Shown: positions 1-64,000, counted from the first letter of the stretch. The stretch is 64,000 nt of DNA from an uncultured Erysipelotrichaceae bacterium (GCA_902802905.1 CADCNT010000001.1:1-64000), one strand, 5' to 3'. Translations and numbers: made by a program. Notes: generated by a model not told the origin, from the sequence alone.

Positions 1-126
1 TTGATATCTTTCCTACATATTAATTATATCAAATCTCTATATGTTTTTATATAATTATCTTTACTTTTTTTAATTATTTTTTTGTCAAATTCATCCCCCA
101 CCTATAGAGGTATCTATCAATTAAAG

Positions 127-154
127 TTGCTGTTGGGGTCTTCTTTGATATAAT
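127..154 (+). promoter_or_regulatory. Promoter of tRNA-Gly(CCC)
   Basis: A perfect -10 TATAAT lies at 149-154, 16 bases after a weak -35 TTGCTG at 127-132. The tRNA begins 15 bases after the -10. The 20 bases at 144-163 around the -10 recur exactly at 25945-25964. The stretch before it (1-126) is AT-rich with no gene seen. Confidence 0.55.
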
Positions 155-169
155 GATAAAGACATGAAT

Positions 170-243
170 GCATCTGTAATTCAATGGTAGAATGTTAGCT
201 TCCCAAGCTGAACACGCGGGTCCGATTCCCGTCAGGTGCTCCA
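170..243 (+). tRNA. tRNA-Gly(CCC)
   Basis: A 74-base cloverleaf including an encoded CCA end. The acceptor arm GCATCTG pairs with CAGGTGC, the anticodon stem TTAGC/GCTGA encloses loop TTCCCAA (anticodon CCC, reads GGG), and the T-stem is GCGGG/CCCGT. The T-loop reads TCCGATT, with C where almost all tRNAs have T at position 55. The same change occurs in the tRNA-Gly(GCC) at 14784-14857. Confidence 0.93.
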
Positions 244-336
244 AATTAATAATTAGCGGCCGAATAAGCTGTTTTTTAATAAAAAAATAAGTGATAATGA
301 TGTATTTTAATTGCGTGTGATATAAAATATAAAAAT

Positions 337-954
337 ATGAAATATCTTGTTACTATCTCAACTTTATTTGTGATCGGCTCTTTGTTAGGGTGGGTAATTG
401 AGCTATTTTTCCGCCGCTTTGTTTCCCAAAAGAAGTGGATGAATCCGGGCTTCCTTACTGGTCCATATTTACCTATATATGGTTTTGGAGTAGTGGTTTT
501 ATATGGAGTAAGCAATATTCCTTTAGGAATAACTAACCAAGCATTAGATATTATTATTCGAATTCTCATTATTGGAGTGGGAATGACATTTATTGAATTT
601 ATTGCTGGTTTGATTTTTATTAAGGGATTAAAAATAAAGTTATGGGATTATTCAGACCGTAAAGGAAATATTATGGGCATTATTTGTCCTTCCTTCTCTT
701 TAATTTGGTTAGCGGTAGGCTCTTTATATTATTTCCTTTTAAATCCAGTGTTGGTAAACGGAATATTATGGATAAGCGATAACCTTATCTATACTTATTT
801 TGTTGGCGTGGTTATTGGAGCAATGTGTGTTGATCTTGCTTATTCAATTCATTTAGCAACTAAATTAAAGCAATTTAAAGAGTATGGCGACCTCAGATTT
901 GAAGAATTTAAAAAAGAATTTCGTCGTCGAATTAAAGAAATTAAATCTAAATAA
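337..954 (+). CDS. CmpB-like integral membrane protein (putative ABC-transporter type IV family)
   Basis: A 205-residue polytopic membrane protein with about five hydrophobic segments. The N-terminal GWVIELFFRR and the following NPGFLTGPYLPIYGFG stretch are the signature of the CmpB-like family (named a putative ABC-transporter type IV family, true function unknown), common in Firmicutes. The C-terminus is basic and cytoplasmic (EFRRRIKEIKSK). No Shine-Dalgarno is obvious. A TAAAAT at 323-328 ends eight bases before the ATG, so the mRNA leader may be very short. It stands alone between the tRNA and the Nudix operon. Confidence 0.75.
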   Translation: MKYLVTISTLFVIGSLLGWVIELFFRRFVSQKKWMNPGFLTGPYLPIYGFGVVVLYGVSNIPLGITNQALDIIIRILIIGVGMTFIEFIAGLIFIKGLKIKLWDYSDRKGNIMGIICPSFSLIWLAVGSLYYFLLNPVLVNGILWISDNLIYTYFVGVVIGAMCVDLAYSIHLATKLKQFKEYGDLRFEEFKKEFRRRIKEIKSK

Positions 955-1022
955 AATCAATAAGTATCATTCCTTTATTTATTATTTTTAATAATAGATA
1001 TAGAATATTTAAGAGTCATTCA

Positions 1023-1484
1023 ATGAAAAAAATACCTGAAACCGTTTTAGCGTATATTGAAAAAGATCATTGCTTTTTAATGCTTTTTAGAAACAAGAAA
1101 AAAGTCGATATTAATAAAGGCAAATGGCTAGGAGTGGGAGGTCACTTAGAAAAGGGTGAAACCCCTGAACAAGCATTATTTAGAGAAGTTAAAGAAGAAA
1201 CTGGATATACAGTGAAGAAATTTGAATATAAAGGTCTAATTACTTTTAACTATGATGGATATACTGAACTTATGCATTTATATCACGTTAGTGAAGTAGA
1301 GGGTGAATTAGGTGAATGCTCAGAAGGTGACCTTAAATATATTCCAATTGAAAGAGTTTATGACCTTGATATGTGGGAAGGAGATAAAATCTTTATTCCT
1401 TACTTATTAGAAGATAAACCTTATTTTGAATTAGAATTAAACTATGAAGGAAACAAACTTGTTTCCCATCGTTTTATAAAATAA
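1023..1484 (+). CDS. Nudix hydrolase, MutT/8-oxo-dGTP diphosphatase-like
   Basis: A 153-residue cytoplasmic Nudix protein. The Nudix box is complete: GHLEKGETPEQALF followed by REVKEETGY (G-x5-E-x7-REUxEExGU, residues about 40-62), so metal-dependent pyrophosphohydrolysis is expected. The upstream KGKWLGVGGHLEKGE resembles the 8-oxo-dGTP/MTH1-type subgroup, which suggests nucleotide-pool cleaning, but substrate cannot be read from sequence. It starts the operon with the HAD phosphatase two bases downstream. A TAGAAT at 1001-1006 may be the -10. Confidence 0.85.
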   Translation: MKKIPETVLAYIEKDHCFLMLFRNKKKVDINKGKWLGVGGHLEKGETPEQALFREVKEETGYTVKKFEYKGLITFNYDGYTELMHLYHVSEVEGELGECSEGDLKYIPIERVYDLDMWEGDKIFIPYLLEDKPYFELELNYEGNKLVSHRFIK

Positions 1485-1486
1485 AC

Positions 1487-2284
1487 ATGAAAAAGAAATT
1501 AATCATCTTTGATATGGATGGAACCATTTATCTTGGGAAAGACTTACTTCCAGGTGTACTTGATACTTTTAAGTATCTCTATGACAAAGAAATTGAATAT
1601 GTCTTCTTCACCAACAATTCATCTCATGATTTAGAGTTCTACTATAAGAAGATATCTAATTTTGGCATCAGATGCGATTTAAGACATAACTTCTATTCTT
1701 CTACAGAAGTTACAATTTCTTATCTTCACAAAAAGAACGTGAAAAAGATTTATGTGGTAGGTAATAAATGCTTAAAAGATAAATTATCTCCACATTTCAA
1801 ACTAGTAGACAAATATGATTCAAAAAACAAAATAGACGCGGTAGTGTGCGGTTTTTCCACGGAACTTATCTATCAAGAACTTAAAGATGCTTGCTTATAT
1901 TTGCAAACTCAAGACATCGAATTTATCGCCACTAATGGAGATTATCGTTGCCCTATAGAAGATGGGTTATATATCCCTGATTGTGGTGGAATGTGTGAAT
2001 GGATGAGACTATGTACTGGTAAAAAAGCCACAGTCCTAGGAAAGCCTAATCCAGAAATAATCGACTATCTAGCGGATCAATTCCGTGTTAAAAAAGATCA
2101 AATCCTTGTTGTTGGTGATCGATTATACACTGACATCTTAGTGGGTGTTAACGCTAAAGTAGATACACTTTGTGTATTAAGCGGAGAATCATCTATTGAT
2201 GATGTTGAACAATATGCTTATAAACCATCTTATGTCTTAGATTCAATAAAAGAGTTACCAGAGTTATTAGAAGAAATTAAATAA
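1487..2284 (+). CDS. HAD-IIA phosphatase (NagD-like)
   Basis: A 265-residue haloacid-dehalogenase-type phosphatase. Motif I is DMDGTIYLG (nucleophile Asp at the N-terminus), motif II is FFTNNSS, the conserved Lys lies in LGKPNPEI, and motif IV is GDRLYTDI. This order with the C2a cap is typical of the NagD/p-nitrophenylphosphatase group that acts on small sugar or glycerol phosphates and nucleotides. The start is two bases after the Nudix stop, indicating translational coupling. With the GDPD two genes on, a role in glycerophosphate handling is possible but inferred. Confidence 0.85.
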   Translation: MKKKLIIFDMDGTIYLGKDLLPGVLDTFKYLYDKEIEYVFFTNNSSHDLEFYYKKISNFGIRCDLRHNFYSSTEVTISYLHKKNVKKIYVVGNKCLKDKLSPHFKLVDKYDSKNKIDAVVCGFSTELIYQELKDACLYLQTQDIEFIATNGDYRCPIEDGLYIPDCGGMCEWMRLCTGKKATVLGKPNPEIIDYLADQFRVKKDQILVVGDRLYTDILVGVNAKVDTLCVLSGESSIDDVEQYAYKPSYVLDSIKELPELLEEIK

Positions 2285-2297
2285 GGAGTAAAAACTT

Positions 2298-3803
2298 ATG
2301 GAACAACAAGCAACTGCTAACAAACCTTTAAAGCTGAATGTGAAAAGAACATTGTGGATTGGACTTGCCTTCTTTGGCATACTTCTAGTGTGGCAGCTAT
2401 ATAATAGCTACTGCTCCCCAATGTTATCATTCTTGTTTGTTAAGCATGATTACTCCGCTTTAATCGTTGGCCACGAAGGCTTAGACTTAAAAGAATTATT
2501 AGCTCAAGGAATTATCACCCAAGCTCAATACTTAGACGTCCAATGGAAAGTTGGTATTATCATGGCGCTTGATAATATTGCCGCTTTATTCATTATGCCT
2601 TTATTTGGCTTATTCTCTGATAAGACTAAATCTAAGCTAGGCAAGAGAATGCCTTATATCATTATTGGTTCTGTGGTAACCGCAATTGCATTACCATATA
2701 TTCCAATGTTCTTCTCTAACGGCATGGCTTCTTCTGAAGGTGCCTTAATTGGTACAATTGTTGGTTTAATCTCGATGATGGTAGTGATTATTATCTTTAT
2801 GATGTCATACCGTTCCCCTGCAGTTAGCTTAATGCCTGATTTCACACCTAAACCATTACGTACTAAAGCAAATGGCTTAATTAATGTTGTTGGTTATGTT
2901 GGTGGTGCAATCGGTTCAGTATTTGCAATTATTATCCCAGTTACAAAATATATTGATGGTAGCAATAAATCACTCTGGATGTTAGAAATACCATTTATAG
3001 TGTGTTCTATTGTTTTACTTGCTTCTCTTGCTTTGCTTTTATGGAAAGTTAAAGAAAACAAATTACATGCTGAACTAGATGATGAAATTAGAAGATATGA
3101 TTCTCAAGGAGAATCTGCTGAACAAGTTACCAATTCTGGTAAGCTATCAAAGACTAATATCCGTAACTTGACCTTAATCTTAATTGCGGAAATGTTATGG
3201 TTTATGTCTCTTAATGCGGTGGAAACGTTCCAAACTAATTTCTGTATGTTCTGGCTTAATACCTCTTCTAGTGGTGGCGCAATTATGACTGTCATTAGTG
3301 GTGCCGCTTCCGTTATCGGTTTCTTAGTGGCTGGTAAGATTGCTGATAAGATTGGTCGTAAATGGACAATCTTTATCGGTATTTGCGTGGTTGCTCTTTG
3401 TTACGTCGCCTTCATCTTCTTCCCACAAGCAAGCGCTGAAGAAGTAGCGGCTAAACCATTTGAATCAAGCTTACCATTCTTGTTCTTTATCTTGTTGCCT
3501 ACTATTGGTTTAGGCAGTAGCTTAATTCATATTTGTTCATTCCCACTTGTCACTGATTATTGCACTGGTGAAAAATTAGGTAGATTTACTTCCTTATATT
3601 ACACCGCTAGTATGTTAGCGCAATCCATTACCCCGATCGCTATTGGTTTAATCTTTAGAGCGACATCATGGATTGCTTTACCAATTTATAGTGCTGCTTT
3701 AATGGGCTGTGCTGGTTTAGTGTTCTTCTTTGTTAAAGCACCAAGAAAGAATGATAAAGCGAAAAATGCGAAAGGATTAGATGCTTTAGGTCAAGATGAC
3801 TAA
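2298..3803 (+). CDS. MFS transporter, GPH/SLC45-like
   Basis: A 501-residue major-facilitator transporter with about 12 membrane segments. The N-terminus (IGLAFFGILLVWQLYNSY) and the cytoplasmic loop GLFSDKTKSKLGKRMPYI (the D-K/R-GRR-like loop 2-3 motif) match the glycoside-pentoside-hexuronide/SLC45-like group common in Firmicutes. A second half-loop, GKIADKIGRKWTIF, marks the other half. The AAGGAG site at 2283-2288 sits 9 bases before the ATG. It overlaps the next gene by 8 bases. The substrate is unknown; a sugar or a glycerol-type solute would fit the neighbours. Confidence 0.82.
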   Translation: MEQQATANKPLKLNVKRTLWIGLAFFGILLVWQLYNSYCSPMLSFLFVKHDYSALIVGHEGLDLKELLAQGIITQAQYLDVQWKVGIIMALDNIAALFIMPLFGLFSDKTKSKLGKRMPYIIIGSVVTAIALPYIPMFFSNGMASSEGALIGTIVGLISMMVVIIIFMMSYRSPAVSLMPDFTPKPLRTKANGLINVVGYVGGAIGSVFAIIIPVTKYIDGSNKSLWMLEIPFIVCSIVLLASLALLLWKVKENKLHAELDDEIRRYDSQGESAEQVTNSGKLSKTNIRNLTLILIAEMLWFMSLNAVETFQTNFCMFWLNTSSSGGAIMTVISGAASVIGFLVAGKIADKIGRKWTIFIGICVVALCYVAFIFFPQASAEEVAAKPFESSLPFLFFILLPTIGLGSSLIHICSFPLVTDYCTGEKLGRFTSLYYTASMLAQSITPIAIGLIFRATSWIALPIYSAALMGCAGLVFFFVKAPRKNDKAKNAKGLDALGQDD

Positions 3804-4530
3804 GAAGAAATTTATTTCTAAAATTGATCCAAGATTCCTCTATGGCATTGCCCATAGGGGTCTTCATAATGATAAATTCACCGAAAACGGATTAAAGGCT
3901 TTTAAAAATGCTATCGACCATAACGTTGCTTTTGAATATGACCTTCATTTAACAAAAGATAATGAATTAGTCGTGTGTCATGATGAAAATCTTAAAAGAA
4001 CAACCGGTAAAGAAGGCATTATTGAAGACTTAACATTACAAGAGATTAGAGATAATTATCGTCTTCTTGATGGAGGAGTCATTCCTACTTTTCAAGAAGT
4101 ATTGGATTTAAATAACGAACAAGTACCGATGGTCATCGAACTAAAAGTTTTCAGGCTTAACTATAAACCATTAGCAAAAAAAGCCATGGAAATGATGAAA
4201 CAAATCAAAGATAAATCTAAAATTATGCTTATCTCTTTCGACCCTAGAAGCTTATGGCCTTTTAGACATAAAGGTTTTCTTAGATCATTATTAGTCGCTA
4301 AAAGCGATGAATATACTTGGCCGTTTAGACTTACTGTAGAGTCTGGAGATTTAGAACAAGTGTTTTTTAAAGAAAAAAGAGTGCAACGTTACGCTAAAAG
4401 ACATTTTGTTAATGCCTGGACAATTGAAAAAGAAGAAGAGATTGATGCTCTTTTACCATATGTTGATACAGTTACATTCCAATACCTGGACCCTGAATTA
4501 GTTAAAAATAAATTAACAAATCGGCGCTAA
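3796..4530 (+). CDS. Glycerophosphodiester phosphodiesterase family protein
   Basis: A 244-residue GDPD-type TIM-barrel enzyme. AHRGLHND (first catalytic His), ENGLKAFKNAI, the metal-site stretch FEYDLHLTKDNELVVCHDE (Glu-x-Asp and second His) and the later VIELKV Glu are all present, so hydrolysis of glycerophosphodiesters to glycerol-3-phosphate plus alcohol is expected. It lacks a signal peptide and so acts inside the cell. It overlaps the MFS gene by 8 bases and closes the operon; a tRNA-Arg follows. Confidence 0.87.
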   Translation: MTKKKFISKIDPRFLYGIAHRGLHNDKFTENGLKAFKNAIDHNVAFEYDLHLTKDNELVVCHDENLKRTTGKEGIIEDLTLQEIRDNYRLLDGGVIPTFQEVLDLNNEQVPMVIELKVFRLNYKPLAKKAMEMMKQIKDKSKIMLISFDPRSLWPFRHKGFLRSLLVAKSDEYTWPFRLTVESGDLEQVFFKEKRVQRYAKRHFVNAWTIEKEEEIDALLPYVDTVTFQYLDPELVKNKLTNRR

Positions 4531-4551
4531 AGTATTTTAATATACTTACTT

Positions 4552-4628
4552 GCGCCATTAACTCAACTGGATAGAGTGTCAGACTTCGAATCTGGAAGTT
4601 GAGGGTTCGAGTCCTTCATGGCGCGCCA
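4552..4628 (+). tRNA. tRNA-Arg(TCG)
   Basis: A 77-base tRNA with encoded CCA. The acceptor stem GCGCCAT/ATGGCGC is perfect, the D-stem is ACTC/GAGT, and the anticodon stem TCAGA/TCTGG holds loop CTTCGAA (anticodon TCG, reads CGA). The T-arm is GAGGG-TTCGAGT-CCTTC. A terminator hairpin follows directly. Confidence 0.95.
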
Positions 4629-4640
4629 AATAGTTTTGAT

Positions 4641-4674
4641 AAGATTGACCTTACTGGTTAATCTTTTTCTTTTA
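4641..4674 (+). terminator. Terminator after tRNA-Arg
   Basis: Stem AAGATTGACC (4641-4650) pairs with GGTTAATCTT (4656-4665) across a five-base loop, followed by a T-rich tract. Placed directly after the tRNA. Confidence 0.75.
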
Positions 4675-4714
4675 AGAAACTAGAGTTATAATTCAATTAT
4701 CCAAGAGAACACGT

Positions 4715-4906
4715 ATGGCAAAGAAAAAAACTAAAAAAGCCACTAAAAAAGTAGAGCATGGAAATACTGATAAAGAATTAAAAGAAATGGTGGAAGCTTT
4801 AAACGAACTTCCAACCGATGTTTTACAACAACTTCTTGATAATTTAAATGCGATAGAAGAATATAATAAAAAGCATCCAGAAAAACGCGCAAAGAAAAAG
4901 AAATAG
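4715..4906 (+). CDS. Small lysine-rich hypothetical protein
   Basis: A 63-residue protein of unknown function. Both ends are very basic (MAKKKTKKATKK and KHPEKRAKKKK) and the middle is an amphipathic, probably helical stretch (ELKEMVEALNELPTDVLQQLLDNL). The pattern is that of a nucleic-acid- or ribosome-associated small protein, which is inference only. A TATAAT at 4687-4692 gives it its own promoter; ribosome binding (AAGAGAA) is weak. Its reading frame is the only convincing one here, as the opposite strand has only shadows. Confidence 0.55.
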   Translation: MAKKKTKKATKKVEHGNTDKELKEMVEALNELPTDVLQQLLDNLNAIEEYNKKHPEKRAKKKK

Positions 4907-5062
4907 CGCAAAAGCAGTGGACCTCCGTTGTTTTTTGCTGTAAATACATATACAAAATGATAAACAATGCTGATTTGTGATTTTTAAACTGAAAATCAGT
5001 ATAAAGATTGATGTGAAAAAGTTATCAATTTGAATTTTACGAACTTTATAGAATATAAAAGA

Positions 5063-5087
5063 AATCCTCCAAAACAATTGGAGGATT
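5063..5087. terminator. Bidirectional terminator
   Basis: AATCCTCC (5063-5070) pairs with GGAGGATT (5080-5087). T-rich flanks on the minus-strand side (TTTCTTTT) make it the terminator of the diguanylate cyclase gene, whose stop codon lies inside the right arm. It can also stop transcripts from the left. The gap 4907-5062 holds nothing else clear. Confidence 0.75.
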
Positions 5088-6741
5088 ATTTATTTGCTTT
5101 TTTCTTTTCTCGCTTGTGCTCGTACATCAAGTGGTCAGCATGAATCATTACATCTTCAGCTGAATTATCAATGGCAGGATCATATGAAGCAATACCGATA
5201 GAGACTTTAACTTGTTCCCAAGGCTCTTTAACAAAGGCACATATCTCTTTGCTCTTAACAATGAATTCTTCTCTAAGAGTTTCTCTATTTTGATAATCTT
5301 CGCCCACGAGGATGACAGCGAATTCATCTCCACCAATACGATAGATAGTGCTATTTCTAAAGACACGTGTCATAAGTAAGCTAGAGTTTTTAAGATAGAC
5401 ATTACCTTTATCATGTCCGTATGCGTCATTAATGTCCTTTAAGTTATCACAGTCCATAATAACGATTGCAAATTCTAAAGGCTGTTTAGATAGGATTTGA
5501 GTTTGTATTTCATTAAGAGCAACATCAAATGCACTCTTATTTTGTACGGAAGTTAAAGCATCAGAATAAGCAATGCTATTCAAGTCATTAATATATCCAC
5601 CTAAGTGATTAATTAACTTGTTGGTAGTAGTGGTTAATACACCGATTTCATCATCGCCTTTATAGGTGAGTTCGATGTCATAATCACCTTTGTTAATCTT
5701 TTCTGCCGCTAAAGTTAACTCTTGTAGTGGTTTTGTAATCTTTTTCGCATAGATAATAGTTGCAGTAGCGGCAGCAGCTAAAATTAATGCTGCAACAAGG
5801 ACGATAAGTAAGACAACCCTTATCCAAGTTTCATTAACTTCAGAAATCGGAACAGCGACGACAATACTCATGTCGTTAGCTAAATCAAGCCAGTAGGCAT
5901 GTTTTTCTACTCCTTGGAAAGTATATGTAATGTGATGTTTTGCGCTTTTAAGTTGAGAAAGAAATCCGGCAGGGACGCTTGGTCTATCTTCTTCAGGCAT
6001 TCCTAAAATATCAATATAAGGATGGTAAATAATAGACCCTCTTTCATTTTCTACAATATAAGCAAATCCGTTTCTTAGGATTCTTATATCTTTAATTTGT
6101 TCACCTAAAGTATGATAACTAATTTCAATACCAACAACACCAATAAACGTTTTTTCTCCGTTTGTTTGTGTTCTATAAACAGGAACGTTATAAGAAACAA
6201 CATAGATGTCTAAGTTATCAGTAATATAAGGTGGTAACCATATTGCGTGACCTGCAGCTTTAGTGTCAAAGAACCATTTGCATTCCAAACTATCATCAGT
6301 TAAATCTGATACAGCATGTTCCACAAATCCAGTTCCATTTAAGTCGACATACCAGAATCCTAATTCGTTAGTAACAGATGAGATGCTAGGATCTATACGG
6401 TAATAATATGTGATAACTCCGTTAGTGTTGATAGCTGCCTCATTAAAAATTAATTCTGCTTGTTCTACGTGATTGGTAAAGTGATCATAGAAATCAGCTT
6501 CTGCGATTGCATCAAGGTTTGAATCAATTAAAGTGGAAACGGTATTAGTGGATTGTTCCACACTTCTAAAATAGCTGTTTAAGTTGTTCTTACCGCTTTC
6601 ACAAAGTAACGCTAATTGTTTTTCTGAACTTTCATGGCCTTGATTTGCAACAGAAATAGCGCTAATAACAGTAGTAATTGTGATAGCGGCAGCGATAGAG
6701 ATTAAGTTTAATAAGACGGTTTTAGTTCTAATTGAGCGCAT
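5086..6741 (-). CDS. Membrane diguanylate cyclase (Cache-like sensor, HAMP, GGDEF)
   Basis: A 551-residue membrane enzyme expected to make c-di-GMP from two GTP. An N-terminal membrane helix (residues about 8-30) is followed by a Cache-like extracellular sensor (about 35-300), a second helix (about 305-330), a HAMP segment (KKITKPLQELTLAAEKINKG) and a C-terminal GGDEF domain with an intact active site YRIGGDEF (GGDEF at 470-474). The RxxD product-inhibition site normally five residues before GGDEF is absent (FRNS there), so feedback inhibition may be missing. It is transcribed alone on the minus strand. A ligand is not predictable. Confidence 0.88.
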   Translation of the reverse strand: MRSIRTKTVLLNLISIAAAITITTVISAISVANQGHESSEKQLALLCESGKNNLNSYFRSVEQSTNTVSTLIDSNLDAIAEADFYDHFTNHVEQAELIFNEAAINTNGVITYYYRIDPSISSVTNELGFWYVDLNGTGFVEHAVSDLTDDSLECKWFFDTKAAGHAIWLPPYITDNLDIYVVSYNVPVYRTQTNGEKTFIGVVGIEISYHTLGEQIKDIRILRNGFAYIVENERGSIIYHPYIDILGMPEEDRPSVPAGFLSQLKSAKHHITYTFQGVEKHAYWLDLANDMSIVVAVPISEVNETWIRVVLLIVLVAALILAAAATATIIYAKKITKPLQELTLAAEKINKGDYDIELTYKGDDEIGVLTTTTNKLINHLGGYINDLNSIAYSDALTSVQNKSAFDVALNEIQTQILSKQPLEFAIVIMDCDNLKDINDAYGHDKGNVYLKNSSLLMTRVFRNSTIYRIGGDEFAVILVGEDYQNRETLREEFIVKSKEICAFVKEPWEQVKVSIGIASYDPAIDNSAEDVMIHADHLMYEHKREKKKANK

Positions 6742-6950
6742 AATATCTCGATTAATTCTTAATTATTTTACAATAGTTAAGAAAAGCAGTCTATATAAAG
6801 TGCTATTTTCAAGCACTAATTTTCTTCTTTTATACTTAATAAATTTTGAGAAATAAGAAAATGCATTTTCAAGTAATGAATGAGAACTAAAAAATATTAA
6901 CAAAGTTAATAAAATAACAGTTAAAAAAATTTTTCAAAAATAACATAAAA

Positions 6951-6981
6951 ATTGCCTCTTTATTATATAAGGGGGTATTTT
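6951..6981 (+). promoter_or_regulatory. Conserved upstream box shared with the Tad-like operon
   Basis: GCCTCTTTATTATAT at 6954-6968, then GGGGG at 6971-6975 just before the ATG at 6982. The same 15 bases plus AGGGGGT sit immediately before the Tad-like operon (38883-38905), in the same position relative to the start codon and within a similarly A-rich lead-in. The AGGGGG differs from the AAGGAG sites used elsewhere. It may combine a promoter element with a ribosome binding site. Confidence 0.6.
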
Positions 6982-7289
6982 ATGTCCAGAAGTGAATTTA
7001 GATGGAACAAAAAAAGAAAACATTATGCTTATTTGCACAAGGATATAGGCAAAAAACGTAAAAATATTTTGTTAACGTCAAAGAGCTCTATTAAAACAAA
7101 AAAGGAATAAAAAGGAACATCAGGTTGGTTAGACACCCTAATAAGCATATAAAAGGTATTTTTTATTTGATCAATAGAAATTATTTAGATGACTTGGATT
7201 CTTTTGATAAAAAAATATACTCTAATTGGGAGTTCGACAAAAATGATAAAAGAAAAGTAAAGAGAATTAAAAAGAAAAAACGCAAATAA
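6982..7289 (+). CDS. Small basic protein split by a -1 frameshift (programmed or decayed)
   Basis: Frame one (6982-7110) encodes 42 residues, MSRSEFRWNKKRKHYAYL..., and a second frame ending at 7289 encodes ...KRNIRLVRHPNKHIKG...IYSNWEFDKNDKRKVKR.... Read together after a -1 slip they give one continuous 102-residue basic protein. I recall small Firmicutes proteins with the same order of blocks (HYAY near the start, N-I-R-L-x-x-H/N-P-N in the middle, W-x-F/L-x-x-x-D-K-x-x-x-K at the end), but cannot name the family. The join falls on A6-G, where A AAA AAG (7098-7104) is a classic slippery heptamer. Otherwise the second frame could start at TTG 7125 behind AAAGGA. Function unknown. Confidence 0.6.
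7098..7104 (+). promoter_or_regulatory. Candidate -1 frameshift slippery site
   Basis: The heptamer A AAA AAG is in the correct zero-frame phase (ACA AAA AAG GAA TAA). A -1 slip would move reading into the frame that continues to 7289. No strong downstream stem-loop is apparent (only a weak AGG/CCT stem near 7122-7140), so a homopolymer indel remains an alternative. Confidence 0.45.
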
Positions 7290-7291
7290 AA

Positions 7292-7329
7292 ATCCGACTA
7301 CGGTGCTTTATTTCAGCAAATCATCGGAT
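7292..7329 (-). terminator. Terminator of the LRR gene
   Basis: ATCCGA (7292-7297) pairs with TCGGAT (7324-7329), with an inner TGCT/AGCA pair. On the minus strand it is followed by TTTTTATTT, fitting the end of the minus-strand gene at 7396-7878. Confidence 0.6.
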
Positions 7330-7395
7330 GGTCTTATTTAAACACAACTTTTTTGTAAATACAAACACAAATAAAGACTTTTGCTAGTTTTGAAT

Positions 7396-7878
7396 TTATT
7401 TCTCGAACTCTTTTATCGAAGCGCCATCATTAAGATGGATCTTTACATTATCGCTAGAAAGATAAATCCAGCTTTCTTCATCTTCGTCATAAAAGGCTTT
7501 TTTCATCTCTTCATATGTACCATTAAAGTAGATATCTGTTATTTCATAACAATGGTCAAAACAATCTACGATAAACGATGTTTTTGGATTAAGAATGGTG
7601 ATTTTCTTTAAGTTATAGCAAACATTAAAAGCGCAGGAACCCACTTCGTTTACATTCATAGGAAGTATAATCTCTTCAATGTTATTTCCCTGTAAACCTC
7701 TAAAACCGATAACTTCTAATTCTTCATTTAAAGTGACTTTAGTAAATCCTTTATCCATCAAAGCATATTGAGAAATCTCTTTAACGCCTTTAGGCAAAAT
7801 GACTTCTTTTTCATTGCCTTTATAATCGATAATAACGGTTAAATCATCACTCAAAATGAATCCATTTATCTCTTTCAT
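7396..7878 (-). CDS. BspA-like leucine-rich repeat protein, small and cytoplasmic
   Basis: A 160-residue protein made of BspA/LRR_5-type repeats (VILPKGVKEISQYALMDKG, VTLNEELEVIGFRGLQGN, IILPMNVNEVGSCAFNVC, ITILNPKTSFIVDCFDHC). It ends with a short segment (YFNGTYEEMKKAF), a typical LRR_5 cap. There is no signal peptide, unlike most BspA proteins, so it is probably intracellular or a fragment of a larger surface protein family. It is a single gene convergent with the small gene at 6982. Likely a protein-binding scaffold; the partner is unknown. Confidence 0.75.
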   Translation of the reverse strand: MKEINGFILSDDLTVIIDYKGNEKEVILPKGVKEISQYALMDKGFTKVTLNEELEVIGFRGLQGNNIEEIILPMNVNEVGSCAFNVCYNLKKITILNPKTSFIVDCFDHCYEITDIYFNGTYEEMKKAFYDEDEESWIYLSSDNVKIHLNDGASIKEFEK

Positions 7879-7934
7879 ACACCTAATATTATAAGGAATT
7901 TATTTTATAAAAATTAAAATATTTTAAATAATAC

Positions 7935-7964
7935 TTGAATAGTTGCTCAAATGTTCAATATAAT
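7935..7964 (+). promoter_or_regulatory. Promoter with ArsR/CadC-type operator
   Basis: The -35 is TTGAAT (7935-7940) and the -10 is TATAAT (7959-7964), 18 bases apart. The spacer is filled by an inverted repeat, TTGAA (7935-7939) and TTCAA (7954-7958), with an internal TCAAATG half-site. This is the usual arrangement of operators bound by metal-sensing ArsR/SmtB/CadC repressors, here directly before such a gene. Confidence 0.7.
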
Positions 7965-7981
7965 AATGGCAGGTGATAGAT

Positions 7982-8293
7982 GTGGAAAACAAACTTAAAA
8001 AAGAAGAATTAGAACTCGATGACTACATCGAAGATATGGCGGACTTATTTAAGATTTTGGGAGATAAGACAAGAACTAAGATTCTTTCTGTTCTTATTAA
8101 AGAAGAAATGAATGTCTCTTCAATATCTGAACTTGTGGGTCTTCCTATCTCCGCAATTTCTCATCAATTAAGAACTTTAAGACAGGCTAAACTCATTAAG
8201 CCAAAAAAAGTCGGTAAAGAAGTTTTCTATTCTTTAGATGATGAACATGTCTCACTGATATTCAAATGTGCATTAGAACACGTAAAGGAGTAG
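7982..8293 (+). CDS. ArsR/SmtB-family metal-responsive repressor
   Basis: About 103 residues with a winged helix: LFKILGDKTRTKILSVL..., recognition region SSISELVGLPISAISHQLRTL, and the wing RQAKLIKPKKVGKEVFYSL. This is the ArsR/CadC fold that releases DNA when it binds metal. The GTG at 7982 is preferred because AGGTGA (7971-7976) then lies at a proper distance; an in-frame GTG at 7973 would sit inside that site. Metal-binding cysteines of the CadC ELCV(C)D type are not evident, so the sensing site may use other ligands (DDEHVSLIFKCALEH has acidic, His and Cys residues). First gene of the metal operon. Confidence 0.85.
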   Translation: MENKLKKEELELDDYIEDMADLFKILGDKTRTKILSVLIKEEMNVSSISELVGLPISAISHQLRTLRQAKLIKPKKVGKEVFYSLDDEHVSLIFKCALEHVKE

Positions 8294-8295
8294 TT

Positions 8296-8511
8296 ATGAA
8301 AAAAGTATATAAAATTGAAATCGATTGTGCGAACTGCGCAAACAAAGTAAAAGATGCAATTGCTAAAGTTGATGGCGTTAATAGTGTTTCCATTAACTTT
8401 ATGACGCAAAAGATGATCATCGACATTGAGGATTCTCGATTTGAAGAAGTGCTAAAAGCGGCAATTAAAGCTGGCAAAAAAGCTGAGTCTGATTTTGAGG
8501 TCATCCTATAA
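8296..8511 (+). CDS. Stand-alone HMA heavy-metal-binding domain protein
   Basis: A 71-residue ferredoxin-like HMA domain with the metal motif DCANC near the N-terminus (IEIDCANCANKVKDAI) and the typical VDGVNSVSINFMTQKM strand. It starts at ATG 8296 behind AAAGGAG. Its stop overlaps the ATPase start (TAATG). The ATPase lacks an N-terminal HMA domain, so this gene supplies it as a separate chaperone-like subunit or the two were once fused. Confidence 0.85.
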   Translation: MKKVYKIEIDCANCANKVKDAIAKVDGVNSVSINFMTQKMIIDIEDSRFEEVLKAAIKAGKKAESDFEVIL

Positions 8512-10376
8512 TGTCTAAAAAATTAAAGAAGAGATTGATACGCATTATCATTGCTTCTTCTTTATTTGTTCCATTATTAATCATTGATAAAGTCTTAGAT
8601 TTATCACATTACTACGGCTTTGTTTTACCGTTATGTCTTTATCTAGCGATTTATCTATTTATTTCTTATGACATTTTAATCAAAGCGTTCAAAAACATTA
8701 TCAGAGGCCACGTATTTGATGAAAACTTCTTAATGATTATTGCCTCTATTGGCGCGTTTGTCATATTAGAGTTTCCAGAAGCTGTAGCGGTCATGCTTTT
8801 ATATCAAATTGGTGAGTTCTTCCAAGACCTCGCTGTTGGTAGAAGCAGAAACTCAATATCAGAATTAATGGATATAAGACCTGACTATGCTAATCTTCTT
8901 AAAGAAGATGGTTCATTAGAAGTGGTAGATCCAGAATTAGTTGAAATTGGCCAAATTATTAGAATCGAACCAGGAGAAAAAATACCTCTTGATGGAGTAA
9001 TTATTTCTGGCGCTAGTAGTATTGACACTAAATCGTTAACTGGTGAATCTATGCCTGCAGATGTTATTGAAGGCAGTAAAGTGATTTCTGGTACCATCAA
9101 TCTCAGTGCATCTATAGATGTTAAAGTAGAAAAAGAATTTAAAGATTCTGCTGTTAGTAAGATTCTTGAGCTAGTAGAAAATGCCACTAATACTAAATCT
9201 AAACAAGAAAACTTTATTTCTAAGTTTGCCAAATGGTATACCCCAATAGTGGTTGTTTCCGCTCTAATTTTATTTGGTGTTGGCTTTGCTGTTACTAAAG
9301 ATTGGAGCAACTGGCTAGCTAGAGCCCTTAACTTCTTAGTTGTATCATGCCCATGTGCAATCGTGATATCTGTACCTCTTTCTTTCTTTACTTCCATTGG
9401 TAAAGCGGCCAAACTAGGTATTCTTATTAAAGGCTCTTTATATCTTGAAAACTTCAATAACGCTAAAACATTTGTCTTTGATAAAACTGGCACTTTGACT
9501 AAAGGAAATTTCGTTATTTCTAAGGTTGTTCCAGAAACAAATAAAGATGCTATTTTATCGGCGGCCGCGATAGCAGAAGGACAATCATCACACCCAATTG
9601 CTTTAGCTATTAGAAACGCATTAAATAGTGAAATTGATTCATCTTATAAAATTGAAAATGTCCCAGGTAAAGGCATAGTAGCCACCAAAGGAAATGATGT
9701 CATTTTATGCGGCAATTCTAGGCTTTTTTCTGAAAAAAACATCAAAATTGCTGATAATAATGAAGCTGGCACAGTAATTTATGTCGCTAGAAATAATGAA
9801 TATCTAGGCATGATTTTAGTTAAAGATGAAATCAAAGAAGATGCTAGAAAAGCGAGCGATTATTTCAAGAAAGAACATATAGAAACTGTGATGCTTACTG
9901 GCGATAATGAAGCGGTAGCTAAAGAAGTCGCTACTGAGCTTTGCCTATCTAGTTATCATCATTCACTTTTACCTCAAGACAAAGTGTCAGAATTTGAAAA
10001 AATCTTGGAGTCTAAAAAAGACAAATCCTTAGTGGTTTATGTAGGCGACGGAATTAATGACGCTCCTGTACTTGCTCGCAGTGATATTGGTATCGCCATG
10101 GGTGGAGTTGGTAGTGACGCTGCTATTGAAGCTAGTGACATTGTCTTAATGCACGATAACTTAATCAGTTTAATAAATGCTAAGAAGATAGCAAAAAAGA
10201 CTATGAGAATTGTAATGGAAAACATTATCTTTGCCATTACAGTTAAAGTAGCTATTTTAGTGCTATCCGTATTCTTTAAAGTTCCTATTTGGGTTGCCAT
10301 CTTTGGAGATGTTGGCGTTGCTCTTCTTTGTGTGTTTAATGCATTAAGAAGTGGAAGAATTAAAAAAGAGGATTAA
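8511..10376 (+). CDS. P1B-type heavy-metal ATPase (Zn/Cd/Pb-type)
   Basis: A 621-residue metal-exporting P-type ATPase. It has membrane segments flanking an actuator domain with LTGESMP, the transmembrane metal site SCPCAIVISVPL (CPC), the phosphorylation site DKTGTLTKGN, the class-specific SSHPIALAI, and hinge GDGINDAPVLARSDIGIAMG. The CPC and later lysine/aspartate pattern fits the ZntA/CadA group (Zn2+, Cd2+, Pb2+). There is no N-terminal HMA domain; a separate HMA protein is encoded just upstream. The ArsR gene and operator ahead imply metal induction. Confidence 0.9.
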   Translation: MSKKLKKRLIRIIIASSLFVPLLIIDKVLDLSHYYGFVLPLCLYLAIYLFISYDILIKAFKNIIRGHVFDENFLMIIASIGAFVILEFPEAVAVMLLYQIGEFFQDLAVGRSRNSISELMDIRPDYANLLKEDGSLEVVDPELVEIGQIIRIEPGEKIPLDGVIISGASSIDTKSLTGESMPADVIEGSKVISGTINLSASIDVKVEKEFKDSAVSKILELVENATNTKSKQENFISKFAKWYTPIVVVSALILFGVGFAVTKDWSNWLARALNFLVVSCPCAIVISVPLSFFTSIGKAAKLGILIKGSLYLENFNNAKTFVFDKTGTLTKGNFVISKVVPETNKDAILSAAAIAEGQSSHPIALAIRNALNSEIDSSYKIENVPGKGIVATKGNDVILCGNSRLFSEKNIKIADNNEAGTVIYVARNNEYLGMILVKDEIKEDARKASDYFKKEHIETVMLTGDNEAVAKEVATELCLSSYHHSLLPQDKVSEFEKILESKKDKSLVVYVGDGINDAPVLARSDIGIAMGGVGSDAAIEASDIVLMHDNLISLINAKKIAKKTMRIVMENIIFAITVKVAILVLSVFFKVPIWVAIFGDVGVALLCVFNALRSGRIKKED

Positions 10377-10388
10377 TAATCCTCTTTT
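10364..10388. terminator. Bidirectional terminator between ATPase and deoD
   Basis: AAAAGAGGATT (10364-10374) pairs with AATCCTCTTTT (10378-10388). The left arm overlaps the ATPase stop. It has A and T tracts on both sides and serves both convergent genes. Confidence 0.85.
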
Positions 10389-10404
10389 CAATTGCCTTTA
10401 ACTC

Positions 10405-11124
10405 TTAGCAGAATCTTTCAGCAGTAGCGATAGCGAGTTCTATCATTCTGCCAAGACCAAACGCTCTTTCTTCACTAGTTAATTTTTGATTGTGATTAAG
10501 GAAACTATCTGTAACTGTTAATAAGCACAATGCGCGTTTATGAAATCTTGCAGCGTTAACGTATAAAGAATACGATTCCATTTCAACACCCATAACTCCT
10601 AAATCAGCCCATCGTTTCCATGCTTCTGGATCAGGATCATAGAAGATATCAGCAGCAAGAATGTTACCTCCGTGATATGGAATCTTTGATTTTTTAGCTT
10701 CTTCTAAAGCAGCAAGCATTAAGTCGAAATCTGCAATAGCGGAATAAGTACCATTTAATTTAAATTGGCTCATCCAGTTGCTATCAGTACAAGCACCTGA
10801 ACAGATTAATACATCTTTGAGCTCGATATCAGGTTGATATGTACCACATGTTCCAACTCTAATAATGATTTCAACATCATATCCTGTATATAGTTCGGTG
10901 GAATAAATTCCAATTGATGGCATACCCATACCAGAAGCCATAACAGAAATTCTTTTATTGTTTTTAGTGTATCCGGTATATCCTAAGATACCTCTAACAT
11001 TTGTTACTTCTTTATAATCGTGTAAATAAGTTTCTGCGATCCATTTTGCTCTTATTGGATCTCCAGGCATTAAAACAACCTTAGCAAAATCGCCCTTTTG
11101 AGCATTAATGTGGGGAGTAGGCAT
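10405..11124 (-). CDS. deoD: Purine-nucleoside phosphorylase (DeoD type)
   Basis: A 239-residue hexameric-type purine-nucleoside phosphorylase that splits (deoxy)ribonucleosides with phosphate in purine salvage. The N-terminus MPTPHINAQKGDFAKVVLMPGDP, the phosphate-site MPGDPIRAKWIA and IIRVGTCGTY, and the substrate-site GVMGVEMESYSLY with TVTDSF match DeoD along the full length. The start has a strong AAAGGAGATAT site. It is a single gene. Confidence 0.95.
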   Translation of the reverse strand: MPTPHINAQKGDFAKVVLMPGDPIRAKWIAETYLHDYKEVTNVRGILGYTGYTKNNKRISVMASGMGMPSIGIYSTELYTGYDVEIIIRVGTCGTYQPDIELKDVLICSGACTDSNWMSQFKLNGTYSAIADFDLMLAALEEAKKSKIPYHGGNILAADIFYDPDPEAWKRWADLGVMGVEMESYSLYVNAARFHKRALCLLTVTDSFLNHNQKLTSEERAFGLGRMIELAIATAERFC

Positions 11125-11191
11125 ATTATATATCTCCTTTTAGCGTATATATTCTACTACATTTAAGTAGTATCAACAAACTATTTCCTTG

Positions 11192-11224
11192 TTGCAGTGT
11201 AAACAAACAATCAGTAAACTGATT
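11192..11224 (+). promoter_or_regulatory. Promoter with perfect palindrome, predicted leaderless start
   Basis: A -35-like TTGCAG (11192-11197), 17-base spacer and TAAACT (11215-11220) end six bases before the ATG at 11227. A perfect 16-base palindrome, AATCAGT-AA-ACTGATT (11209-11224), covers the -10 and reaches two bases from the start codon. It would act as an operator for this gene, possibly autoregulatory. Confidence 0.5.
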
Positions 11225-11226
11225 CT

Positions 11227-11622
11227 ATGAGAAAAGAAAGAAACGTATATGTTTTAGAGACCACTGACTATAAAATTTTGGAAACAGTGTCTTTATTAAA
11301 CCAAGATGAATATTATCCTCTTCCAGAAGGTGTTTATAAAATTCTAAGTGGCAGTGATGATGAGGAAATTGAACCATTTAAAGGGTTTAAAACTTATAAA
11401 ACTCTAGTGTCTTATTCTTCTAAAAAAGTGTCACGTTTTATCGTGATGTTATTACGCTACAAATATTTAGAACGAGTCTATGATGAAGCAACCGATAAAC
11501 TCTATTTAAAAGTGGCACCAAAAGGGGAAGTGGAGTTAGTGAATTATCACAAAAAACATAAGTATAATTATGTAAAAAAGAAGGTTAATAAAGAACCGAC
11601 AATTATCAAGATTGAAAAATAA
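11227..11622 (+). CDS. RQC-like winged-helix DNA-binding protein
   Basis: A 131-residue basic protein. The region YYPLPEGVYKILSGSDDEEI...FKTYKTLVSYSSKKVSRFIVMLLRYKYLERV resembles the RecQ C-terminal (RQC) winged helix that also occurs as stand-alone RQC-minor proteins in Firmicutes. No helicase domain is present. The basic tail (HKKHKYNYVKKKVNK) fits DNA binding. No Shine-Dalgarno is present and the promoter predicts a leaderless mRNA. The assignment is by pattern only and could be wrong; a small helix-turn-helix regulator is the alternative. Confidence 0.5.
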   Translation: MRKERNVYVLETTDYKILETVSLLNQDEYYPLPEGVYKILSGSDDEEIEPFKGFKTYKTLVSYSSKKVSRFIVMLLRYKYLERVYDEATDKLYLKVAPKGEVELVNYHKKHKYNYVKKKVNKEPTIIKIEK

Positions 11623-11696
11623 GAAAATTCCCTTTTAGTTGATAGTGGCAGGGAATAATTATAAAATTATTAGGCTGACTATAGGAGGAAAGAGAT

Positions 11697-12476
11697 ATGA
11701 ATTTTGCTTGGGATGTTATGCCACTTGCGGCGTTTATTGTTTCGCTGGTGTTGCTTTTAGGAATGTATGGATTTTTATTCTTCATGTATTCCAAGATCAT
11801 CAAACGTACTGCTGGATATCTTTTTATCTCTATTAGCTGTGGCTCAGTTTTAACTGCCTTCTTATTAAACCTCAACTATGTATTCATTATGCTTATCGGC
11901 ATGTCAGTTGTTGGTGTTACCATCTCATTATTTACCAATTTAGGCGATGTTAGACAATTCTTGGCTAACCCATTTAAGGGCAGCAGAATTAAATCTGGAA
12001 AATTTGAAGTTGAAAAGATCTATAATCGTGAATTGTTTTATAAAACAATTGAAAAAGCAACATTAGCTTTATCAAAATCTAGAATTGGTGCGATTATGAC
12101 TTTCGAAAAAAATACATCTTTAGCGGATGTTATTAAAAACGGTGTCGCTGTTAAAGCTCCTGTCACCGCTGAATTGTTAATGACAATTTTCTATCCAGGC
12201 ACTCGTTTACATGATGGTGCAGTTGTAATCCATGGAAATGAAATTGTCGCTGCTTCTGTTTTCTATACTCCAACTACTAAACCATTTGCTGGTAAATATG
12301 GTTCCCGTCATAGAGCGGCTTTAGGTATTTCTGAAATCTCTGATTCCGTTACTATTGTCGTTTCTGAAGAAACAGGAAGAATCTCTTTCGCTGTTAATGG
12401 CAATCTTGAATCCGTCGATCAAGAAAACTTCTTAAGAGTTTTTGAGAACTACATGGACGGAGTTAACGAAGAATAA
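11697..12476 (+). CDS. cdaA: Membrane diadenylate cyclase (c-di-AMP synthase)
   Basis: A 259-residue enzyme that condenses two ATP to c-di-AMP, the second messenger for potassium and cell-wall homeostasis. Three N-terminal membrane helices (residues about 5-85) precede a DisA_N/DAC domain with the catalytic LHDGAVVI (Asp-Gly-Ala) and GSRHRAALGISE (Arg-His-Arg) motifs. Length and topology match CdaA, but no cdaR or glmM follows; a Nudix gene does. The site AGGAGGAAAG at 11682-11691 decides the start. A weak ATTCCC/GGGAAT hairpin (11627-11656) precedes it. Confidence 0.93.
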   Translation: MNFAWDVMPLAAFIVSLVLLLGMYGFLFFMYSKIIKRTAGYLFISISCGSVLTAFLLNLNYVFIMLIGMSVVGVTISLFTNLGDVRQFLANPFKGSRIKSGKFEVEKIYNRELFYKTIEKATLALSKSRIGAIMTFEKNTSLADVIKNGVAVKAPVTAELLMTIFYPGTRLHDGAVVIHGNEIVAASVFYTPTTKPFAGKYGSRHRAALGISEISDSVTIVVSEETGRISFAVNGNLESVDQENFLRVFENYMDGVNEE

Positions 12477-12491
12477 TTTATAGGTTAATAA

Positions 12492-13100
12492 ATGGACTCG
12501 AAACAAATATACGATTTCGTTTTAAAAGTACAATCAATTTCTAAGATTGGTCTTATCTATTCCAAAGACCCTTATGCATTAAGCAATTATCAAGAATTAA
12601 ACGATTTATCCACGAAGTTTTTGGAAGATTTTTTAGAAGTTAAATTTGATCGCCCAAATTATTTCCAAAGAGATATCTATCCCACTCCAAATGTTTCGGT
12701 TAGAACAGTCATCTTTAATGAAGATAAAACTAAAGTCCTAATGGTTAGAGAAGCTGCTTTACAAGCTTATTCCTTGCCAGGAGGTTGGGCGGATTTATAT
12801 GATTCCCCTGCTCAAACCGCTAAAAATGAATGCAAACAAGAAGCAGGAGCGGATATTGAAATCATTAGACTTGTTGGTGTATGTTCGAGAACTCCATTTA
12901 AAGCCCCAACATCTATCCCAGAATTTGTGGTGATATTTGAAGCAAAAATATCTGAATTACATCAAGAACATGAATACGAAACTGATGATGTCCAATTCTT
13001 CGATATTGATAACTTACCGCTTATCTCGAAAAAGACATCAGAAGTGGAATTGAAGCGCTTCATATTAGCTGCAAAAAACGGAGAAACAATATTTGATTAA
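12492..13100 (+). CDS. Nudix hydrolase with altered Nudix box
   Basis: A 202-residue protein with an N-terminal helical segment typical of Nudix proteins carrying a Hydrolase_N domain (YDFVLKVQSISKIGLIYSKD), then the Nudix fold. The box reads GWADLYDSPAQTAKNECKQEAGA: the first Glu is Asp, the Arg is Asn, and one metal Glu of the EE pair is Gln, leaving the other Glu residues. Activity may be reduced or the substrate different. It follows cdaA by 15 bases, so a link to nucleotide turnover is possible but untested. Confidence 0.8.
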   Translation: MDSKQIYDFVLKVQSISKIGLIYSKDPYALSNYQELNDLSTKFLEDFLEVKFDRPNYFQRDIYPTPNVSVRTVIFNEDKTKVLMVREAALQAYSLPGGWADLYDSPAQTAKNECKQEAGADIEIIRLVGVCSRTPFKAPTSIPEFVVIFEAKISELHQEHEYETDDVQFFDIDNLPLISKKTSEVELKRFILAAKNGETIFD

Positions 13101-13137
13101 GATGACCTTTGAAAATTGGTCATCTTTTTGTTAATAT
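13101..13137 (+). promoter_or_regulatory. Terminator overlapped by the next gene's promoter
   Basis: GATGACC (13101-13107) pairs with GGTCATC (13118-13124) before TTTTT, ending the cdaA operon. Within it lie -35 TTGAAA (13109-13114) and, 17 bases on, -10 TAATAT (13132-13137), whose end is six bases before the ATG at 13144. The next gene therefore has its promoter inside the terminator and probably a leaderless mRNA. Confidence 0.65.
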
Positions 13138-13143
13138 TCATGC

Positions 13144-13752
13144 ATGGGTTTACTAAGCACGAATCAAACTTTATATATCGTACTAGCCTCCTTAGGTGGA
13201 GTTTTAGTGTTTATTCTTTTAGCATTCCTTTGTTTTCGAAAGTTTTATGAAAGAAAACACATTAGAGAATTAACATATTTCCGCCTTTCACATCTATGTG
13301 AGCAGAATGATTATCTTTTGCTTAATAATTACCGCATCAACATCGATGATAAGAATGTGGGAGTAATTGATCATATCTTTATCTCAAATAAATACATTAT
13401 TGTTATCAATGACTTTGCTATCTCTGGTGTTTTATCTGGAGAATATCAAGGTGAAGGATTATATAACACCACAAAGCAAGGAACTAATATTGTCGCTAAT
13501 CCGATTAACTATAACATCAACCTCACTAAAAGACTTTGTCTTTTTAATGATTTAGATCAATCATTTATTAAAGGCTTAGTGGTTATCAATAATGATGCGA
13601 TTATAAATGTTAAAAACGAAAACAAGCAATTCCAAATCATTAGAAGAAAAGACTTAGCAAAAACTATAAGAAAATTTGATAAAGAAAATGTAAAGAATTT
13701 AAAAGAAGAAAGCGTAGTTAAATTTATCAATTATTTAAACGAAAATAACTAA
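13144..13752 (+). CDS. Membrane-anchored NERD-like domain protein
   Basis: A 202-residue protein with one N-terminal membrane helix (residues about 10-30) and a soluble domain. LSHLCEQNDYLLLNNYRI...VGVIDHIFISNKYIIVINDF follows the order of the NERD (nuclease-related) fold: strand, Asp in GVIDHI (usually QIDHI), and a strand corresponding to IEVK (here VINDF, so the ExK pair is lost). If NERD, the catalytic residues look degenerate. Three bases separate it from the next membrane protein gene. The assignment is moderate. Confidence 0.55.
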   Translation: MGLLSTNQTLYIVLASLGGVLVFILLAFLCFRKFYERKHIRELTYFRLSHLCEQNDYLLLNNYRINIDDKNVGVIDHIFISNKYIIVINDFAISGVLSGEYQGEGLYNTTKQGTNIVANPINYNINLTKRLCLFNDLDQSFIKGLVVINNDAIINVKNENKQFQIIRRKDLAKTIRKFDKENVKNLKEESVVKFINYLNENN

Positions 13753-13754
13753 CT

Positions 13755-14750
13755 ATGAAAATGTATACAAATAAAGAATTATGGGGGCTCAGTAGGGGTT
13801 ATAGCCAAAAAAATGGCTTTGTCGCCTATATCATTTTCTTGTTCGCTATCGTGCTAGCGTGTGGGGTTATCGCCCTTAATTTAGTGCTTCCTTTTTTGTT
13901 TTATATTTTGGTGCCTTTTGCAATTATTCCGGCTTTCTTTGCTGCTCAAGCCGCAATCATATTATTAAGAGATGAACCTCAATTAACTTTAGGCGGTTTC
14001 TTTAAATGTTTCTTTGCTTATTATGGAGAACATTTCCGCTCAACATTTAGAGTGCTCAAGTCTCTTTTATTCTCTTTGATTTTCTATGGATCAATACTAA
14101 TCACCTCTTTAATTGCAGTATTTATCTCTTTCTATTTCAATAATTTCCATGGCTTTGCTGATTTATTTAATTCATTAAGCACGACGTCTATTACCTCTTT
14201 AGATGAATTAAATGCTCTATTTGATAAATACAGCTATGCAATTAATTTATTTGGCTTATTTACTTCATTCCCAGCATTGACCACATTTACTTTTGTCTTT
14301 ATTTATCTATGTTCTAAAAACTCAGTGTCTATTTTTTATCGTTTATCTAACTATAAGTTAACTGGAAGATTCATTTCAGAAATGCATACAGCGGTAATGA
14401 AAAATCATAAAAAGACATTCTTAAAATATTATTGGTCATTAAATTGGCCTTTATATGTCTTATTTATAAGTGGCTTTGCTTTAGGGGGTTACGTTGGATA
14501 TTTATATCAATTCTCCTATAACTCCTTATATACATTTGGTCTAATGGTTGCAATATTTGTTGCCTATTTCATATATGGTCCAACTTATTTAGCTAATAAA
14601 GAATCTATAAGTATTGCTTTAAAGGATGCTTATGAAGAAGAAGCTAATAAATTAGCCTCTATGCTAGCGACATCAATGGAAGATTTATTGAATAAAATTA
14701 AAAGACTTGAGGAACAACAAGAGAAACAACAAGATAACGAAGAAGAATAA
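13755..14750 (+). CDS. Polytopic membrane protein of unknown function
   Basis: A 331-residue protein with about six membrane helices (two near residues 25-75, a third near 100-125, another near 160-185, two near 235-285) and a C-terminal charged coiled-coil tail (NKIKRLEEQQEKQQDNEEE). No family was recognised. It is coupled to the NERD-like gene (2-base gap), so they may form one membrane complex. It ends just before a minus-strand tRNA. Confidence 0.7.
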   Translation: MKMYTNKELWGLSRGYSQKNGFVAYIIFLFAIVLACGVIALNLVLPFLFYILVPFAIIPAFFAAQAAIILLRDEPQLTLGGFFKCFFAYYGEHFRSTFRVLKSLLFSLIFYGSILITSLIAVFISFYFNNFHGFADLFNSLSTTSITSLDELNALFDKYSYAINLFGLFTSFPALTTFTFVFIYLCSKNSVSIFYRLSNYKLTGRFISEMHTAVMKNHKKTFLKYYWSLNWPLYVLFISGFALGGYVGYLYQFSYNSLYTFGLMVAIFVAYFIYGPTYLANKESISIALKDAYEEEANKLASMLATSMEDLLNKIKRLEEQQEKQQDNEEE

Positions 14751-14770
14751 AAAAACAGTGCACAGCACTG
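14749..14770 (-). terminator. Terminator of tRNA-Gly(GCC)
   Basis: CAGTGC (14756-14761) pairs with GCACTG (14765-14770); on the minus strand it is followed by TTTTTTATT. Confidence 0.75.
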
Positions 14771-14783
14771 AATCGAACAAGTT

Positions 14784-14857
14784 TGGAGCAGGCGACGGGA
14801 ATCGGACCCGCATAACTACCTTGGCAAGGTAGTGTTCTACCACTGAACTACGCCTGC
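14784..14857 (-). tRNA. tRNA-Gly(GCC)
   Basis: A 74-base tRNA on the minus strand with encoded CCA. The acceptor stem GCAGGCG/CGCCTGC is perfect and the anticodon stem CTACC/GGTAG holds TTGCCAA (anticodon GCC). The T-loop is TCCGATT, with C for T at position 55, as in the tRNA-Gly(CCC) at 170-243. Confidence 0.95.
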
Positions 14858-14943
14858 AATTCAAAATTGCTAAATTATTATAACAAAAGTAATTGAATAT
14901 GCAATATAATTTGTAAGAATTATTTTCTAAAAGGAGAATAACC

Positions 14944-16605
14944 ATGGTTGGTAACAAAGAACTCGCAGAACTCATCTTCCCAGAAGTAAAAGAAACAATT
15001 GAAGATCTAGAGAAAAGGTATCCAGATAGAAACCTTAAAAGTGGCGCTGAGGTCACAAGATTTGCCCCATCACCAACTGGATTTTTACATACTGGTTCTT
15101 TATTTACATCCATGGTGTGTCATAAAGTTGCTAAACAAAGTGGTGGTATTTTCTACGTAAGGCTTGAAGACACTGACACTAAAAGAGAAATCCAAGGTAG
15201 TGGAGAGCAACTCCTAGATCAATTAAAGTTATTTGGTATTGTTCCTGATGAAGGCTACTTAGGTAATTCTCAAAAAGGAGATTATGGTCCATATATCCAA
15301 TCTCAACGTGCGAATATATATAAAGTAGTTATTAAACATTTATTAGAAGAAGGTAAAGCTTATCCAGATTTTGCCACTCCAGAAGAATTAGAAGAAATTA
15401 GAGCCAAGCAAGAAGCTAATAAGCTCACTCCTGGATATTATGGAGAATTCGCTAAATATCGTTTCCTAACTAACGAAGAAAGAAAAGAAAGAATTTTAAA
15501 TGGCCAACCTTACGTTATTAGATTTAAGAGTAACGGCAACCATTTAAATAAAATACCGGTTTCAGACTTAATTAGAGGCGACTTTGAAATCGCGGAAAAT
15601 GATTTAGATATCGTTATCTTAAAAAGTGATGGTCTACCAACTTATCACTTCGCTCATGCATGCGATGATCACTTTATGAGAACTACCACAGTCATTAGAG
15701 GTGAAGAATGGATTGCCTCTTTACCAATCCACGTTCAACTCTTTAAGGAATTAGGCTGGACTGCTCCTAAATACGCTCATTTACCAGTCATCATGAAAAT
15801 TGGCGAAAACGGCAATAAAAGAAAACTATCCAAAAGATTAGATGCCGAAGCAGCGGTCTCTTTCTTCTTAGAAGATGGCTATCCAAGTGACGCTTTAATT
15901 ATGTATTTAATGACCATCGCCAATTCTAACTTTGAAGAATGGATCTTCGAGCATAAATTTGAACACATGGAAGACTTTGTCTTCTCATTTGATAAGATGT
16001 CACTTGAAGGTGCCTTATTTGATATGGGCAAGTTATGTTTCTTCTCTAGAGAAATTTTAGGTAAGAAAACCAAAGAAGAAATGCTACAAATGACTTTAGA
16101 ATATTCCAAGAAATATAACCAAAAACTATTTGATTTAGTTAATAGAGATCACGAGTATTTCAAAGAAATCATCAACATCGAAAGAGAAAAAGAAAACCCA
16201 AGAAAAGATTATGAAAAGCTTGGTGGAATCTATGACATTATCTCTTTCTTCTATAAGGATTTATATGATGCTTATATCAAAGAAAACCCATTAGTGTTTA
16301 ATGAGAAATTTACTCTAGAAACAGTAAAAGAAGTGGTTTCCGCTATGAAAAAACTTGATCTTAGTTTAGATGAGCAAGGTTGGTTTAACAACATGAAAGC
16401 CATTGGAGATTCCTTAGGATTCTCTAGTGATAGAAAGGCTTATAAAGCAAATCCAGGAGCCTTTAAAGGTATGACTGGTGATGTTGCAGAAATGTTAAGA
16501 ATTACATTAACTACAAGAAAGAATTCACCAAACCTCTACTATGTGATGAGAATCCTTGGCAAAGAGGAATGCAACCGTAGAATTGATTTAGTTCTCGCAA
16601 AGTAA
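14944..16605 (+). CDS. gltX: Glutamate--tRNA ligase
   Basis: A 553-residue class I aminoacyl-tRNA synthetase. The HIGH-type motif is APSPTGFLHTGSLF and the KMSKS-type is NKRKLSKRLDAEAAV; RLEDTDTKRE and the anticodon-binding C-terminal region are also present. It charges tRNA-Glu, and possibly tRNA-Gln if this organism uses the GatCAB route. The start follows AAGGAGAATAACC. It ends 30 bases before a tRNA-Glu gene. Confidence 0.96.
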   Translation: MVGNKELAELIFPEVKETIEDLEKRYPDRNLKSGAEVTRFAPSPTGFLHTGSLFTSMVCHKVAKQSGGIFYVRLEDTDTKREIQGSGEQLLDQLKLFGIVPDEGYLGNSQKGDYGPYIQSQRANIYKVVIKHLLEEGKAYPDFATPEELEEIRAKQEANKLTPGYYGEFAKYRFLTNEERKERILNGQPYVIRFKSNGNHLNKIPVSDLIRGDFEIAENDLDIVILKSDGLPTYHFAHACDDHFMRTTTVIRGEEWIASLPIHVQLFKELGWTAPKYAHLPVIMKIGENGNKRKLSKRLDAEAAVSFFLEDGYPSDALIMYLMTIANSNFEEWIFEHKFEHMEDFVFSFDKMSLEGALFDMGKLCFFSREILGKKTKEEMLQMTLEYSKKYNQKLFDLVNRDHEYFKEIINIEREKENPRKDYEKLGGIYDIISFFYKDLYDAYIKENPLVFNEKFTLETVKEVVSAMKKLDLSLDEQGWFNNMKAIGDSLGFSSDRKAYKANPGAFKGMTGDVAEMLRITLTTRKNSPNLYYVMRILGKEECNRRIDLVLAK

Positions 16606-16613
16606 AATAAAAG

Positions 16614-16631
16614 GGTGGTATAATTACCACC
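16614..16631 (+). terminator. Hairpin between gltX and tRNA-Glu
   Basis: GGTGGTA (16614-16620) pairs with TACCACC (16625-16631) around TAAT. There is no T run, and the loop contains TATAAT (16619-16624), which could be the -10 of the tRNA; the hairpin and promoter overlap. Confidence 0.45.
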
Positions 16632-16635
16632 GCAC

Positions 16636-16712
16636 GGCCCAATGGAGAAGCGGCTTAACTCATTGCCCTCTCAAGGCAACATTCACGGGTTCGAATCCCG
16701 TTTGGGTCACCA
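16636..16712 (+). tRNA. tRNA-Glu(CTC)
   Basis: A 77-base tRNA with encoded CCA. Acceptor GGCCCAA/TTGGGTC, anticodon stem TTGCC/GGCAA with loop CTCTCAA (anticodon CTC, reads GAG), T-arm ACGGG-TTCGAAT-CCCGT. A close relative with anticodon TTC is at 43968-44044, and the bases just after the CCA resemble those after that copy and a remnant at 21205. Confidence 0.95.
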
Positions 16713-16723
16713 AGCAGGTTAAT

Positions 16724-16781
16724 ACTCGCTACAAAATTACTATATATTTAGTAAGAAGCACGATTGTAGCGAGTTTTATTT
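16724..16781 (+). terminator. Strong terminator after tRNA-Glu(CTC)
   Basis: ACTCGCTACAA (16724-16734) pairs perfectly with TTGTAGCGAGT (16764-16774), followed by TTTATTTT. An inner TTACTA/TAGTAA pairing lies in the loop. The rest of the gap to 16942 shows no gene; it contains GTGCGGGGAAACTCGC (16889-16904), which resembles a stretch near 19204. Confidence 0.8.
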
Positions 16782-16942
16782 TGCTTTGAAGTTTAGATTT
16801 CAATAAACCATAAGGGATTCGATACATTTTCAATATTAAAAGTATGTTCCCAGCAATAAATATTTGAGTTGCTTTATAAATAGAGGCGTGCGGGGAAACT
16901 CGCTACATAAAAAGTGGGTATTGTGCTATTATTCATATAAAT

Positions 16943-17890
16943 ATGTCTATTAAACAAGCATTACTTGAATTGGAAAACAACAATTTGAATAATGAACAAT
17001 TTCTTGAATTAATTCAGAATTGTTCAGATTCATTATCCAACAAGGATTTTCGTGTTTTCGCAAAAAAGGCATTCGATTCCAAATATGGATCGCTTTATAA
17101 AATGAACCCATATGTCTTAAATTTGATAGTCAACAAGATTCCTATTCGGTTAGAAAACAGATCCCATAGTCATCGCTTTAAACTTGATAAATTTTGTGCG
17201 CCTACTGGTTCATATTCATATTGTTGTTCTATAATCTCAACTTACGGTCAATTTATTTTTGCCTGTTCTCTTTCTCGTGGAAGCATATATCGTTGGACTA
17301 TCGCTTCAAAATCAAATATTTATAACTATGGGATTAACGTTGTTGAACCAGATTCCTTTCTAGATTTAAAAGAAGTGGTGTTTCTCGACCTAGAAACCAC
17401 CGGTTTGAATCCATTAACCGACGATGTGATTGAAATCGCTTTATATGACCCTTCAAACGGAAAGGAGCATTCTAGATTGCTACCATTGAACAGATGCAAA
17501 ACAATTCCTTCTGAAATCGAATCCTTGACGGGTATTACGAATGATATGATTAAGGAATTGCCACCTATAACATCTCAAGAGTTGGATGAACTTATAGATG
17601 AATTTGATTTGAAAAGAAAGAAAATACTAATTTGGGCTGGCATGAATATGTTTGATGCACATTTCCTTGCCTCACTCTTTATAAATGTAGGAAATAAGAA
17701 CTTTAAATTTTTAAAGTTTGTTAGTGCAATGGACATCATAAAAGAATATTCTGATGTTAACTTTAACTCTTTATCAAAAGACTATTTAGCCAGTTATCTA
17801 AATATAAACTCAAATGGATCTCATAGAGCTCTAAACGATTGTAAAATTGAAGCAGAGATTTATAGAACTCTTTATAGCAGAAAGAAATAA
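16943..17890 (+). CDS. DEDDh-type 3'-5' exonuclease with unknown N-terminal domain
   Basis: A 315-residue protein. Residues about 1-140 match nothing I know and are rich in Asn and Ser. Residues about 145-305 form a DnaQ-like exonuclease: FLDLETTGLNP (Asp-x-Glu, about 149 and 151), AGMNMFDAHFL (second Asp, about 238), and SHRALNDCKIEAEIY (His-x4-Asp, about 294-299), so DEDDh catalysis should be intact. The promoter region gives a very short leader with no Shine-Dalgarno. It is one base from the next exonuclease gene, which looks like a coupled partner. Likely DNA or RNA trimming; the pathway is unknown. Confidence 0.8.
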   Translation: MSIKQALLELENNNLNNEQFLELIQNCSDSLSNKDFRVFAKKAFDSKYGSLYKMNPYVLNLIVNKIPIRLENRSHSHRFKLDKFCAPTGSYSYCCSIISTYGQFIFACSLSRGSIYRWTIASKSNIYNYGINVVEPDSFLDLKEVVFLDLETTGLNPLTDDVIEIALYDPSNGKEHSRLLPLNRCKTIPSEIESLTGITNDMIKELPPITSQELDELIDEFDLKRKKILIWAGMNMFDAHFLASLFINVGNKNFKFLKFVSAMDIIKEYSDVNFNSLSKDYLASYLNINSNGSHRALNDCKIEAEIYRTLYSRKK

Positions 17891-17891
17891 T

Positions 17892-19160
17892 ATGATTGAT
17901 AGCAGTAAATTTGTTGTTTTAGATGTAGAAACCAATGGATTATCTTCTGAAAGAGATGATTTGCTTTCTATTTCTATTTATAAACCTGACACAAATGAGT
18001 TTTACGATAGGTTCTTACCTCTTGAATTGCAATCCAGCGTTTTGACTACCGAGATTAATGGAATAACCAAAAAAATGCTTAAAGATAAAAAGCTTTTAAC
18101 CCAAGATGAATTTAATGAGGTATGTGAGCAGTTTGAGCTTAAAAGCAGAACAATATTGACGTATGGTGATTTGGATAAAAGGTTCATTAAGCGTTATCTA
18201 GCAAGACATAAGATAAAAGGTTTTGATGAACTGTCATTTAGAAATATCAAAGACAATATTATATCAACAGCATATACAAATGGTTTGCTTACTAAGGATA
18301 ATCTTTGTATAGCGTTTGGAATTCAAGGAGTAAAAGATGTCCACTCAGGGCATAATGATTGCATATTAGAGTGGGAACTCTTTAAATTCATTGATGAAAG
18401 ATTATTGTTTGTTTCTTACACTAACGAATTTTGCCCAGAAGGAGTTAATCATAGAAGAGAAAGCTGGTATATATATGAGTTTTCTAACGATTACATCGTT
18501 CCTGTTTCCTTTCTCCACACTCATCCTAAGTTTAAAAAGATATTAAAACTACCTGAAATTGATATTGAATATGAAGAGGCTTTTAGGCTTGAATTTTCAA
18601 AGAAATGTTCGCCTGTTTATGCTTATCAGCCAGCAGGAGTCGCTTCCGAATATTTAATCACTACAATGCTTTCCGCTAATCGGATAGATAGCAGAGAGTT
18701 TTTATACAAAAACAAAAAGAAACTTAATTATTTAGGCTCAATTCTAGCCGAAGAAGTCGAAACCGTTTATTACACCGAGAATAGCGATGGAACAATAAGC
18801 GCTGTTGATAAGGAACACGAAAAACACGTAGAAGCAATAAACAAACAAACATTAGCCATCAAGGAAGAAATCGGTCCAATTGTTGATTTTATTAAAAAAG
18901 AGATTTTCAAAGGAAATCAGATTTTGAGTCAAGAATTGATAATAAACAACGACTACAATCTTTTAGGGCTATGTGATTTTTCAAATAATTACGGGTGTCT
19001 AGAGTGTAAGTGGCATTTATATAATTATGGATTTAACAAAAGATATTTAGATGAATTTAAATATCAACTTTATATCACGTCAAACGGAAGGCCTACATAC
19101 ATTATGGTTGGCGGTGAGAATGATGTTGTTATTCAAAGAGTTAAATTTAATATCAAATAA
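17892..19160 (+). CDS. DEDDh exonuclease fused to PD-(D/E)XK-like nuclease
   Basis: A 422-residue protein starting at ATG 17892, just after the previous stop (a longer in-frame start at 17847 lies inside the upstream gene and is unlikely). Residues about 5-180 are a second DEDDh exonuclease: VVLDVETNGLSS (Asp 11, Glu 13), TYGDLDKRFIKRYL, and HSGHNDCILEW (His-x4-Asp). The C-terminal third has a RecB/Cas4-like core: LLGLCDFSNNYGCLECKW gives Asp about 362, then Glu-x-Lys about 371-373, followed by FKYQLY. It is therefore a two-nuclease fusion; the middle region is unassigned. It could process or degrade foreign or damaged nucleic acid, by analogy only. Confidence 0.7.
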   Translation: MIDSSKFVVLDVETNGLSSERDDLLSISIYKPDTNEFYDRFLPLELQSSVLTTEINGITKKMLKDKKLLTQDEFNEVCEQFELKSRTILTYGDLDKRFIKRYLARHKIKGFDELSFRNIKDNIISTAYTNGLLTKDNLCIAFGIQGVKDVHSGHNDCILEWELFKFIDERLLFVSYTNEFCPEGVNHRRESWYIYEFSNDYIVPVSFLHTHPKFKKILKLPEIDIEYEEAFRLEFSKKCSPVYAYQPAGVASEYLITTMLSANRIDSREFLYKNKKKLNYLGSILAEEVETVYYTENSDGTISAVDKEHEKHVEAINKQTLAIKEEIGPIVDFIKKEIFKGNQILSQELIINNDYNLLGLCDFSNNYGCLECKWHLYNYGFNKRYLDEFKYQLYITSNGRPTYIMVGGENDVVIQRVKFNIK

Positions 19161-19238
19161 AACTCGAACTCACAACTGACACAAGTGGGAACACGGGAAC
19201 ACAGTGTGGGGGAACTCGCAGCCTTTTTGAAATTGTAT

Positions 19239-19267
19239 TTGGCGACGAACTGCTTATTATATATAAT
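19239..19267 (+). promoter_or_regulatory. Promoter, predicted leaderless transcript
   Basis: -35 TTGGCG (19239-19244), 17-base spacer, -10 TATAAT (19262-19267), then six bases to the ATG at 19274. No Shine-Dalgarno. The gap before it (19161-19238) holds the repeated word GGGAACAC twice and GTGTGGGGGAACTCGC, similar to 16889-16904. Confidence 0.6.
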
Positions 19268-19273
19268 ACTTTT

Positions 19274-20920
19274 ATGAATAAAAAAAGACTGTTGCTTGCT
19301 ACTTTGTTTAGCGTTGCTTCCTGCACTTTGTTACTAACGTTTTTAACAAATGCAAATATAACCATATTTTCGATGAATGCTCAAAACTATTCCTATGGCA
19401 TTTCTTTTTCACAAACAAAGAATAAATTTTTTGATGAAACTGGTTCAACTCCATATAGTGGCGAAAAAACAATTAAAACAAATCTAGACAACGATGTTGA
19501 TTTCTCCTATTCAAATGTGATGGGTTTAAATAACACATGGCATGTATTTAAAAATGGTGGTTGTTTCTATAACACAACGCCTATACATGGGTTATCCAGC
19601 TTAACAATTAATTTCAAGAACGATGATAAAAATTTCAAATTGTATTGGTCCTTTGACGGAACGTTTAATAACGAAAACATATATTTGGGAACTAGTTCTT
19701 CTAGTGATGCATTTGTATTTAATTTTAACGGTGAATATCCGTATTATTTCAAATTCGAAAACAGTTCTGGTGTTAATTTAAACGTTGCATCTGTCGATTT
19801 ATGTTTTAGTTGTCAGGAGAACGTATATCAAATTACCGCTTCTAGTGATGATTTAACTAAAGGCTCTGTTGATGGCGCAGGATCATATAAATATGGTGAA
19901 GAAGTTAATCTTATCGCTCTACCTGAAAGTGGTTATTCGTTATTAGGCTGGTATGAGAATGATTCTTTGGTTTCTAACGACAATCCTTTCACCTTCAATA
20001 TGGACAATCATTACCATAATTATGTTGCTAAATTTGATACTGGTTATAATTTGTTTGTATCGAGCGAGAATGCTGCTGCTGGTCAAACTGTCGCTCCTTC
20101 TATCAGTTGCGCAGGATTAACTGTAACTGTTAAGGCTATTGAATCTAGAGGTTGGGAATTTGCTTTCTGGTATGACGAAGATCTAAATGAAGTTTCTTCC
20201 AATATAGAATATAGCTTTGTTATGCCTAATCATGAAGTCACTCTATTTGCAGCCTTCACGGAAGGTTATGACGTTAACGTATTTACTAAAGTTCCGTCTG
20301 AATTATCTTTATCTGGATCCGGTCATTATTTAGTAGATCAATCCATTACTGTTAACGCGATAAAAACAAATAATCGTGGAACATTTATTGGTTGGTTTGA
20401 TAATAATCAATTAATGTCTAATGAATTGAGTTATACATTCACTTTAGAAAAACCAACAACTCTAGAAGCTAAATGGCATAATCTTAGTATTTCTAACAAT
20501 ACAGTTAACGGCATTATTTCATCTGTTAATCATATATATGTTCCTGATGGAATAACCGGAATAAGATACAATGCTTTTTCATCTTATTATTTTGCTTCTA
20601 TTGATTTGCCAAACTCATTATTATCAATTGGCTCTAATGCATTTTCTAATAATATCTTATTACAAGAAATTGTTATACCTAACAATGTTACCTTAATTGA
20701 GTATCAGGCATTTATGCATTGTAGTAATCTAGAATCTATAACAATTCCATCTTCTCTTTCGTCATTAACACAAGGATTGCTAAGAGAATGTACGTCTTTA
20801 AGCACAATAAAATATCTAGGAACAATGGCCCAATGGGAATCACTGCCCAAAGCAGAATACTGGAATTTAAGTGTTCCTGCTGCATCCGTGATTTGTACAG
20901 ATGGTTCTGTATCACTTTAA
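19274..20920 (+). CDS. Secreted repeat protein (bacterial-repeat and BspA-like LRR domains)
   Basis: A 548-residue exported protein with an N-terminal hydrophobic signal (LLLATLFSVASCTLLLTFLT). Residues about 40-180 form a possible lectin/jelly-roll-like region. Residues about 185-375 contain three or four InlB/Listeria-type bacterial repeats (GSYKYGEEVNLIALPESGYSLLGWYENDSL; NRGTFIGWFDNNQLMSN). The end has BspA-like LRR_5 repeats (IDLPNSLLSIGSNAFSNN, IVIPNNVTLIEYQAFMHC, ITIPSSLSSLTQGLLREC). No sortase or membrane anchor is seen at the C-terminus. It is probably a surface or host-glycan binding protein, by family only. Confidence 0.75.
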   Translation: MNKKRLLLATLFSVASCTLLLTFLTNANITIFSMNAQNYSYGISFSQTKNKFFDETGSTPYSGEKTIKTNLDNDVDFSYSNVMGLNNTWHVFKNGGCFYNTTPIHGLSSLTINFKNDDKNFKLYWSFDGTFNNENIYLGTSSSSDAFVFNFNGEYPYYFKFENSSGVNLNVASVDLCFSCQENVYQITASSDDLTKGSVDGAGSYKYGEEVNLIALPESGYSLLGWYENDSLVSNDNPFTFNMDNHYHNYVAKFDTGYNLFVSSENAAAGQTVAPSISCAGLTVTVKAIESRGWEFAFWYDEDLNEVSSNIEYSFVMPNHEVTLFAAFTEGYDVNVFTKVPSELSLSGSGHYLVDQSITVNAIKTNNRGTFIGWFDNNQLMSNELSYTFTLEKPTTLEAKWHNLSISNNTVNGIISSVNHIYVPDGITGIRYNAFSSYYFASIDLPNSLLSIGSNAFSNNILLQEIVIPNNVTLIEYQAFMHCSNLESITIPSSLSSLTQGLLRECTSLSTIKYLGTMAQWESLPKAEYWNLSVPAASVICTDGSVSL

Positions 20921-21218
20921 TCATTTTAATCACGTTTACCAGGTGGGAACACAAAATCTGAGCAAGTTCAGAGCAGTCATTAGTCTATTCAAAAATTTGT
21001 TAATTGTTTTACTGAGTAATCAATGTTTATAAATTGACCACTTTAATATGAAAAACCAATAGAAAATTATGATTATATCATAATTAATCACAATTCTTGC
21101 ATTAAATTGAAGTGTCATAGTAATAGAGAATCACTACTTAAAATAGTCTTCTAAACGACTAGAATTACAACCAAAAAGTAGCGTATTCGCTCCCGAATGC
21201 TTCACCAATTAGTTAAAT
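20921..21218. other. Intergenic gap without a gene
   Basis: No coding region was found. It contains GTGGGAACAC (20942), also found at 19183, and a perfect-arm hairpin AGC..ATTCG/CGAAT..GCT (21180-21201). From 21203 the sequence TCACCAA.TAG.TTAA.TAGGATTGATAC closely matches what follows the tRNA-Glu(TTC) at 44039, so the right part looks like a tRNA-Glu 3' flank left over after rearrangement or integration. Confidence 0.5.
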
Positions 21219-21250
21219 AGGATTGATACAAATGTGTCAGTCCTTTTATT
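21219..21250 (+). terminator. Terminator (AGGATTGATAC family)
   Basis: AGGATTGATAC (21219-21229) pairs with GTGTCAGTCCT (21234-21244), with G-T pairs, then TTTATTTTT. The same terminator cassette occurs after tRNA-Glu(TTC) at 44057 and at 45446. Confidence 0.7.
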
Positions 21251-21262
21251 TTTATTCGGTGA

Positions 21263-21306
21263 GTTGTCTACAATTTGTGGACAACTGAATTTATATATGT
21301 TATCAT
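21263..21306 (+). promoter_or_regulatory. Operator palindrome and promoter of the Fic operon
   Basis: An almost perfect 23-base palindrome with arms GTTGTC and GACAAC (21263-21285) overlaps the -35 TGGACA (21278-21283). After a 17-base spacer comes -10 TATCAT (21301-21306), six bases before the ATG at 21313. Sixteen bases from its right side (21274-21289) recur exactly inside the gene at 21488-21503. This suggests autoregulation by the DNA-binding N-terminus of the Fic protein. Confidence 0.6.
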
Positions 21307-21312
21307 ATTTTT

Positions 21313-22167
21313 ATGATAAAACACTCAATAAGATACTTTAACAATAAGCCAGTTCGTGCGGTTTGGGATAACGATAATTGTTTGTGGTGGTATTCCGCTG
21401 TTGATTTTATAAACATTTTAGTCGAGCCTAATTCTCCTAGAAGATATTGGAATAATGTTAAGGTGAGAAATCCAGAGCTGTCTCCATTTTGTGGACAACT
21501 GAAACTATACGCCGCTGATGGCAAAAAATATCTTTCTGATGTCATTAATGAAGAGGGTGTTAAATTGCTTCTTTCTATTATTCCATCTAAATATAAAAAA
21601 ACGATTCAAGATTGGATAAAGGGTTTACTAGATCCAATAGATGAGCAAAGCAAGAAAAAAGCTTATGACTTTTATAAGACGGATTTGATAGAAGAAGACG
21701 AAATCGGAAAGGCTGTTGCTTTGCAAAAGATACATGCTTACTTGTTTGAAGGACTTTATCCTTTTGCGGGTAAAATCAGAACTAAAACGATCTCTAAAGG
21801 TGGATTTACTTTTGCGAATGGAGACTTCTTGCCACAAGTATTAAAAGACATTGATAAGATGATTGATAATACATTTGATGAAATAGTGGATAAGTATATT
21901 GAGATGAACATCGCCCATCCATTCATGGAAGGCAATGGCAGAGCTACCAGAATTTGGTTGGATTTACTTCTAAAAGATAGATTGAAGAAGTGTATTGATT
22001 GGTCAAAGATTGATAAAGGCGATTATTTGTCCGCGATGAAAGCAAGTCCTGTCGATTCAAAACCTATCTTTGATTTACTAAATAGTGCCTTAATAGAAGA
22101 TATAAACAATCGAGATATCTTTATGAAAGGTATTGATTGCTCATACTATTACGAGGAGGAAGACTGA
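21313..22167 (+). CDS. Fic-domain protein with BRO/antirepressor-like N-terminus
   Basis: A 284-residue protein. Residues about 1-100 ([20 protein letters not shown] ... [20 protein letters not shown]) resemble the Bro-N domain of phage antirepressors and RhuM proteins. Residues about 105-284 are a Fic domain with the complete motif [14 protein letters not shown] (His about 202), so AMP- or phosphate-transfer activity is expected. No antitoxin motif of the S/TxxxE(G/N) type was found in the chain. The neighbouring Vat-like gene shares the operon. Likely a toxin or regulator; the target is unknown. The leader is predicted to be absent. Confidence 0.78.
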
Positions 22168-22168
22168 T

Positions 22169-22813
22169 ATGGAGAAAAAGATTAATCCTATTTACCCAAA
22201 TGCACAGTTTAAAACTTTTTGTTACATAAAAAGCGTAATCACTAGACCAAATATTATTGTGGGTGATTATTCCTATTATGATGATAGTGAAGATGGACCA
22301 GAATCGTTTGAAAAACATGTCACTCATCATTATGACTTTATGGGTGACAAACTGATTATTGGTAAGTTTGTTGCTATAGCAAGAGGCGTTGAATTCGTCA
22401 TGAATGGCGCTAATCACATGCTAGATTGTTTTACAACATATCCTTTTGAAATAATTGATGAATTTAAAGGCTTATCTAGACCATTCGAAGATAGAGGTAA
22501 TCGTGGAGATACAGTTGTAGGTAACGATGTCTGGATTGGTCAAAACGCTACAATTTTGCCAGGAGTCCATATTGGTGATGGTGCAGTTATTGGCGCTAAT
22601 TCTGTAGTAGCGAAAGATGTTCCTCCATATGCAGTTGTTGTTGGCAATCCCGCAGTTGTTAAGAAATATAGATTTGATAAAGAAACAATTGATCTTCTTT
22701 TGGAACTCAAATGGTGGGATAAAGATATTGAAGAAATCAAAAAACTAATCCCGTTGCTTACTGGGGATTTAGAACAAAGCAAAATAGAACTAAGAGTCTT
22801 ACTTAATAAGTAG
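22169..22813 (+). CDS. Vat-like xenobiotic/streptogramin acetyltransferase
   Basis: A 214-residue left-handed beta-helix acetyltransferase. [35 protein letters not shown], the catalytic His region MNGANHML and [30 protein letters not shown] are characteristic of the Vat/CatB xenobiotic acyltransferase group. The ATG at 22169 is preferred: AGGAGGAAG at 22154-22162 sits ahead of it and the longer frame lies inside the Fic gene. It may give streptogramin A resistance or act on another small molecule; sequence cannot tell. It is translated with fic. Confidence 0.82.
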
Positions 22814-22870
22814 TGTTCGGCCTGTGATTGTTGATGTTCGGTTCGTATCAAAACACTGTAACCTTGCCAA
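22811..22870 (+). repeat. Intergenic repeat, copy 1 (TGTTCGGC family)
   Basis: The segment from the Vat stop codon (TAGTGTTCGGC ... AAAACACTGTAACCTTGCCAA) aligns with 45378-45434 after the zinc-ribbon XRE gene with about 70% identity and few gaps. Both copies begin at a TAG stop codon. Part of it may be a degenerate tRNA 3' end, but no full cloverleaf is visible. Confidence 0.45.
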
Positions 22871-22896
22871 AAATGATTATAAAATCATTTTTATTG
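22869..22896 (+). terminator. Terminator of the fic-vat operon
   Basis: AAAAATGATT (22869-22878) pairs with AATCATTTTT (22883-22892) followed by ATT. Confidence 0.65.
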
Positions 22897-22923
22897 TTCT
22901 AACTATTTTTTGGTTTGTGGCAC

Positions 22924-22956
22924 ATTTGTGACAAATAGTGTGATAACATATATATT
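22924..22956 (+). promoter_or_regulatory. Promoter and palindrome of the partner-switch operon
   Basis: The palindrome ATTTGT-G-ACAAAT (22924-22936) overlaps the -35 GTGACA (22928-22933). After 17 bases comes -10 TATATT (22951-22956). The start codon at 22984 has a GGAG site. The palindrome suggests control by a DNA-binding regulator not encoded here. Confidence 0.55.
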
Positions 22957-22983
22957 GTTAAACCGTTATTTGGAGAATAGTGT

Positions 22984-23277
22984 ATGAAGCACAATGTTGA
23001 AAATGGAACTTTAACCATTTATCTAGAAGGAGATGTCAATTCCTATAACGCTGATGAAGTAGAAATGGAAATTGATAAAATCTTGTTGGATAATTCTTTT
23101 AAAAGAATAGTTTTAGATTTAGAGCATCTCCATTATGTTTCTTCTGCGGGAATTAGAATCATTATTAAGATCAAACAACAATATGACGATTTAACATTAT
23201 TAAAAACCCCTAAGCAAGTTTTTGATGTTTTTCAAATGGTTGGCTTAAGTAGTGTCGTTAAAATCGAGAAATTATAA
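22984..23277 (+). CDS. STAS anti-anti-sigma factor
   Basis: A 97-residue STAS-domain protein of the SpoIIAA/RsbV type. The core ILLDNSFKRIVLDLEHLHYVSSAGIRIIIKI contains the phosphorylatable serine in VSSAGI. In partner switching its dephosphorylated form binds an anti-sigma kinase and frees a sigma factor or other target. The next gene, six bases on, supplies the phosphatase and a kinase-like domain, making this a compact module. No sigma factor is encoded nearby, so the output is unknown. Confidence 0.88.
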   Translation: MKHNVENGTLTIYLEGDVNSYNADEVEMEIDKILLDNSFKRIVLDLEHLHYVSSAGIRIIIKIKQQYDDLTLLKTPKQVFDVFQMVGLSSVVKIEKL

Positions 23278-23282
23278 TATTT

Positions 23283-25130
23283 ATGGCTATTAAAAATATA
23301 CAATATCAAAGAGCGTATTACGAAAACGAAGCTAATGCGAATAAGTATATGTCCTATGTCAATGGGGCAGCGGGCGCTTTAGCTATCGTCATGTGGTTTT
23401 TATATTTCTTTAGAGTATTTCTAATCCCTGATCACTTTTATGTTGCTGTTTTAGTCATTTTTGCCGCTATTGCCGCATTAATGTTTGCTCCGTTATTCCT
23501 TGTGAAGACTAATTTAATCAGAAAGCCAGGATACAAATACTTTATTTTGTTTTCCCTTTTAGCGGTTATTGCGGCTTTAAATATCGCTCTTCCTAAACAT
23601 AGCTTATTATTCTGGCCTTTTGCTGTTTTAATCGCGTCACATTACTATAACCCTACCATTGGTGTAGTAGTTTTTGGTGTCACTATTGTTTTAATGCTTT
23701 TCTGCATATATGCCGGTATGTTCTTTGGCGAATTTGATGAGAACTTATTCGGTGGTGGAGTGATTATGCCTGACCAAACCATCGGCACAGTTGAGACATA
23801 TGAAGAAAGAGTGGAACTTTTAAATACATTAAGGGCTAACGGAAATAACCGATACTTAAAAGTTTTAGTGTACTATTTCTTCCCTCGAGCGATGATTGTC
23901 ACTTTATTCTTTATGGTCTCTAATCTTCTTAATAGAAGAACATATAAACTCCTTGACAGTGAGATTAAAATCCACGACGAACAAGAAAAAGCGAGAACTG
24001 AATTAAACGTTGCTAAAGAGATTCAAATTAACACTCTTCCGGAAGAATTTATCAATTCAGATGATGTTGAAATTGTGGGTGAACTAAAAGCCGCTAAACA
24101 AGTAGGCGGAGACCTATATGATTATCTAGATATTGATAAAGATCATGTCGCAGTATTAGTTGGTGATGTCTCTGGAAAAGGGGTACCGGCTGCAATGTTT
24201 ATGATGAAAACCATCACCTCATTTAGAGATTTTGCTGCTCCGAACAAAACCCCTTCACAAATTTTAAAAGAAGTTAACGCCTCTATTATTAAAGGTAATA
24301 AAAAGAGCATGTTTGTCACATGCTTCCTAGCAATTCTTGATAAAAGGACTGGCAAGGTAGTTTACTCCAACGCCGGACATAATCCTCCTATCGTTGGTTC
24401 TAATAACAATTATCGTTTCTTAAAACCAAATTCTGGCTTTATTCTTGGTTGCTTTAAAGATTTGCCTCTAAAAGATGAAGAATTAACTTTAAAGTCTGGA
24501 GAAAGCATCACTATTTATACAGATGGTATCACCGAAGCCATTAATTCTGATGGAGAATTCTTTGGCGAAGAAAGATTAATTAATATCTTCAATAAACGCG
24601 AATTTACATGCGTTATTGAACTCCATCACACCATCAAAGATGAAATTGCTGAATTTGTGAAAAGCGCTCCTCAAAGCGACGATATTACTTTTGTAACTAT
24701 GAAATATCAAGGCAATAACTACTCTTACGAAGAAAAGATGTTTAAAGCCACAATCGAGAATACTAAAGATATGTTATCGTTCATTAGCGGCTTTGTTGAT
24801 AAATATAATGTGCCTGAAGATTTCAAAACCAAATTATTAATCGTGGGAGATGAAATATTGTCTAATATAATTAGACATGGTTATGAAAATAAAGGCGGAG
24901 ATATCTTTATCCGTTTGTTATTTGATAAAGATAAAAATGAACTTGCTTTAACTATCATTGATCACGCAAGAGCGTTCAATCAACTAGAAGTTAATAAACC
25001 AACTTATAGTGAAGGTAAACCATTAGAAGAAGGCGGATTAGGCTTGGTTATCGTGAAAAAGATTATGACCGAGTGTGCTTACGACCGTATTAATGACAAG
25101 AATATCCTTGTCTTTAAAAAGAAATTTTAA
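23283..25130 (+). CDS. Membrane SpoIIE/RsbU-type phosphatase fused to RsbW-like kinase domain
   Basis: A 615-residue protein. About five to six N-terminal membrane helices (residues 25-225) precede a PP2C-type phosphatase (VAKEIQINTLPEEF, GGDLYDYLDIDKDH, VGDVSGKGVPAAMFM, SNAGHNPP, YTDGITEA, about 235-475). A C-terminal GHKL kinase domain follows: GDEILSNIIRHGYEN, IDHARAFNQL (the usual G1 glycine is Ala) and GGLGLVIVKK. Thus the phosphatase and the opposing kinase of a partner switch sit in one membrane protein, with the STAS protein upstream as shared substrate. An RsbT-like or small-molecule stimulus is unknown. Confidence 0.85.
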   Translation: MAIKNIQYQRAYYENEANANKYMSYVNGAAGALAIVMWFLYFFRVFLIPDHFYVAVLVIFAAIAALMFAPLFLVKTNLIRKPGYKYFILFSLLAVIAALNIALPKHSLLFWPFAVLIASHYYNPTIGVVVFGVTIVLMLFCIYAGMFFGEFDENLFGGGVIMPDQTIGTVETYEERVELLNTLRANGNNRYLKVLVYYFFPRAMIVTLFFMVSNLLNRRTYKLLDSEIKIHDEQEKARTELNVAKEIQINTLPEEFINSDDVEIVGELKAAKQVGGDLYDYLDIDKDHVAVLVGDVSGKGVPAAMFMMKTITSFRDFAAPNKTPSQILKEVNASIIKGNKKSMFVTCFLAILDKRTGKVVYSNAGHNPPIVGSNNNYRFLKPNSGFILGCFKDLPLKDEELTLKSGESITIYTDGITEAINSDGEFFGEERLINIFNKREFTCVIELHHTIKDEIAEFVKSAPQSDDITFVTMKYQGNNYSYEEKMFKATIENTKDMLSFISGFVDKYNVPEDFKTKLLIVGDEILSNIIRHGYENKGGDIFIRLLFDKDKNELALTIIDHARAFNQLEVNKPTYSEGKPLEEGGLGLVIVKKIMTECAYDRINDKNILVFKKKF

Positions 25131-25150
25131 TAACTAGAAGGAGATAATTA

Positions 25151-25342
25151 ATGAAACAAGAATTATTAAAAGGATTAAGCGAAGAACAAATCGCTAAAAT
25201 CAAAGCATGCAAAAATCAAGAAGAGATTTTAGAATTAGCGAAGGCTGAAGGCGTCGAATTAACTGATGAACAACTAAATGCTATCAGTGGTGGATGCGGC
25301 ACTAACAGCAACAATCATAACCATAGAAAAATTGATGACTAA
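25151..25342 (+). CDS. Nif11-type RiPP precursor peptide with double-glycine leader
   Basis: A 63-residue peptide. The leader SEEQIAKIKACKNQEEILEL ... AEGVELTDEQLNAISGG follows the Nif11-like leader pattern (helical leader, GVELTDEQL, cleavage after Gly-Gly at 47-48). The predicted core is the 15 residues CGTNSNNHNHRKIDD, rich in Asn and His with a single Cys. AGGAG (25138-25142) sits before the ATG and the gap to the kinase gene is only 20 bases, so it shares the partner-switch operon. No modifying enzyme or C39 protease/exporter is in the window. It may be a natural product, a signal, or an unmodified peptide. Confidence 0.78.
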   Translation: MKQELLKGLSEEQIAKIKACKNQEEILELAKAEGVELTDEQLNAISGGCGTNSNNHNHRKIDD

Positions 25343-25401
25343 TTTGTTAACAATTTTTCATAAAGCATAAGTTGACTCTAGTTAAATCATTTTATCTTAA
25401 T

Positions 25402-25431
25402 AGGACTACCATAACTTGGTGGTCCTTTTTA
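25402..25431 (+). terminator. Terminator of the partner-switch operon
   Basis: AGGACTACCA (25402-25411) pairs with TGGTGGTCCT (25417-25426), followed by TTTTTAT. Confidence 0.8.
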
Positions 25432-25467
25432 TCTAATTATCTTTTTCAATGTGCTAAAATAATACCA

Positions 25468-25932
25468 ATGAAAAAACTATTATTGCCTCTATCGATATTG
25501 TTATTATCTACTTCTTTAACCGGTTGCACTGATGATGATTCTTGGAAAAAAGAGTATGGCACTCCTGAGCTATTTTTAAACACAGTAATAAATGGCAACT
25601 ATCCTCCACGTTTTTATAAATATGAAACCGAAAGCCAGACTATGGATGATAATTTTGAAGTTGCTAATTACATTTTAAACGCCGGACCATTTGAGGCTAG
25701 CAAAAATAAAAGCAAGAGAGTAGAAAAATATTTTACTTATCAAGGGTATTGGCAAGCCGCTACAAGCGGACCTAATTATTGTAATATGTCTATTTGGGAA
25801 GACGGTTTTATTGTAATTAGACACAAAAGGTCTTTAGGAAGATTACAAGCTGTTTACTTCACAATGGACCCTAATAAGGCTATAGATGCAGTCGACTTTG
25901 TTTTTAACAAGATCGAATTAACGCAATCATAA
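25468..25932 (+). CDS. Lipoprotein of unknown function
   Basis: A 154-residue lipoprotein starting at ATG 25468; an in-frame start at 25372 has no site and the signal peptide begins at MKKLLLPLSILLLSTSLTGC, with the lipobox SLTGC. The mature domain (ELFLNTVINGNYPPRFYKYE ... GYWQAATSGPNYCNMSIWED) is not recognised. -10 TAAAAT (25455-25460) ends seven bases before the ATG, predicting a leaderless mRNA. It stands alone. Function unknown. Confidence 0.7.
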   Translation: MKKLLLPLSILLLSTSLTGCTDDDSWKKEYGTPELFLNTVINGNYPPRFYKYETESQTMDDNFEVANYILNAGPFEASKNKSKRVEKYFTYQGYWQAATSGPNYCNMSIWEDGFIVIRHKRSLGRLQAVYFTMDPNKAIDAVDFVFNKIELTQS

Positions 25933-25944
25933 ACACTAAAATGA

Positions 25945-25988
25945 TTTGATATAATGATAAAGACCAACAAAATGTTGGTTTTTTTCTT
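25945..25988 (+). promoter_or_regulatory. Promoter directly followed by a terminator hairpin
   Basis: The 20 bases at 25945-25964 are identical to 144-163 at the tRNA-Gly promoter and include TATAAT (25950-25955). The hairpin ACCAAC/GTTGGT (25963-25979) with TTTTTTT follows at the expected transcription start, so a promoter here would make only a tiny RNA. The hairpin alone serves as the terminator of the lipoprotein gene. Confidence 0.45.
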
Positions 25989-26012
25989 TTTGAAATCTAT
26001 AATATTGAAACA

Positions 26013-26062
26013 GCGGAGTTCGGCCTCAAAATCCTTCGCTATACAAAAGAAAACCAAGGAGA
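26013..26062 (+). promoter_or_regulatory. preQ1-I-like riboswitch candidate
   Basis: Stem GCGGAG (26013-26018) pairs with CTTCGC (26034-26039). The loop starts TTCGG and can pair its GG with the CC at 26054-26055 in an A-rich tail (TATACAAAAGAAAACCAAGG) that merges with the AAGGAG site (26056-26061). This is the layout of a preQ1 class-I pseudoknot over a ribosome binding site, and the next gene is a queuosine-precursor-transporter homologue. A promoter (TTGGTT 25975, TATAAT 25998-26003) would start transcription right at the stem. The loop is longer than usual. Confidence 0.5.
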
Positions 26063-26070
26063 AATTATTT

Positions 26071-26835
26071 ATGAATATTTTTAAACGTTGCCACCAAAAG
26101 GTGAAACAGTCTTTTAAGGAATCTGTTTTACTTTTAAGAAGTATCCCTTCTGTCGTTGTGGCGCTTTTTGTTACTTCGGTGATTACGATGAACATATTAG
26201 CAAATAAGACTTTGTACCAAAGCCAATATTTAGCTATTGATGCTGGAATACTGGTGAGCTGGCTATCATTTTTATCAATGGATATTGTCACTAAACATTT
26301 TGGCCCAAGGGCATCTACTAGAATGTCAATCTTCGCGGTCGCTGTTAATTTACTTGTGTGTTTAATCTTTTATATTGCAAGTATTATTCCTACAGGTACT
26401 GATTTTTCTGCATTCAATTCGGTAGTGGGAGGAACATGGTTTATTTTATTAAGCTCTACTGTTGCTTTTATTTCTAGCGCGATTATTAATAACTTTATGA
26501 ATTATGGTATAGGCAAATTATTCCATAAGAATCCAGATGGAAAGTTAGCGTTTGTCACAAGAACCTATATTTCTACATTTGTTGGTCAATTCTTTGATAA
26601 TTTAATATTCGCTGTCCTCACCTTTACGGTGTTTGCTCCGATATTCTGGAATGGTTTCCATTGGACATTTATTCAATGTGTAACATGCTCTATTCTAGGA
26701 GCGGGATTAGAATTGTTGTTTGAGATCGTATTCTCTCCAATTGGCTACGCAATTTGCAAGAATTGGAAAAGAAATACAGTGGGAGAGAGCTATTTTATTT
26801 ATATGAAGGAGAAAAGAAATGAAAGTCTTAATTAG
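26071..26835 (+). CDS. VUT/YhhQ-family queuosine precursor transporter
   Basis: A 254-residue protein with about six membrane helices. ITMNILANKTLY, AIDAGILVSWLSFLSMDIV and FGPRASTRMSIFAVAVNL are typical of the VUT/YhhQ family that imports preQ0/preQ1 for queuosine synthesis. The start at 26071 follows AAGGAG at 26056-26061; an upstream in-frame ATG at 25954 lies in the leader and is not used. The preQ1-like leader supports the assignment. It overlaps the SDR gene by 17 bases. Confidence 0.78.
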   Translation: MNIFKRCHQKVKQSFKESVLLLRSIPSVVVALFVTSVITMNILANKTLYQSQYLAIDAGILVSWLSFLSMDIVTKHFGPRASTRMSIFAVAVNLLVCLIFYIASIIPTGTDFSAFNSVVGGTWFILLSSTVAFISSAIINNFMNYGIGKLFHKNPDGKLAFVTRTYISTFVGQFFDNLIFAVLTFTVFAPIFWNGFHWTFIQCVTCSILGAGLELLFEIVFSPIGYAICKNWKRNTVGESYFIYMKEKRNESLN

Positions 26836-27478
26836 TGGAGCCTCTAAAGGAATTGGCTTAAGTGTTACTAGATATTTCTTAAAGAAGGGTTATGAAGTAT
26901 ATGGTTTAGATTTAAGTGATAGTGATTTAATTCATATGAGATATCATCATTATGTAGTTGATATTAAAGACAAAGATAAATTACCTGATATTGAGGGAGT
27001 TGAACTATTGTTCAACAACGCTGGGCTACAAAACTCAGAAGATGATATCGCTAATAACTTAGTGGGCACGATTAATGTCACGGAGAAATATGGAGTTCAA
27101 CCAAGCATTAAATCGATTTTGTTTAACGCCTCTGCGAGTGCGAGAAGCGGCTTTGAATATCCGGAGTATGTTGCCTCTAAAGCTGGAATAGTGGGCTATA
27201 TGAAAAATGTCGCTACTAGAGTTGCTAAATATCAAGCAACTTGTAATTCTATTTCTTTAGGTGGAGTGTTAACCGATTCTAATAAACCAGTAATGGATGA
27301 TAAAGAGTCGTGGAGTAAAATCATGGAAGTAACTCCACTTAAAAAATGGATGAGTTTAGATGAAGTGGATAAATGGGTTTATTTTCTTCTAGATAAAAAT
27401 AAATCAATGTCCGGTCAAGACATATTAATAGACAACGGAGAATATAACTTAAACAACACATTCGTGTGGCCTAAATAA
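26819..27478 (+). CDS. Short-chain dehydrogenase/reductase
   Basis: A 219-residue classical SDR. NAD(P) site GASKGIG, NNAG, catalytic serine region LFNASASA and YVASK (Tyr-x3-Lys) are present. The substrate is unknown. The start overlaps the transporter gene by 17 bases and has GAAGGAGAAAAG before it, so translation is coupled. No known queuosine step uses such an enzyme, so co-transcription may be chance. Confidence 0.85.
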   Translation: MKVLISGASKGIGLSVTRYFLKKGYEVYGLDLSDSDLIHMRYHHYVVDIKDKDKLPDIEGVELLFNNAGLQNSEDDIANNLVGTINVTEKYGVQPSIKSILFNASASARSGFEYPEYVASKAGIVGYMKNVATRVAKYQATCNSISLGGVLTDSNKPVMDDKESWSKIMEVTPLKKWMSLDEVDKWVYFLLDKNKSMSGQDILIDNGEYNLNNTFVWPK

Positions 27479-27481
27479 AAG

Positions 27482-27505
27482 AAAAGAACCTTATAGGTTC
27501 TTTTT
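27482..27505. terminator. Bidirectional terminator
   Basis: AAAAGAACC (27482-27490) pairs with GGTTCTTTT (27496-27504) around TTATA, serving the SDR gene and the convergent RyR-domain gene, whose stop codon it overlaps. Confidence 0.8.
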
Positions 27506-29890
27506 GTTTGGATCGAAGAATCTTGCAGCCAAGACATTCATGTAATCATAGCCATATATATTCTTCATTGCTTCTGTTTTTAAATCTCTTGTTGGGATAA
27601 TATCGTCATGAAGCTTAACATATTGCTTTGTATATTTTCTTCTATCTAGAACGTATAGATTATTATTTTGGAATTCTTCATTATCCGTCTTAGAGTTTGC
27701 ATTACGTGAGAAGATGAATCCGTTAATGATAGTAAATCTATTCCATCTGATATGTTCGATTTGTGCTAAGTAATTATAAATTTCAGTTTTCTTTTCTGGA
27801 GTTAATTCCTTGAATGAATCGAAATAGGCTTTGTAATAGCGATAGAATAGATGAGCGTATTTACTTGATTCACGGTTATAGCTTGAACTATCGTAGACAT
27901 TATCGTTGATACCAAAGGTATCAGTTAAATATTGGAGTAATATTTCTTCGTGTTCTCCATAATGATAAATATCTAAAAGTTTTTCTCTTGTTGCTACATA
28001 TTCGTGTTTTAAAGTGACTTTTTCCCGATCGTAATAGTAGATATCTGACAATCTGCTATAGATTGCGTTTGTTTGACGCGATTCTTCTTCAGAAATGATG
28101 TTTTCATATGTAAACATATTTTCATAGTCACCATAGGCAATAACATTGATGCCAGGATGGACTTTTTCTTCTAGCTTAGAATTCCAGAACAATCTCTTTT
28201 CAGCATTTTCTTCTCTTAAGTTAACAAATATATCTAATTGCCATGGATCTTCTTTGTAGCAATCATTGTCATAGACATCTTGTCTAATGCTTCTTAATAA
28301 TGCGTTAGAAAGTTCAATATTTCTTTCATCATTACCCATAGAAACAATAATGGAATTAATCATTCTGCTCTTACAGCATTGTACGATTTCGTTTAGCACA
28401 CCGCTATTTTTGCAGTCGATATCGTAAAAACAGAAAATTGGGAAATTCATTTCATCATACTCGCGTCCATATTTATTCTCCAAAATGTCGCTGCCGTTTA
28501 CTGTTTTTTTAAGCTTTAGACCTTTTTCTAAAAATTCATGTCTTTCCGCAAAAACGATTGATGGATGCGATAACTCGTATACACTGGCAAATGAATTGAT
28601 GTTACGATCAAAAATGTGGGCTTCAAAACCACTAGATATATCTGTTCCTTCACAAACACTAGTGGAATCAATGTATAAGTTCTTTAGTGATGCTTGTCCG
28701 TTTGGTCCAAATCCAATCACTAGGACACGTTGGATATCATCTCTAGTTTTATTCAAAGTGCTGGTTTTAAGAATTCTCTTTTCTTCAATATCTTGACGTT
28801 TCTTAAGAAGTGATAGTCCACATAGCTGTGCTTCAGAGAAACCTTTTATACGGAAAAACTTTTTATAAATGAAATAAAATGTGTTCTCGCTAGTGCCTTC
28901 AGGCAATTTTGATTTCAACATCTCTTCGAAGAATTCAGAATTGACCTCATTATTTACATATACAAAGTATTGAATGTAGTTTTTGTCGATATTTCTAATA
29001 TCTTTGGTGTTTTGATTGGAGTTTTCAAACAAGCGATTGCCTTGTTCTTCCATTTCTTCAATATGTTTGGAATATTTTCGAATCATGCATTCGATGTCAT
29101 CAAAAATAATGTCGGAATTACGAATTTCGTTTCCTCTATTGGATTCATCTCTTTCCATAGCGAAGATATGAACTTTGGATATTCTCCAGAATCTAATGCC
29201 AAGGCTATCGATAATTGGTTTCTTTTCTTTTTCAGTAGCTTTCTTTTCAATCGAAACAAAGTAGTAGCCACTAGCTCTAATCTTCTTATGTAATTCGTTT
29301 TTAGCATCGAAAGTATCAATTTCATCACTAGCAAAGATGATCTTAAATGGAACATGTTCTCTTCTACAACGATTCTCAATACCAACCGCTAAAGCGTATG
29401 ATTCATCAGTAACTTTAGTAAAGATGTAGAATTCGGTTCTTGGACTCTTTGGTAAGGACAAAGCAATACGGGATTGTAAGGAATAATTAAATCCAGTAAA
29501 GATAACGACAACGTAAGTAACAGCGACCCACAGTGTTGCATAGAAGTATAACAAGTCATATAATCCTGGGTTTTCTTGACCTTCGAAGGAGAAAACACCA
29601 ATAGTGGCGTATATGGTTTGCACAGAGAATGTTAAATATTCTTGGAATGTATGTACGCCTTTAGAAAGAACACATATCATTCTAATAGCTAAGCCTAATA
29701 GAGATACAAGGATTAAGAAGAATGCTCTTTTTCCCCAGTCTGAACGTTTTCTCAGCATTTTATATGCAAAGAAATAGAATGTGAGATATGCGATTACCGC
29801 AAATAAGACAATAGAAGCCATAGAAATAAGGACTGATAAAACAATGTCCCATTCTCTGGACCCAGTTAATAAAATAGATAAATTATTCAT
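27491..29890 (-). CDS. Channel-like membrane protein with TrkA-N and RyR domains
   Basis: A 799-residue protein. Four N-terminal hydrophobic segments (about 15-43, 56-76, 88-100, 112-134); the third region, FSVQTIYATIGVFSFEG, resembles the pore loop of potassium channels but lacks the TVGYG filter. A soluble part follows with a Rossmann/TrkA-N-type site VLVIGFGPNGQAS (GFGPNG at 393-398), and an RyR-like segment near the end, LAQIEHIRWNRF (about 708-719), the hallmark of prokaryotic RyR domains. Such combinations are thought to sense nucleotide-like ligands. It could be a ligand-gated effector or channel; this is inference. Confidence 0.7.
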   Translation of the reverse strand: MNNLSILLTGSREWDIVLSVLISMASIVLFAVIAYLTFYFFAYKMLRKRSDWGKRAFFLILVSLLGLAIRMICVLSKGVHTFQEYLTFSVQTIYATIGVFSFEGQENPGLYDLLYFYATLWVAVTYVVVIFTGFNYSLQSRIALSLPKSPRTEFYIFTKVTDESYALAVGIENRCRREHVPFKIIFASDEIDTFDAKNELHKKIRASGYYFVSIEKKATEKEKKPIIDSLGIRFWRISKVHIFAMERDESNRGNEIRNSDIIFDDIECMIRKYSKHIEEMEEQGNRLFENSNQNTKDIRNIDKNYIQYFVYVNNEVNSEFFEEMLKSKLPEGTSENTFYFIYKKFFRIKGFSEAQLCGLSLLKKRQDIEEKRILKTSTLNKTRDDIQRVLVIGFGPNGQASLKNLYIDSTSVCEGTDISSGFEAHIFDRNINSFASVYELSHPSIVFAERHEFLEKGLKLKKTVNGSDILENKYGREYDEMNFPIFCFYDIDCKNSGVLNEIVQCCKSRMINSIIVSMGNDERNIELSNALLRSIRQDVYDNDCYKEDPWQLDIFVNLREENAEKRLFWNSKLEEKVHPGINVIAYGDYENMFTYENIISEEESRQTNAIYSRLSDIYYYDREKVTLKHEYVATREKLLDIYHYGEHEEILLQYLTDTFGINDNVYDSSSYNRESSKYAHLFYRYYKAYFDSFKELTPEKKTEIYNYLAQIEHIRWNRFTIINGFIFSRNANSKTDNEEFQNNNLYVLDRRKYTKQYVKLHDDIIPTRDLKTEAMKNIYGYDYMNVLAARFFDPNKKNL

Positions 29891-30040
29891 AGTATTTCCT
29901 CAATATCTTTACTAATTGCATTAATATAATACAATTATTCTCCATATAGGTAAAATACAAAAGCCTAATTGCCTAATTGATAAATTGCTTAAATAATCTC
30001 CTAAATTATTTTAAAATAATTAAGAAAGAAGTGATTAGTT

Positions 30041-30940
30041 ATGAAAATCGGAAGATTTGGCATGGAACTTTTAAAGACTTATCTAACTATTTCAAATAAG
30101 AAAGCCTTTAAGAACCATCCTCCAAGAGATGCATTTAGATCAAGAATAAACATCCCTTATATTGATGATGGAAGTGAATATCACACTTATGATGTTTATT
30201 TAGCTGATGAATCAAATAGAAAACATTGCTGTATATTAGATATCCATGGTGGTTCATATATCTTTGGCAATCATAGATATAACTACCCCTATGCGTATTA
30301 TTTATTAAAGGCTGGTTTTGATGTTGTCTTATTAGATTACGCTCCTAATGATGGGAAAAAAGATATCTATGATTTATTTAAAGATGTTTGCTTAAATTTG
30401 AGACATTTAAAGAACCGATTAGAAGAATACGACTTAGCTGACGACACATTTGTTATTAGTGGCGATTCTGCTGGTGGGCATATTGCTTTGCTTATTTCTA
30501 CTGCAATGCAATGCGAAGATGTTGCCAAAGCAACTCAATTAAATGTTGAAGAGTTTGATATTAGAGCTACAGTTGTTTCCTGTCCGGTATATGATTTTGC
30601 TAATCTTCCTCACGGTGCTTTAAAAAGTAATGCCTTGGAAAGAATGCTTGGTCCTAGATATAACGACATTCGTCATTTAGAAATCTATTCAGCAAGAACA
30701 TATATCAATCAACATAGACTTCCTCTATTTGTTTCAACTAGTAATCACGATTTCCTTAGAAGTGAGTCGCTTATGCTTGCTAGAGAAGTGAAGGGCAAAG
30801 AGAACTTTAAACTTGTTGATATCAAAACCGAAAACAAGGAAGCTAATCACGTTCATAATGTCACAAAGATTGATTTGCCAGAGTCGATTGAAGTGAATAA
30901 TGCAATTATAGAATTTATTGACGACATAATTAATAAGTAG
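30041..30940 (+). CDS. Alpha/beta hydrolase (HSL-type esterase)
   Basis: A 299-residue carboxylesterase-like enzyme. The oxyanion motif is DIHGGSYIFG, the nucleophile elbow is SGDSAGGHIALL (Ser about 148), and the acid-His pair lies in STSNHDFLRSESL and EANHVHNVT. This is the hormone-sensitive-lipase group. There is no signal peptide. AGAAAGAAGTGA precedes the ATG. The next gene begins eight bases downstream. Confidence 0.85.
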   Translation: MKIGRFGMELLKTYLTISNKKAFKNHPPRDAFRSRINIPYIDDGSEYHTYDVYLADESNRKHCCILDIHGGSYIFGNHRYNYPYAYYLLKAGFDVVLLDYAPNDGKKDIYDLFKDVCLNLRHLKNRLEEYDLADDTFVISGDSAGGHIALLISTAMQCEDVAKATQLNVEEFDIRATVVSCPVYDFANLPHGALKSNALERMLGPRYNDIRHLEIYSARTYINQHRLPLFVSTSNHDFLRSESLMLAREVKGKENFKLVDIKTENKEANHVHNVTKIDLPESIEVNNAIIEFIDDIINK

Positions 30941-30948
30941 GTTACTAT

Positions 30949-32511
30949 ATGAATAATAAAAAAGTTAAAATTGCCCTCCTTGGTGCAAGTGGCAACATGG
31001 GAGCATATTTGTTCTCATGCCTAGCAAAAGAAGAGTTTGTTTCTGAACTCCAAATACTTAATCATGACCCTAAAGGGACAAGAAAAATTATTAGAAAAAA
31101 TAGAAAATACTCTGAAAAATTTATAGTAATTGACGGTTCAATTGCTGAAATCGATAAAGTTCGTGAAGTGATAAGAGGAGTAGATTATGTCCTTAACTTG
31201 GCTGCTGCTATACCTCCTGAATCAGATAAGTATCCAAACCACGCAATTGAAGCTAATGAGGTTGGTCCTAAAATTCTAGTTCAAGCAATTGAAGAGGTTA
31301 AAGATAATCAGCCTAAATTAATTCATATTTCTACCATGGGAATCTATGGCGATCGAGGACAAGGGCACTTGTTTGGTGAAGTTGGCGATCCTCTTTTAAT
31401 ATCTCCATTTGATCTTTACGCTCTTACTAAGATGAGAGGGGAATTTACTATTTTAGAGTCTGATGTAAAATACTGGACGGTTATTAGACAAACAGCAATG
31501 TTTTATGATGAGATGCTGTCTAGAAATAAAAATGATGGATTAATGTTCCATACTTGTGTTAATTCTCCACTCGAGTGGTCAACTGGTTCCATGAGTGCTT
31601 TATTAATTAGAAACATTATTAAAAAAGATATAGATGGCGATTTAAATTTTGATAACTTCTGGAAACACTGTTTCAACTTGGGCGGTGGTGAAGCCAATAG
31701 AATAACTGGTTATGAGACGGTTTGTTATGGTTTTAAATGTATAGGCGCTCAACTTTTTGATATGTTTGAGCCGAACTATGTTTCATTACGTAATTTCCAT
31801 GGTGTTTGGTTTTCTGATGGCCAAAAACTAGAGGAATTATTCCATTATCAAGGCGAGACAGTTGAAGATTTCTGGAATGCTTTTAATAAGAAACACTGGT
31901 ATTTCGGAATAGCCAAAATTCTACCGAAGAAATGGTTAAAGGCAATGGCAATTAAGCCAATTCTTGATGATTCTAATGCGCCAATGTATTGGTATAAGCA
32001 TAAAGATGAAGCTAGAATGCTTGCGTATTTTAATGGCTCAAATATTTTTGAATCTCTTCCAAAGTCGTGGAAAGATTATAACATTTTAGCTTTAGGCAAG
32101 GACTGTAACGGCAATGCCTTTGACTATGAATATACAAAACATAATCCTACAAGAATTAACCACTATTTTGATATTGATAAAGATAGAAAACTACTTGATA
32201 TTAATGATTTAAGAAATGTTGCAGAAGCTCATGGTGGTAAGCTCATTTCTTCTACCTTTAAAACTGGAGATATTTTTGCAAAAGTGGAGTGGGAGAATAG
32301 TGATGGAGAAAGATTTATAGCTTGTCCACACACTGTTTTGTACTGTGGCCATTGGCTCAATATCTCCTACAAAGAGCATGCTTGGGATTTCGATAGATTA
32401 AGCAAAAAAGACAAGATTTACGCGCAAATCTGGTATGATCAACACGATAAAAACGAAGATAGATTTTATTATTTTGATCAGGATTTCAATGCTCACTATA
32501 AAAACATTTAA
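30949..32511 (+). CDS. NAD-dependent epimerase/dehydratase-like protein with extra C-terminal region
   Basis: A 520-residue protein. Residues about 1-290 form an extended SDR: IALLGASGNMGAY (GxxGxxG), HISTMGIYGD and YALTKMRGE (Tyr-x3-Lys). Residues about 300-520 are not recognised and contain aromatic-rich segments (DFWNAFNKKHWYFG, FYYFDQDFNAHYKNI). Double the usual SDR length. It is paired with the esterase gene, suggesting a shared unknown small-molecule pathway. Confidence 0.72.
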   Translation: MNNKKVKIALLGASGNMGAYLFSCLAKEEFVSELQILNHDPKGTRKIIRKNRKYSEKFIVIDGSIAEIDKVREVIRGVDYVLNLAAAIPPESDKYPNHAIEANEVGPKILVQAIEEVKDNQPKLIHISTMGIYGDRGQGHLFGEVGDPLLISPFDLYALTKMRGEFTILESDVKYWTVIRQTAMFYDEMLSRNKNDGLMFHTCVNSPLEWSTGSMSALLIRNIIKKDIDGDLNFDNFWKHCFNLGGGEANRITGYETVCYGFKCIGAQLFDMFEPNYVSLRNFHGVWFSDGQKLEELFHYQGETVEDFWNAFNKKHWYFGIAKILPKKWLKAMAIKPILDDSNAPMYWYKHKDEARMLAYFNGSNIFESLPKSWKDYNILALGKDCNGNAFDYEYTKHNPTRINHYFDIDKDRKLLDINDLRNVAEAHGGKLISSTFKTGDIFAKVEWENSDGERFIACPHTVLYCGHWLNISYKEHAWDFDRLSKKDKIYAQIWYDQHDKNEDRFYYFDQDFNAHYKNI

Positions 32512-32593
32512 AATTCTCTATTTTTAGCCATTTTTCAAACCTAATCGTAACTTGGCTTTCACTAGAAAAAAATATTCTAAAAAATAAAATATT

Positions 32594-32638
32594 GGGGTTT
32601 TTCGCATAAAAAACGTGAAAAACTCCATTATTTTTTAA
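32594..32638 (+). terminator. Terminator
   Basis: GGGGTTTTTCGC (32594-32605) pairs with GTGAAAAACTCC (32615-32626, allowing G-T), followed by ATTATTTTTT. Confidence 0.75.
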
Positions 32639-32698
32639 AAATTTGTTGCGTTACGCGCATATGTAAATATAATAATCTTATAAAAGGAGATTTTATCT

Positions 32699-34348
32699 AT
32701 GAAGAAAAGTAGAAAGATTACACTTATTGTTCTTGCGTCAATTTCTGCGTTTTTCCTCCTTGCATTTGTTGCTTTATTTTTCACAGCACAATTCGCAGTT
32801 GGAACAGCTGAACAAGTCGCCGCATTTAACGATGTAAATTTAAACATCATCAAAGAACTTTTTATCTTACCATTCTCTAAACCTGACCAAGTACCTTACC
32901 TTGTTGGGCTTTATGGTGATCAAGCAGCTCTTGCCATTAGCATCTCTGCTCTTGTCCTTACAGGTATCGTGTTTGTTACATTAGTTCTTGGCATTGTCTT
33001 TGTTTGCATTAAGAAGAAACCATTAATGATTCTTTTTACTCCTGTTTTATTACTTGCTTGTTTTGCCGGTTTAGTAATGCTTGGAAGTGGAAAGATTTAT
33101 TTTGGTTTAATTCAAGCTGCTATTAATTCTGATCCAGCATTACCTGGCTATGCAGTTTTATTAATCTTATTGGTTGCCTTTGCATGCTTAGGCTTTGTCC
33201 TTGCCTATATCACATATATTCTTGGATTATGTTTCTTAAAGACAAAGAAAGTTGCTGAAGAAGAAGTAGCAATCGAACCAGTTGCTGAAGAAGTTAAAGA
33301 TCCTGAAATCATTGAAGAAGGTGAAGAACTTAACTTTGCATTGCCAGTTGCTGAAGAAGCTCCAGCCGTTGAAGTCGAACCAGCCGAAGAAGCCGAACCA
33401 GAACCAGTTGCTGAAGAAAATGAAGAACCAAAAGAAGAAGAACCACAAGTTGAACCAGAGCCAGCAAAAGTTGAAGTTAATGTCAATAATGGTGGTTCTA
33501 ATGGATTAGATCAAAACTCCTTAACTGCTTTATTAAGAGAAGTCGTTAGAGATATCGTTAGAGATGAAATTGCACGTAATAATGCAAATCAACCTCAACA
33601 ACCTCAACAAGCTCCAGCTGGAAATCAAACTATTACCGGCGCTACATTTGGTGGACCATTAGTGGTTCAATACTTCAATGGTGGCATTAATGGAGTTAAT
33701 CCTCCAGTTGCTACACCAGCACCTCAACCAGAACCAGCTCCTGCACCAGCACCAGCTCCGGTTGAAGAAAAGAAGCCTGAACCAAAACCTGAACCAAAAC
33801 CAGAACCAGCTCCTACTCCTGCAGTAGAAGTGAAACCAGCTGCTCCTTTGTTCACAAAGAAAGAAAAACCAGCGGATGCACCTGAAACTCCTAAGTATGA
33901 AAGATTATCGTTTGCTGAAAGATTGTTACAATCTGATAAAGATGTTCAAGATTTGTACAATGAATTAAAGAATGAAATCCTTAGTTATGGTGTTAAATCT
34001 CGTATTTCTGCAGTTGGTGATACATTCAGATTACATAAGAAAATGTATGTTCGTATCACAGTTGCTGGTAAATCCCTTAAATTATACTTTGCCTTAAACC
34101 CAGCGGATTATGCAGGCACAACCTTACCAATCCAAGATGCTTCTGGCAAAGATATGTACACCGAGATTCCTCTCGTCTTCAAAGTTAAATCCGGATTATC
34201 TGTTAGAAGATGTAAAGAACTTATTCAAGATTGTATGGATAAAGATGGTCTTGAACAAGGCGAAGTCGGAAAAGTTAACTGGATTAAAGAGCTTAAGGCG
34301 GAAATGGCCTCCGGCAAAAAGAAAGAAAAAGAAGAAGACGACGATTAA
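32699..34348 (+). CDS. Membrane protein with acidic/proline-rich linker and conserved C-terminal domain
   Basis: A 549-residue protein. Four N-terminal membrane helices (about 7-30, 75-100, 105-130, 145-180) are followed by a Glu/Pro/Ala-rich linker (residues about 185-410, repeats such as EPEPAPAPAPA and EPKPEPKPEPAP) and a C-terminal domain (about 410-530) beginning ERLSFAERLLQSDKDVQDLY with KSLKLYFALNPADY. I recall this domain in many Firmicutes proteins but not its function. The composition suggests a long flexible tether for the domain. Confidence 0.7.
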   Translation: MKKSRKITLIVLASISAFFLLAFVALFFTAQFAVGTAEQVAAFNDVNLNIIKELFILPFSKPDQVPYLVGLYGDQAALAISISALVLTGIVFVTLVLGIVFVCIKKKPLMILFTPVLLLACFAGLVMLGSGKIYFGLIQAAINSDPALPGYAVLLILLVAFACLGFVLAYITYILGLCFLKTKKVAEEEVAIEPVAEEVKDPEIIEEGEELNFALPVAEEAPAVEVEPAEEAEPEPVAEENEEPKEEEPQVEPEPAKVEVNVNNGGSNGLDQNSLTALLREVVRDIVRDEIARNNANQPQQPQQAPAGNQTITGATFGGPLVVQYFNGGINGVNPPVATPAPQPEPAPAPAPAPVEEKKPEPKPEPKPEPAPTPAVEVKPAAPLFTKKEKPADAPETPKYERLSFAERLLQSDKDVQDLYNELKNEILSYGVKSRISAVGDTFRLHKKMYVRITVAGKSLKLYFALNPADYAGTTLPIQDASGKDMYTEIPLVFKVKSGLSVRRCKELIQDCMDKDGLEQGEVGKVNWIKELKAEMASGKKKEKEEDDD

Positions 34349-34365
34349 TCTTCTTAAAAAAATAA

Positions 34366-34426
34366 TTGACCAACCTTGTTGGTCTTTTATTTTATTTTTT
34401 ACAAGTAGGTAAATATATGATAGTAT
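34366..34426 (+). promoter_or_regulatory. Terminator followed by promoter of the CNNM gene
   Basis: GACCAAC/GTTGGTC (34368-34384) followed by TTTTATTTTATTTTTT is a terminator. Just after it are -35 TTTACA (34398-34403), 17-base spacer and -10 TAGTAT (34421-34426). Confidence 0.65.
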
Positions 34427-34467
34427 CTTCACTGAACTGTTTAGTTCGGAATGGAAGTGGTTTCTTA

Positions 34468-35490
34468 ATGCCTGACCCCGCTATATCGTGGATTATAATA
34501 ATTCTATTGATATTATTACATTTTTTCTTTTCTGGGGCCGAGACATCATTTGCCTGCTGTAATAAGTTTAAAATGCAGGTTGATGCTGACGAAGGTAGTA
34601 AGAACTCCAAGATCCTTCTTAAAATTATTGATAAATATGATCGCGCCCTAACGATCATTCTTATAGGAAATAATATAGTTGCTATAGCAATATCCGCAGT
34701 TTCGACATTGTTATTTTTGTCATATTTTGGCTCAACTGGTCTAGTGGAATCGACAATTTCTTTGATGTCGTCCATTATCATGACATTTATTGTCTATATT
34801 TTTGGTGACACCTTACCAAAGACAATTGCTAGAGCCATCCCTGATACTTTATCTAAAATATTTGCCTTACCAATTTATATCTTAATGTTCATCTTCTGGC
34901 CAATTACCATCATCTTTGAAGGTGGAGTTAAGTTAACCGCGAAAATATTTAGATTAAAAGAGGAAGAAGAATTTACCGAAGAAGATTTATCTGTCGAACT
35001 TGAAAAAGCTACCGAAGAGCAGATGATTGATGAAGAACAAGCAGAAATCGTCCAATCTACTATGGAATTCTTGGACACTAATGTTAAGGAAGTTTTAACT
35101 CCAAGAAGTGCCATTTTTGCAATAAATATCCGCGATTTGACTAACGATTACTTGCAAAAGCTCATTATTAACACCAATTATTCCCGCATTCCTGTATACG
35201 ATAAAGTGTTTGATAACATGATTGGGGTTTTAAACGTAAAAATCTATTTTGAAGAGTATTTAAAAGACCCACACGTTTCTATTAGAAGTATTCTTCAACA
35301 TCCATACTTTGTCTCTAACAAGATTATGATTGACGATCTTTTCTATGGCTTTAGAAAACACCGTACTCATATCGCTTTAGTTAGAGATGCACATAATAAG
35401 ATTGTGGGTATGGTGACTATGGAAGATATCTTAGAAGAAATCGTTAGCGATATTTCTGAGCCTGCTATCCAGAAAAGGAGAAAAGCATAA
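34468..35490 (+). CDS. CNNM/CBS-domain transporter-like protein 1 (HlyC/CorC family)
   Basis: A 340-residue protein from ATG 34468 (GGAAG at 34453-34457). The in-frame ATG at 34417 lies upstream of the predicted transcription start and is not preferred. Three to four membrane helices in a DUF21/CNNM unit (HFFFSGAETSFACCNKFKMQ, IGNNIVAIAISA, FGDTLPKTIAR) are followed by paired CBS domains (EVLTPRSAIFA, YSRIPVYDK, VGMVTMEDILEEIV). CNNM proteins handle Mg2+ export or sodium-linked transport, but this is not proven here. It lacks the usual C-terminal CorC domain. Confidence 0.82.
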   Translation: MPDPAISWIIIILLILLHFFFSGAETSFACCNKFKMQVDADEGSKNSKILLKIIDKYDRALTIILIGNNIVAIAISAVSTLLFLSYFGSTGLVESTISLMSSIIMTFIVYIFGDTLPKTIARAIPDTLSKIFALPIYILMFIFWPITIIFEGGVKLTAKIFRLKEEEEFTEEDLSVELEKATEEQMIDEEQAEIVQSTMEFLDTNVKEVLTPRSAIFAINIRDLTNDYLQKLIINTNYSRIPVYDKVFDNMIGVLNVKIYFEEYLKDPHVSIRSILQHPYFVSNKIMIDDLFYGFRKHRTHIALVRDAHNKIVGMVTMEDILEEIVSDISEPAIQKRRKA

Positions 35491-36764
35491 TGCAGTGGTG
35501 GTATTGGATCCTGATTGCTATTTTCTCACTTTTCTCCATGTTCTTTTCTAGTGCCGACATGGTTTATAGTGTGGTTAACCAACTCAAACTAGAAAACGAA
35601 GTAAATAAAAAAGGCACCAAGAGTGCGAAACTAGCCCTTAAGATTGCTCGTGACTATGAATTCTCTATTGCTTCTATTCTATTTGGCAATAACTTAGTGA
35701 ATATCTTCGCTTCATCTATTGTGACCTTAATCGGTATTGCTTGGAATCAAGATTGGGGCACAACAGTGGCAACAATATTGTTTACTGCCTTTATTATTGT
35801 TTTTGCAGAATTTGCCCCTAAAGCCTTCTCTAAGAAGTTCTCTTATTCTTTATCTAAGCTTTATGCTTATCCTGTAACTATTTTTAAATATATCTCCGCT
35901 CCTGTGGTTTTCCCTATCAGTTTGCTTTTTATTCTAGTTAGTAAATTATTTAAAAAGAAATCACAAGAAGAAGACAAAATTGATGAAGAAGTTCTTATGA
36001 ATATGGTGGATGAACTTGAAGACACCAAAGAATATGATGAACAAGACGCTGAATTTGTTAGAAGTGCGATTGATATTAATGACGTTGAGGCTCATGAAAT
36101 TATGACTCCACGTGTTGATGTCTACGCAATCAATATTGAAGATAGTTTAAAAGATATTATCGAAGAAGGAGAAATCTTTAAACATTCTCGTATTCCGGTT
36201 TATGAAGGCACAATTGATAACATAATTGGTATTTTACCAATTAAAGAACTCGCTAAAGCTATCTTTAGAAAAGAAGAGAATATTGACATTCTTTCACTTT
36301 GCTATCAACCTCTTAAGATTCCAAGAAATAGACAACTATTAGATTTATTAGAAGAATTTAAAAAGAGTAAGATTCATATTGCTTTAGTTATGGATGAATA
36401 TGGTGGAGTTGAAGGTATTATTACCATGGAAGACGTCTTAGAAGAGATTGTTGGCGATATCTTTGACGAAACTGATGAAATCGAACAAGAATATATCGAT
36501 AACGGTAAAGGCATGTATATCGTTGATGGCTCTATGAATATTGAAGACTTCTTTGAACTCATAGAGTACAAAGGTGAATTTGAAACCGACTATGAAACTG
36601 TTGGTGGATTCTGCCAAGAATTATTAAACCGCTTTGCGGTATCTGGTGATAAATTCACGTTCGCTGATCGATATGAATGTGAAGTATTGAACGCTGATGA
36701 ATTCACAGTTCATAAACTCAAAGTTATTGATACGCAATTCGAGCCTGAAGAAAAAGACGACTAA
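35490..36764 (+). CDS. CNNM/CBS/CorC_C protein 2 (HlyC/CorC family)
   Basis: A 424-residue full-length member of the same family. DUF21 with FFSSADMVYSVVNQLKLENEV and FGNNLVNIFASSI; CBS pair with EIMTPRVDVYAI and DEYGGVEGIITMEDVLEEIVGDI; C-terminal CorC_C domain from VDGSMNIEDFFELIEY to the end. The start codon overlaps the previous stop (TAATG), so the two paralogues are translated together and may form a heterodimer. It ends at a terminator convergent with eno. Confidence 0.87.
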   Translation: MQWWYWILIAIFSLFSMFFSSADMVYSVVNQLKLENEVNKKGTKSAKLALKIARDYEFSIASILFGNNLVNIFASSIVTLIGIAWNQDWGTTVATILFTAFIIVFAEFAPKAFSKKFSYSLSKLYAYPVTIFKYISAPVVFPISLLFILVSKLFKKKSQEEDKIDEEVLMNMVDELEDTKEYDEQDAEFVRSAIDINDVEAHEIMTPRVDVYAINIEDSLKDIIEEGEIFKHSRIPVYEGTIDNIIGILPIKELAKAIFRKEENIDILSLCYQPLKIPRNRQLLDLLEEFKKSKIHIALVMDEYGGVEGIITMEDVLEEIVGDIFDETDEIEQEYIDNGKGMYIVDGSMNIEDFFELIEYKGEFETDYETVGGFCQELLNRFAVSGDKFTFADRYECEVLNADEFTVHKLKVIDTQFEPEEKDD

Positions 36765-36766
36765 AA

Positions 36767-36796
36767 AACCACTTGATTTTGTTCAAGTGGTTTTGT
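36767..36796. terminator. Bidirectional terminator between CNNM2 and eno
   Basis: AACCACTTGA (36768-36777) pairs with TCAAGTGGTT (36784-36793), with A and T tracts on both sides. Confidence 0.85.
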
Positions 36797-36814
36797 TTAA
36801 TTTAATAAATTAAA

Positions 36815-38143
<1,329 letters not shown>

Positions 38144-38218
38144 TTATAAACAAAGTTAAAGAAAAATAAAAAGTTTTCTTTATAACTTTGATTGTGAATC
38201 AATTTTAAGTAAGAAAAC

Positions 38219-38755
38219 TTATTTTTTTATAGATATATAGATTTTATAGATATGATCACAAACATCTTCAAGAACATCATCACTAGAATTTTTAATTATG
38301 TAATCAACTTTAGCGATGTTTTCTTTTTTAAATGCTTCTCGATCGTGTGCGATTCTTGACTTAATTTTATCGATTTCATCGCCTCTAGAGAGCATTCTTT
38401 GATATCTTGTTTCTTCATCAGCCTCTAAATAGAAAGTAACGATAGAATCATCTTTTAAGGCTATGTAACTTCTTAATCCAGCAGGATCAATAACCACACA
38501 TTTGTCTCTGGCAATTTGATCTTTAGTAGAGCCATACATATATCCGTTAAAAAGAGTGTACTCAACGAACTTATCTTCTCTTATCATCTCTTCAAATCTC
38601 TGTGGGGTGACGAAGAAATAATCCACTCCATTGACTTCACCTTTTCGCATTGGTCTAGTCGTAGTGGTAACGATTTTGGTTATCCCATATTTTTTCGCTA
38701 GTAACTTTGCAACTTCGGTTTTTCCGCTTGCGCTTGCTCCTGCTAAAACTATCAT
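38219..38755 (-). CDS. gmk: Guanylate kinase
   Basis: A 178-residue kinase that phosphorylates GMP to GDP. P-loop GASASGKTEVAKLL, GMP-binding TTTTRPMRKGEVNGVDYFFV and the lid region RYQRMLSRGDEIDKIKSRI are present. It is separated from eno by about 100 bases. Some relatives are annotated as nucleotide kinases with looser specificity. Confidence 0.9.
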   Translation of the reverse strand: MIVLAGASASGKTEVAKLLAKKYGITKIVTTTTRPMRKGEVNGVDYFFVTPQRFEEMIREDKFVEYTLFNGYMYGSTKDQIARDKCVVIDPAGLRSYIALKDDSIVTFYLEADEETRYQRMLSRGDEIDKIKSRIAHDREAFKKENIAKVDYIIKNSSDDVLEDVCDHIYKIYISIKK

Positions 38756-38875
38756 GACAACATTATAGTCGCGAAAATAGATATGTCCAAATTTTTTGAA
38801 AAAAAATAAAAAATTTTATTAAAAACAAGTTTTTAATAACTTGCAAGCCTAAAAATTTCTCGTCAAAAATTTCAA

Positions 38876-38910
38876 AAAAATCGCCTCTTTATTATATGTA
38901 GGGGGTTGTT
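38876..38910 (+). promoter_or_regulatory. Conserved upstream box of the Tad-like operon
   Basis: GCCTCTTTATTATAT at 38883-38897 and AGGGGGT at 38900-38906, directly before the first gene (ATG 38911). Identical words occur before the gene at 6982. A hairpin CAAGTT/AACTTG lies at 38826-38843, and the sequence between is A/T-rich. No ordinary -35 is evident, so a special sigma factor or activator may be used. Confidence 0.6.
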
Positions 38911-39213
38911 ATGGAATCTTATAAACTTACTCGAAAATTAAATGTCATCGCAAAGACATATTTATCACTTTTAAAGTTTAATTGTGATCTTTCATCTTTA
39001 TCCTCATCTCATAATTCTTATATTAAATTTTGCTCGTGCGTAGAGTTATCCTTTCTATCCTTACCAGCCCCCTTAAGAAGAATTATTAATAATGATTTCT
39101 TTTATCAAGATTATCCTGGGTGGTGGAAGCTTTGTTATAGCAAACATCAATATTTAAAACTCAAAGAATTAGCAATTAAAAAATTTATGGAGGCATATTA
39201 TGAAATCAACTAA
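38911..39213 (+). CDS. Hypothetical protein, first gene of the Tad-like operon
   Basis: A 100-residue basic, Ser-rich and Lys-rich protein. The end DYPGWWKLCYSKHQYLKLKELAIKKFMEAYYEI has a W-W-x(3)-Y-S-K-x(2)-Y pattern that I recall from small proteins of Mollicutes and related Firmicutes (MG284/MPN403-like), but the match is weak. No membrane helix or signal. It could be a regulator of the operon. It overlaps the next gene by 14 bases. Confidence 0.65.
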   Translation: MESYKLTRKLNVIAKTYLSLLKFNCDLSSLSSSHNSYIKFCSCVELSFLSLPAPLRRIINNDFFYQDYPGWWKLCYSKHQYLKLKELAIKKFMEAYYEIN

Positions 39214-40165
39214 AAGAATTACCTCCTTAGTTTTAATTACTCCTCTGCTTTTGGGAGCGGGTATAGACAAAAAAACTATTTATATCAGTAGTGATATTAT
39301 ATCTTGCCCAACGCCTAACGAGAATCAATCCATGAGATTGTTTTTTACCGCTGCCGGAGCTAGATCTTTTACTTTAAAAGTAAATGTATATAACAACAAA
39401 ACGAACGCACTTACGTACACTCAAAACTATGAAATACAAACGTTTTCTACAGGTGTCGCTATAGAAAATATTACATTACCTTTTAAAAATAGAATAAATG
39501 GCGATGGATTAAAAATAGAATTCGTTATAATTCAAGGCAAAGAAGATTTTAAATATTCTGGTGTTTTGTTTCCTTATGTAAAACAAAGTATCAATGTCTC
39601 TCATTATCGACATGAACCTTATGTTTCTCAAAATTCGATAATTAAGTTTGATGCTAACACGGTTATAAATGATGAGTATTTTGATTTTACAAACTTAAAT
39701 GAATATCTATCTTTAGGAGCAGGAAATACTCTTGACTTAAATAACATCACATTTAATGTCGATAAAAGATTAGGGTTTGTAGCCGATAAGATTAAGCTTC
39801 ATATCAAGGATTACGCCAACATTTTTACTGGCATGAATAGAATTAAAAACTTAGTCGAATTAAACATGGACTACACTTATGATAATGGTGAAGTAAGTCT
39901 TCATCTAAACGAACAAATGTATGTTAATAAAAAGACACTAGAAATGAGTGCTACTCAAAAAGAAGGATTTGAGTTAACTGACAAGCTTTATTTGCCGGTT
40001 GGAAAAGAGTCTCTTTTTGAAGAGGATGAAATCTACATCTCTATAAGTGGAGGTGGTTATTCTAAGACCGATATTACTATGCCATTTTCCTATTTTTTTG
40101 ATAGCAAAGAAGTGGGCCAATGCTATGAGTCTGATTACTGTATTTCTGGAGGTATTAGAGAATGA
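39200..40165 (+). CDS. Exported protein of the Tad-like operon
   Basis: A 321-residue protein with a hydrophobic N-terminus (RITSLVLITPLLLGAG) that acts as signal peptide or anchor. The rest is beta-rich (repeated T/S/V strands, two Cys near the end: QCYESDYCISGG). No known domain was recognised. GGAGG precedes the ATG (39200). Its position between a small regulator-like gene and the ATPase operon suggests a surface component, perhaps a minor pilus or secretion partner. Confidence 0.6.
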   Translation: MKSTKRITSLVLITPLLLGAGIDKKTIYISSDIISCPTPNENQSMRLFFTAAGARSFTLKVNVYNNKTNALTYTQNYEIQTFSTGVAIENITLPFKNRINGDGLKIEFVIIQGKEDFKYSGVLFPYVKQSINVSHYRHEPYVSQNSIIKFDANTVINDEYFDFTNLNEYLSLGAGNTLDLNNITFNVDKRLGFVADKIKLHIKDYANIFTGMNRIKNLVELNMDYTYDNGEVSLHLNEQMYVNKKTLEMSATQKEGFELTDKLYLPVGKESLFEEDEIYISISGGGYSKTDITMPFSYFFDSKEVGQCYESDYCISGGIRE

Positions 40166-40545
40166 TTTTTATGCTCATTTTCTCAATAATTGGTGTAGTT
40201 TCGCTACAATATTTTGCTTTAAACTTCTCAATCCAAGGATTAAATAGAGCGATACTATTTACCCCAATTGAATTGATGTATAAAAGTGTACTTGCTTATG
40301 GTGAAAAACCTCAATTTATAAGAGAAGATTTTGAAAATCTAATTATGACTTATTATTCTCATGTTCTACCAAGATATGCCAAACAATATGAAGTAGACTT
40401 TTATTACTACAATAGTGAAGATGAATCAATGTGTTTAATAGATACTTGTGATGGAGTAGAAATAACTATCGATTGTAAGTTAAATGTTACATACAATTAT
40501 CACCGCGTAATGTATTACGAAATGAAAGAGAGCCACAATGGATAA
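40162..40545 (+). CDS. Small membrane-anchored hypothetical protein
   Basis: A 127-residue protein with one N-terminal membrane helix (FMLIFSIIGVVSLQYFAL) and a soluble domain containing ILFTPIELMYKSVLAYGEKP and a hydrophilic second half. Pilin-like size and topology suggest a minor pilin or pilus assembly part, but no prepilin cleavage motif is clear. It overlaps both neighbours by 4 and 8 bases. Confidence 0.55.
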   Translation: MIFMLIFSIIGVVSLQYFALNFSIQGLNRAILFTPIELMYKSVLAYGEKPQFIREDFENLIMTYYSHVLPRYAKQYEVDFYYYNSEDESMCLIDTCDGVEITIDCKLNVTYNYHRVMYYEMKESHNG

Positions 40546-41593
40546 AACGAAGGCACTTTACTACATCGAAAACTCATTTTTATCATCTCTTTTACATGAT
40601 GAAGATGTCACTGATATCTCTTATAATGGAGCGGATATTTTCTATGTCTCTAACTCCAAAGGAAGAATTAAGAGTGACATTGTTATTGAGCAACAATTAG
40701 CGAGAGATTTCCTACGTCAGATTGCAAACATATCAGAACAGCAATTTAGCTATACCAGTCCGATATTAGATGTCTCGATTGATAAATATAGAATAAACGC
40801 TGCTCATCAAACGATTGGCAAAATCAATAATGAAGATGTTGTCACTTTTTCAATAAGAATCGCCTCAACTAAGCCAAGAATAACCGTCGAAAGTGATTTC
40901 TTTACGCCTTTACTCGTAGAACTTATATCTTTGATATCTAGTAATCACCGCTCTATGGTTATTGGTGGTATTACAAGTTCTGGAAAAACAGAATTTCAAA
41001 AATATATCCTAAGAAATTTTCAAAGTAACGAAAGAGTTATTGTTATCGATAATGTTTTAGAACTAGACGCAATTAGACAAGATAGTGATATCGACCTTAC
41101 TTGTTGGAAAGTGGATGAGAAAAATCCATATACGTCTTGTAGTCTTCTTATTAAAAATGCTTTAAGAAACAATCCGGATTGGCTTATTTTGGCTGAAGCT
41201 AGAGATAAAGAAATGGTGGATGTTCTTAATTCTGCCATGACCGGCATTCCTTTAATCACAACCATTCACGCTCATGATGTTTACTCACTTCCATTTAGAA
41301 TGGGCAGAATGGTCCTTAGAGGCGATCAAAAGTTAGATTATGGGGAAACACTCAAAGACATCTATTATCATTTCCATTTCTACTTTTATTTAAAAAAGAA
41401 AGTGATAAATGGAGAAATTAAAAGATACATCTATCAAGTGGGATATATTGATAACAAAGGCAAATATTTTGATATTTATCAAAGAAGAGGAGAAAAACAC
41501 ATTTATCATCCTTTATCAGAAAGTGCGATTTCACTTTTAGAAATTGATAACGTTTCTCCTTTATTTAGAACAACTTTTTTGGAGGGCAAATAA
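40538..41593 (+). CDS. CpaF/TadA-type secretion ATPase
   Basis: A 351-residue ATPase that powers pilus or secretion assembly. The N-terminal domain (about 1-130) precedes Walker A GGITSSGKTEF (about 147-157), the Asp box (VIVIDNVLELD), Walker B-like LILAEARDKE and the His box TTIHAHDVYS. It resembles CpaF/TadA rather than ComGA because of the N-terminal region and the TadB/TadC-like partners that follow. It is about 50-100 residues shorter than typical CpaF. It probably forms a hexamer in the cytoplasm. Confidence 0.88.
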   Translation: MDKTKALYYIENSFLSSLLHDEDVTDISYNGADIFYVSNSKGRIKSDIVIEQQLARDFLRQIANISEQQFSYTSPILDVSIDKYRINAAHQTIGKINNEDVVTFSIRIASTKPRITVESDFFTPLLVELISLISSNHRSMVIGGITSSGKTEFQKYILRNFQSNERVIVIDNVLELDAIRQDSDIDLTCWKVDEKNPYTSCSLLIKNALRNNPDWLILAEARDKEMVDVLNSAMTGIPLITTIHAHDVYSLPFRMGRMVLRGDQKLDYGETLKDIYYHFHFYFYLKKKVINGEIKRYIYQVGYIDNKGKYFDIYQRRGEKHIYHPLSESAISLLEIDNVSPLFRTTFLEGK

Positions 41594-41594
41594 G

Positions 41595-42311
41595 ATGAAA
41601 AAATACGCTCCAATATTTATCTTTTTCTCTTTATTACTTGCAGTAGTGGCCTATATCTCCATGGAAAATATATTTATTGCCATTGGCGTTTTACTCATTT
41701 CCGCTATTGTTTCTTTATTACTCATTATCCCTTTACTCGTTAAAAGCTCTTTAAGAAGAAGCAAATTTGCAGAATGTTATCACTTTATCAATAATTTCAT
41801 CATTTCTCTATCAATCAAGAAGTCTATCACTGGAGCGATGGAAACTACTGTTGGTAGCATGCCTAGCGAATTTGTGGACTTATTCAATTCTTTAGAAAAC
41901 ATGTCAGAGAATGAAAAACTAAGTTATTTATCGTCTTATTTCGAATTCTATGATTATCAGCTATTTTTACAAATCATCTTTCTTTGGGAAGAACAAGGTG
42001 GCGACATCTTCAAAATGAGTAAATATCTTTTAGATGACTTAAGAAATAATGAAGAGTATCTAACAACTTGTGAATCATTAGCGAAAAGAAAATATGTCGA
42101 GGTTGGTGTTTTATGGGCACTCACATTCGCAATTATTATTTTCTTAAGATTTTCGCTTAAAGATTTTTATGACAGGATCAAAGGTCAAATATTGTTTCTT
42201 GTTGCCATTACCGCCATTATCTTATTCTCGCTAATATCCATTTATTTACTAATCAGAAGTGGCACCAATTATAAATTGAAAGGAAATATGTCTCATGAAA
42301 AAGAGTCTTAA
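41595..42311 (+). CDS. TadB-like inner-membrane platform protein
   Basis: A 238-residue protein starting at ATG 41595 behind GGAGG (41581-41585); a longer in-frame start lies inside the ATPase gene. Two N-terminal helices, then a cytoplasmic GspF/T2SSF-type helical domain (FINNFIISLSIKKSITGAM, FLQIIFLWEEQGGDIFKMS), then two C-terminal helices. It matches TadB/T2SSF topology. It overlaps the next gene by 17 bases, as TadB and TadC genes usually do. Confidence 0.78.
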   Translation: MKKYAPIFIFFSLLLAVVAYISMENIFIAIGVLLISAIVSLLLIIPLLVKSSLRRSKFAECYHFINNFIISLSIKKSITGAMETTVGSMPSEFVDLFNSLENMSENEKLSYLSSYFEFYDYQLFLQIIFLWEEQGGDIFKMSKYLLDDLRNNEEYLTTCESLAKRKYVEVGVLWALTFAIIIFLRFSLKDFYDRIKGQILFLVAITAIILFSLISIYLLIRSGTNYKLKGNMSHEKES

Positions 42312-42966
42312 AGAAAGAATTGAGGCATTAGGCCTTTCATATTCTAGAGAATTAACAATTTTATTTGCCATTATATTAGCTATTGCAGGCATTGCTGTTA
42401 CCGCTATTATTTTGCTCAAGCAATTCTATATTGGAATTATTGCTCTAGTAGTGGGTATCATTGCTATTTATTTCTACCTATCTCGCTATTCTTCATTAGA
42501 AGCTAAGCAAAGAAAAGATAATGTGGACCAATTAATGTCGTTATTATCTTACTTTGAAATATTTATCTCCAACGGTCATAACGTATATAACTCGTTTAAA
42601 ATGTTGCTTCCTTACGCCGATGGATTTCTTCAAGAAGCAATCTCTTCATTACTCACTCAAATTGATAGCGATAAATCAGTTGGACCTTATATCAATTTTG
42701 CTTCGAAGTTTGATGATCGTATAGTCGAATCTTTGATGCTTTCCATTTATCAAATGGTGGATAACGGAGAAAGTGAAATTGAACTCAATGAATTTGATAT
42801 CTTGTTCTCAAATATCAAAGAAAAACAAAAAGAAGAGATGATTGATCGCAAAAGAAAATCTTTAGATTTATTTAACTCTATTCCATTAATTGGTGCAGGA
42901 GCGGTCACAATTGTTCTCTCACTCAGCATTATTTCAATCATAGGAGATTACATCAATGTCATATAA
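42295..42966 (+). CDS. TadC-like inner-membrane platform protein
   Basis: A 223-residue protein with two N-terminal helices, a cytoplasmic T2SSF-type domain (LMSLLSYFEIFISNGHNVYNS, LMLSIYQMVDNGESEIELNE) and a final helix (IPLIGAGAVTIVLSLSIISII). It is the second platform subunit, predicted to pair with the TadB-like protein. It overlaps the next gene by 11 bases. Confidence 0.75.
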   Translation: MKKSLKERIEALGLSYSRELTILFAIILAIAGIAVTAIILLKQFYIGIIALVVGIIAIYFYLSRYSSLEAKQRKDNVDQLMSLLSYFEIFISNGHNVYNSFKMLLPYADGFLQEAISSLLTQIDSDKSVGPYINFASKFDDRIVESLMLSIYQMVDNGESEIELNEFDILFSNIKEKQKEEMIDRKRKSLDLFNSIPLIGAGAVTIVLSLSIISIIGDYINVI

Positions 42967-43297
42967 GTTAGGTTTGATTTTATCAATGGTGTTTGTGGTT
43001 CTGTTTCTCCTTTTAGGAGGAGATATGATGTGTTTATCTGCTGCCTATAGCTATTTAGATTCCAATTCGATTTCCGTTGGCTATTTAATTGCTAAAACCG
43101 GAAGAGTAGACAGCGAATATCTTGACTATTTAGAGCAGCTTTACCATTTAAATTTTGAGACGATATCTCCCTCTTCACCAACAGTAGGTGATGTAGTGGA
43201 GTTTACCGTATATAGAATGTATGACCCATTAATTATCAGTAACAGCGAGATAAAACTAACAGCTTCGCGAACCACTGTTATTGGTTATTACGGTTAG
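42956..43297 (+). CDS. Pilin-like minor protein
   Basis: A 113-residue protein with N-terminal MSYKLG followed by a hydrophobic helix (LILSMVFVVLFLLLGGDMM) and a soluble, beta-rich rest. The layout is that of a pseudopilin or TadE-like protein. The first residues after the Gly lack the usual Glu at position 5. It lies between the platform gene and the putative major pilin. Confidence 0.6.
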   Translation: MSYKLGLILSMVFVVLFLLLGGDMMCLSAAYSYLDSNSISVGYLIAKTGRVDSEYLDYLEQLYHLNFETISPSSPTVGDVVEFTVYRMYDPLIISNSEIKLTASRTTVIGYYG

Positions 43298-43311
43298 AAA
43301 GGAGGAAATGT

Positions 43312-43512
43312 ATGTCTGAAATTAAAGGACAACTACTTGGTATCATTTTGACACTAGTGGTCTTTGGTGGCGTTGCTGCTACTGTAGCTGCAATCTATGA
43401 TGATTCAGCAAAGAAAGTGACAAACTACGCTAACAACATCGAAGGCGAACCAGCCGATGAAGTTGGCTATTCAACAGCAGATCACACCCCAATTCTTCAT
43501 TACGGAGACTAA
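43312..43512 (+). CDS. Putative major pilin (Flp-like)
   Basis: A 66-residue peptide: MSEIKG, then a hydrophobic helix (QLLGIILTLVVFGGVAATVA), then a short polar tail ending in Tyr, His and Asp-rich residues (STADHTPILHYGD). Length and layout fit Flp-type pilins. It has the strongest ribosome binding site of the operon (AAAGGAGGAAATGT), as expected for the abundant subunit. The Glu at position 5 of the mature pilin is missing. The usual prepilin peptidase is not found in this window. Confidence 0.65.
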   Translation: MSEIKGQLLGIILTLVVFGGVAATVAAIYDDSAKKVTNYANNIEGEPADEVGYSTADHTPILHYGD

Positions 43513-43521
43513 GTTTAACAA

Positions 43522-43552
43522 GAGAAGAGGCAAAAAATCCTCTTTTCTTTTT
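43522..43552 (+). terminator. Terminator of the Tad-like operon
   Basis: GAGAAGAGG (43522-43530) pairs with CCTCTTTTC (43539-43547), followed by TTTTT. Confidence 0.8.
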
Positions 43553-43593
43553 ATAATATAAAAGTGTATCATTTATTAGCGGAGGTCATAACC

Positions 43594-43818
43594 ATGGATG
43601 TTAGACAAACAGTGTCAGATATTTTAGCAAAAAGAATTGATGTCTCTGGCTTAAAAGAAGAAGACAATTTAAAAGAAATTGGTTTGGATTCCCTTGATTT
43701 AGTGGAAGTAATGTTAGAGATTGAAGAGACACTTCAAATTGAATTTGATTCAGATGAAATCGCAGGTTTAACAACCTTGAAAAGTGTCTTGGATTTAATA
43801 AATTCAAAATTAAAGTAA
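43594..43818 (+). CDS. acpP: Acyl carrier protein
   Basis: A 74-residue acidic protein with the phosphopantetheine site GLDSLDLVEVMLEIEE (Ser in DSL). It carries growing fatty acyl chains. The start at 43594 follows GCGGAGGTCATAACC; an upstream in-frame ATG at 43564 precedes this site and is not used. It sits alone, before two tRNAs. Confidence 0.95.
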   Translation: MDVRQTVSDILAKRIDVSGLKEEDNLKEIGLDSLDLVEVMLEIEETLQIEFDSDEIAGLTTLKSVLDLINSKLK

Positions 43819-43825
43819 AAGCACC

Positions 43826-43855
43826 TTGATTTTATAAAAATATTTAATATATAAT
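43826..43855 (+). promoter_or_regulatory. Promoter of the tRNA-Asn/tRNA-Glu unit
   Basis: -35 TTGATT (43826-43831), 18-base spacer, -10 TATAAT (43850-43855), 29 bases before the tRNA-Asn start. Confidence 0.7.
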
Positions 43856-43884
43856 CATACTTGCGTTTTTTAAACGTAAGTGTT

Positions 43885-43960
43885 GCCTACCTAGCTCAGT
43901 CGGTAGAGCTATCGGCTGTTAACCGATCGGTCGTGGGTTCGAGTCCCTCGGTAGGCGCCA
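43885..43960 (+). tRNA. tRNA-Asn(GTT)
   Basis: A 76-base tRNA with encoded CCA. Acceptor GCCTACC/GGTAGGC, anticodon stem ATCGG/CCGAT with loop CTGTTAA (anticodon GTT), T-arm GTGGG-TTCGAGT-CCCTC. Confidence 0.95.
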
Positions 43961-43967
43961 CTTAATT

Positions 43968-44044
43968 GGCCTGTTGGAGAAGCGGCTTAACTCACCACCC
44001 TTTCACGGTGGCATTCAAGGGTTCGAATCCCTTACAGGTCACCA
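43968..44044 (+). tRNA. tRNA-Glu(TTC)
   Basis: A 77-base tRNA with encoded CCA. Acceptor GGCCTGT/ACAGGTC, anticodon loop CTTTCAC (anticodon TTC) on stem CCACC/GGTGG, T-loop TTCGAAT. It is similar to the tRNA-Glu(CTC) at 16636-16712. Confidence 0.95.
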
Positions 44045-44056
44045 ATGTAGGTTAAT

Positions 44057-44086
44057 AGGATTGATACGAAATATCAGTCCTTTTTT
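44057..44086 (+). terminator. Terminator (AGGATTGATAC family) after tRNA-Glu
   Basis: AGGATTGATA (44057-44066) pairs with TATCAGTCCT, with G-T pairs, followed by TTTTTTC. Relatives are at 21219 and 45446. Confidence 0.8.
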
Positions 44087-44109
44087 CTTGCCTTTTTCTT
44101 CAAAAACCA

Positions 44110-44138
44110 ATGACAAGTTATTACATATAATGTAATAA
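44110..44138 (+). promoter_or_regulatory. Promoter with perfect 21-base palindrome
   Basis: A -35-like ATGACA (44110-44115) is followed by the perfect palindrome TTATTACAT-ATA-ATGTAATAA (44118-44138). The -10 is probably TAATAA (44133-44138), with the ATG at 44146. This looks like an operator for the next gene. Confidence 0.5.
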
Positions 44139-44145
44139 TATAGAT

Positions 44146-44625
44146 ATGATACACAGAATCAATCTTGGCAACAAAAAAGAGGCTTTGAATGCCTTATCAA
44201 AATTTAAAAACAAAGATTATTCACTGACTGATATTGAATTATTTAATGTCCATATGAAGAAACTCAACGATGTTATTGGGTACACTCTTTTTTATAAAAA
44301 CAGCCTGTATTTAACTAGCAAGTTATTGTGGGAAGCAATGCAACCTGTAGGAAACTGTGGCACTCACAATTATCATGGTTTAGAAGTTGAAGAAATATAT
44401 AGCGCTTTAATCTCGATTAGCAAAGCTACAAAAATATATAAAACACATGATGATAGATACTTGGTTGTAACTAATGTAGTTGTTAAATGCGGTGATCCTA
44501 TAATAACGGTCATAAAAATTGGTTCATCACTTGCCGACATCCGTGATGCCAACATAAACAAGCTGGTAACTATTTATCCAAAGAGAAACCTCGAACTATA
44601 TCTTAAGAGAATAAAAGAAAAATGA
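44146..44625 (+). CDS. Putative BECR/PBECR-like nuclease-fold protein
   Basis: A 159-residue protein. The second half YHGLEVEEIYSALISISKATKIY, DDRYLVVTNVVVK, DPIITVIKIGS, INKLVTIYPKRNLELYL resembles the strand order of BECR/PBECR (Barnase-EndoU-ColicinE5/D-RelE-like) domains common in phage and toxin proteins. The residues needed for catalysis are not certain. A palindrome covers its promoter. It ends in TGA. It could be a toxin or a phage-derived domain; the match is by eye. Confidence 0.45.
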   Translation: MIHRINLGNKKEALNALSKFKNKDYSLTDIELFNVHMKKLNDVIGYTLFYKNSLYLTSKLLWEAMQPVGNCGTHNYHGLEVEEIYSALISISKATKIYKTHDDRYLVVTNVVVKCGDPIITVIKIGSSLADIRDANINKLVTIYPKRNLELYLKRIKEK

Positions 44626-44736
44626 ACCGATTATGGCTCCAATTGCCATCTTGGGTTCACACTTATATTATATATAATTTGCACTTGTTGTCAAAATGAA
44701 TTTTCAATCAAAGAATGATGTGTGCTGATATATTGA
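44626..44736. other. Intergenic gap before the RNA candidate
   Basis: An AT-rich stretch with no gene. It holds a weak AACC/GGTT hairpin (44635-44657) and TATATTATATATAATT at 44664-44679 that may be a promoter or spacer. Confidence 0.4.
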
Positions 44737-44868
44737 TATAATATCATTGTCAAAGGTGGAAAGTCGCTGTGCGACCACGACGCATTTCTTCGGAAATGGA
44801 TTGACTAGCGATTCAGGATGCAGCGCCCTGATTGACAAATAACCACATCTCATTGAGATGTTTTTATT
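44737..44868 (+). ncRNA. Structured small RNA candidate with promoter and terminator
   Basis: A -10 TATAAT (44737-44742) leads into about 100 bases closed by TTGTCAA (44747-44753) with TTGACAA (44832-44838). Inside are three hairpins: GTCGC-TGT-GCGAC (44763-44775), CATTTC-TTCG-GAAATG (44783-44798, UUCG tetraloop) and TCAGG...CCTGA (44813-44832). The terminator ACATCTCA/TTGAGATGT followed by TTTTTA (44845-44866) closes it. There is no open frame. I do not recognise the RNA family; it could be a cis-regulatory leader or trans-acting RNA. Confidence 0.55.
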
Positions 44869-44933
44869 ATAGCAACAGCGGGTTGCTTGAAAAGAAAACT
44901 GACAATCATAGAATATAGTTAGAGGTAAGCGAA

Positions 44934-45380
44934 ATGAAAACTAAAGATATATTGCTAGAATTAAGAACAAAGAATGGTTTATCCCAAGAAGAATTGGCAG
45001 AAAAAGTAATGGTTACTAGACAAGCTGTATCTAGATGGGAAACAGGTGAAACTACACCAAACACTGAAACGTTAAAGTTATTGTCTAAACTATTTGATGT
45101 ATCAATTAATACTTTACTTGGGTCTCCAAGGCAACTAGTGTGTCAATGCTGTGGTATGCCTTTGCAAGATACATTAATGAGCAAAGAAAAAGATGGTTCA
45201 TATAATGAAGACTATTGTCAGTGGTGCTATCACGACAAGAAATTCACTTACGACAATATGGAAGATTTAATCAACACTTGCATTCCTCATATGGTCGCTC
45301 AAGGTTTTTCTGAAGACCAAGCCAGAACTTATATGAGAGGAATGCTTCCAAATCTCAAATATTGGAAAGAAAAACAATAG
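44934..45380 (+). CDS. XRE-family regulator with zinc-ribbon domain
   Basis: A 148-residue protein. Residues about 1-60 are an HTH_3 domain (LRTKNGLSQEELAEKVMVTRQAVSRWETGETTPNTETLKLLS); residues about 65-148 are a zinc-ribbon_2 domain with four cysteines (CQCCGMPL ... YCQWCYHDKKF), then ITPHMVAQGF-like helices. This pairing is common in Firmicutes; the zinc-ribbon part may bind small ligands. It starts 66 bases after the RNA candidate's terminator; AGAGGTAAG precedes the ATG. Its target is unknown. Confidence 0.85.
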   Translation: MKTKDILLELRTKNGLSQEELAEKVMVTRQAVSRWETGETTPNTETLKLLSKLFDVSINTLLGSPRQLVCQCCGMPLQDTLMSKEKDGSYNEDYCQWCYHDKKFTYDNMEDLINTCIPHMVAQGFSEDQARTYMRGMLPNLKYWKEKQ

Positions 45381-45434
45381 TGTTCGGCTTTTTGATAAGT
45401 ATTCGATTGTATAAAACACTTAAACCCTGCCAAC
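45378..45434 (+). repeat. Intergenic repeat, copy 2 (TGTTCGGC family)
   Basis: From the stop codon of the XRE gene: TAGTGTTCGGC ... AAAACACTTAAACCCTGCCAA, aligning with 22811-22870. Just after it lies the AGGATTGATAC terminator, as in the tRNA-Glu flanks. Confidence 0.45.
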
Positions 45435-45445
45435 TTAGAAACATA

Positions 45446-45477
45446 GGATTGATACAATAGTGTCAGTCTTTTTTTCT
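45446..45477 (+). terminator. Terminator (AGGATTGATAC family)
   Basis: GGATTGATAC (45446-45455) with TGTCAGTC (45461-45468) and a run of T. Same cassette as at 21219 and 44057. Confidence 0.7.
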
Positions 45478-45480
45478 TTC

Positions 45481-45522
45481 TTGATTATGGGTTATATCGC
45501 TTTTTATAATTATAAATAGCGA
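45481..45522 (+). promoter_or_regulatory. Promoter with 26-base palindrome
   Basis: -35 TTGATT (45481-45486), 18-base spacer, -10 TATAAT (45505-45510). The palindrome with arms TCGCT and AGCGA and centre TTTATAATTATAAA (45497-45522, one mismatched pair) covers the -10. The start at 45540 has TTGGAGAACC. It looks like an operator. Confidence 0.55.
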
Positions 45523-45539
45523 ATTGGAGAACCAATATA

Positions 45540-46781
45540 ATGAATCCTGAAATTAGAACAAAGGCATTAAGTGCTTATGATGACGCGATTAAAATGCTTG
45601 AAGCAGTCTTCCAAGCACACCAAAAATATTTCGATCAAAAATTTGAGCCAAAAGCTGGTTTGGTAAGATTTGATGTTTTGCTTCAATATTCAATGATGCA
45701 AGTTGCATTATTTGACAACCAATTAGATGTCGAAGAGCTTAAATTGATTTCTAACTTAGCAAAGTACGCTAACTTTTGTGATTATTTAATCGCGAAAGGA
45801 TATAAAAACGTTTCTTGGGATAACTTGCTTAGATGCAATCCTCAAGAACTCAAAAAGATTATTCAACAATATGCTTCTGACATGGTCAGCTTAAATCAGG
45901 AATTTGTATATATTTTCTCCGCTATCGATGTAGCAGTAAAGGAATCTGATTTATTAAAACAATTCACAAACGATATTTTATTCATTCTTCATTCTGTTGC
46001 TGTTAGTGATGAAAGATATGCTGAAGATGAAGTCTATAAAGCAGACTGTCTTATCTTTAGCGCTATCGAAGCTATTTATCAATGCATTCAAAAAGCAGAA
46101 GGCAATGCTCCAACTCAAGGTAGTGTTGAAAATAAACCAATAGAGCCTAGTTATTCCGTAAAGAAAAGCGAGATTAATTTATCGGAAAGTCCATATAAAG
46201 TGAGCTATATCGGTAAAGAAAAAGCCGTTGCTTATATTGAAACCGATCAAGGATCTGGTAGTGGTTTTATGATTACTCCAACTGGATTATGTTTTACTTG
46301 CTTCCATGTAGTGGGTAACGCTAAAAAGATTAGAGTTAGACTAGGTGAGAACAGAGAAGATAGAGTGTTCTTTAATGCCAAAATGGTTTATGGATGTGAA
46401 GATGAAGACTTCGCCATTATTCAATTAGAAAACTGCACAAACAATTTCTTCTTTGAACTTGAAGAAGATTATCAATCAATTAAAGCTGGCGATGATGTGG
46501 CAATTTTTGGATTCCCATATGGAAGTGGTTTGAATGAAGATGTGATGGACTTAGAACCATCATTAACAAAAGGATATATTGCCAGCAAAAACAAAATCAT
46601 GGGCAAAAAATGCTATTACTTAGATATTTTCTCTGCTCCAGGTAACAGTGGTGGTCCTGCCTTCTCACTTAAAGACAATAAAGTAATTGGATATTTATGT
46701 GGTTCCTTTGGTAGTGATAGAGCTAACATTATTTTTATCCGCTCACTAGAATATTTCTTCAATAACATTCTTAAGGATTAA
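45540..46781 (+). CDS. TerB-like domain plus trypsin-like serine protease, cytoplasmic
   Basis: A 413-residue protein without signal peptide or membrane helix. Residues about 1-185 are helical and include LQYSMMQVALFDNQLDVEELKLISNLA, reminiscent of TerB-type domains. Residues about 225-413 are a trypsin-like protease with an intact triad: His 256 (CFHVVGNA), Asp 290 (CEDEDFAII) and Ser 370 (APGNSGGPAF). Intracellular trypsin-like proteases of this size are uncommon outside stress or conflict systems. A palindrome overlaps its promoter. The next gene, two bases downstream, is a metal-exporter-like protein. Confidence 0.75.
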   Translation: MNPEIRTKALSAYDDAIKMLEAVFQAHQKYFDQKFEPKAGLVRFDVLLQYSMMQVALFDNQLDVEELKLISNLAKYANFCDYLIAKGYKNVSWDNLLRCNPQELKKIIQQYASDMVSLNQEFVYIFSAIDVAVKESDLLKQFTNDILFILHSVAVSDERYAEDEVYKADCLIFSAIEAIYQCIQKAEGNAPTQGSVENKPIEPSYSVKKSEINLSESPYKVSYIGKEKAVAYIETDQGSGSGFMITPTGLCFTCFHVVGNAKKIRVRLGENREDRVFFNAKMVYGCEDEDFAIIQLENCTNNFFFELEEDYQSIKAGDDVAIFGFPYGSGLNEDVMDLEPSLTKGYIASKNKIMGKKCYYLDIFSAPGNSGGPAFSLKDNKVIGYLCGSFGSDRANIIFIRSLEYFFNNILKD

Positions 46782-46783
46782 GT

Positions 46784-47668
46784 ATGACTTGGGATATTGC
46801 AAAAGATGTTTTGTTAGATGCTCTTAAAGACAGCGCTCTTGTGCTAGCGTTTGTCTTTGTTTTTCATCTACTTTTATCATTCTTTGAAGATAAGCTTTCC
46901 CAAGTATTAACTAAGAATCGTAAATTCTCAACATTAATTGGTTCCGCTTTTGGAATTATTCCACAGTGTGGAACCTCAGTACTTGCTGCTGATTTATATA
47001 TCAAGAGATACATTACTTTTGGTACATTAGCAGCGGTATTCCTTTCTTGCAGTGATGAAGCAGTTTTGGTTCTATTAACTAATCCTAGCCAAAAAACGAT
47101 AATGGTGCTTCCACTGATTGCTTCTAAATTTGCCATTGGCTTTTTAGTAGGAATGCTTGTTGACTTAGTTTATCGTAATCAAGAGATTGCTACTCCAGAG
47201 CATGAATTAGAAGATGTGATTTGTGACGAACATCATCATAAGCATCATAAGAAACTCCATAAGCATTTAATTCACCCATTAATTCACTCGCTAGAAATCT
47301 TTGCTTATGTCTTGGTAATTAATGTTTCTTTAGGCTTAATTATTGCCTCAGTTGGCAGAGACAATTTCACCAACTTTATTATCTCAAACCAATACGCAGC
47401 CCCCGTATATGCATCTTTAATTGGCCTTATTCCTAATTGCGCTAGTAGTGTACTTCTCTCAGAACTATATCTAGAAAATAGCCTTTCTTTTGGAGCGTTA
47501 CTTTCGGGCTTATTAGTTAACGCTGGCCTTGGAATGATGATTCTTTTAAAGAATAAAGCAAATATTAAAAAGACTTTCATTATTATTGGTGTTTGCCTTC
47601 TAGCAGCAATTGCCTTTGGATATCTATTCTGTGGCATCTTAGGCTTTACTCCTAACCCTAATTATTAA
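46784..47668 (+). CDS. 10-TM heavy-metal exporter-like protein (ArsP_2 type)
   Basis: A 294-residue polytopic membrane protein with two similar halves: IIPQCGTSVLAADLYI and IPNCASSVLLSELYL, each near a helix. A histidine-rich loop (DEHHHKHHKKLHKHLIHP) between them could bind metal. The pattern matches the putative 10TM heavy-metal exporter family. The substrate is unknown (Mn, Ni or Co are plausible). It is two bases from the protease gene, so the two are co-transcribed. Confidence 0.75.
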   Translation: MTWDIAKDVLLDALKDSALVLAFVFVFHLLLSFFEDKLSQVLTKNRKFSTLIGSAFGIIPQCGTSVLAADLYIKRYITFGTLAAVFLSCSDEAVLVLLTNPSQKTIMVLPLIASKFAIGFLVGMLVDLVYRNQEIATPEHELEDVICDEHHHKHHKKLHKHLIHPLIHSLEIFAYVLVINVSLGLIIASVGRDNFTNFIISNQYAAPVYASLIGLIPNCASSVLLSELYLENSLSFGALLSGLLVNAGLGMMILLKNKANIKKTFIIIGVCLLAAIAFGYLFCGILGFTPNPNY

Positions 47669-47731
47669 AAAATAATTTAGTTTGTTCTTTATCTTTAAAA
47701 TCTTGTTTTGCTATAATCTTTATTGCGCTAT

Positions 47732-47806
47732 GGACCCATAGCTCAAAGGAAGAGCCCTCCGCTCATAACGGAGTTGTTGTAGTGTCGGGATCTACTGGGT
47801 CCACCA
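47732..47806 (+). tRNA. tRNA-Ile(CAT)-like with aberrant T-loop
   Basis: A 75-base tRNA with encoded CCA. Acceptor GGACCCA/TGGGTCC, D-stem GCTC/GAGC, anticodon stem CTCCG/CGGAG with loop CTCATAA (anticodon CAT). The loop and acceptor resemble the AUA-reading tRNA-Ile that is modified to lysidine, rather than tRNA-Met. The T-arm is odd: GTAGT-GTCGGGA-TCTAC, lacking the usual TTCxA and having a mismatched stem end. A TATAAT at 47712-47717 precedes it. Confidence 0.7.
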
Positions 47807-47810
47807 AAAT

Positions 47811-47901
47811 GGAGATTTACCCAAGTGGTTGAAGGGGTCGGTCTTGAAAACCGATAGGAGGTGCAAGCCTCGCTAGGGTTCAAATCCCTAAATCTCCGCC
47901 A
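47811..47901 (+). tRNA. tRNA-Ser(TGA)
   Basis: A 91-base type II tRNA with encoded CCA. Acceptor GGAGATT/AATCTCC, anticodon loop CTTGAAA (TGA) on stem TCGGT/ACCGA, long variable arm GGAGGTGCAAGCCTCG, T-arm TAGGG-TTCAAAT-CCCTA. Confidence 0.93.
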
Positions 47902-47911
47902 AAAGCGAAAT

Positions 47912-47936
47912 ACTCCTATTTATAGGAGTTTTTTAT
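47912..47936 (+). terminator. Terminator of the tRNA-Ile/tRNA-Ser unit
   Basis: ACTCCTA (47912-47918) pairs with TAGGAGT (47923-47929), followed by TTTTTT. Confidence 0.8.
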
Positions 47937-47970
47937 TGCTCAAGCAAAGTGTTTATTAGATAATATTGGT

Positions 47971-49554
47971 ATGAAAAGATTCTTTTTATCATTAACTGCG
48001 TTATTATCTATTACACTCAGTGGGTGTATTTTTTCAAACACCAACGGAAATAATGATCCGGTTGACCCTGATGATCCTGCTGATCCACCGATAGACGAAA
48101 ATAAAATTGCTAACCCTGATTTCGCTCCGATTATTAGAAATAGTAAATCTCAGGTTGTTTATACAGATCTATTTAATTTAAATAACAAAATTTCTATTGA
48201 TATTGAAATAGACAGAAGTGAGTTAGAGCAAATTCAAGAAGACAATTATCAAGGTGCTAAGCCTGAAATGTATCGAGTTGCAAAACACGTTAGCATTTCT
48301 ATGGTAAATGGTGATAACACATTTACTTGGGACTTTGATAATGTCGGTATAAGACAAAAAGGTAATACATCTAGACAAAGCATATTTAAAGATGACAAGG
48401 TAAATACTCATAATCATTTCAAATTATCGTTTGATGAAACATTTACCGACACTACAATGTATGACTCTTTGTATATTTCTAAACATGGTAACGAGGATTA
48501 CGCTGATCGTGAATTTTTAGGATTGAGTGGTATTGACTTTAAGTGGAATAAAAACTATGACCAAACTCACATCAAAGAGATTTATTCCTCACATATGTTT
48601 AGAAGTGCAGGCATCATGTATCAACAAGTTGGTCTTTCCACTATAAAGATGATTTATGATGATAATCAGGTTGCGGATTTTGGATTATGTAACATTTATG
48701 AGCCAACCTCAAAATCAATTATCAAAAGAAATCTTTCTAGTGAACAAAAATACGTGAATATGCCTACTTGGAAAGAAGAAAAAGATGGTACTTTTGGTGT
48801 AAGTGGTAAGAAATATGGCGATTTATATAAATGTACATATGGTAGAGGCAATGGTTTCAGCGGTTCTGGTGCTGACCTTAGCGTGACTTCAACAAGCGAA
48901 AATAGAGTGGGAGTTAAAACTGATATTTATGGTAACAATATCCCTGCATATGAAAGAAAAACCAATACAGACACCGCTTATAATGATGGTTTAATTAAGA
49001 ATCTGTCTAGCACTTTAAGCAGCAATGGTTATGCTGAAATTGATCAAATTGTTGATTTAAAATATTTCGCTATCGAAGAGGCTGTAGCCTTCTTTGTTGG
49101 TAATCCAGATAGCTTTAGATATAACTATAACAATACCTTGCTTTATTTCCGTAGAACTGACGGCAAAATGATTATTATGCCTATGGACGGAGATCGTGTA
49201 TTAGGTATTGGTAAAGACTGGGATAAAGGTACATCTTTTTGTGCTAATTCATACGTCACCCCACTTTATCGCGGGGACGTTAACTATAACGACACCCATA
49301 ATCGTTTATTCAAAAAAACCTTATTTGCCAGCAGTGAAAATGAATGTCAAAAAATCTTTAAAGAATATATCGGTTTAATTAGAGAATCTGAATGGGTAAA
49401 AAACGCTACTTTTACCTCTTTGTTTAATATTGCTAAAGCGACATATAGCATTCACGACTTTACTCTTGAAGCGTGTTATGACAATATGGCTTTTGCTGAC
49501 TATATTTCTGTTAAAATAGAAGCATCGAAAGATTTGTCTATCAAAAATGTGTAA
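47971..49554 (+). CDS. CotH-kinase-like lipoprotein
   Basis: A 527-residue lipoprotein (lipobox LSGC in ALLSITLSGCIFS) with a Pro/Asp-rich spacer, then a CotH-like fold: ISIDIEIDRSELEQIQ, NVGIRQKGNTSRQS, HFKLSFDETF, IIMPMDGDRVLGIG, where the Asp-Gly-Asp matches the metal-binding part of secreted atypical kinases. Some residues differ from spore-coat CotH. A GATAAT (47959-47964) ends six bases before the ATG, so a leaderless mRNA is likely. It may phosphorylate surface proteins or act as a scaffold. Confidence 0.75.
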   Translation: MKRFFLSLTALLSITLSGCIFSNTNGNNDPVDPDDPADPPIDENKIANPDFAPIIRNSKSQVVYTDLFNLNNKISIDIEIDRSELEQIQEDNYQGAKPEMYRVAKHVSISMVNGDNTFTWDFDNVGIRQKGNTSRQSIFKDDKVNTHNHFKLSFDETFTDTTMYDSLYISKHGNEDYADREFLGLSGIDFKWNKNYDQTHIKEIYSSHMFRSAGIMYQQVGLSTIKMIYDDNQVADFGLCNIYEPTSKSIIKRNLSSEQKYVNMPTWKEEKDGTFGVSGKKYGDLYKCTYGRGNGFSGSGADLSVTSTSENRVGVKTDIYGNNIPAYERKTNTDTAYNDGLIKNLSSTLSSNGYAEIDQIVDLKYFAIEEAVAFFVGNPDSFRYNYNNTLLYFRRTDGKMIIMPMDGDRVLGIGKDWDKGTSFCANSYVTPLYRGDVNYNDTHNRLFKKTLFASSENECQKIFKEYIGLIRESEWVKNATFTSLFNIAKATYSIHDFTLEACYDNMAFADYISVKIEASKDLSIKNV

Positions 49555-49611
49555 ACAATCTATTCAAATATTGAAACTTGTAAATTAGAAGGTTTACCAT
49601 AATTAACAATT

Positions 49612-52266
49612 ATGAAAAACAATGAGTATAATCATAATAAAGTAAATAATGAAGGTCCTAGTAGTCTCTCTGAGTTTACTTTAGCTCAACCAACCGAAAG
49701 TCATTTTTATCGTGATAACTTATCCCATAAAGATGAATTAAACGCTAAAAAGACTGTTAACGATTCTGTTGAAGAATCTGCGGTTATTAATAAGAACAAC
49801 AAAAAGAGAATTGATTATAAGAAAATGAAGGAAGGACCAACCCACCTCGCAAGTAGTGCAGGTCATGCGGTTGTTGCTGCTTCCACAGTTTCAGTGGCAG
49901 TTGTCGCTGTTGTTATTGGTGTGTCTGTCGTACCAACCGAAGAATTAAAAGAACAGATCACATTTACCGATTCAGAAATTGGCACTGACTCTATCAGCTT
50001 TTCCTTTGCTTTACCTGGACAACTTTTAGGCTATTATCAGGAAGATGATCCTACGGGAGCTGGCCAAGTAGTAGAACAATCAGTTGAATTATATGCGACT
50101 GTATATAACGAAGAGTACAAAGACAATCAATTAATTGTAGAGATGTCTGAATATGAACTAGATCCATCGTTTATGGAAGCTTATGGTTATTTTGATGGAT
50201 TAACTCCTGACACCGATTATGTTTTATCAATTTATACGGAAACAACTACTTGGGATGAAACTCAAGAAAGCTCAACAGTGGTGGATGAATTAGCCAGACG
50301 TACCTTTAGAACTCAAGCCATTTCTGCTGATGTTACTTATTACCATGTCACTTACGCAGAAAGTGACGACTATCGTATAGAAGGGTTATTAAACCAATAT
50401 GAAGCTTATGATGAAGTAACGTTCTGGGTCACTATTCTTAATAGTCAAAAAGAAATTGATTATGTTTTAATCAATCGTAAGATTCTTGAACCAGTTGACG
50501 AAATGTATTTGTTTACCATGCCAGAAGAAGATGTGACTATTGATGTTATATTAAAGAATGCTAATTTGATTGACTTTACTTCTTTCGAAGTGTCTTATGA
50601 CCACGTTTCTATTCAATATACATTCGATCCATCAATTGTCAGGGCTCATCGCGCTGGTGCAGCAGAACTTTCGATGTCTGCAGAGCTACTTAAAAATGGA
50701 GAAGTAGTGGATGAAACAACAGTGGGCTACGAACCAATGGATGGTACTTTATATACTTGTTATATTGATTTCTATGGATTAAGTGATTCCACTGATTATG
50801 AAGTTAGAGCCTACTTAGATAAGAGCGAAGAAGAAAAAGTGCTTTTAGGTTCAACTACTTTCTCCACTAAGACACCTGATCCAATCGTCTTTGAGGTCGT
50901 AGAATCATATAACTATGTTTCTTATAGTTTTGATGTCACAAACGAGACTATTGAGTTTGATCCAGACTATCCATCTCAATCGCTTAATATTAGAGCTAGT
51001 ATTTCTGATGGAGAACAATTCTATCAAGAAGTACTCCTTAAAGAATATGAACAAAAAGATGCCAGCAGCCTTACTGTTTATGGAGCTTTCGAAGATTTAC
51101 AGCCAGAAACCGAATACACAATTACTATTGCTTATATCACCCAATCGCTAGTGGTTACATTAGGTCAAACCACATTTACAACAAGCGCTAAACCATATGG
51201 TTTTACAGGTATAACTTTCTCAGAAAAAGCTAGTTACTATAATCACACATTTACCGCCACACTTGATTATTTTGATGATGACAATAATCCAAATTATTCA
51301 TCATTTGAATTAACTCTTAGAGACATTACTGGAAGAGATTTAGAAACCTTTGAATTAGAAGCCACAACCAATATACAAACATTAACTGTTTCTAGTACAG
51401 AAAGTGGTGATGGACCAATTTATAGTTATGGTATTGAAGAAATCTATAGTTATGAATTAACTGTCTATAGTCTAAGTGATAGTGATACGATTACGCTTGA
51501 TTCTGGTGAAGTATCATTCACAGATAGTGATATCTCTAACTTTAACGGTTTTGGCAACGACGAATTCATTGTTAGTGCCATGGAAGGCATGGCAATCATG
51601 CCAATTAAGCTCGATTATATCGACGAAGGCCATCAATGGCATGATTTTGTTATCAATTTAAAATTTGCAGACAGCCAAGGTGTAACCGGAGAATCTACTG
51701 TTAGTTATTATGGTAGACCAAACCCAACTACAGATTGGCAGTACATATATCTTGATCCTGTAACAGAAGGAACCACAATCGATATGTTCCTTGACGAAAC
51801 TGCTACTTTGACAGTTACTGTAAACGAAGAGGATGTCGTTTTTGAGCAGGATGTGCTTATTTCTTCAAGCACTGAGTGGGAATTCTACGATATGGGTCTA
51901 TATGACTTAACATTAAGCGAACAGTATACTGATTTAACCGCTTACTTTATCTATAACACTTACAATGAGTGGGATCAGTGTGAAGTTACTGTTACTTTCC
52001 AAGATACTTCTAATCAAGAAGAATTTATTTATCGATTCAACTTAATGGGGATGTATCCATCAAAAGAATATTCATTCTCAATGTTTGCAATTCTTGAAGC
52101 CCCTCAAGGCTATGAATTTGCTACATATCAAAATCTTATTGATGTTTATAGTGGCAAAACATTTAATGTCTATTTTGAAATAAAATTAAGCAATTCGGAA
52201 TCTGGTGAATCTAGCACCGAGCAACCAAGGTTAATTCACGAGGGCGTAAGTTTTACGTTTGAGTGA
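49612..52266 (+). CDS. Type II membrane-anchored protein with fibronectin-III-like repeats
   Basis: An 884-residue protein with a cytoplasmic, charged N-terminus (about 1-85), one membrane helix (AVVAASTVSVAVVAVVIGVSVV, about 90-113) and a long extracellular part. FN3-like repeats are seen at FDGLTPDTDYVLSIY, FYGLSDSTDYEVRAYL, and FEDLQPETEYTITIAY. Other regions are beta-rich. There is no sortase motif, so it stays attached by the helix. It may be an adhesin; the ligand is unknown. The leader is short with no Shine-Dalgarno. Confidence 0.72.
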   Translation: MKNNEYNHNKVNNEGPSSLSEFTLAQPTESHFYRDNLSHKDELNAKKTVNDSVEESAVINKNNKKRIDYKKMKEGPTHLASSAGHAVVAASTVSVAVVAVVIGVSVVPTEELKEQITFTDSEIGTDSISFSFALPGQLLGYYQEDDPTGAGQVVEQSVELYATVYNEEYKDNQLIVEMSEYELDPSFMEAYGYFDGLTPDTDYVLSIYTETTTWDETQESSTVVDELARRTFRTQAISADVTYYHVTYAESDDYRIEGLLNQYEAYDEVTFWVTILNSQKEIDYVLINRKILEPVDEMYLFTMPEEDVTIDVILKNANLIDFTSFEVSYDHVSIQYTFDPSIVRAHRAGAAELSMSAELLKNGEVVDETTVGYEPMDGTLYTCYIDFYGLSDSTDYEVRAYLDKSEEEKVLLGSTTFSTKTPDPIVFEVVESYNYVSYSFDVTNETIEFDPDYPSQSLNIRASISDGEQFYQEVLLKEYEQKDASSLTVYGAFEDLQPETEYTITIAYITQSLVVTLGQTTFTTSAKPYGFTGITFSEKASYYNHTFTATLDYFDDDNNPNYSSFELTLRDITGRDLETFELEATTNIQTLTVSSTESGDGPIYSYGIEEIYSYELTVYSLSDSDTITLDSGEVSFTDSDISNFNGFGNDEFIVSAMEGMAIMPIKLDYIDEGHQWHDFVINLKFADSQGVTGESTVSYYGRPNPTTDWQYIYLDPVTEGTTIDMFLDETATLTVTVNEEDVVFEQDVLISSSTEWEFYDMGLYDLTLSEQYTDLTAYFIYNTYNEWDQCEVTVTFQDTSNQEEFIYRFNLMGMYPSKEYSFSMFAILEAPQGYEFATYQNLIDVYSGKTFNVYFEIKLSNSESGESSTEQPRLIHEGVSFTFE

Positions 52267-52298
52267 TAAAAATATAAATATTTTGGAGGAAATTATTT

Positions 52299-53378
52299 AT
52301 GAAAAACGAAAAGAAAGCAAACAAGACATGGAGAATCATAAGCTGGGTTCTCTATGGCGTATTAGTGGTAAGCACTATTATCATCTTTGTTTTCTCAAAA
52401 GACATCTTTGGAGTATCACACATTGATTCAGTCACCAAGACTTTAGTGTGGGATTATCGTCCATTCTTTGCACAAGTTGTCTCTGATAATCCAGTAGGAC
52501 AAATTTTATTTGAACAAGGCGTTCCTGGCTTCTTAAGATGCATTGTTATTATTGGCTGCGCTGTTACCGCTGGTATTGCTTTACATTACCTTGGCAAAAT
52601 CAGAAGAATCGGTTCCCAAAAATTTACAACCGTCTTTATCTTATTTGTCAATTTCTTAAAGTGGGTTGTGGTCATTGCCGCTATCTTTATGTGCTTATCA
52701 GCATGTGGCTTAAGAGCAGAATTCTCTGCTGCTGGTGCTGGCATCGTTGCTCTTGTCATAGGCCTTGGTTCACAATCTCTTGTTGCTGATATTTTAGCTG
52801 GTATCTTCATTGTCTTTGAAGGTGACTATCAAGTTGGCGACATTGTTATCCTTGATGGTTGGAGAGGTGAAATTCAATCCATTGGTGTAAGAACCACAAA
52901 GTTAATTGACGCGGGATTCAACGTGAAAATCATCAATAATAGTGAAATTAAAACTATCATTAACCAATCTAAAGAAGTGTCTCTTGCAAAGTGTTATGTT
53001 GCGACTAGATACGAAGATAGAATTGAAAATATCGAAGCAATTATTGCTGACAATTTAGACAATATCAAAGAAAAGATCCCAGCAATCATTGAAGGACCTT
53101 ATTATAAAGGCGTTGCTGAACTCGGTGAGAGTAGTGTTAATCTTCTCTTTGTCGCTAAATGTAAAGAAGAGGATATCTATCAAGTTCAACGTGATATGAA
53201 TAGAGAAATCAAAATCATGTTTGATAACAATAATATTGGTATCCCATTCAATCAAATCGTTGTTCATATGGGTGAAGATGATGCGAAAGATACAGTCTCC
53301 AAAAAGACTGAGAAAAAAGCTCAAGAATTCACCGAAGAACAAAAAGAACTTTCTAAAGACTTAGACGTCAAGAAATAG
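52299..53378 (+). CDS. Small-conductance mechanosensitive channel (MscS family)
   Basis: A 359-residue protein with three to four N-terminal helices, then the MscS signature IGLGSQSLVADILAGIFIVFEGDYQVGD and beta domain VILDGWRGEIQSIGVRTTKL. It releases solutes on osmotic downshock. TTTTGGAGG precedes the ATG. It has a charged tail (SKKTEKKAQEF). The closest comparison is to the MscS core without large extra domains. Confidence 0.9.
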   Translation: MKNEKKANKTWRIISWVLYGVLVVSTIIIFVFSKDIFGVSHIDSVTKTLVWDYRPFFAQVVSDNPVGQILFEQGVPGFLRCIVIIGCAVTAGIALHYLGKIRRIGSQKFTTVFILFVNFLKWVVVIAAIFMCLSACGLRAEFSAAGAGIVALVIGLGSQSLVADILAGIFIVFEGDYQVGDIVILDGWRGEIQSIGVRTTKLIDAGFNVKIINNSEIKTIINQSKEVSLAKCYVATRYEDRIENIEAIIADNLDNIKEKIPAIIEGPYYKGVAELGESSVNLLFVAKCKEEDIYQVQRDMNREIKIMFDNNNIGIPFNQIVVHMGEDDAKDTVSKKTEKKAQEFTEEQKELSKDLDVKK

Positions 53379-53400
53379 TTTTCTCTATAAAATATATATG

Positions 53401-53421
53401 AAGGATGCTTTGCATCCTTTT
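53401..53421 (+). terminator. Terminator of mscS-like gene
   Basis: AAGGATGC (53401-53408) pairs with GCATCCTT (53412-53419), followed by TT. Confidence 0.75.
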
Positions 53422-53494
53422 CATATGCTTTTTTGCATTACCATTTTGAATAGTAAAATGGTATAATGTGTTTCACTGAATATAGGAGGGTGTT

Positions 53495-54256
53495 ATGACT
53501 ACTCTTGATCAAAAAATAGCAGAATTACTTAATAATTGGACTATAGATGGTTGGCCTATTGGCAATTTCGTTGGTGTCATCATCGCTCTTGTTCTTTGTG
53601 TTCTCCTTTGTGGCGTTGTCGGATTCGAAAGAGAATGGAGAGGAAGAAGCGCTGGATTAAGAACTCACTTACTCGTTGGTGTTGGCTCTTGTGTCATTAT
53701 GATAATTTCCATTTATGGCTTCCCATATTTTACAAATAACGGTACTGATCCTATTTTCAACCGTGACGTTGCTCGTTTAGCTGCAGCAGTAGTTACTGGC
53801 GTTGGTTTCTTAGGTGCCGGTGCAATTATTCATCGTAGTAACGGCATTAAAGGGTTAACAACCGCGGCTACTATTTGGGCAGTTATGGCTATTGGCTTAG
53901 CCTGTGGCTCATTCAACTTCTTAATTGCTATTGTAGTGACATTAGTTATCGTCTTTGTCTTATTAGCCTTTAAGAAGATGGAACAAAAGATTTCTGAAAG
54001 AAACCCACTTATAGTTCTTACCGCACCAAGTGACAAGCCAATATTAGGCAAAATCCTTAATGTCTCTCAAGAATTCGATTGTAGACCACATGGATTATCC
54101 ACCGAACTTGTTGATGGCATTGGTGATGAAAAACTCATTGAATGTACATTCCAAGTGGTGTTCTCTTCTGGTGATGGAAGATTATTAGAATACTTATCAA
54201 AATTGGAAAAGGAAACAAACGCCAAAAGCGTGAAACTCCTTAACAATCACCGTTAA
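53495..54256 (+). CDS. MgtC/SapB-family membrane protein
   Basis: A 253-residue protein. VVGFEREWRGRSAGLRTHLLVGVGSC and GVGFLGAGAIIHRSNGIKGLTTAATIWAVMAIGLACG are the MgtC/SapB hallmark (charged cytoplasmic loop between helices 2 and 3, conserved Gly-rich helix). The C-terminal about 90 residues form a soluble ACT-like domain. In other bacteria MgtC affects Mg2+ limitation survival and ATP synthase. AGGAGGGTGTT precedes the ATG. It ends at a terminator. Confidence 0.9.
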   Translation: MTTLDQKIAELLNNWTIDGWPIGNFVGVIIALVLCVLLCGVVGFEREWRGRSAGLRTHLLVGVGSCVIMIISIYGFPYFTNNGTDPIFNRDVARLAAAVVTGVGFLGAGAIIHRSNGIKGLTTAATIWAVMAIGLACGSFNFLIAIVVTLVIVFVLLAFKKMEQKISERNPLIVLTAPSDKPILGKILNVSQEFDCRPHGLSTELVDGIGDEKLIECTFQVVFSSGDGRLLEYLSKLEKETNAKSVKLLNNHR

Positions 54257-54274
54257 TATTTCGATGCAATAGAA

Positions 54275-54298
54275 AAAGAAGGCAAAGCCTTCTTTTTT
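54275..54298. terminator. Terminator between mgtC-like and binding-protein genes
   Basis: AAAGAAGGC (54275-54283) pairs with GCCTTCTTT (54287-54295), then TTT; usable by both convergent genes. Confidence 0.8.
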
Positions 54299-54313
54299 GC
54301 ATATGATTATTAA

Positions 54314-55717
54314 TTATTTACCAGCTTGTTGCACCCAACTGTTCCATTTATCTTTAGCATTGTCGCTAATAAGTTTCATATAAGCTGAGACACTAGCAGA
54401 AGTACCATTTAATAATCTAGTGTAAGGTGCTAAATCATTAACGGTCCAAACATCAATAATATTATTTAAGAATAACTTAGATGTACTCCAGTTTGTAAAT
54501 CTATTTGTAGCGTTATCTAAATAACTAATTAATGAATTTGTGTAATCGTCTTCAGTGGTAACTTCAGTAGTGGATTTATACGCTAAGGTACCATGTGCTT
54601 TCTCGGCAAATGTTTTAATACCACGATCAGAAATCATTAATTTAATAAAGGACTTAGCCAAGTCAGCTTTAATGGTGGATTTTGGTATTGCATAGTATTG
54701 ATCTTCACCAACGATATAAGAGGCGTGTTGATCAACTGCAGTACTTGCGTAAGGTGTTTCCATAATTTTTAAACCAAAACCATCTCTAAATTGATTATTA
54801 TCTGTGTATTTTAATGTTTCATTATAGAGCCAGTCACAGTTAATCATCATTGCAGAATAGCCGTTATAGAATGATTGTTGCGCTAAGTGGTTGCTCCAAC
54901 CATCGGAACCTTTAACATAATTATCTTTGTTACCAAAAATTGTGTACCACATTTGAAGTGCTTCGCCTAATTTAACGAAAGCTGGATTGCTATTTGAGAA
55001 AGTGGCGGCACTTTCATATTTTAAGTATTCTTCAACTGCGGATTTGCCTGCTAATTGGACCCACCAGGTAAAGACTGCATAATCGAAATAGTCCATGTTT
55101 TCACCGGTGAAGACGAATGGTTTAACATAGCCAACTGGTTTGCCACCAACGACAACATCAACTTCAGCATTGTTAATAGTGGTGCATAAACTCACTAACT
55201 CATCATATGTGGTTGGAACATCCCAGCCATTTTCTTCAAACATCTTATAGTTATAATAAATGCCAGGAACGCCACTGGTCCATGGGAGTCGATAGGTGTG
55301 TCCGTTATAATAAATGGATTTTTCGTATTCATCGTTGATTTTATCAACAATCTTTATACCATCAACTTTTTCTTCTAATAAATCATCAAGAGCTAATAAT
55401 TTGCCTTCAGAAGCATATTTCTTCCAGGCTTTGTTATTGCCAATGTATAAGTCATCGATATTGTCTTTTGAATATAAGTTCTTTTGAATTAATGCATTCG
55501 CACTTGCGGTCGCAGTAAGATTGACCTTGTAATCTGGGTTTTGCTCTTCCCAAACTTCAACTAACTCATCAATCCATTCTCTACCATAACCTAAGTTCAA
55601 GCAGACAATGTTTAAAACATTCTTGTTATTTTGCTTTTTTGAACAACCAGTAATGCAGCTTACACCAACGATAGAAGCACTGATCGCCACAGCAAATTTA
55701 AATAGACTTTTTTTCAT
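54314..55717 (-). CDS. ABC transporter sugar-binding lipoprotein
   Basis: A 467-residue extracellular solute-binding protein. Lipobox CITGCSKKQ at the N-terminus, then a two-lobe fold (NIVCLNLGYGREWIDELVEV, ALDDLLEEKVDG, YRLPWTSGVPGIYYN, AIPKSTIKADLAKSFIKLMI). It would bind a carbohydrate and deliver it to the two permeases encoded on the other strand from 57374. It is divergent from gh16. The ATPase subunit is not in the window and is probably a shared one elsewhere. Confidence 0.88.
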   Translation of the reverse strand: MKKSLFKFAVAISASIVGVSCITGCSKKQNNKNVLNIVCLNLGYGREWIDELVEVWEEQNPDYKVNLTATASANALIQKNLYSKDNIDDLYIGNNKAWKKYASEGKLLALDDLLEEKVDGIKIVDKINDEYEKSIYYNGHTYRLPWTSGVPGIYYNYKMFEENGWDVPTTYDELVSLCTTINNAEVDVVVGGKPVGYVKPFVFTGENMDYFDYAVFTWWVQLAGKSAVEEYLKYESAATFSNSNPAFVKLGEALQMWYTIFGNKDNYVKGSDGWSNHLAQQSFYNGYSAMMINCDWLYNETLKYTDNNQFRDGFGLKIMETPYASTAVDQHASYIVGEDQYYAIPKSTIKADLAKSFIKLMISDRGIKTFAEKAHGTLAYKSTTEVTTEDDYTNSLISYLDNATNRFTNWSTSKLFLNNIIDVWTVNDLAPYTRLLNGTSASVSAYMKLISDNAKDKWNSWVQQAGK

Positions 55718-55829
55718 ATCCTATTTCTCCTGTCATATCTATTGTATATCAAAAAAATATTTTTAGTTATTTTATTTTGTAAAAAAATGTAAATGGCCAT
55801 ATTTAAATTAAAAATAATAAATTAAGGTT

Positions 55830-55845
55830 CTCGCGTATATACGAG
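55830..55845. promoter_or_regulatory. Candidate operator between the divergent glycan genes
   Basis: CTCG (55830-55833) and CGAG (55842-55845) flank CGTATATA; the centre CGTATATACG (55833-55843 region) is itself palindromic. It sits midway between the divergent binding-protein and gh16 genes. Such G/C-flanked inverted repeats resemble LacI-family operators, but no regulator is near. A TATAAT at 55891-55896 may be the gh16 -10. Confidence 0.4.
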
Positions 55846-55913
55846 TAAAATATTTTTCAAATTTTTATTTTTTAACTTTGTAAAATATTATATAATGCAG
55901 TTGAGAAAAGATT

Positions 55914-57374
55914 ATGATGAACAGTAACAGACTTGTTTGTTGTTTACTTATATCCGCTTTTTCCATTGCCGTAAGTGGATGTCAAAGTAAAGGACAAAGC
56001 GATCAACCAGTAAAAGTAGTGATCCCTTCCCCAAGTGATGAATTAAATGTGCTTGAAGGAATTAATTTTGATTATAAGAATGCTTTCTTTGATGATTTTA
56101 CTAACGGAGTTGACTTTGATTCCTGGATTATATCTGAGGATTGTTGGGGCAGCAATAAAGGTGGAATCACTGTTAAAAACTTATTCTATACAGACGAAGG
56201 TACATTGCTTTTAAGAGCTAATGGTAATTATTATTCAGGCGATGAAGTACAAGGTTATGGTTCTGTTAAAGATGGCCGTTGCACTGGTGCATCTTTAGTC
56301 TCTAAATTTGTTACTGGTCCTGGTAGATATCAAGTGAAGATGAAACCTCTTCCACGTTTAGGCGCATGTACTGCTTTCTGGACTTATTCAAATAGACCAG
56401 TGGCAGGAGCAGAAAATGATAACCATGAAATTGATATTGAACTTCCTGGTGGTAAAAGTGAAGGTATTCACTCCTTTAAATATATGATGAACACTAATTA
56501 CGTTACTGAAACATATATGGATAATACTGACTTTAACATTGGCGATATGACTACTGGTAAAGTCATCAACTTAAATGATGGCGAATTCCATACATTTGGC
56601 TTTGACTGGTACACTAACCCAGAAGTTATTGTTTATTATGTCGATGATGTTGTTACTTGTGTTAGTGAAATATTTATCCCTTATTTATTAACAAGAATTT
56701 GGTTAGGTGTCTGGATTAGCGTTTCGGATAACTTCATGGGTGCTCCTAACTTTGAAAGTGATTTTATGGAAGTGGATTGGGTTAAATATATTCCATTTGA
56801 TGAATCGCAACCATACACTGAATGTGAAGTTGACGAAGTATCAAAATCTTGCCCAAGAGAACAATATCCATCCAGTCCAGTTTCTAGACCAAAAGTCAAT
56901 AAAGTCGCTAATGGTGACTTCGAATACGTTATCCGTAAAAATAAACAAGACGATTACGGTTGGACCTATAAGAGATTTAATGGCGAACACTCACCTCTAT
57001 CCGAAGTTTGTTACGCTGATGCGACAAGTGGCAAAGATCAAACCGCAGGCGCCAATATTAAAAAAGGTGGCTATTTAACCACAACAATCGATGCTGCTTA
57101 TGAAGGCTATCAATATGATTTCTCATTTGATGGCATTACTGATGGTGATGATTCGGTTTGCGAGATTGTTTATTATTCCAGCTACGTCCCTGATACCAAT
57201 CCACTCGGTAATGAAATTATTAAACTAACCAAAGGTGAATGGGATCATTATGTTAAGAGCATTACATGTCCAGAAAGATGTAGCTGTATGACCATTGAGT
57301 TCTATAACACTAAGTTCAAGAATTCAACCTCATCTATTCAAATTGATAATGTTACATTGAGCAGGAGCAATTAA
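55914..57374 (+). CDS. GH16 endo-glucanase-like lipoprotein with C-terminal carbohydrate-binding module
   Basis: A 486-residue lipoprotein (lipobox VSGC in IAVSGCQSK). Residues about 50-290 form a GH16 domain with the catalytic HEIDIELPG (E-x-D-x-E) motif and ARLGACTAFW-type substrate strand, which cleaves beta-1,3/1,4-glucans or related galactans. Residues about 330-486 look like a CBM4/9-type module (VANGDFEYVI ... YEGYQYDFSF). It anchors at the outside of the membrane and feeds the ABC system. ATG 55914 or 55917 is the start. Confidence 0.87.
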   Translation: MMNSNRLVCCLLISAFSIAVSGCQSKGQSDQPVKVVIPSPSDELNVLEGINFDYKNAFFDDFTNGVDFDSWIISEDCWGSNKGGITVKNLFYTDEGTLLLRANGNYYSGDEVQGYGSVKDGRCTGASLVSKFVTGPGRYQVKMKPLPRLGACTAFWTYSNRPVAGAENDNHEIDIELPGGKSEGIHSFKYMMNTNYVTETYMDNTDFNIGDMTTGKVINLNDGEFHTFGFDWYTNPEVIVYYVDDVVTCVSEIFIPYLLTRIWLGVWISVSDNFMGAPNFESDFMEVDWVKYIPFDESQPYTECEVDEVSKSCPREQYPSSPVSRPKVNKVANGDFEYVIRKNKQDDYGWTYKRFNGEHSPLSEVCYADATSGKDQTAGANIKKGGYLTTTIDAAYEGYQYDFSFDGITDGDDSVCEIVYYSSYVPDTNPLGNEIIKLTKGEWDHYVKSITCPERCSCMTIEFYNTKFKNSTSSIQIDNVTLSRSN

Positions 57375-58363
57375 TGAAAGATTTAAGTATTCCTGCTAGC
57401 AATATCCAAACTATATCTAGAGAACGCCCTCGTTTACGTTCACGTCATCTTTCTAAGCGCGCGACTGATGCGATTTTCATCATCGTTATGCTTGCTTATC
57501 CAATTACCCAATTTTTAGTGACTTGGATTTTTGTTAATTTTGGCGCTTTATCTATGGCGTTTAATGGCAGTAGTACATATGGAGAATTTACTTTCTCTTT
57601 CATTAACTTTAAGGTAATTTTTGAAGATTTAGCAAAACCTTATCCAGATCAAGCGAATTTTTTAAACTTGAACTCCGCAACCATCGTCTTGCTTAACTCT
57701 CTTGGTTATTGCTTTATTACTATTTTTATTTCCTTACCATTATCTTTACTCTTCTCATATTTCTTAAGAAAAAAGATGCCTATCGCTAATGTATTTAGAG
57801 CTATCTTCTTCTTACCTAATATTATTCCTATCGTTGCCTTAACATTTGCCTTCAAGATGAGTTATACAACCCCTGTTGGATATTTATCTAGCTTCTTTGA
57901 AGCTTTAGGAATTAACACCGCTAAATATCCAACCAGCCAACTACTCGTCTATGCCTATTGTATTTGGGCTGGCTTAGGCTATAACATCATTCTCTTTAGC
58001 GGTGCAATTGGTAGAATCCCAAAAGAACTTTTTGAATCCGCTGAGCTTGATCATGCAGGCTATTTCAAAGAGTTCTTCCATGTGGTTATTCCATGCATTT
58101 GGCCAACAATTGTGACCATGGTGGTTTTAGGCATGACTCATGTCTTAACCTTGTACTTACACCCATATTTATTAACATACTATGACACCTCATCAACATA
58201 TACCATTGCGTTAAATATTTTCCAAGCTGCAGGAGATGGAGCTAGCTATACTCAACAACATCAAGCAACAGCGTATGGTTTGTTCTTCTCACTTATTTGG
58301 GCACCAATCATTTTGTTGGTGAGACATTTCATGAGCAAAAAGTATCAGGGGATAGGATATTAA
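57374..58363 (+). CDS. ABC sugar transporter permease (MalF/UgpA type)
   Basis: A 329-residue permease with six helices. The cytoplasmic EAA-like loop is ESAELDHAGYFKEFFHVVIP. Its start overlaps the gh16 stop (TAATG), so it belongs to the glycan operon and partners with the next permease. Substrates are probably gluco-oligosaccharides released by GH16. Confidence 0.88.
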   Translation: MKDLSIPASNIQTISRERPRLRSRHLSKRATDAIFIIVMLAYPITQFLVTWIFVNFGALSMAFNGSSTYGEFTFSFINFKVIFEDLAKPYPDQANFLNLNSATIVLLNSLGYCFITIFISLPLSLLFSYFLRKKMPIANVFRAIFFLPNIIPIVALTFAFKMSYTTPVGYLSSFFEALGINTAKYPTSQLLVYAYCIWAGLGYNIILFSGAIGRIPKELFESAELDHAGYFKEFFHVVIPCIWPTIVTMVVLGMTHVLTLYLHPYLLTYYDTSSTYTIALNIFQAAGDGASYTQQHQATAYGLFFSLIWAPIILLVRHFMSKKYQGIGY

Positions 58364-58364
58364 G

Positions 58365-59261
58365 ATGAAAGACTTAGAAAGAGAAATCAATCCTAATAAC
58401 TATATCCGCAAGAAAGTGAATGTTGGTTATCACGTCACTAAGTGGTTCGTTTTTGCTGTCTTTGTGATTTACGCAATTTCACTATTATTCCCATTCTTAT
58501 GGATGTTAATTAACTCCGTTAAGACTACCGGCGACTTCTCTAGTGGTAACTATTTTGGTTGGCCAAAAGAATTTGCTGGTAAGAACTTTATTGAAGTTTT
58601 GTCAGTTACACTGGAAGGAAGCAATGAAACCATTGGTATGATGTTCTTAATGAGTGTGGTTACCACAGTCTTAGGCACGATTGTTAATGTTGGCTTCTCT
58701 GCTTGTGTGGCTTATGTCATCTCCAAATTCAAATTCCCAGGTAGAGGGGTTATTTATGGAGTGGCAATCTTTACGATGGTGGTGCCAATTGTTGGTACAT
58801 TGCCTGCCCAAGTTAATATGATGCAAACATTAGGATTAGACGATACTTTAATCGGTGTTTTATTCCTCTATTCCGGATGCTTTGGATTTAACTTCATTCT
58901 CCTTTATAGTTCTTTCAGTTCTATTTCCAATACTTATATGGAAGCTGCCTCTGTTGATGGAGCAGGAAGATTTAAGACTTTCTTCAAAGTGATGCTCCCA
59001 ATGGCTAAAGGACCTCTTATTGCGTGTTCTATTTTAACCGCAATTGGTTATTGGAATGATTATCAAACACCTTATTTATATTTACCTGATGATTTTCAAA
59101 CCCTCGCTGTTGGTTTACAGCAATATCAATTAGAGAACCAAACATCCTACCCACTCGTATTTGCTTCAATGATTATATCGATTATTCCAATTCTTATTCT
59201 CTATCTCATTTTCCAAAAGAGAATTATCGAATCTACAAACGCTGGAGGTTTAAAAGGATAA
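58365..59261 (+). CDS. ABC sugar transporter permease (MalG/UgpE type)
   Basis: A 298-residue permease with six helices and the EAA loop EAASVDGAGRFKTFFKVMLP. It follows the first permease by one base and overlaps the next gene by one. It forms the transmembrane pair with the MalF-type protein. Confidence 0.88.
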   Translation: MKDLEREINPNNYIRKKVNVGYHVTKWFVFAVFVIYAISLLFPFLWMLINSVKTTGDFSSGNYFGWPKEFAGKNFIEVLSVTLEGSNETIGMMFLMSVVTTVLGTIVNVGFSACVAYVISKFKFPGRGVIYGVAIFTMVVPIVGTLPAQVNMMQTLGLDDTLIGVLFLYSGCFGFNFILLYSSFSSISNTYMEAASVDGAGRFKTFFKVMLPMAKGPLIACSILTAIGYWNDYQTPYLYLPDDFQTLAVGLQQYQLENQTSYPLVFASMIISIIPILILYLIFQKRIIESTNAGGLKG

Positions 59262-62200
59262 TGAAAAAACTATATTTATCATTCCTGTTTATGCCTTTAG
59301 CAATTTCATGCATTTCTTGTTCACATCCCCAAGAGAGCCTCGCTATATCGCGTTTACACTTTGCGCAAAGTGAATATCAAATCCATAGTGGTGAACGTGT
59401 TACTGTTAAAGAAGAATATAGCGATATCACATATGCTTTTGCTGGTGATATTCCTGCTAATACATATGTTGAATCTTCTACTGGTAAGATTACTTTTGAT
59501 GAGAATACCCCTAATTACTCCCAAGTTTTATTAGTTGCTTATTACAAAGATATTCAATCCAATCCTGCTGTTGTCACTCTTCTTCAAAATGAAGTAACTA
59601 CAGAATTATATTTCCACACCCCAATTAAGAACATTATCGATGGCGACTATATTTTAGTCACCTCCACAAATAATACTGCAATCACATATTCTTTAAAGAA
59701 CTATGTTACTGGCGTCTCTATTGATTCCATGACAGGTAGAGTTTCCTATACCTCAGCAGCTAAGGAAGGAACAACATTCACAGTAGTGGCCTCTTCAGCC
59801 AATAAATCAATCGAAGAAGATTACTATGTCACAGTTGAAAATCTCGCTGTTTCTACAACTAAAAGGCAAACTATTGAAATTGGTAGTTCTATTCCTGCAA
59901 CCTATATCTTAGATTTCTCTGATACACCTAGTGGTACTGAAGAATCTGTTCTATATGTTATGAACGGCGATAAAAGAGCTGAGGATAGTGAATTTACATA
60001 TAACAAGACTACACATGCTTTAGTGGTTTCTCCTTCGTTCTTATCCACATTCAAAACCGGGGAAAATAAGATTAAATTTATTACTACTAGAAACATAATT
60101 ACCACTGAATTAGTGATGGTTACTAAGTTCATTAGAACCCCTCAAGATTTACAATCCATTAACAAAAACCGTGGAACATTAGCGGGTTATTATGTGATGG
60201 AGAATGATATAGACTTAACTGATTACTTGTCTAAAGGTGGAGAAGGTTATAACGATAACCGTGGTTGGAACCAAATTGGTATCTATCATGATCTAGAAGC
60301 TGATCCAACTAGAGATTCATTTACTGGTACATTTGACGGTAATGGATATACCATTTCTGGCTATTTTGAAAATAGAGCTGATGACTTAGCCCATAATGAA
60401 GGCTTGTTTGGTTATGTGACTAACCAAGCCCTGATTAAGAACGTTGGTTTTGTTGGTAATGGCAAGACCCAAGGAAGAAACTTCATTGGTGGCTTTGTCG
60501 GTTTTAACGAAGGCATTATTCGTAACTGCTGGTCTAATGTCACAATTTCCAATAAACACGAAGATAAGATTTTCCACTCTGTTGGTGCTTTTGCGGGCGC
60601 TAATACTGGTTTGATTGATTCTTGTTACACATTAGGCGAACCAACTGGTGATACTTTTGTTGGTGCATTTGTTGGTAAAAACTATGGAGAAATTACTAAC
60701 TGTGTTTCCTTAAATAAAGGAGGCGCTCCATTCTTTGGCACTCAAATTGAAGGCTCCTGTGAAGAGTGCTTAGTCTATGATAATGAAGCCACAATGAATG
60801 CTTATGACTATGCATCTCACTTTGATACTTCTGCTTGGGATTTCTATGAAGGAAGTCTACCAACTTTAAAACATAACACAGATGTTAACTGTGTTAATGG
60901 TTTAGAAATTACTAACAAAGAAAGTGAAGTCTATTACGGCGATAAAGTGAAAGTTGATGTCGCTATTTATCCAGCGGGATTAGCTAGTCAATATAGGGAT
61001 GACGTTACATATACAGTTGAAAATATTGCTTCTACTGGTATTGTTCAAAATGGCAATGAATTTGACACTACAAATGCAACCGTGGATAAATTTATTGTTA
61101 CCGCATCTTTACATACTGAATATGGCGATTATGCTGCTAGTATTGAATTCCATATTAATCTTGAAGTAGAAAGCATCGAATTAGTGGATGATTTACCAAC
61201 ATATGTTGAACCTGGAAAGCAATATCGTTTCAATGTCAATGTTACTCCATCCGATGCTGATCCTGATATGACTTGGGAAGTTTTAGGCGGTAAATATGGC
61301 GCTGCTGCTTATTCGTTCTTTAGAGGCAACGTTTTAACTCTTAAAGAAGAGATTATGAATTATCATTCTAAAGAAGAAGCTCCAACCTTCGAAGTTCAAG
61401 GAACTTCAAGAAACGGATTAACTATTACTAAGACCCTAACTTTAAAGAGAATTCATTATTTAGGATATAAAGGTACTTCTGGCACTGATCAAAGTGAACA
61501 AACCACTCAAGGATGTATCAATTTCTATCAAGATACTTTACTAACCGAGTCTAATAAACAATACATTGAGTTTTTAATGCCAAGTAGTTTTGATTTTGGC
61601 AGCTACAAAGTATATCGCTATTCTAAACAAATTAGTGCTACTAGAAGTGGCCGTACAATTAGAGTGCCAATTAGTAACATCTTAGATATGCCAGATCGTC
61701 AAATCACATTTACATTTAGATGTGGTGGTGGCAATTCTGAAAAGATTTATCGTGGTTATGCTTGCTACATTAGCCATAATCGTTATACGATTAGCGATGT
61801 ACCAACTAACTACATTACTTTAAGTTCCGCTGATGATTTCTATCAGTACTTCCGTTTAAAATTAACTGATAATCATCCTGAAAAATACGCAAACTATGAT
61901 AAGACTTATGTCTTAACTAATGATATTGATTTTGATAACGCTACTGATTTAGTTTCTATTGGTTATGATTCCGAATCTCATCCTGAAGCCGTTGCTTTCT
62001 CTGGCAAGATATATGGCTTTGGTCACAAGATTATGAATGCTACATTCCATTATGGAGAAAGATATTACTTTGAAGGACCAACAGACCCTGCTAAGGCTAA
62101 TAGAGATCCTAATACTAATAATGTTGGCTTCTTCGGATTCTTTAAAGGACAAATCTATGATGTGGTGTTTGATAATATCAACTCTCGTTCTTATAACTAT

Positions 62201-62401
62201 GGTGGCTGTTTTGCCGGTAGAATCCTCTCTGGTGGCTTATTAGAAAACGTCATATTTATTAATTCGAAAACTTATTCCACATATACCGAATGTGATTACA
62301 CAATCGACGATCTTGTTCAAGGAAGGATAGCCGCACGTAGTGCAGGCACATTTATTGGTGTGACCTATAATGGCACAGGTGTTGGCTTAATTGGTGCATA
62401 A
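59261..62401 (+). CDS. Large lipoprotein with GLUG-type repeats
   Basis: A 1046-residue lipoprotein (lipobox CISC near residue 20). The middle has GLUG-like repeats (NEGLFGYVTNQALIKNVGFVG, FVGFNEGIIRNCWSNV, GAFAGANTGLIDSCYT, GAFVGKNYGEITNCVS), found in surface adhesins and enzymes, plus beta-sandwich regions (about 560-720). A second LLG/VGFFGFFKG set near 960-1000 repeats the pattern. It is translated with the permeases and may present or bind the same glycan at the cell surface. Confidence 0.72.
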   Translation: MKKLYLSFLFMPLAISCISCSHPQESLAISRLHFAQSEYQIHSGERVTVKEEYSDITYAFAGDIPANTYVESSTGKITFDENTPNYSQVLLVAYYKDIQSNPAVVTLLQNEVTTELYFHTPIKNIIDGDYILVTSTNNTAITYSLKNYVTGVSIDSMTGRVSYTSAAKEGTTFTVVASSANKSIEEDYYVTVENLAVSTTKRQTIEIGSSIPATYILDFSDTPSGTEESVLYVMNGDKRAEDSEFTYNKTTHALVVSPSFLSTFKTGENKIKFITTRNIITTELVMVTKFIRTPQDLQSINKNRGTLAGYYVMENDIDLTDYLSKGGEGYNDNRGWNQIGIYHDLEADPTRDSFTGTFDGNGYTISGYFENRADDLAHNEGLFGYVTNQALIKNVGFVGNGKTQGRNFIGGFVGFNEGIIRNCWSNVTISNKHEDKIFHSVGAFAGANTGLIDSCYTLGEPTGDTFVGAFVGKNYGEITNCVSLNKGGAPFFGTQIEGSCEECLVYDNEATMNAYDYASHFDTSAWDFYEGSLPTLKHNTDVNCVNGLEITNKESEVYYGDKVKVDVAIYPAGLASQYRDDVTYTVENIASTGIVQNGNEFDTTNATVDKFIVTASLHTEYGDYAASIEFHINLEVESIELVDDLPTYVEPGKQYRFNVNVTPSDADPDMTWEVLGGKYGAAAYSFFRGNVLTLKEEIMNYHSKEEAPTFEVQGTSRNGLTITKTLTLKRIHYLGYKGTSGTDQSEQTTQGCINFYQDTLLTESNKQYIEFLMPSSFDFGSYKVYRYSKQISATRSGRTIRVPISNILDMPDRQITFTFRCGGGNSEKIYRGYACYISHNRYTISDVPTNYITLSSADDFYQYFRLKLTDNHPEKYANYDKTYVLTNDIDFDNATDLVSIGYDSESHPEAVAFSGKIYGFGHKIMNATFHYGERYYFEGPTDPAKANRDPNTNNVGFFGFFKGQIYDVVFDNINSRSYNYGGCFAGRILSGGLLENVIFINSKTYSTYTECDYTIDDLVQGRIAARSAGTFIGVTYNGTGVGLIGA

Positions 62402-62403
62402 TT

Positions 62404-64000
62404 ATGAAAAAGACTTCCTTAATTAAAGTATTATCCATTTCCACTTTATCAGCGTTATTAACTGGTTTAACTCTTTCTTTTGCTTCTAATAAAATAGTGA
62501 AAGTTAAAGCAGAAGAAATAGGTGATTATGGTGACGCTGTAAGAATGCCTTCTATGACATTCTATGGAGATACCGCTACGCAAATGGGCTTCTGTTGGAC
62601 AACCACAAATATTACTGGTACCGAGCTTCAAGTATTAGATAAGGCAACTTTTGATACTTATGGTAGTTTTGAAGCGGCTAGCCAATATATCAAATATTTT
62701 GATGGCACAATCGAGGCTAGCTTAATTGCGGGTGATGGTTTTATTCATCGAGCACACGCTAAAGGATTATCACCTGACACTGAATATGTTTATCGCTTTG
62801 GTGATGAAGAATTGTCTCAGTGGTGCGAACAAGGCACTTTTAAGACTAGTGCCAGAAGTAATCGCAACTTCACATTTATGCATATTTCTGACCCACAAGG
62901 TGATAATGAACTACATTATGCTTCTTATAATCAATTGTTAAATGATTCATCTGGCCAATTTGACTATGAATGGATTGCTTTAACTGGTGATATCACCGAT
63001 GATTCTCATTTTGGTAAGAGTGTTGACCTTAATGAATGGGAAATGGCATTAACCGACCAATGGGAAGTCTTTAAAGACTATCCGGTCGCTGCGGTAAGCG
63101 GTAACCATGACGGAGCGTTACACGCTTTCCATTCTCGTTATAACTATGATTCACCTGAAGGCAGTGATACCTCTACTGGCGATTATTATTCATTTGATTA
63201 TCAAGGTGTTCATTTCACTTGCTTAAATAGTAATGATACTTCTAATCCAAAAGATCCTGACACAACAGGCATGGGTGAAGAACAATTGGCCTGGGCAGAA
63301 GCGGATTTAGCTAAGCATCAAAATGATAAATTCTTGATCGTGATGATGCATAAAGGCTTATTTGATAGTGGAGGTCACTCTTGTAATGAAGACCATAGTG
63401 ACTACGACATCGAAAAGATGAGAAGACAATTAGCCCCATTATTCACTAAGTATGGTGTTGATCTTGTCTTAGAAGGTCATGACCATTTATATAATTTATC
63501 TTATCCAATGGTGGCAGACACTTATGTTGGCCAAGATGAGTATTATCATATCGATGAAGGATATAAGTATTCTTATCGTGATTATGGTGATCTTAAACAC
63601 GTTTATACATTCTCTAACTTAGAAGGCACATTCTATTTCAATACTGGCACCGCTAGTGGACAAAAATACTACGCTCCAGTTATTGGCGGATCTATGGAGG
63701 ACACCATCTTTGATACCTCTAATCCAAACCAAAAGATGTTTACTATGGTTGATGTTCTAGACGATTCTATCTTGCTTAGAACATACTTATGTACTTCTAA
63801 TGAAGTATCATTATACAAAACTTATGCAATTGCCCATGATGATGAAGGCACACCATCACATGAAGGTGGTGACCACGACACAGATTTTGAAATCGAAGGC
63901 AATTATTCATTCGCCTATCAATTTGCTAGATATAACCACACCGCCAAGGTGAAGATGAAGAGTAAGAAACTCGTTCCTGCTGAGGCAGATTTAGCTGGTA
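62404..64000 (+). CDS. Exported metallophosphoesterase, 3' end outside window
   Basis: At least 532 codons, open to the window edge. Signal peptide SISTLSALLTGLTLSFAS, then a purple-acid-phosphatase-like fibronectin-type N-terminal domain (FCWTTTNITGTELQ, ARAHAKGLSPDTEYVYRFG) and a metallophosphoesterase: FMHISDPQGDN, ALTGDITDDS, VSGNHDGAL, MMHKGLFD, LEGHDHLYN. All metal ligands except possibly the first His look present. It starts two bases after the GLUG gene stop and so ends the operon as seen. Substrate could be nucleotides or phosphorylated glycans. Confidence 0.8.
   Translation, partial: MKKTSLIKVLSISTLSALLTGLTLSFASNKIVKVKAEEIGDYGDAVRMPSMTFYGDTATQMGFCWTTTNITGTELQVLDKATFDTYGSFEAASQYIKYFDGTIEASLIAGDGFIHRAHAKGLSPDTEYVYRFGDEELSQWCEQGTFKTSARSNRNFTFMHISDPQGDNELHYASYNQLLNDSSGQFDYEWIALTGDITDDSHFGKSVDLNEWEMALTDQWEVFKDYPVAAVSGNHDGALHAFHSRYNYDSPEGSDTSTGDYYSFDYQGVHFTCLNSNDTSNPKDPDTTGMGEEQLAWAEADLAKHQNDKFLIVMMHKGLFDSGGHSCNEDHSDYDIEKMRRQLAPLFTKYGVDLVLEGHDHLYNLSYPMVADTYVGQDEYYHIDEGYKYSYRDYGDLKHVYTFSNLEGTFYFNTGTASGQKYYAPVIGGSMEDTIFDTSNPNQKMFTMVDVLDDSILLRTYLCTSNEVSLYKTYAIAHDDEGTPSHEGGDHDTDFEIEGNYSFAYQFARYNHTAKVKMKSKKLVPAEADLAG

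Follow-up and report, generated by a model that had tools for sequence, protein, structure and literature searches.

A conserved, reduced Tad-like operon without a detectable prepilin peptidase in uncultured gut Bacilli

Gene content and assembly proteins of the operon

The window analysed here is a 64,000-nucleotide stretch of DNA from an uncultured Erysipelotrichaceae bacterium (GCA_902802905.1 CADCNT010000001.1:1-64000), and it carries an operon of eight genes on the plus strand at positions 38911-43512. An initial annotation, made from the sequence alone, had described eight tightly packed genes; all eight ORFs, their strand and their coordinates were confirmed, with adjacent genes overlapping by 4–17 bases or separated by gaps of 1–14 bases. 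An intrinsic terminator, a stem–loop with an 11-pair stem followed by a T-run, marks the operon end (43520-43549, plus strand). The next gene downstream (43594..43818, plus strand), which matches the NCBIfam acyl carrier protein (ACP) models, is likely its own transcription unit. Its adjacency is conserved: in 47 of 55 loci, an ACP gene occurs no more than 900 bp from gene 8. A tRNA-Asn and tRNA-Glu pair follows immediately past the ACP gene (43885-44044), and the operon's neighbour on the opposite strand is a guanylate-kinase gene. Genes 2, 3, 5, 6, 7 and 8 of the window matched no Pfam family above cut-off. No secretin, TadZ or RcpC/CpaB gene was found within the operon, as had been claimed, and that statement holds for the operon only.

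The first three products had been described as regulator-like, exported and anchored. These descriptions held, with the roles of all three remaining inferred. Gene 1 (38911..39213, plus strand) encodes a 100-aa, HTH-like member of the MG284/MPN403 family (NCBIfam NF045770; E 1.5e-14, 53.7 bits against a cut-off of 37.3), with a further weak match to TIGR01637 ArpU (E 0.01), and is likely a regulator, although this function is inferred. The gene 1 family also lives outside the pilus operon, since in families f20 and f25 (L105-L114) its homologues stand alone. At several of these loci the gene lies directly before a PTS enzyme I-like gene and sometimes after an HPF-like gene, both named by reading the sequence.

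Gene 2 (39200..40165, plus strand) encodes a 321-aa, exported, all-beta protein (AlphaFold2 pLDDT 90.5) for which neither a Pfam family nor an enzyme signature was found. Its residues 25-127 form an Ig-like N-terminal domain (Z 10, rmsd 2.0-2.4 over ~100 residues). The matched structures, Ig-like domains of transglutaminases and GH2 enzymes, reflect a common fold and were given no functional meaning; a role at the pilus tip or surface is possible and is inferred. For the 127-aa product of gene 3 (40162..40545, plus strand), the AlphaFold2 model (pLDDT 89) shows a long membrane helix at the N-terminus, then a further helix and a sheet of three strands, a predicted shape that resembles a minor pilin. 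A fold search of the PDB gave no clear or specific pilin match: the best rows, pantothenate synthetase and a phage baseplate (Z 5-7), were not discriminating, and the minor pilin PilX (Z 5.2, rmsd 3.0, 86 residues) was found among such rows. The profile similarity of gene 3 to gene 7 exceeded that of 120 of 120 column shuffles; such shuffles lose local structure, which flatters profile-comparison scores.

Gene 4 (40538..41593, plus strand) encodes a 351-aa secretion/pilus ATPase of the CpaF/TadA–VirB11–archaeal clade (PF00437, E 3e-16), in which the Walker A motif, Walker B Glu and His box are all intact by alignment. Searched against the PDB, its profile matched archaeal GspE, VirB11 and CpaF at 1e-33 to 1e-35, and GspE, PilB, PilT and BfpD at only 1e-8 to 1e-17. 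In a maximum-likelihood tree, the ATPases of the family formed one group with those of a non-canonical class of Tad-like operons from other Bacilli (94/89), this joint group adjoined the canonical CpaF of the same taxonomic class (99/94), and PilB/ComGA lay apart from the CpaF side (100/100). The tree rules out ComGA/PilB membership for gene 4. The proposed CpaF/TadA-type ATPase was thus upheld by tree and PDB profiles, and grouping with ComGA, which the initial annotation had named as a refutation, was not seen. Within its own genome the operon ATPase is the sole PF00437 match over cut-off; a second T2SSE match (G000:C5, E 5e-4) fell below it. A divergent ATPase copy in another genome, G065 (L074:6025-7035), has an altered Walker A and has lost the Walker B Glu (RLIFNDIS). 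This copy is likely inactive, given its damaged Walker motifs, and the other operon genes are kept there.

None of VirB4 or VirB6-VirB10, the partners of a VirB11-like ATPase, was found in the operon, where the partners are instead TadB/TadC-like. Genes 5 (41595..42311, 238 aa) and 6 (42295..42966, 223 aa), both on the plus strand, encode membrane platform proteins of this type. The two are mutually homologous (hhalign prob 97.9, E 4e-13), and their family profiles matched canonical Tad platform proteins, at L190 for gene 5 (E 1.5e-12) and at L193 for gene 6 (E 5e-10). The claim of TadB/TadC-like platform proteins therefore held, and the pairing of homologous TadB and TadC expected of a Tad system is met. 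A T2SSF (PF00482) search of the source genome did not detect these divergent platform proteins, and so that profile is uninformative here.

Pilin-like proteins and the search for a prepilin peptidase

From Pfam results and N-terminus counts, gene 7 (42956..43297, plus strand; 113 aa) was classed as a putative TadE/TadF-like minor pilin without a class III leader. Pfam returned TadF in 3 of 41 gene 7 homologues (best 2.5e-4) and weak matches to DUF4320 and TadE in one each; NCBIfam gave no match to these homologues. Gene 8 (43312..43512, plus strand), encoding 66 aa beginning MSEIKGQLLG, was judged by position and shape to be a candidate Flp-like major pilin. The claim that the last gene has the strongest ribosome-binding site held, AAAGGAGG lying ~8 bases before the ATG as the strongest Shine-Dalgarno of the operon. 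Its identity as major pilin is inferred from size, position, a hydrophobic segment and this site; it has no Pfam family, and profiles neither tied it to known pilins nor separated it from them. Had the last two proteins proved unrelated to pilins, the initial annotation would have been refuted. This was not the outcome, the resemblance of gene 7 to TadF, TadE and DUF4320 being weak but repeated.

Both proteins do begin MS(Y/E)..G and lack Glu5, as had been noted. Homologues of gene 8 start MSE(I/L/V)KGQLLG, with Glu3 in 75/75, Lys5 in 74/75, Gly6 in 75/75 and Gln7 in 66/75. The G....E signature could be found in 8 of 13 canonical Tad pilins of the same class, in 0 of 23 pilins of the non-canonical class, and in none of the 75 gene 8 or 77 gene 7 homologues. 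A Flp class III leader with both Gly and Glu5, a further feature expected of Tad, is thus not met, gene 8 having Gly6 without Glu5. Position 2 is permissive for Met removal in 75/75 gene 8 and 76/77 gene 7 homologues, compared with 98/308 background genes. Because related sequences are not independent, these N-terminus counts describe conservation rather than probabilities. No upstream in-frame start that could supply a longer leader exists for the window's gene 8 or for 61 of the 75 homologues.

The initial annotation had reported no prepilin peptidase in the operon and had proposed looking for one elsewhere in the genome. When the source genome (G000; 1.54 Mb, 95.6% complete) was searched with the A24 prepilin peptidase profile (PF01478), no match below 0.001 was obtained, so that, as far as this profile can tell, the absence noted for the operon is genome-wide. 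One candidate (G000:C14, E 0.007) was rejected, the ORF being a GGDEF protein. Across 68 family genomes screened, 62 of them with the operon, an A24 match was seen in two, and the peptidase went undetected in 60 of the 62 operon-bearing genomes. One of the two positives, G081, also has a PilB-like ATPase. The profile works in this class, since nearly all control genomes and the f17 relatives with canonical Tad were positive. The presence of TadV/CpaA (A24) in the genome, also expected of Tad, is therefore not met.

With the peptidase nearly absent and no normal trimming site, a filament of untrimmed subunits is likely, non-cleavage being inferred. Gene 8 does keep Gly6-Gln7, the same residues as the canonical Flp cleavage junction (G↓QALVEY) of related genomes, and cleavage by an unrecognised peptidase is therefore possible. 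In this rival account the pilus is the same, but a membrane peptidase too divergent from A24, or unrelated to it, to be caught by that profile cuts the pilins after Gly6. The strong conservation of Gly6 and Gln7 in gene 8, matching the G-Q junction of canonical Flp (L190-L192), speaks for it. Against it, Gly6 is kept in only 60/77 gene 7 homologues, other families of the order have Ala at position 6 of gene 8, A24 is undetected in 66/68 family genomes, and conservation at residues 3 and 5, within the supposed leader, equals that of the rest. We consider cleavage unlikely and retain the reading of uncleaved pilins.

In the non-canonical Tad-like operons of other Bacilli (L175-L189), the small pilins also start near the mature N-terminus (MKAFFEEYGL, MKDFLGEYGL and MKEATGELN), several of the ORFs beginning two residues ahead of the mature-like sequence (MKAFFEEYGL versus QGMVEYGL). 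Since these ORFs start at about the mature N-terminus, leader loss may be general to that class. A two-helix, TrbC/VirB2-like protein was seen by eye downstream at L178-L180. No report of leaderless pilins was found in the open-access literature searched.

Conservation, ATPase-less loci and the mycoplasma gene cluster

Relatives of the ATPase were found in 88 of 144 related genomes, and the order of genes 1–8 is kept in 41 loci of the same family and order. Of 80 named loci that were fetched independently, all from uncultured gut Bacilli, 61 contain all eight genes in the same order, and most of the remaining 19 are missing genes through contig ends or divergence. Median spacings across the 80 are -11, -4, -4, -4, -8, -11 and +14 bases. 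As 61 of 80 independently fetched loci keep the full order, the arrangement is more than chance; conservation in relatives, a check that had been suggested at the outset, is thus shown family-wide. The records are largely gut or rumen assemblies labelled Bacilli, Bacillales or Erysipelotrichaceae, and include Candidatus Alloenteromonas, Onthovivens and Fiminaster. The Alloenteromonas records share their species epithets with Candidatus Enteromonas pullistercoris and pullicola, which belong to order RFN20, family CAG-826 (PMC8035907), and from this match the window is inferred to belong to order RFN20. No report of a Tad system in RF39/RFN20 was found in the open-access literature searched.

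An ATPase-less cassette occurs in several genera of families f3 and f4 at seven loci (L115, L116, L117, L140, L141, L143 and L144). It comprises gene 1, a gene 2-sized gene, a gene 3-sized gene and one fused or shortened platform-like gene, with a recognisable gene 7 at most of the loci. Neither ATPase nor gene 8 is present at these loci, nor was an ATPase found in these genomes, so that part of the operon works in another context. A platform protein without a motor is unexplained.

Genomes of 0.7-1.0 Mb with in-frame TGA codons (L118-L123, L125-L139), inferred to be those of mycoplasmas, mostly carry gene 1, next to it a gene for a 290-470 aa protein and then one for a one-helix protein of ~135-210 aa, with an ACP gene next in 15 of 21 loci. 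This is what we take to be the MG284-MG285-MG286-MG287(ACP) order. The similarity of the one-helix protein to gene 3 exceeded 120/120 column shuffles, but its hhalign E was 0.03; that of the larger, MG285-type protein to gene 2 was marginal, 1 of 120 shuffles scoring equally high. Homology with the operon is thus suggested by synteny and weak similarity and is not shown, and the cluster may possibly be a relic of the operon.

These reduced loci bear on a second rival, in which the operon encodes a protein or peptide exporter or an envelope complex, the pilin-like proteins forming a short piston or a static complex. In its favour, the f3/f4 versions lack the ATPase but retain genes 1–3, gene 7 and a platform protein, and mycoplasmas retain a gene 1 homologue and two positional equivalents. 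Against it, neither a cargo gene nor a precursor peptide is conserved in the operon, and the major-pilin-like gene 8, which has the strongest ribosome site, is retained at nearly every locus that retains the ATPase. An exporter is judged unlikely.

Proposed function and comparison with known systems

No penicillin-binding transpeptidase was detected in the source genome; the same was true of 32 of the 34 further family genomes tested. The murC match was below cut-off. From the missing transpeptidase the cells are inferred to be, in all likelihood, wall-less. The source genome of this probably wall-less bacterium also contains a ComEA-ComEC operon (L287:754-3287).

A third alternative, compatible with the pilus reading, is a DNA-uptake pseudopilus that feeds ComEA-ComEC in place of ComG. 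It is supported by an intact ComEC (668 aa) adjoining ComEA, by the operon ATPase being the only PF00437 match over cut-off, and by precedent, DNA uptake depending on Tad/Flp pili in both Micrococcus luteus (PMC4322843) and Liberibacter crescens (PMC8513845). Against it, ComEC occurs in 51/75 family genomes with the ATPase versus 5/11 without, which is not significant (Fisher p 0.18), and f5 genomes carry ComEC without the operon. It remains possible.

The initial annotation had offered a reduced pilus, a DNA-uptake machine or a peptide exporter. The first is best supported, the second gained the intact ComEA-ComEC pair without significant co-occurrence, and the third gained no added support. 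We consider it likely (roughly 0.66) that the operon encodes a minimal Tad-like pilus made from uncleaved pilins, for attachment and/or DNA uptake. Under this preferred reading, whose filament formation and function are inferred, the machine would be a single-membrane Tad-like (type IVc) filament assembler. A hexameric CpaF-type ATPase (gene 4) would power the platform proteins (genes 5 and 6), which would assemble the small Flp-like product of gene 8 into a filament, with genes 3 and 7 as putative TadE/F-like minor pilins and gene 2 as a putative exported, pilus-associated surface protein. The pilins would be used without prepilin-peptidase cleavage, the translation start serving as the mature N-terminus; methionine aminopeptidase would trim at most the Met, so that the subunit would begin Ser1-Glu2 in place of the usual N-terminus with Glu5. 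In a probably wall-less cell, neither secretin nor wall passage would be needed. Attachment and, with ComEA-ComEC, DNA capture are the two leading uses inferred. A bolder reading, that this is a Tad-like pilus of wall-less hosts without prepilin processing, the end-point of a Bacilli-wide leaderless class of which MG284-MG287 is the last remnant, is one we would not yet back, the balance tipping slightly against it.

The prepilin peptidase is generally treated as core to type IV filament machines. Among 1656 species surveyed, every listed phylum but Nanoarchaeota had the peptidase together with the ATPase and the platform protein (PMC4471445). With motor, platform and pilin-like proteins in a conserved genome family and no peptidase detected, whether cleavage is needed can be put to the test. 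Such a machine would also represent a pilus of probably wall-less cells and, if the reading is true, a possible source of MG284-MG286, mycoplasma genes that are conserved but uncharacterised.

With the mycoplasma cluster, the operon shares the gene 1 family and the order in which a ~380 aa protein, a ~140-180 aa one-helix protein and ACP follow, whereas the cluster is without ATPase, platform proteins and small pilins, and profiles support homology of MG285 and MG286 to genes 2 and 3 only marginally. With the ComG pseudopilus it shares a possible role alongside ComEA-ComEC, but differs in ATPase clade, in having two platform proteins rather than one, and in the lack of a ComC peptidase. The non-canonical Bacilli class, for which no naming paper was found in the open-access literature searched, has sister ATPases (94/89), the same gene logic and pilins that start directly with MK..E or MKEATG; unlike the operon, many of its loci keep SAF/CpaB-like and TadZ-like genes, and its genomes mostly have A24 peptidases, usually alongside canonical Tad or ComG. 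Tad/Flp (type IVc) systems likewise have a CpaF/TadA-clade ATPase, paired TadB/TadC-like proteins and a very small Flp-like subunit; their TadE/F minor pilins have putative counterparts here, with weak profile matches for gene 7 homologues only. The operon departs from them in that its genome yielded no TadV/CpaA and its pilins lack the cleavable leader and Glu5; it also contains no secretin, TadZ or RcpC/CpaB gene, and its host is probably wall-less. As two defining Tad features, the leader with Glu5 and the peptidase, were not seen, we file the operon as a variant of Tad rather than a member; by its parts it is a real, conserved, reduced Tad-like machine.
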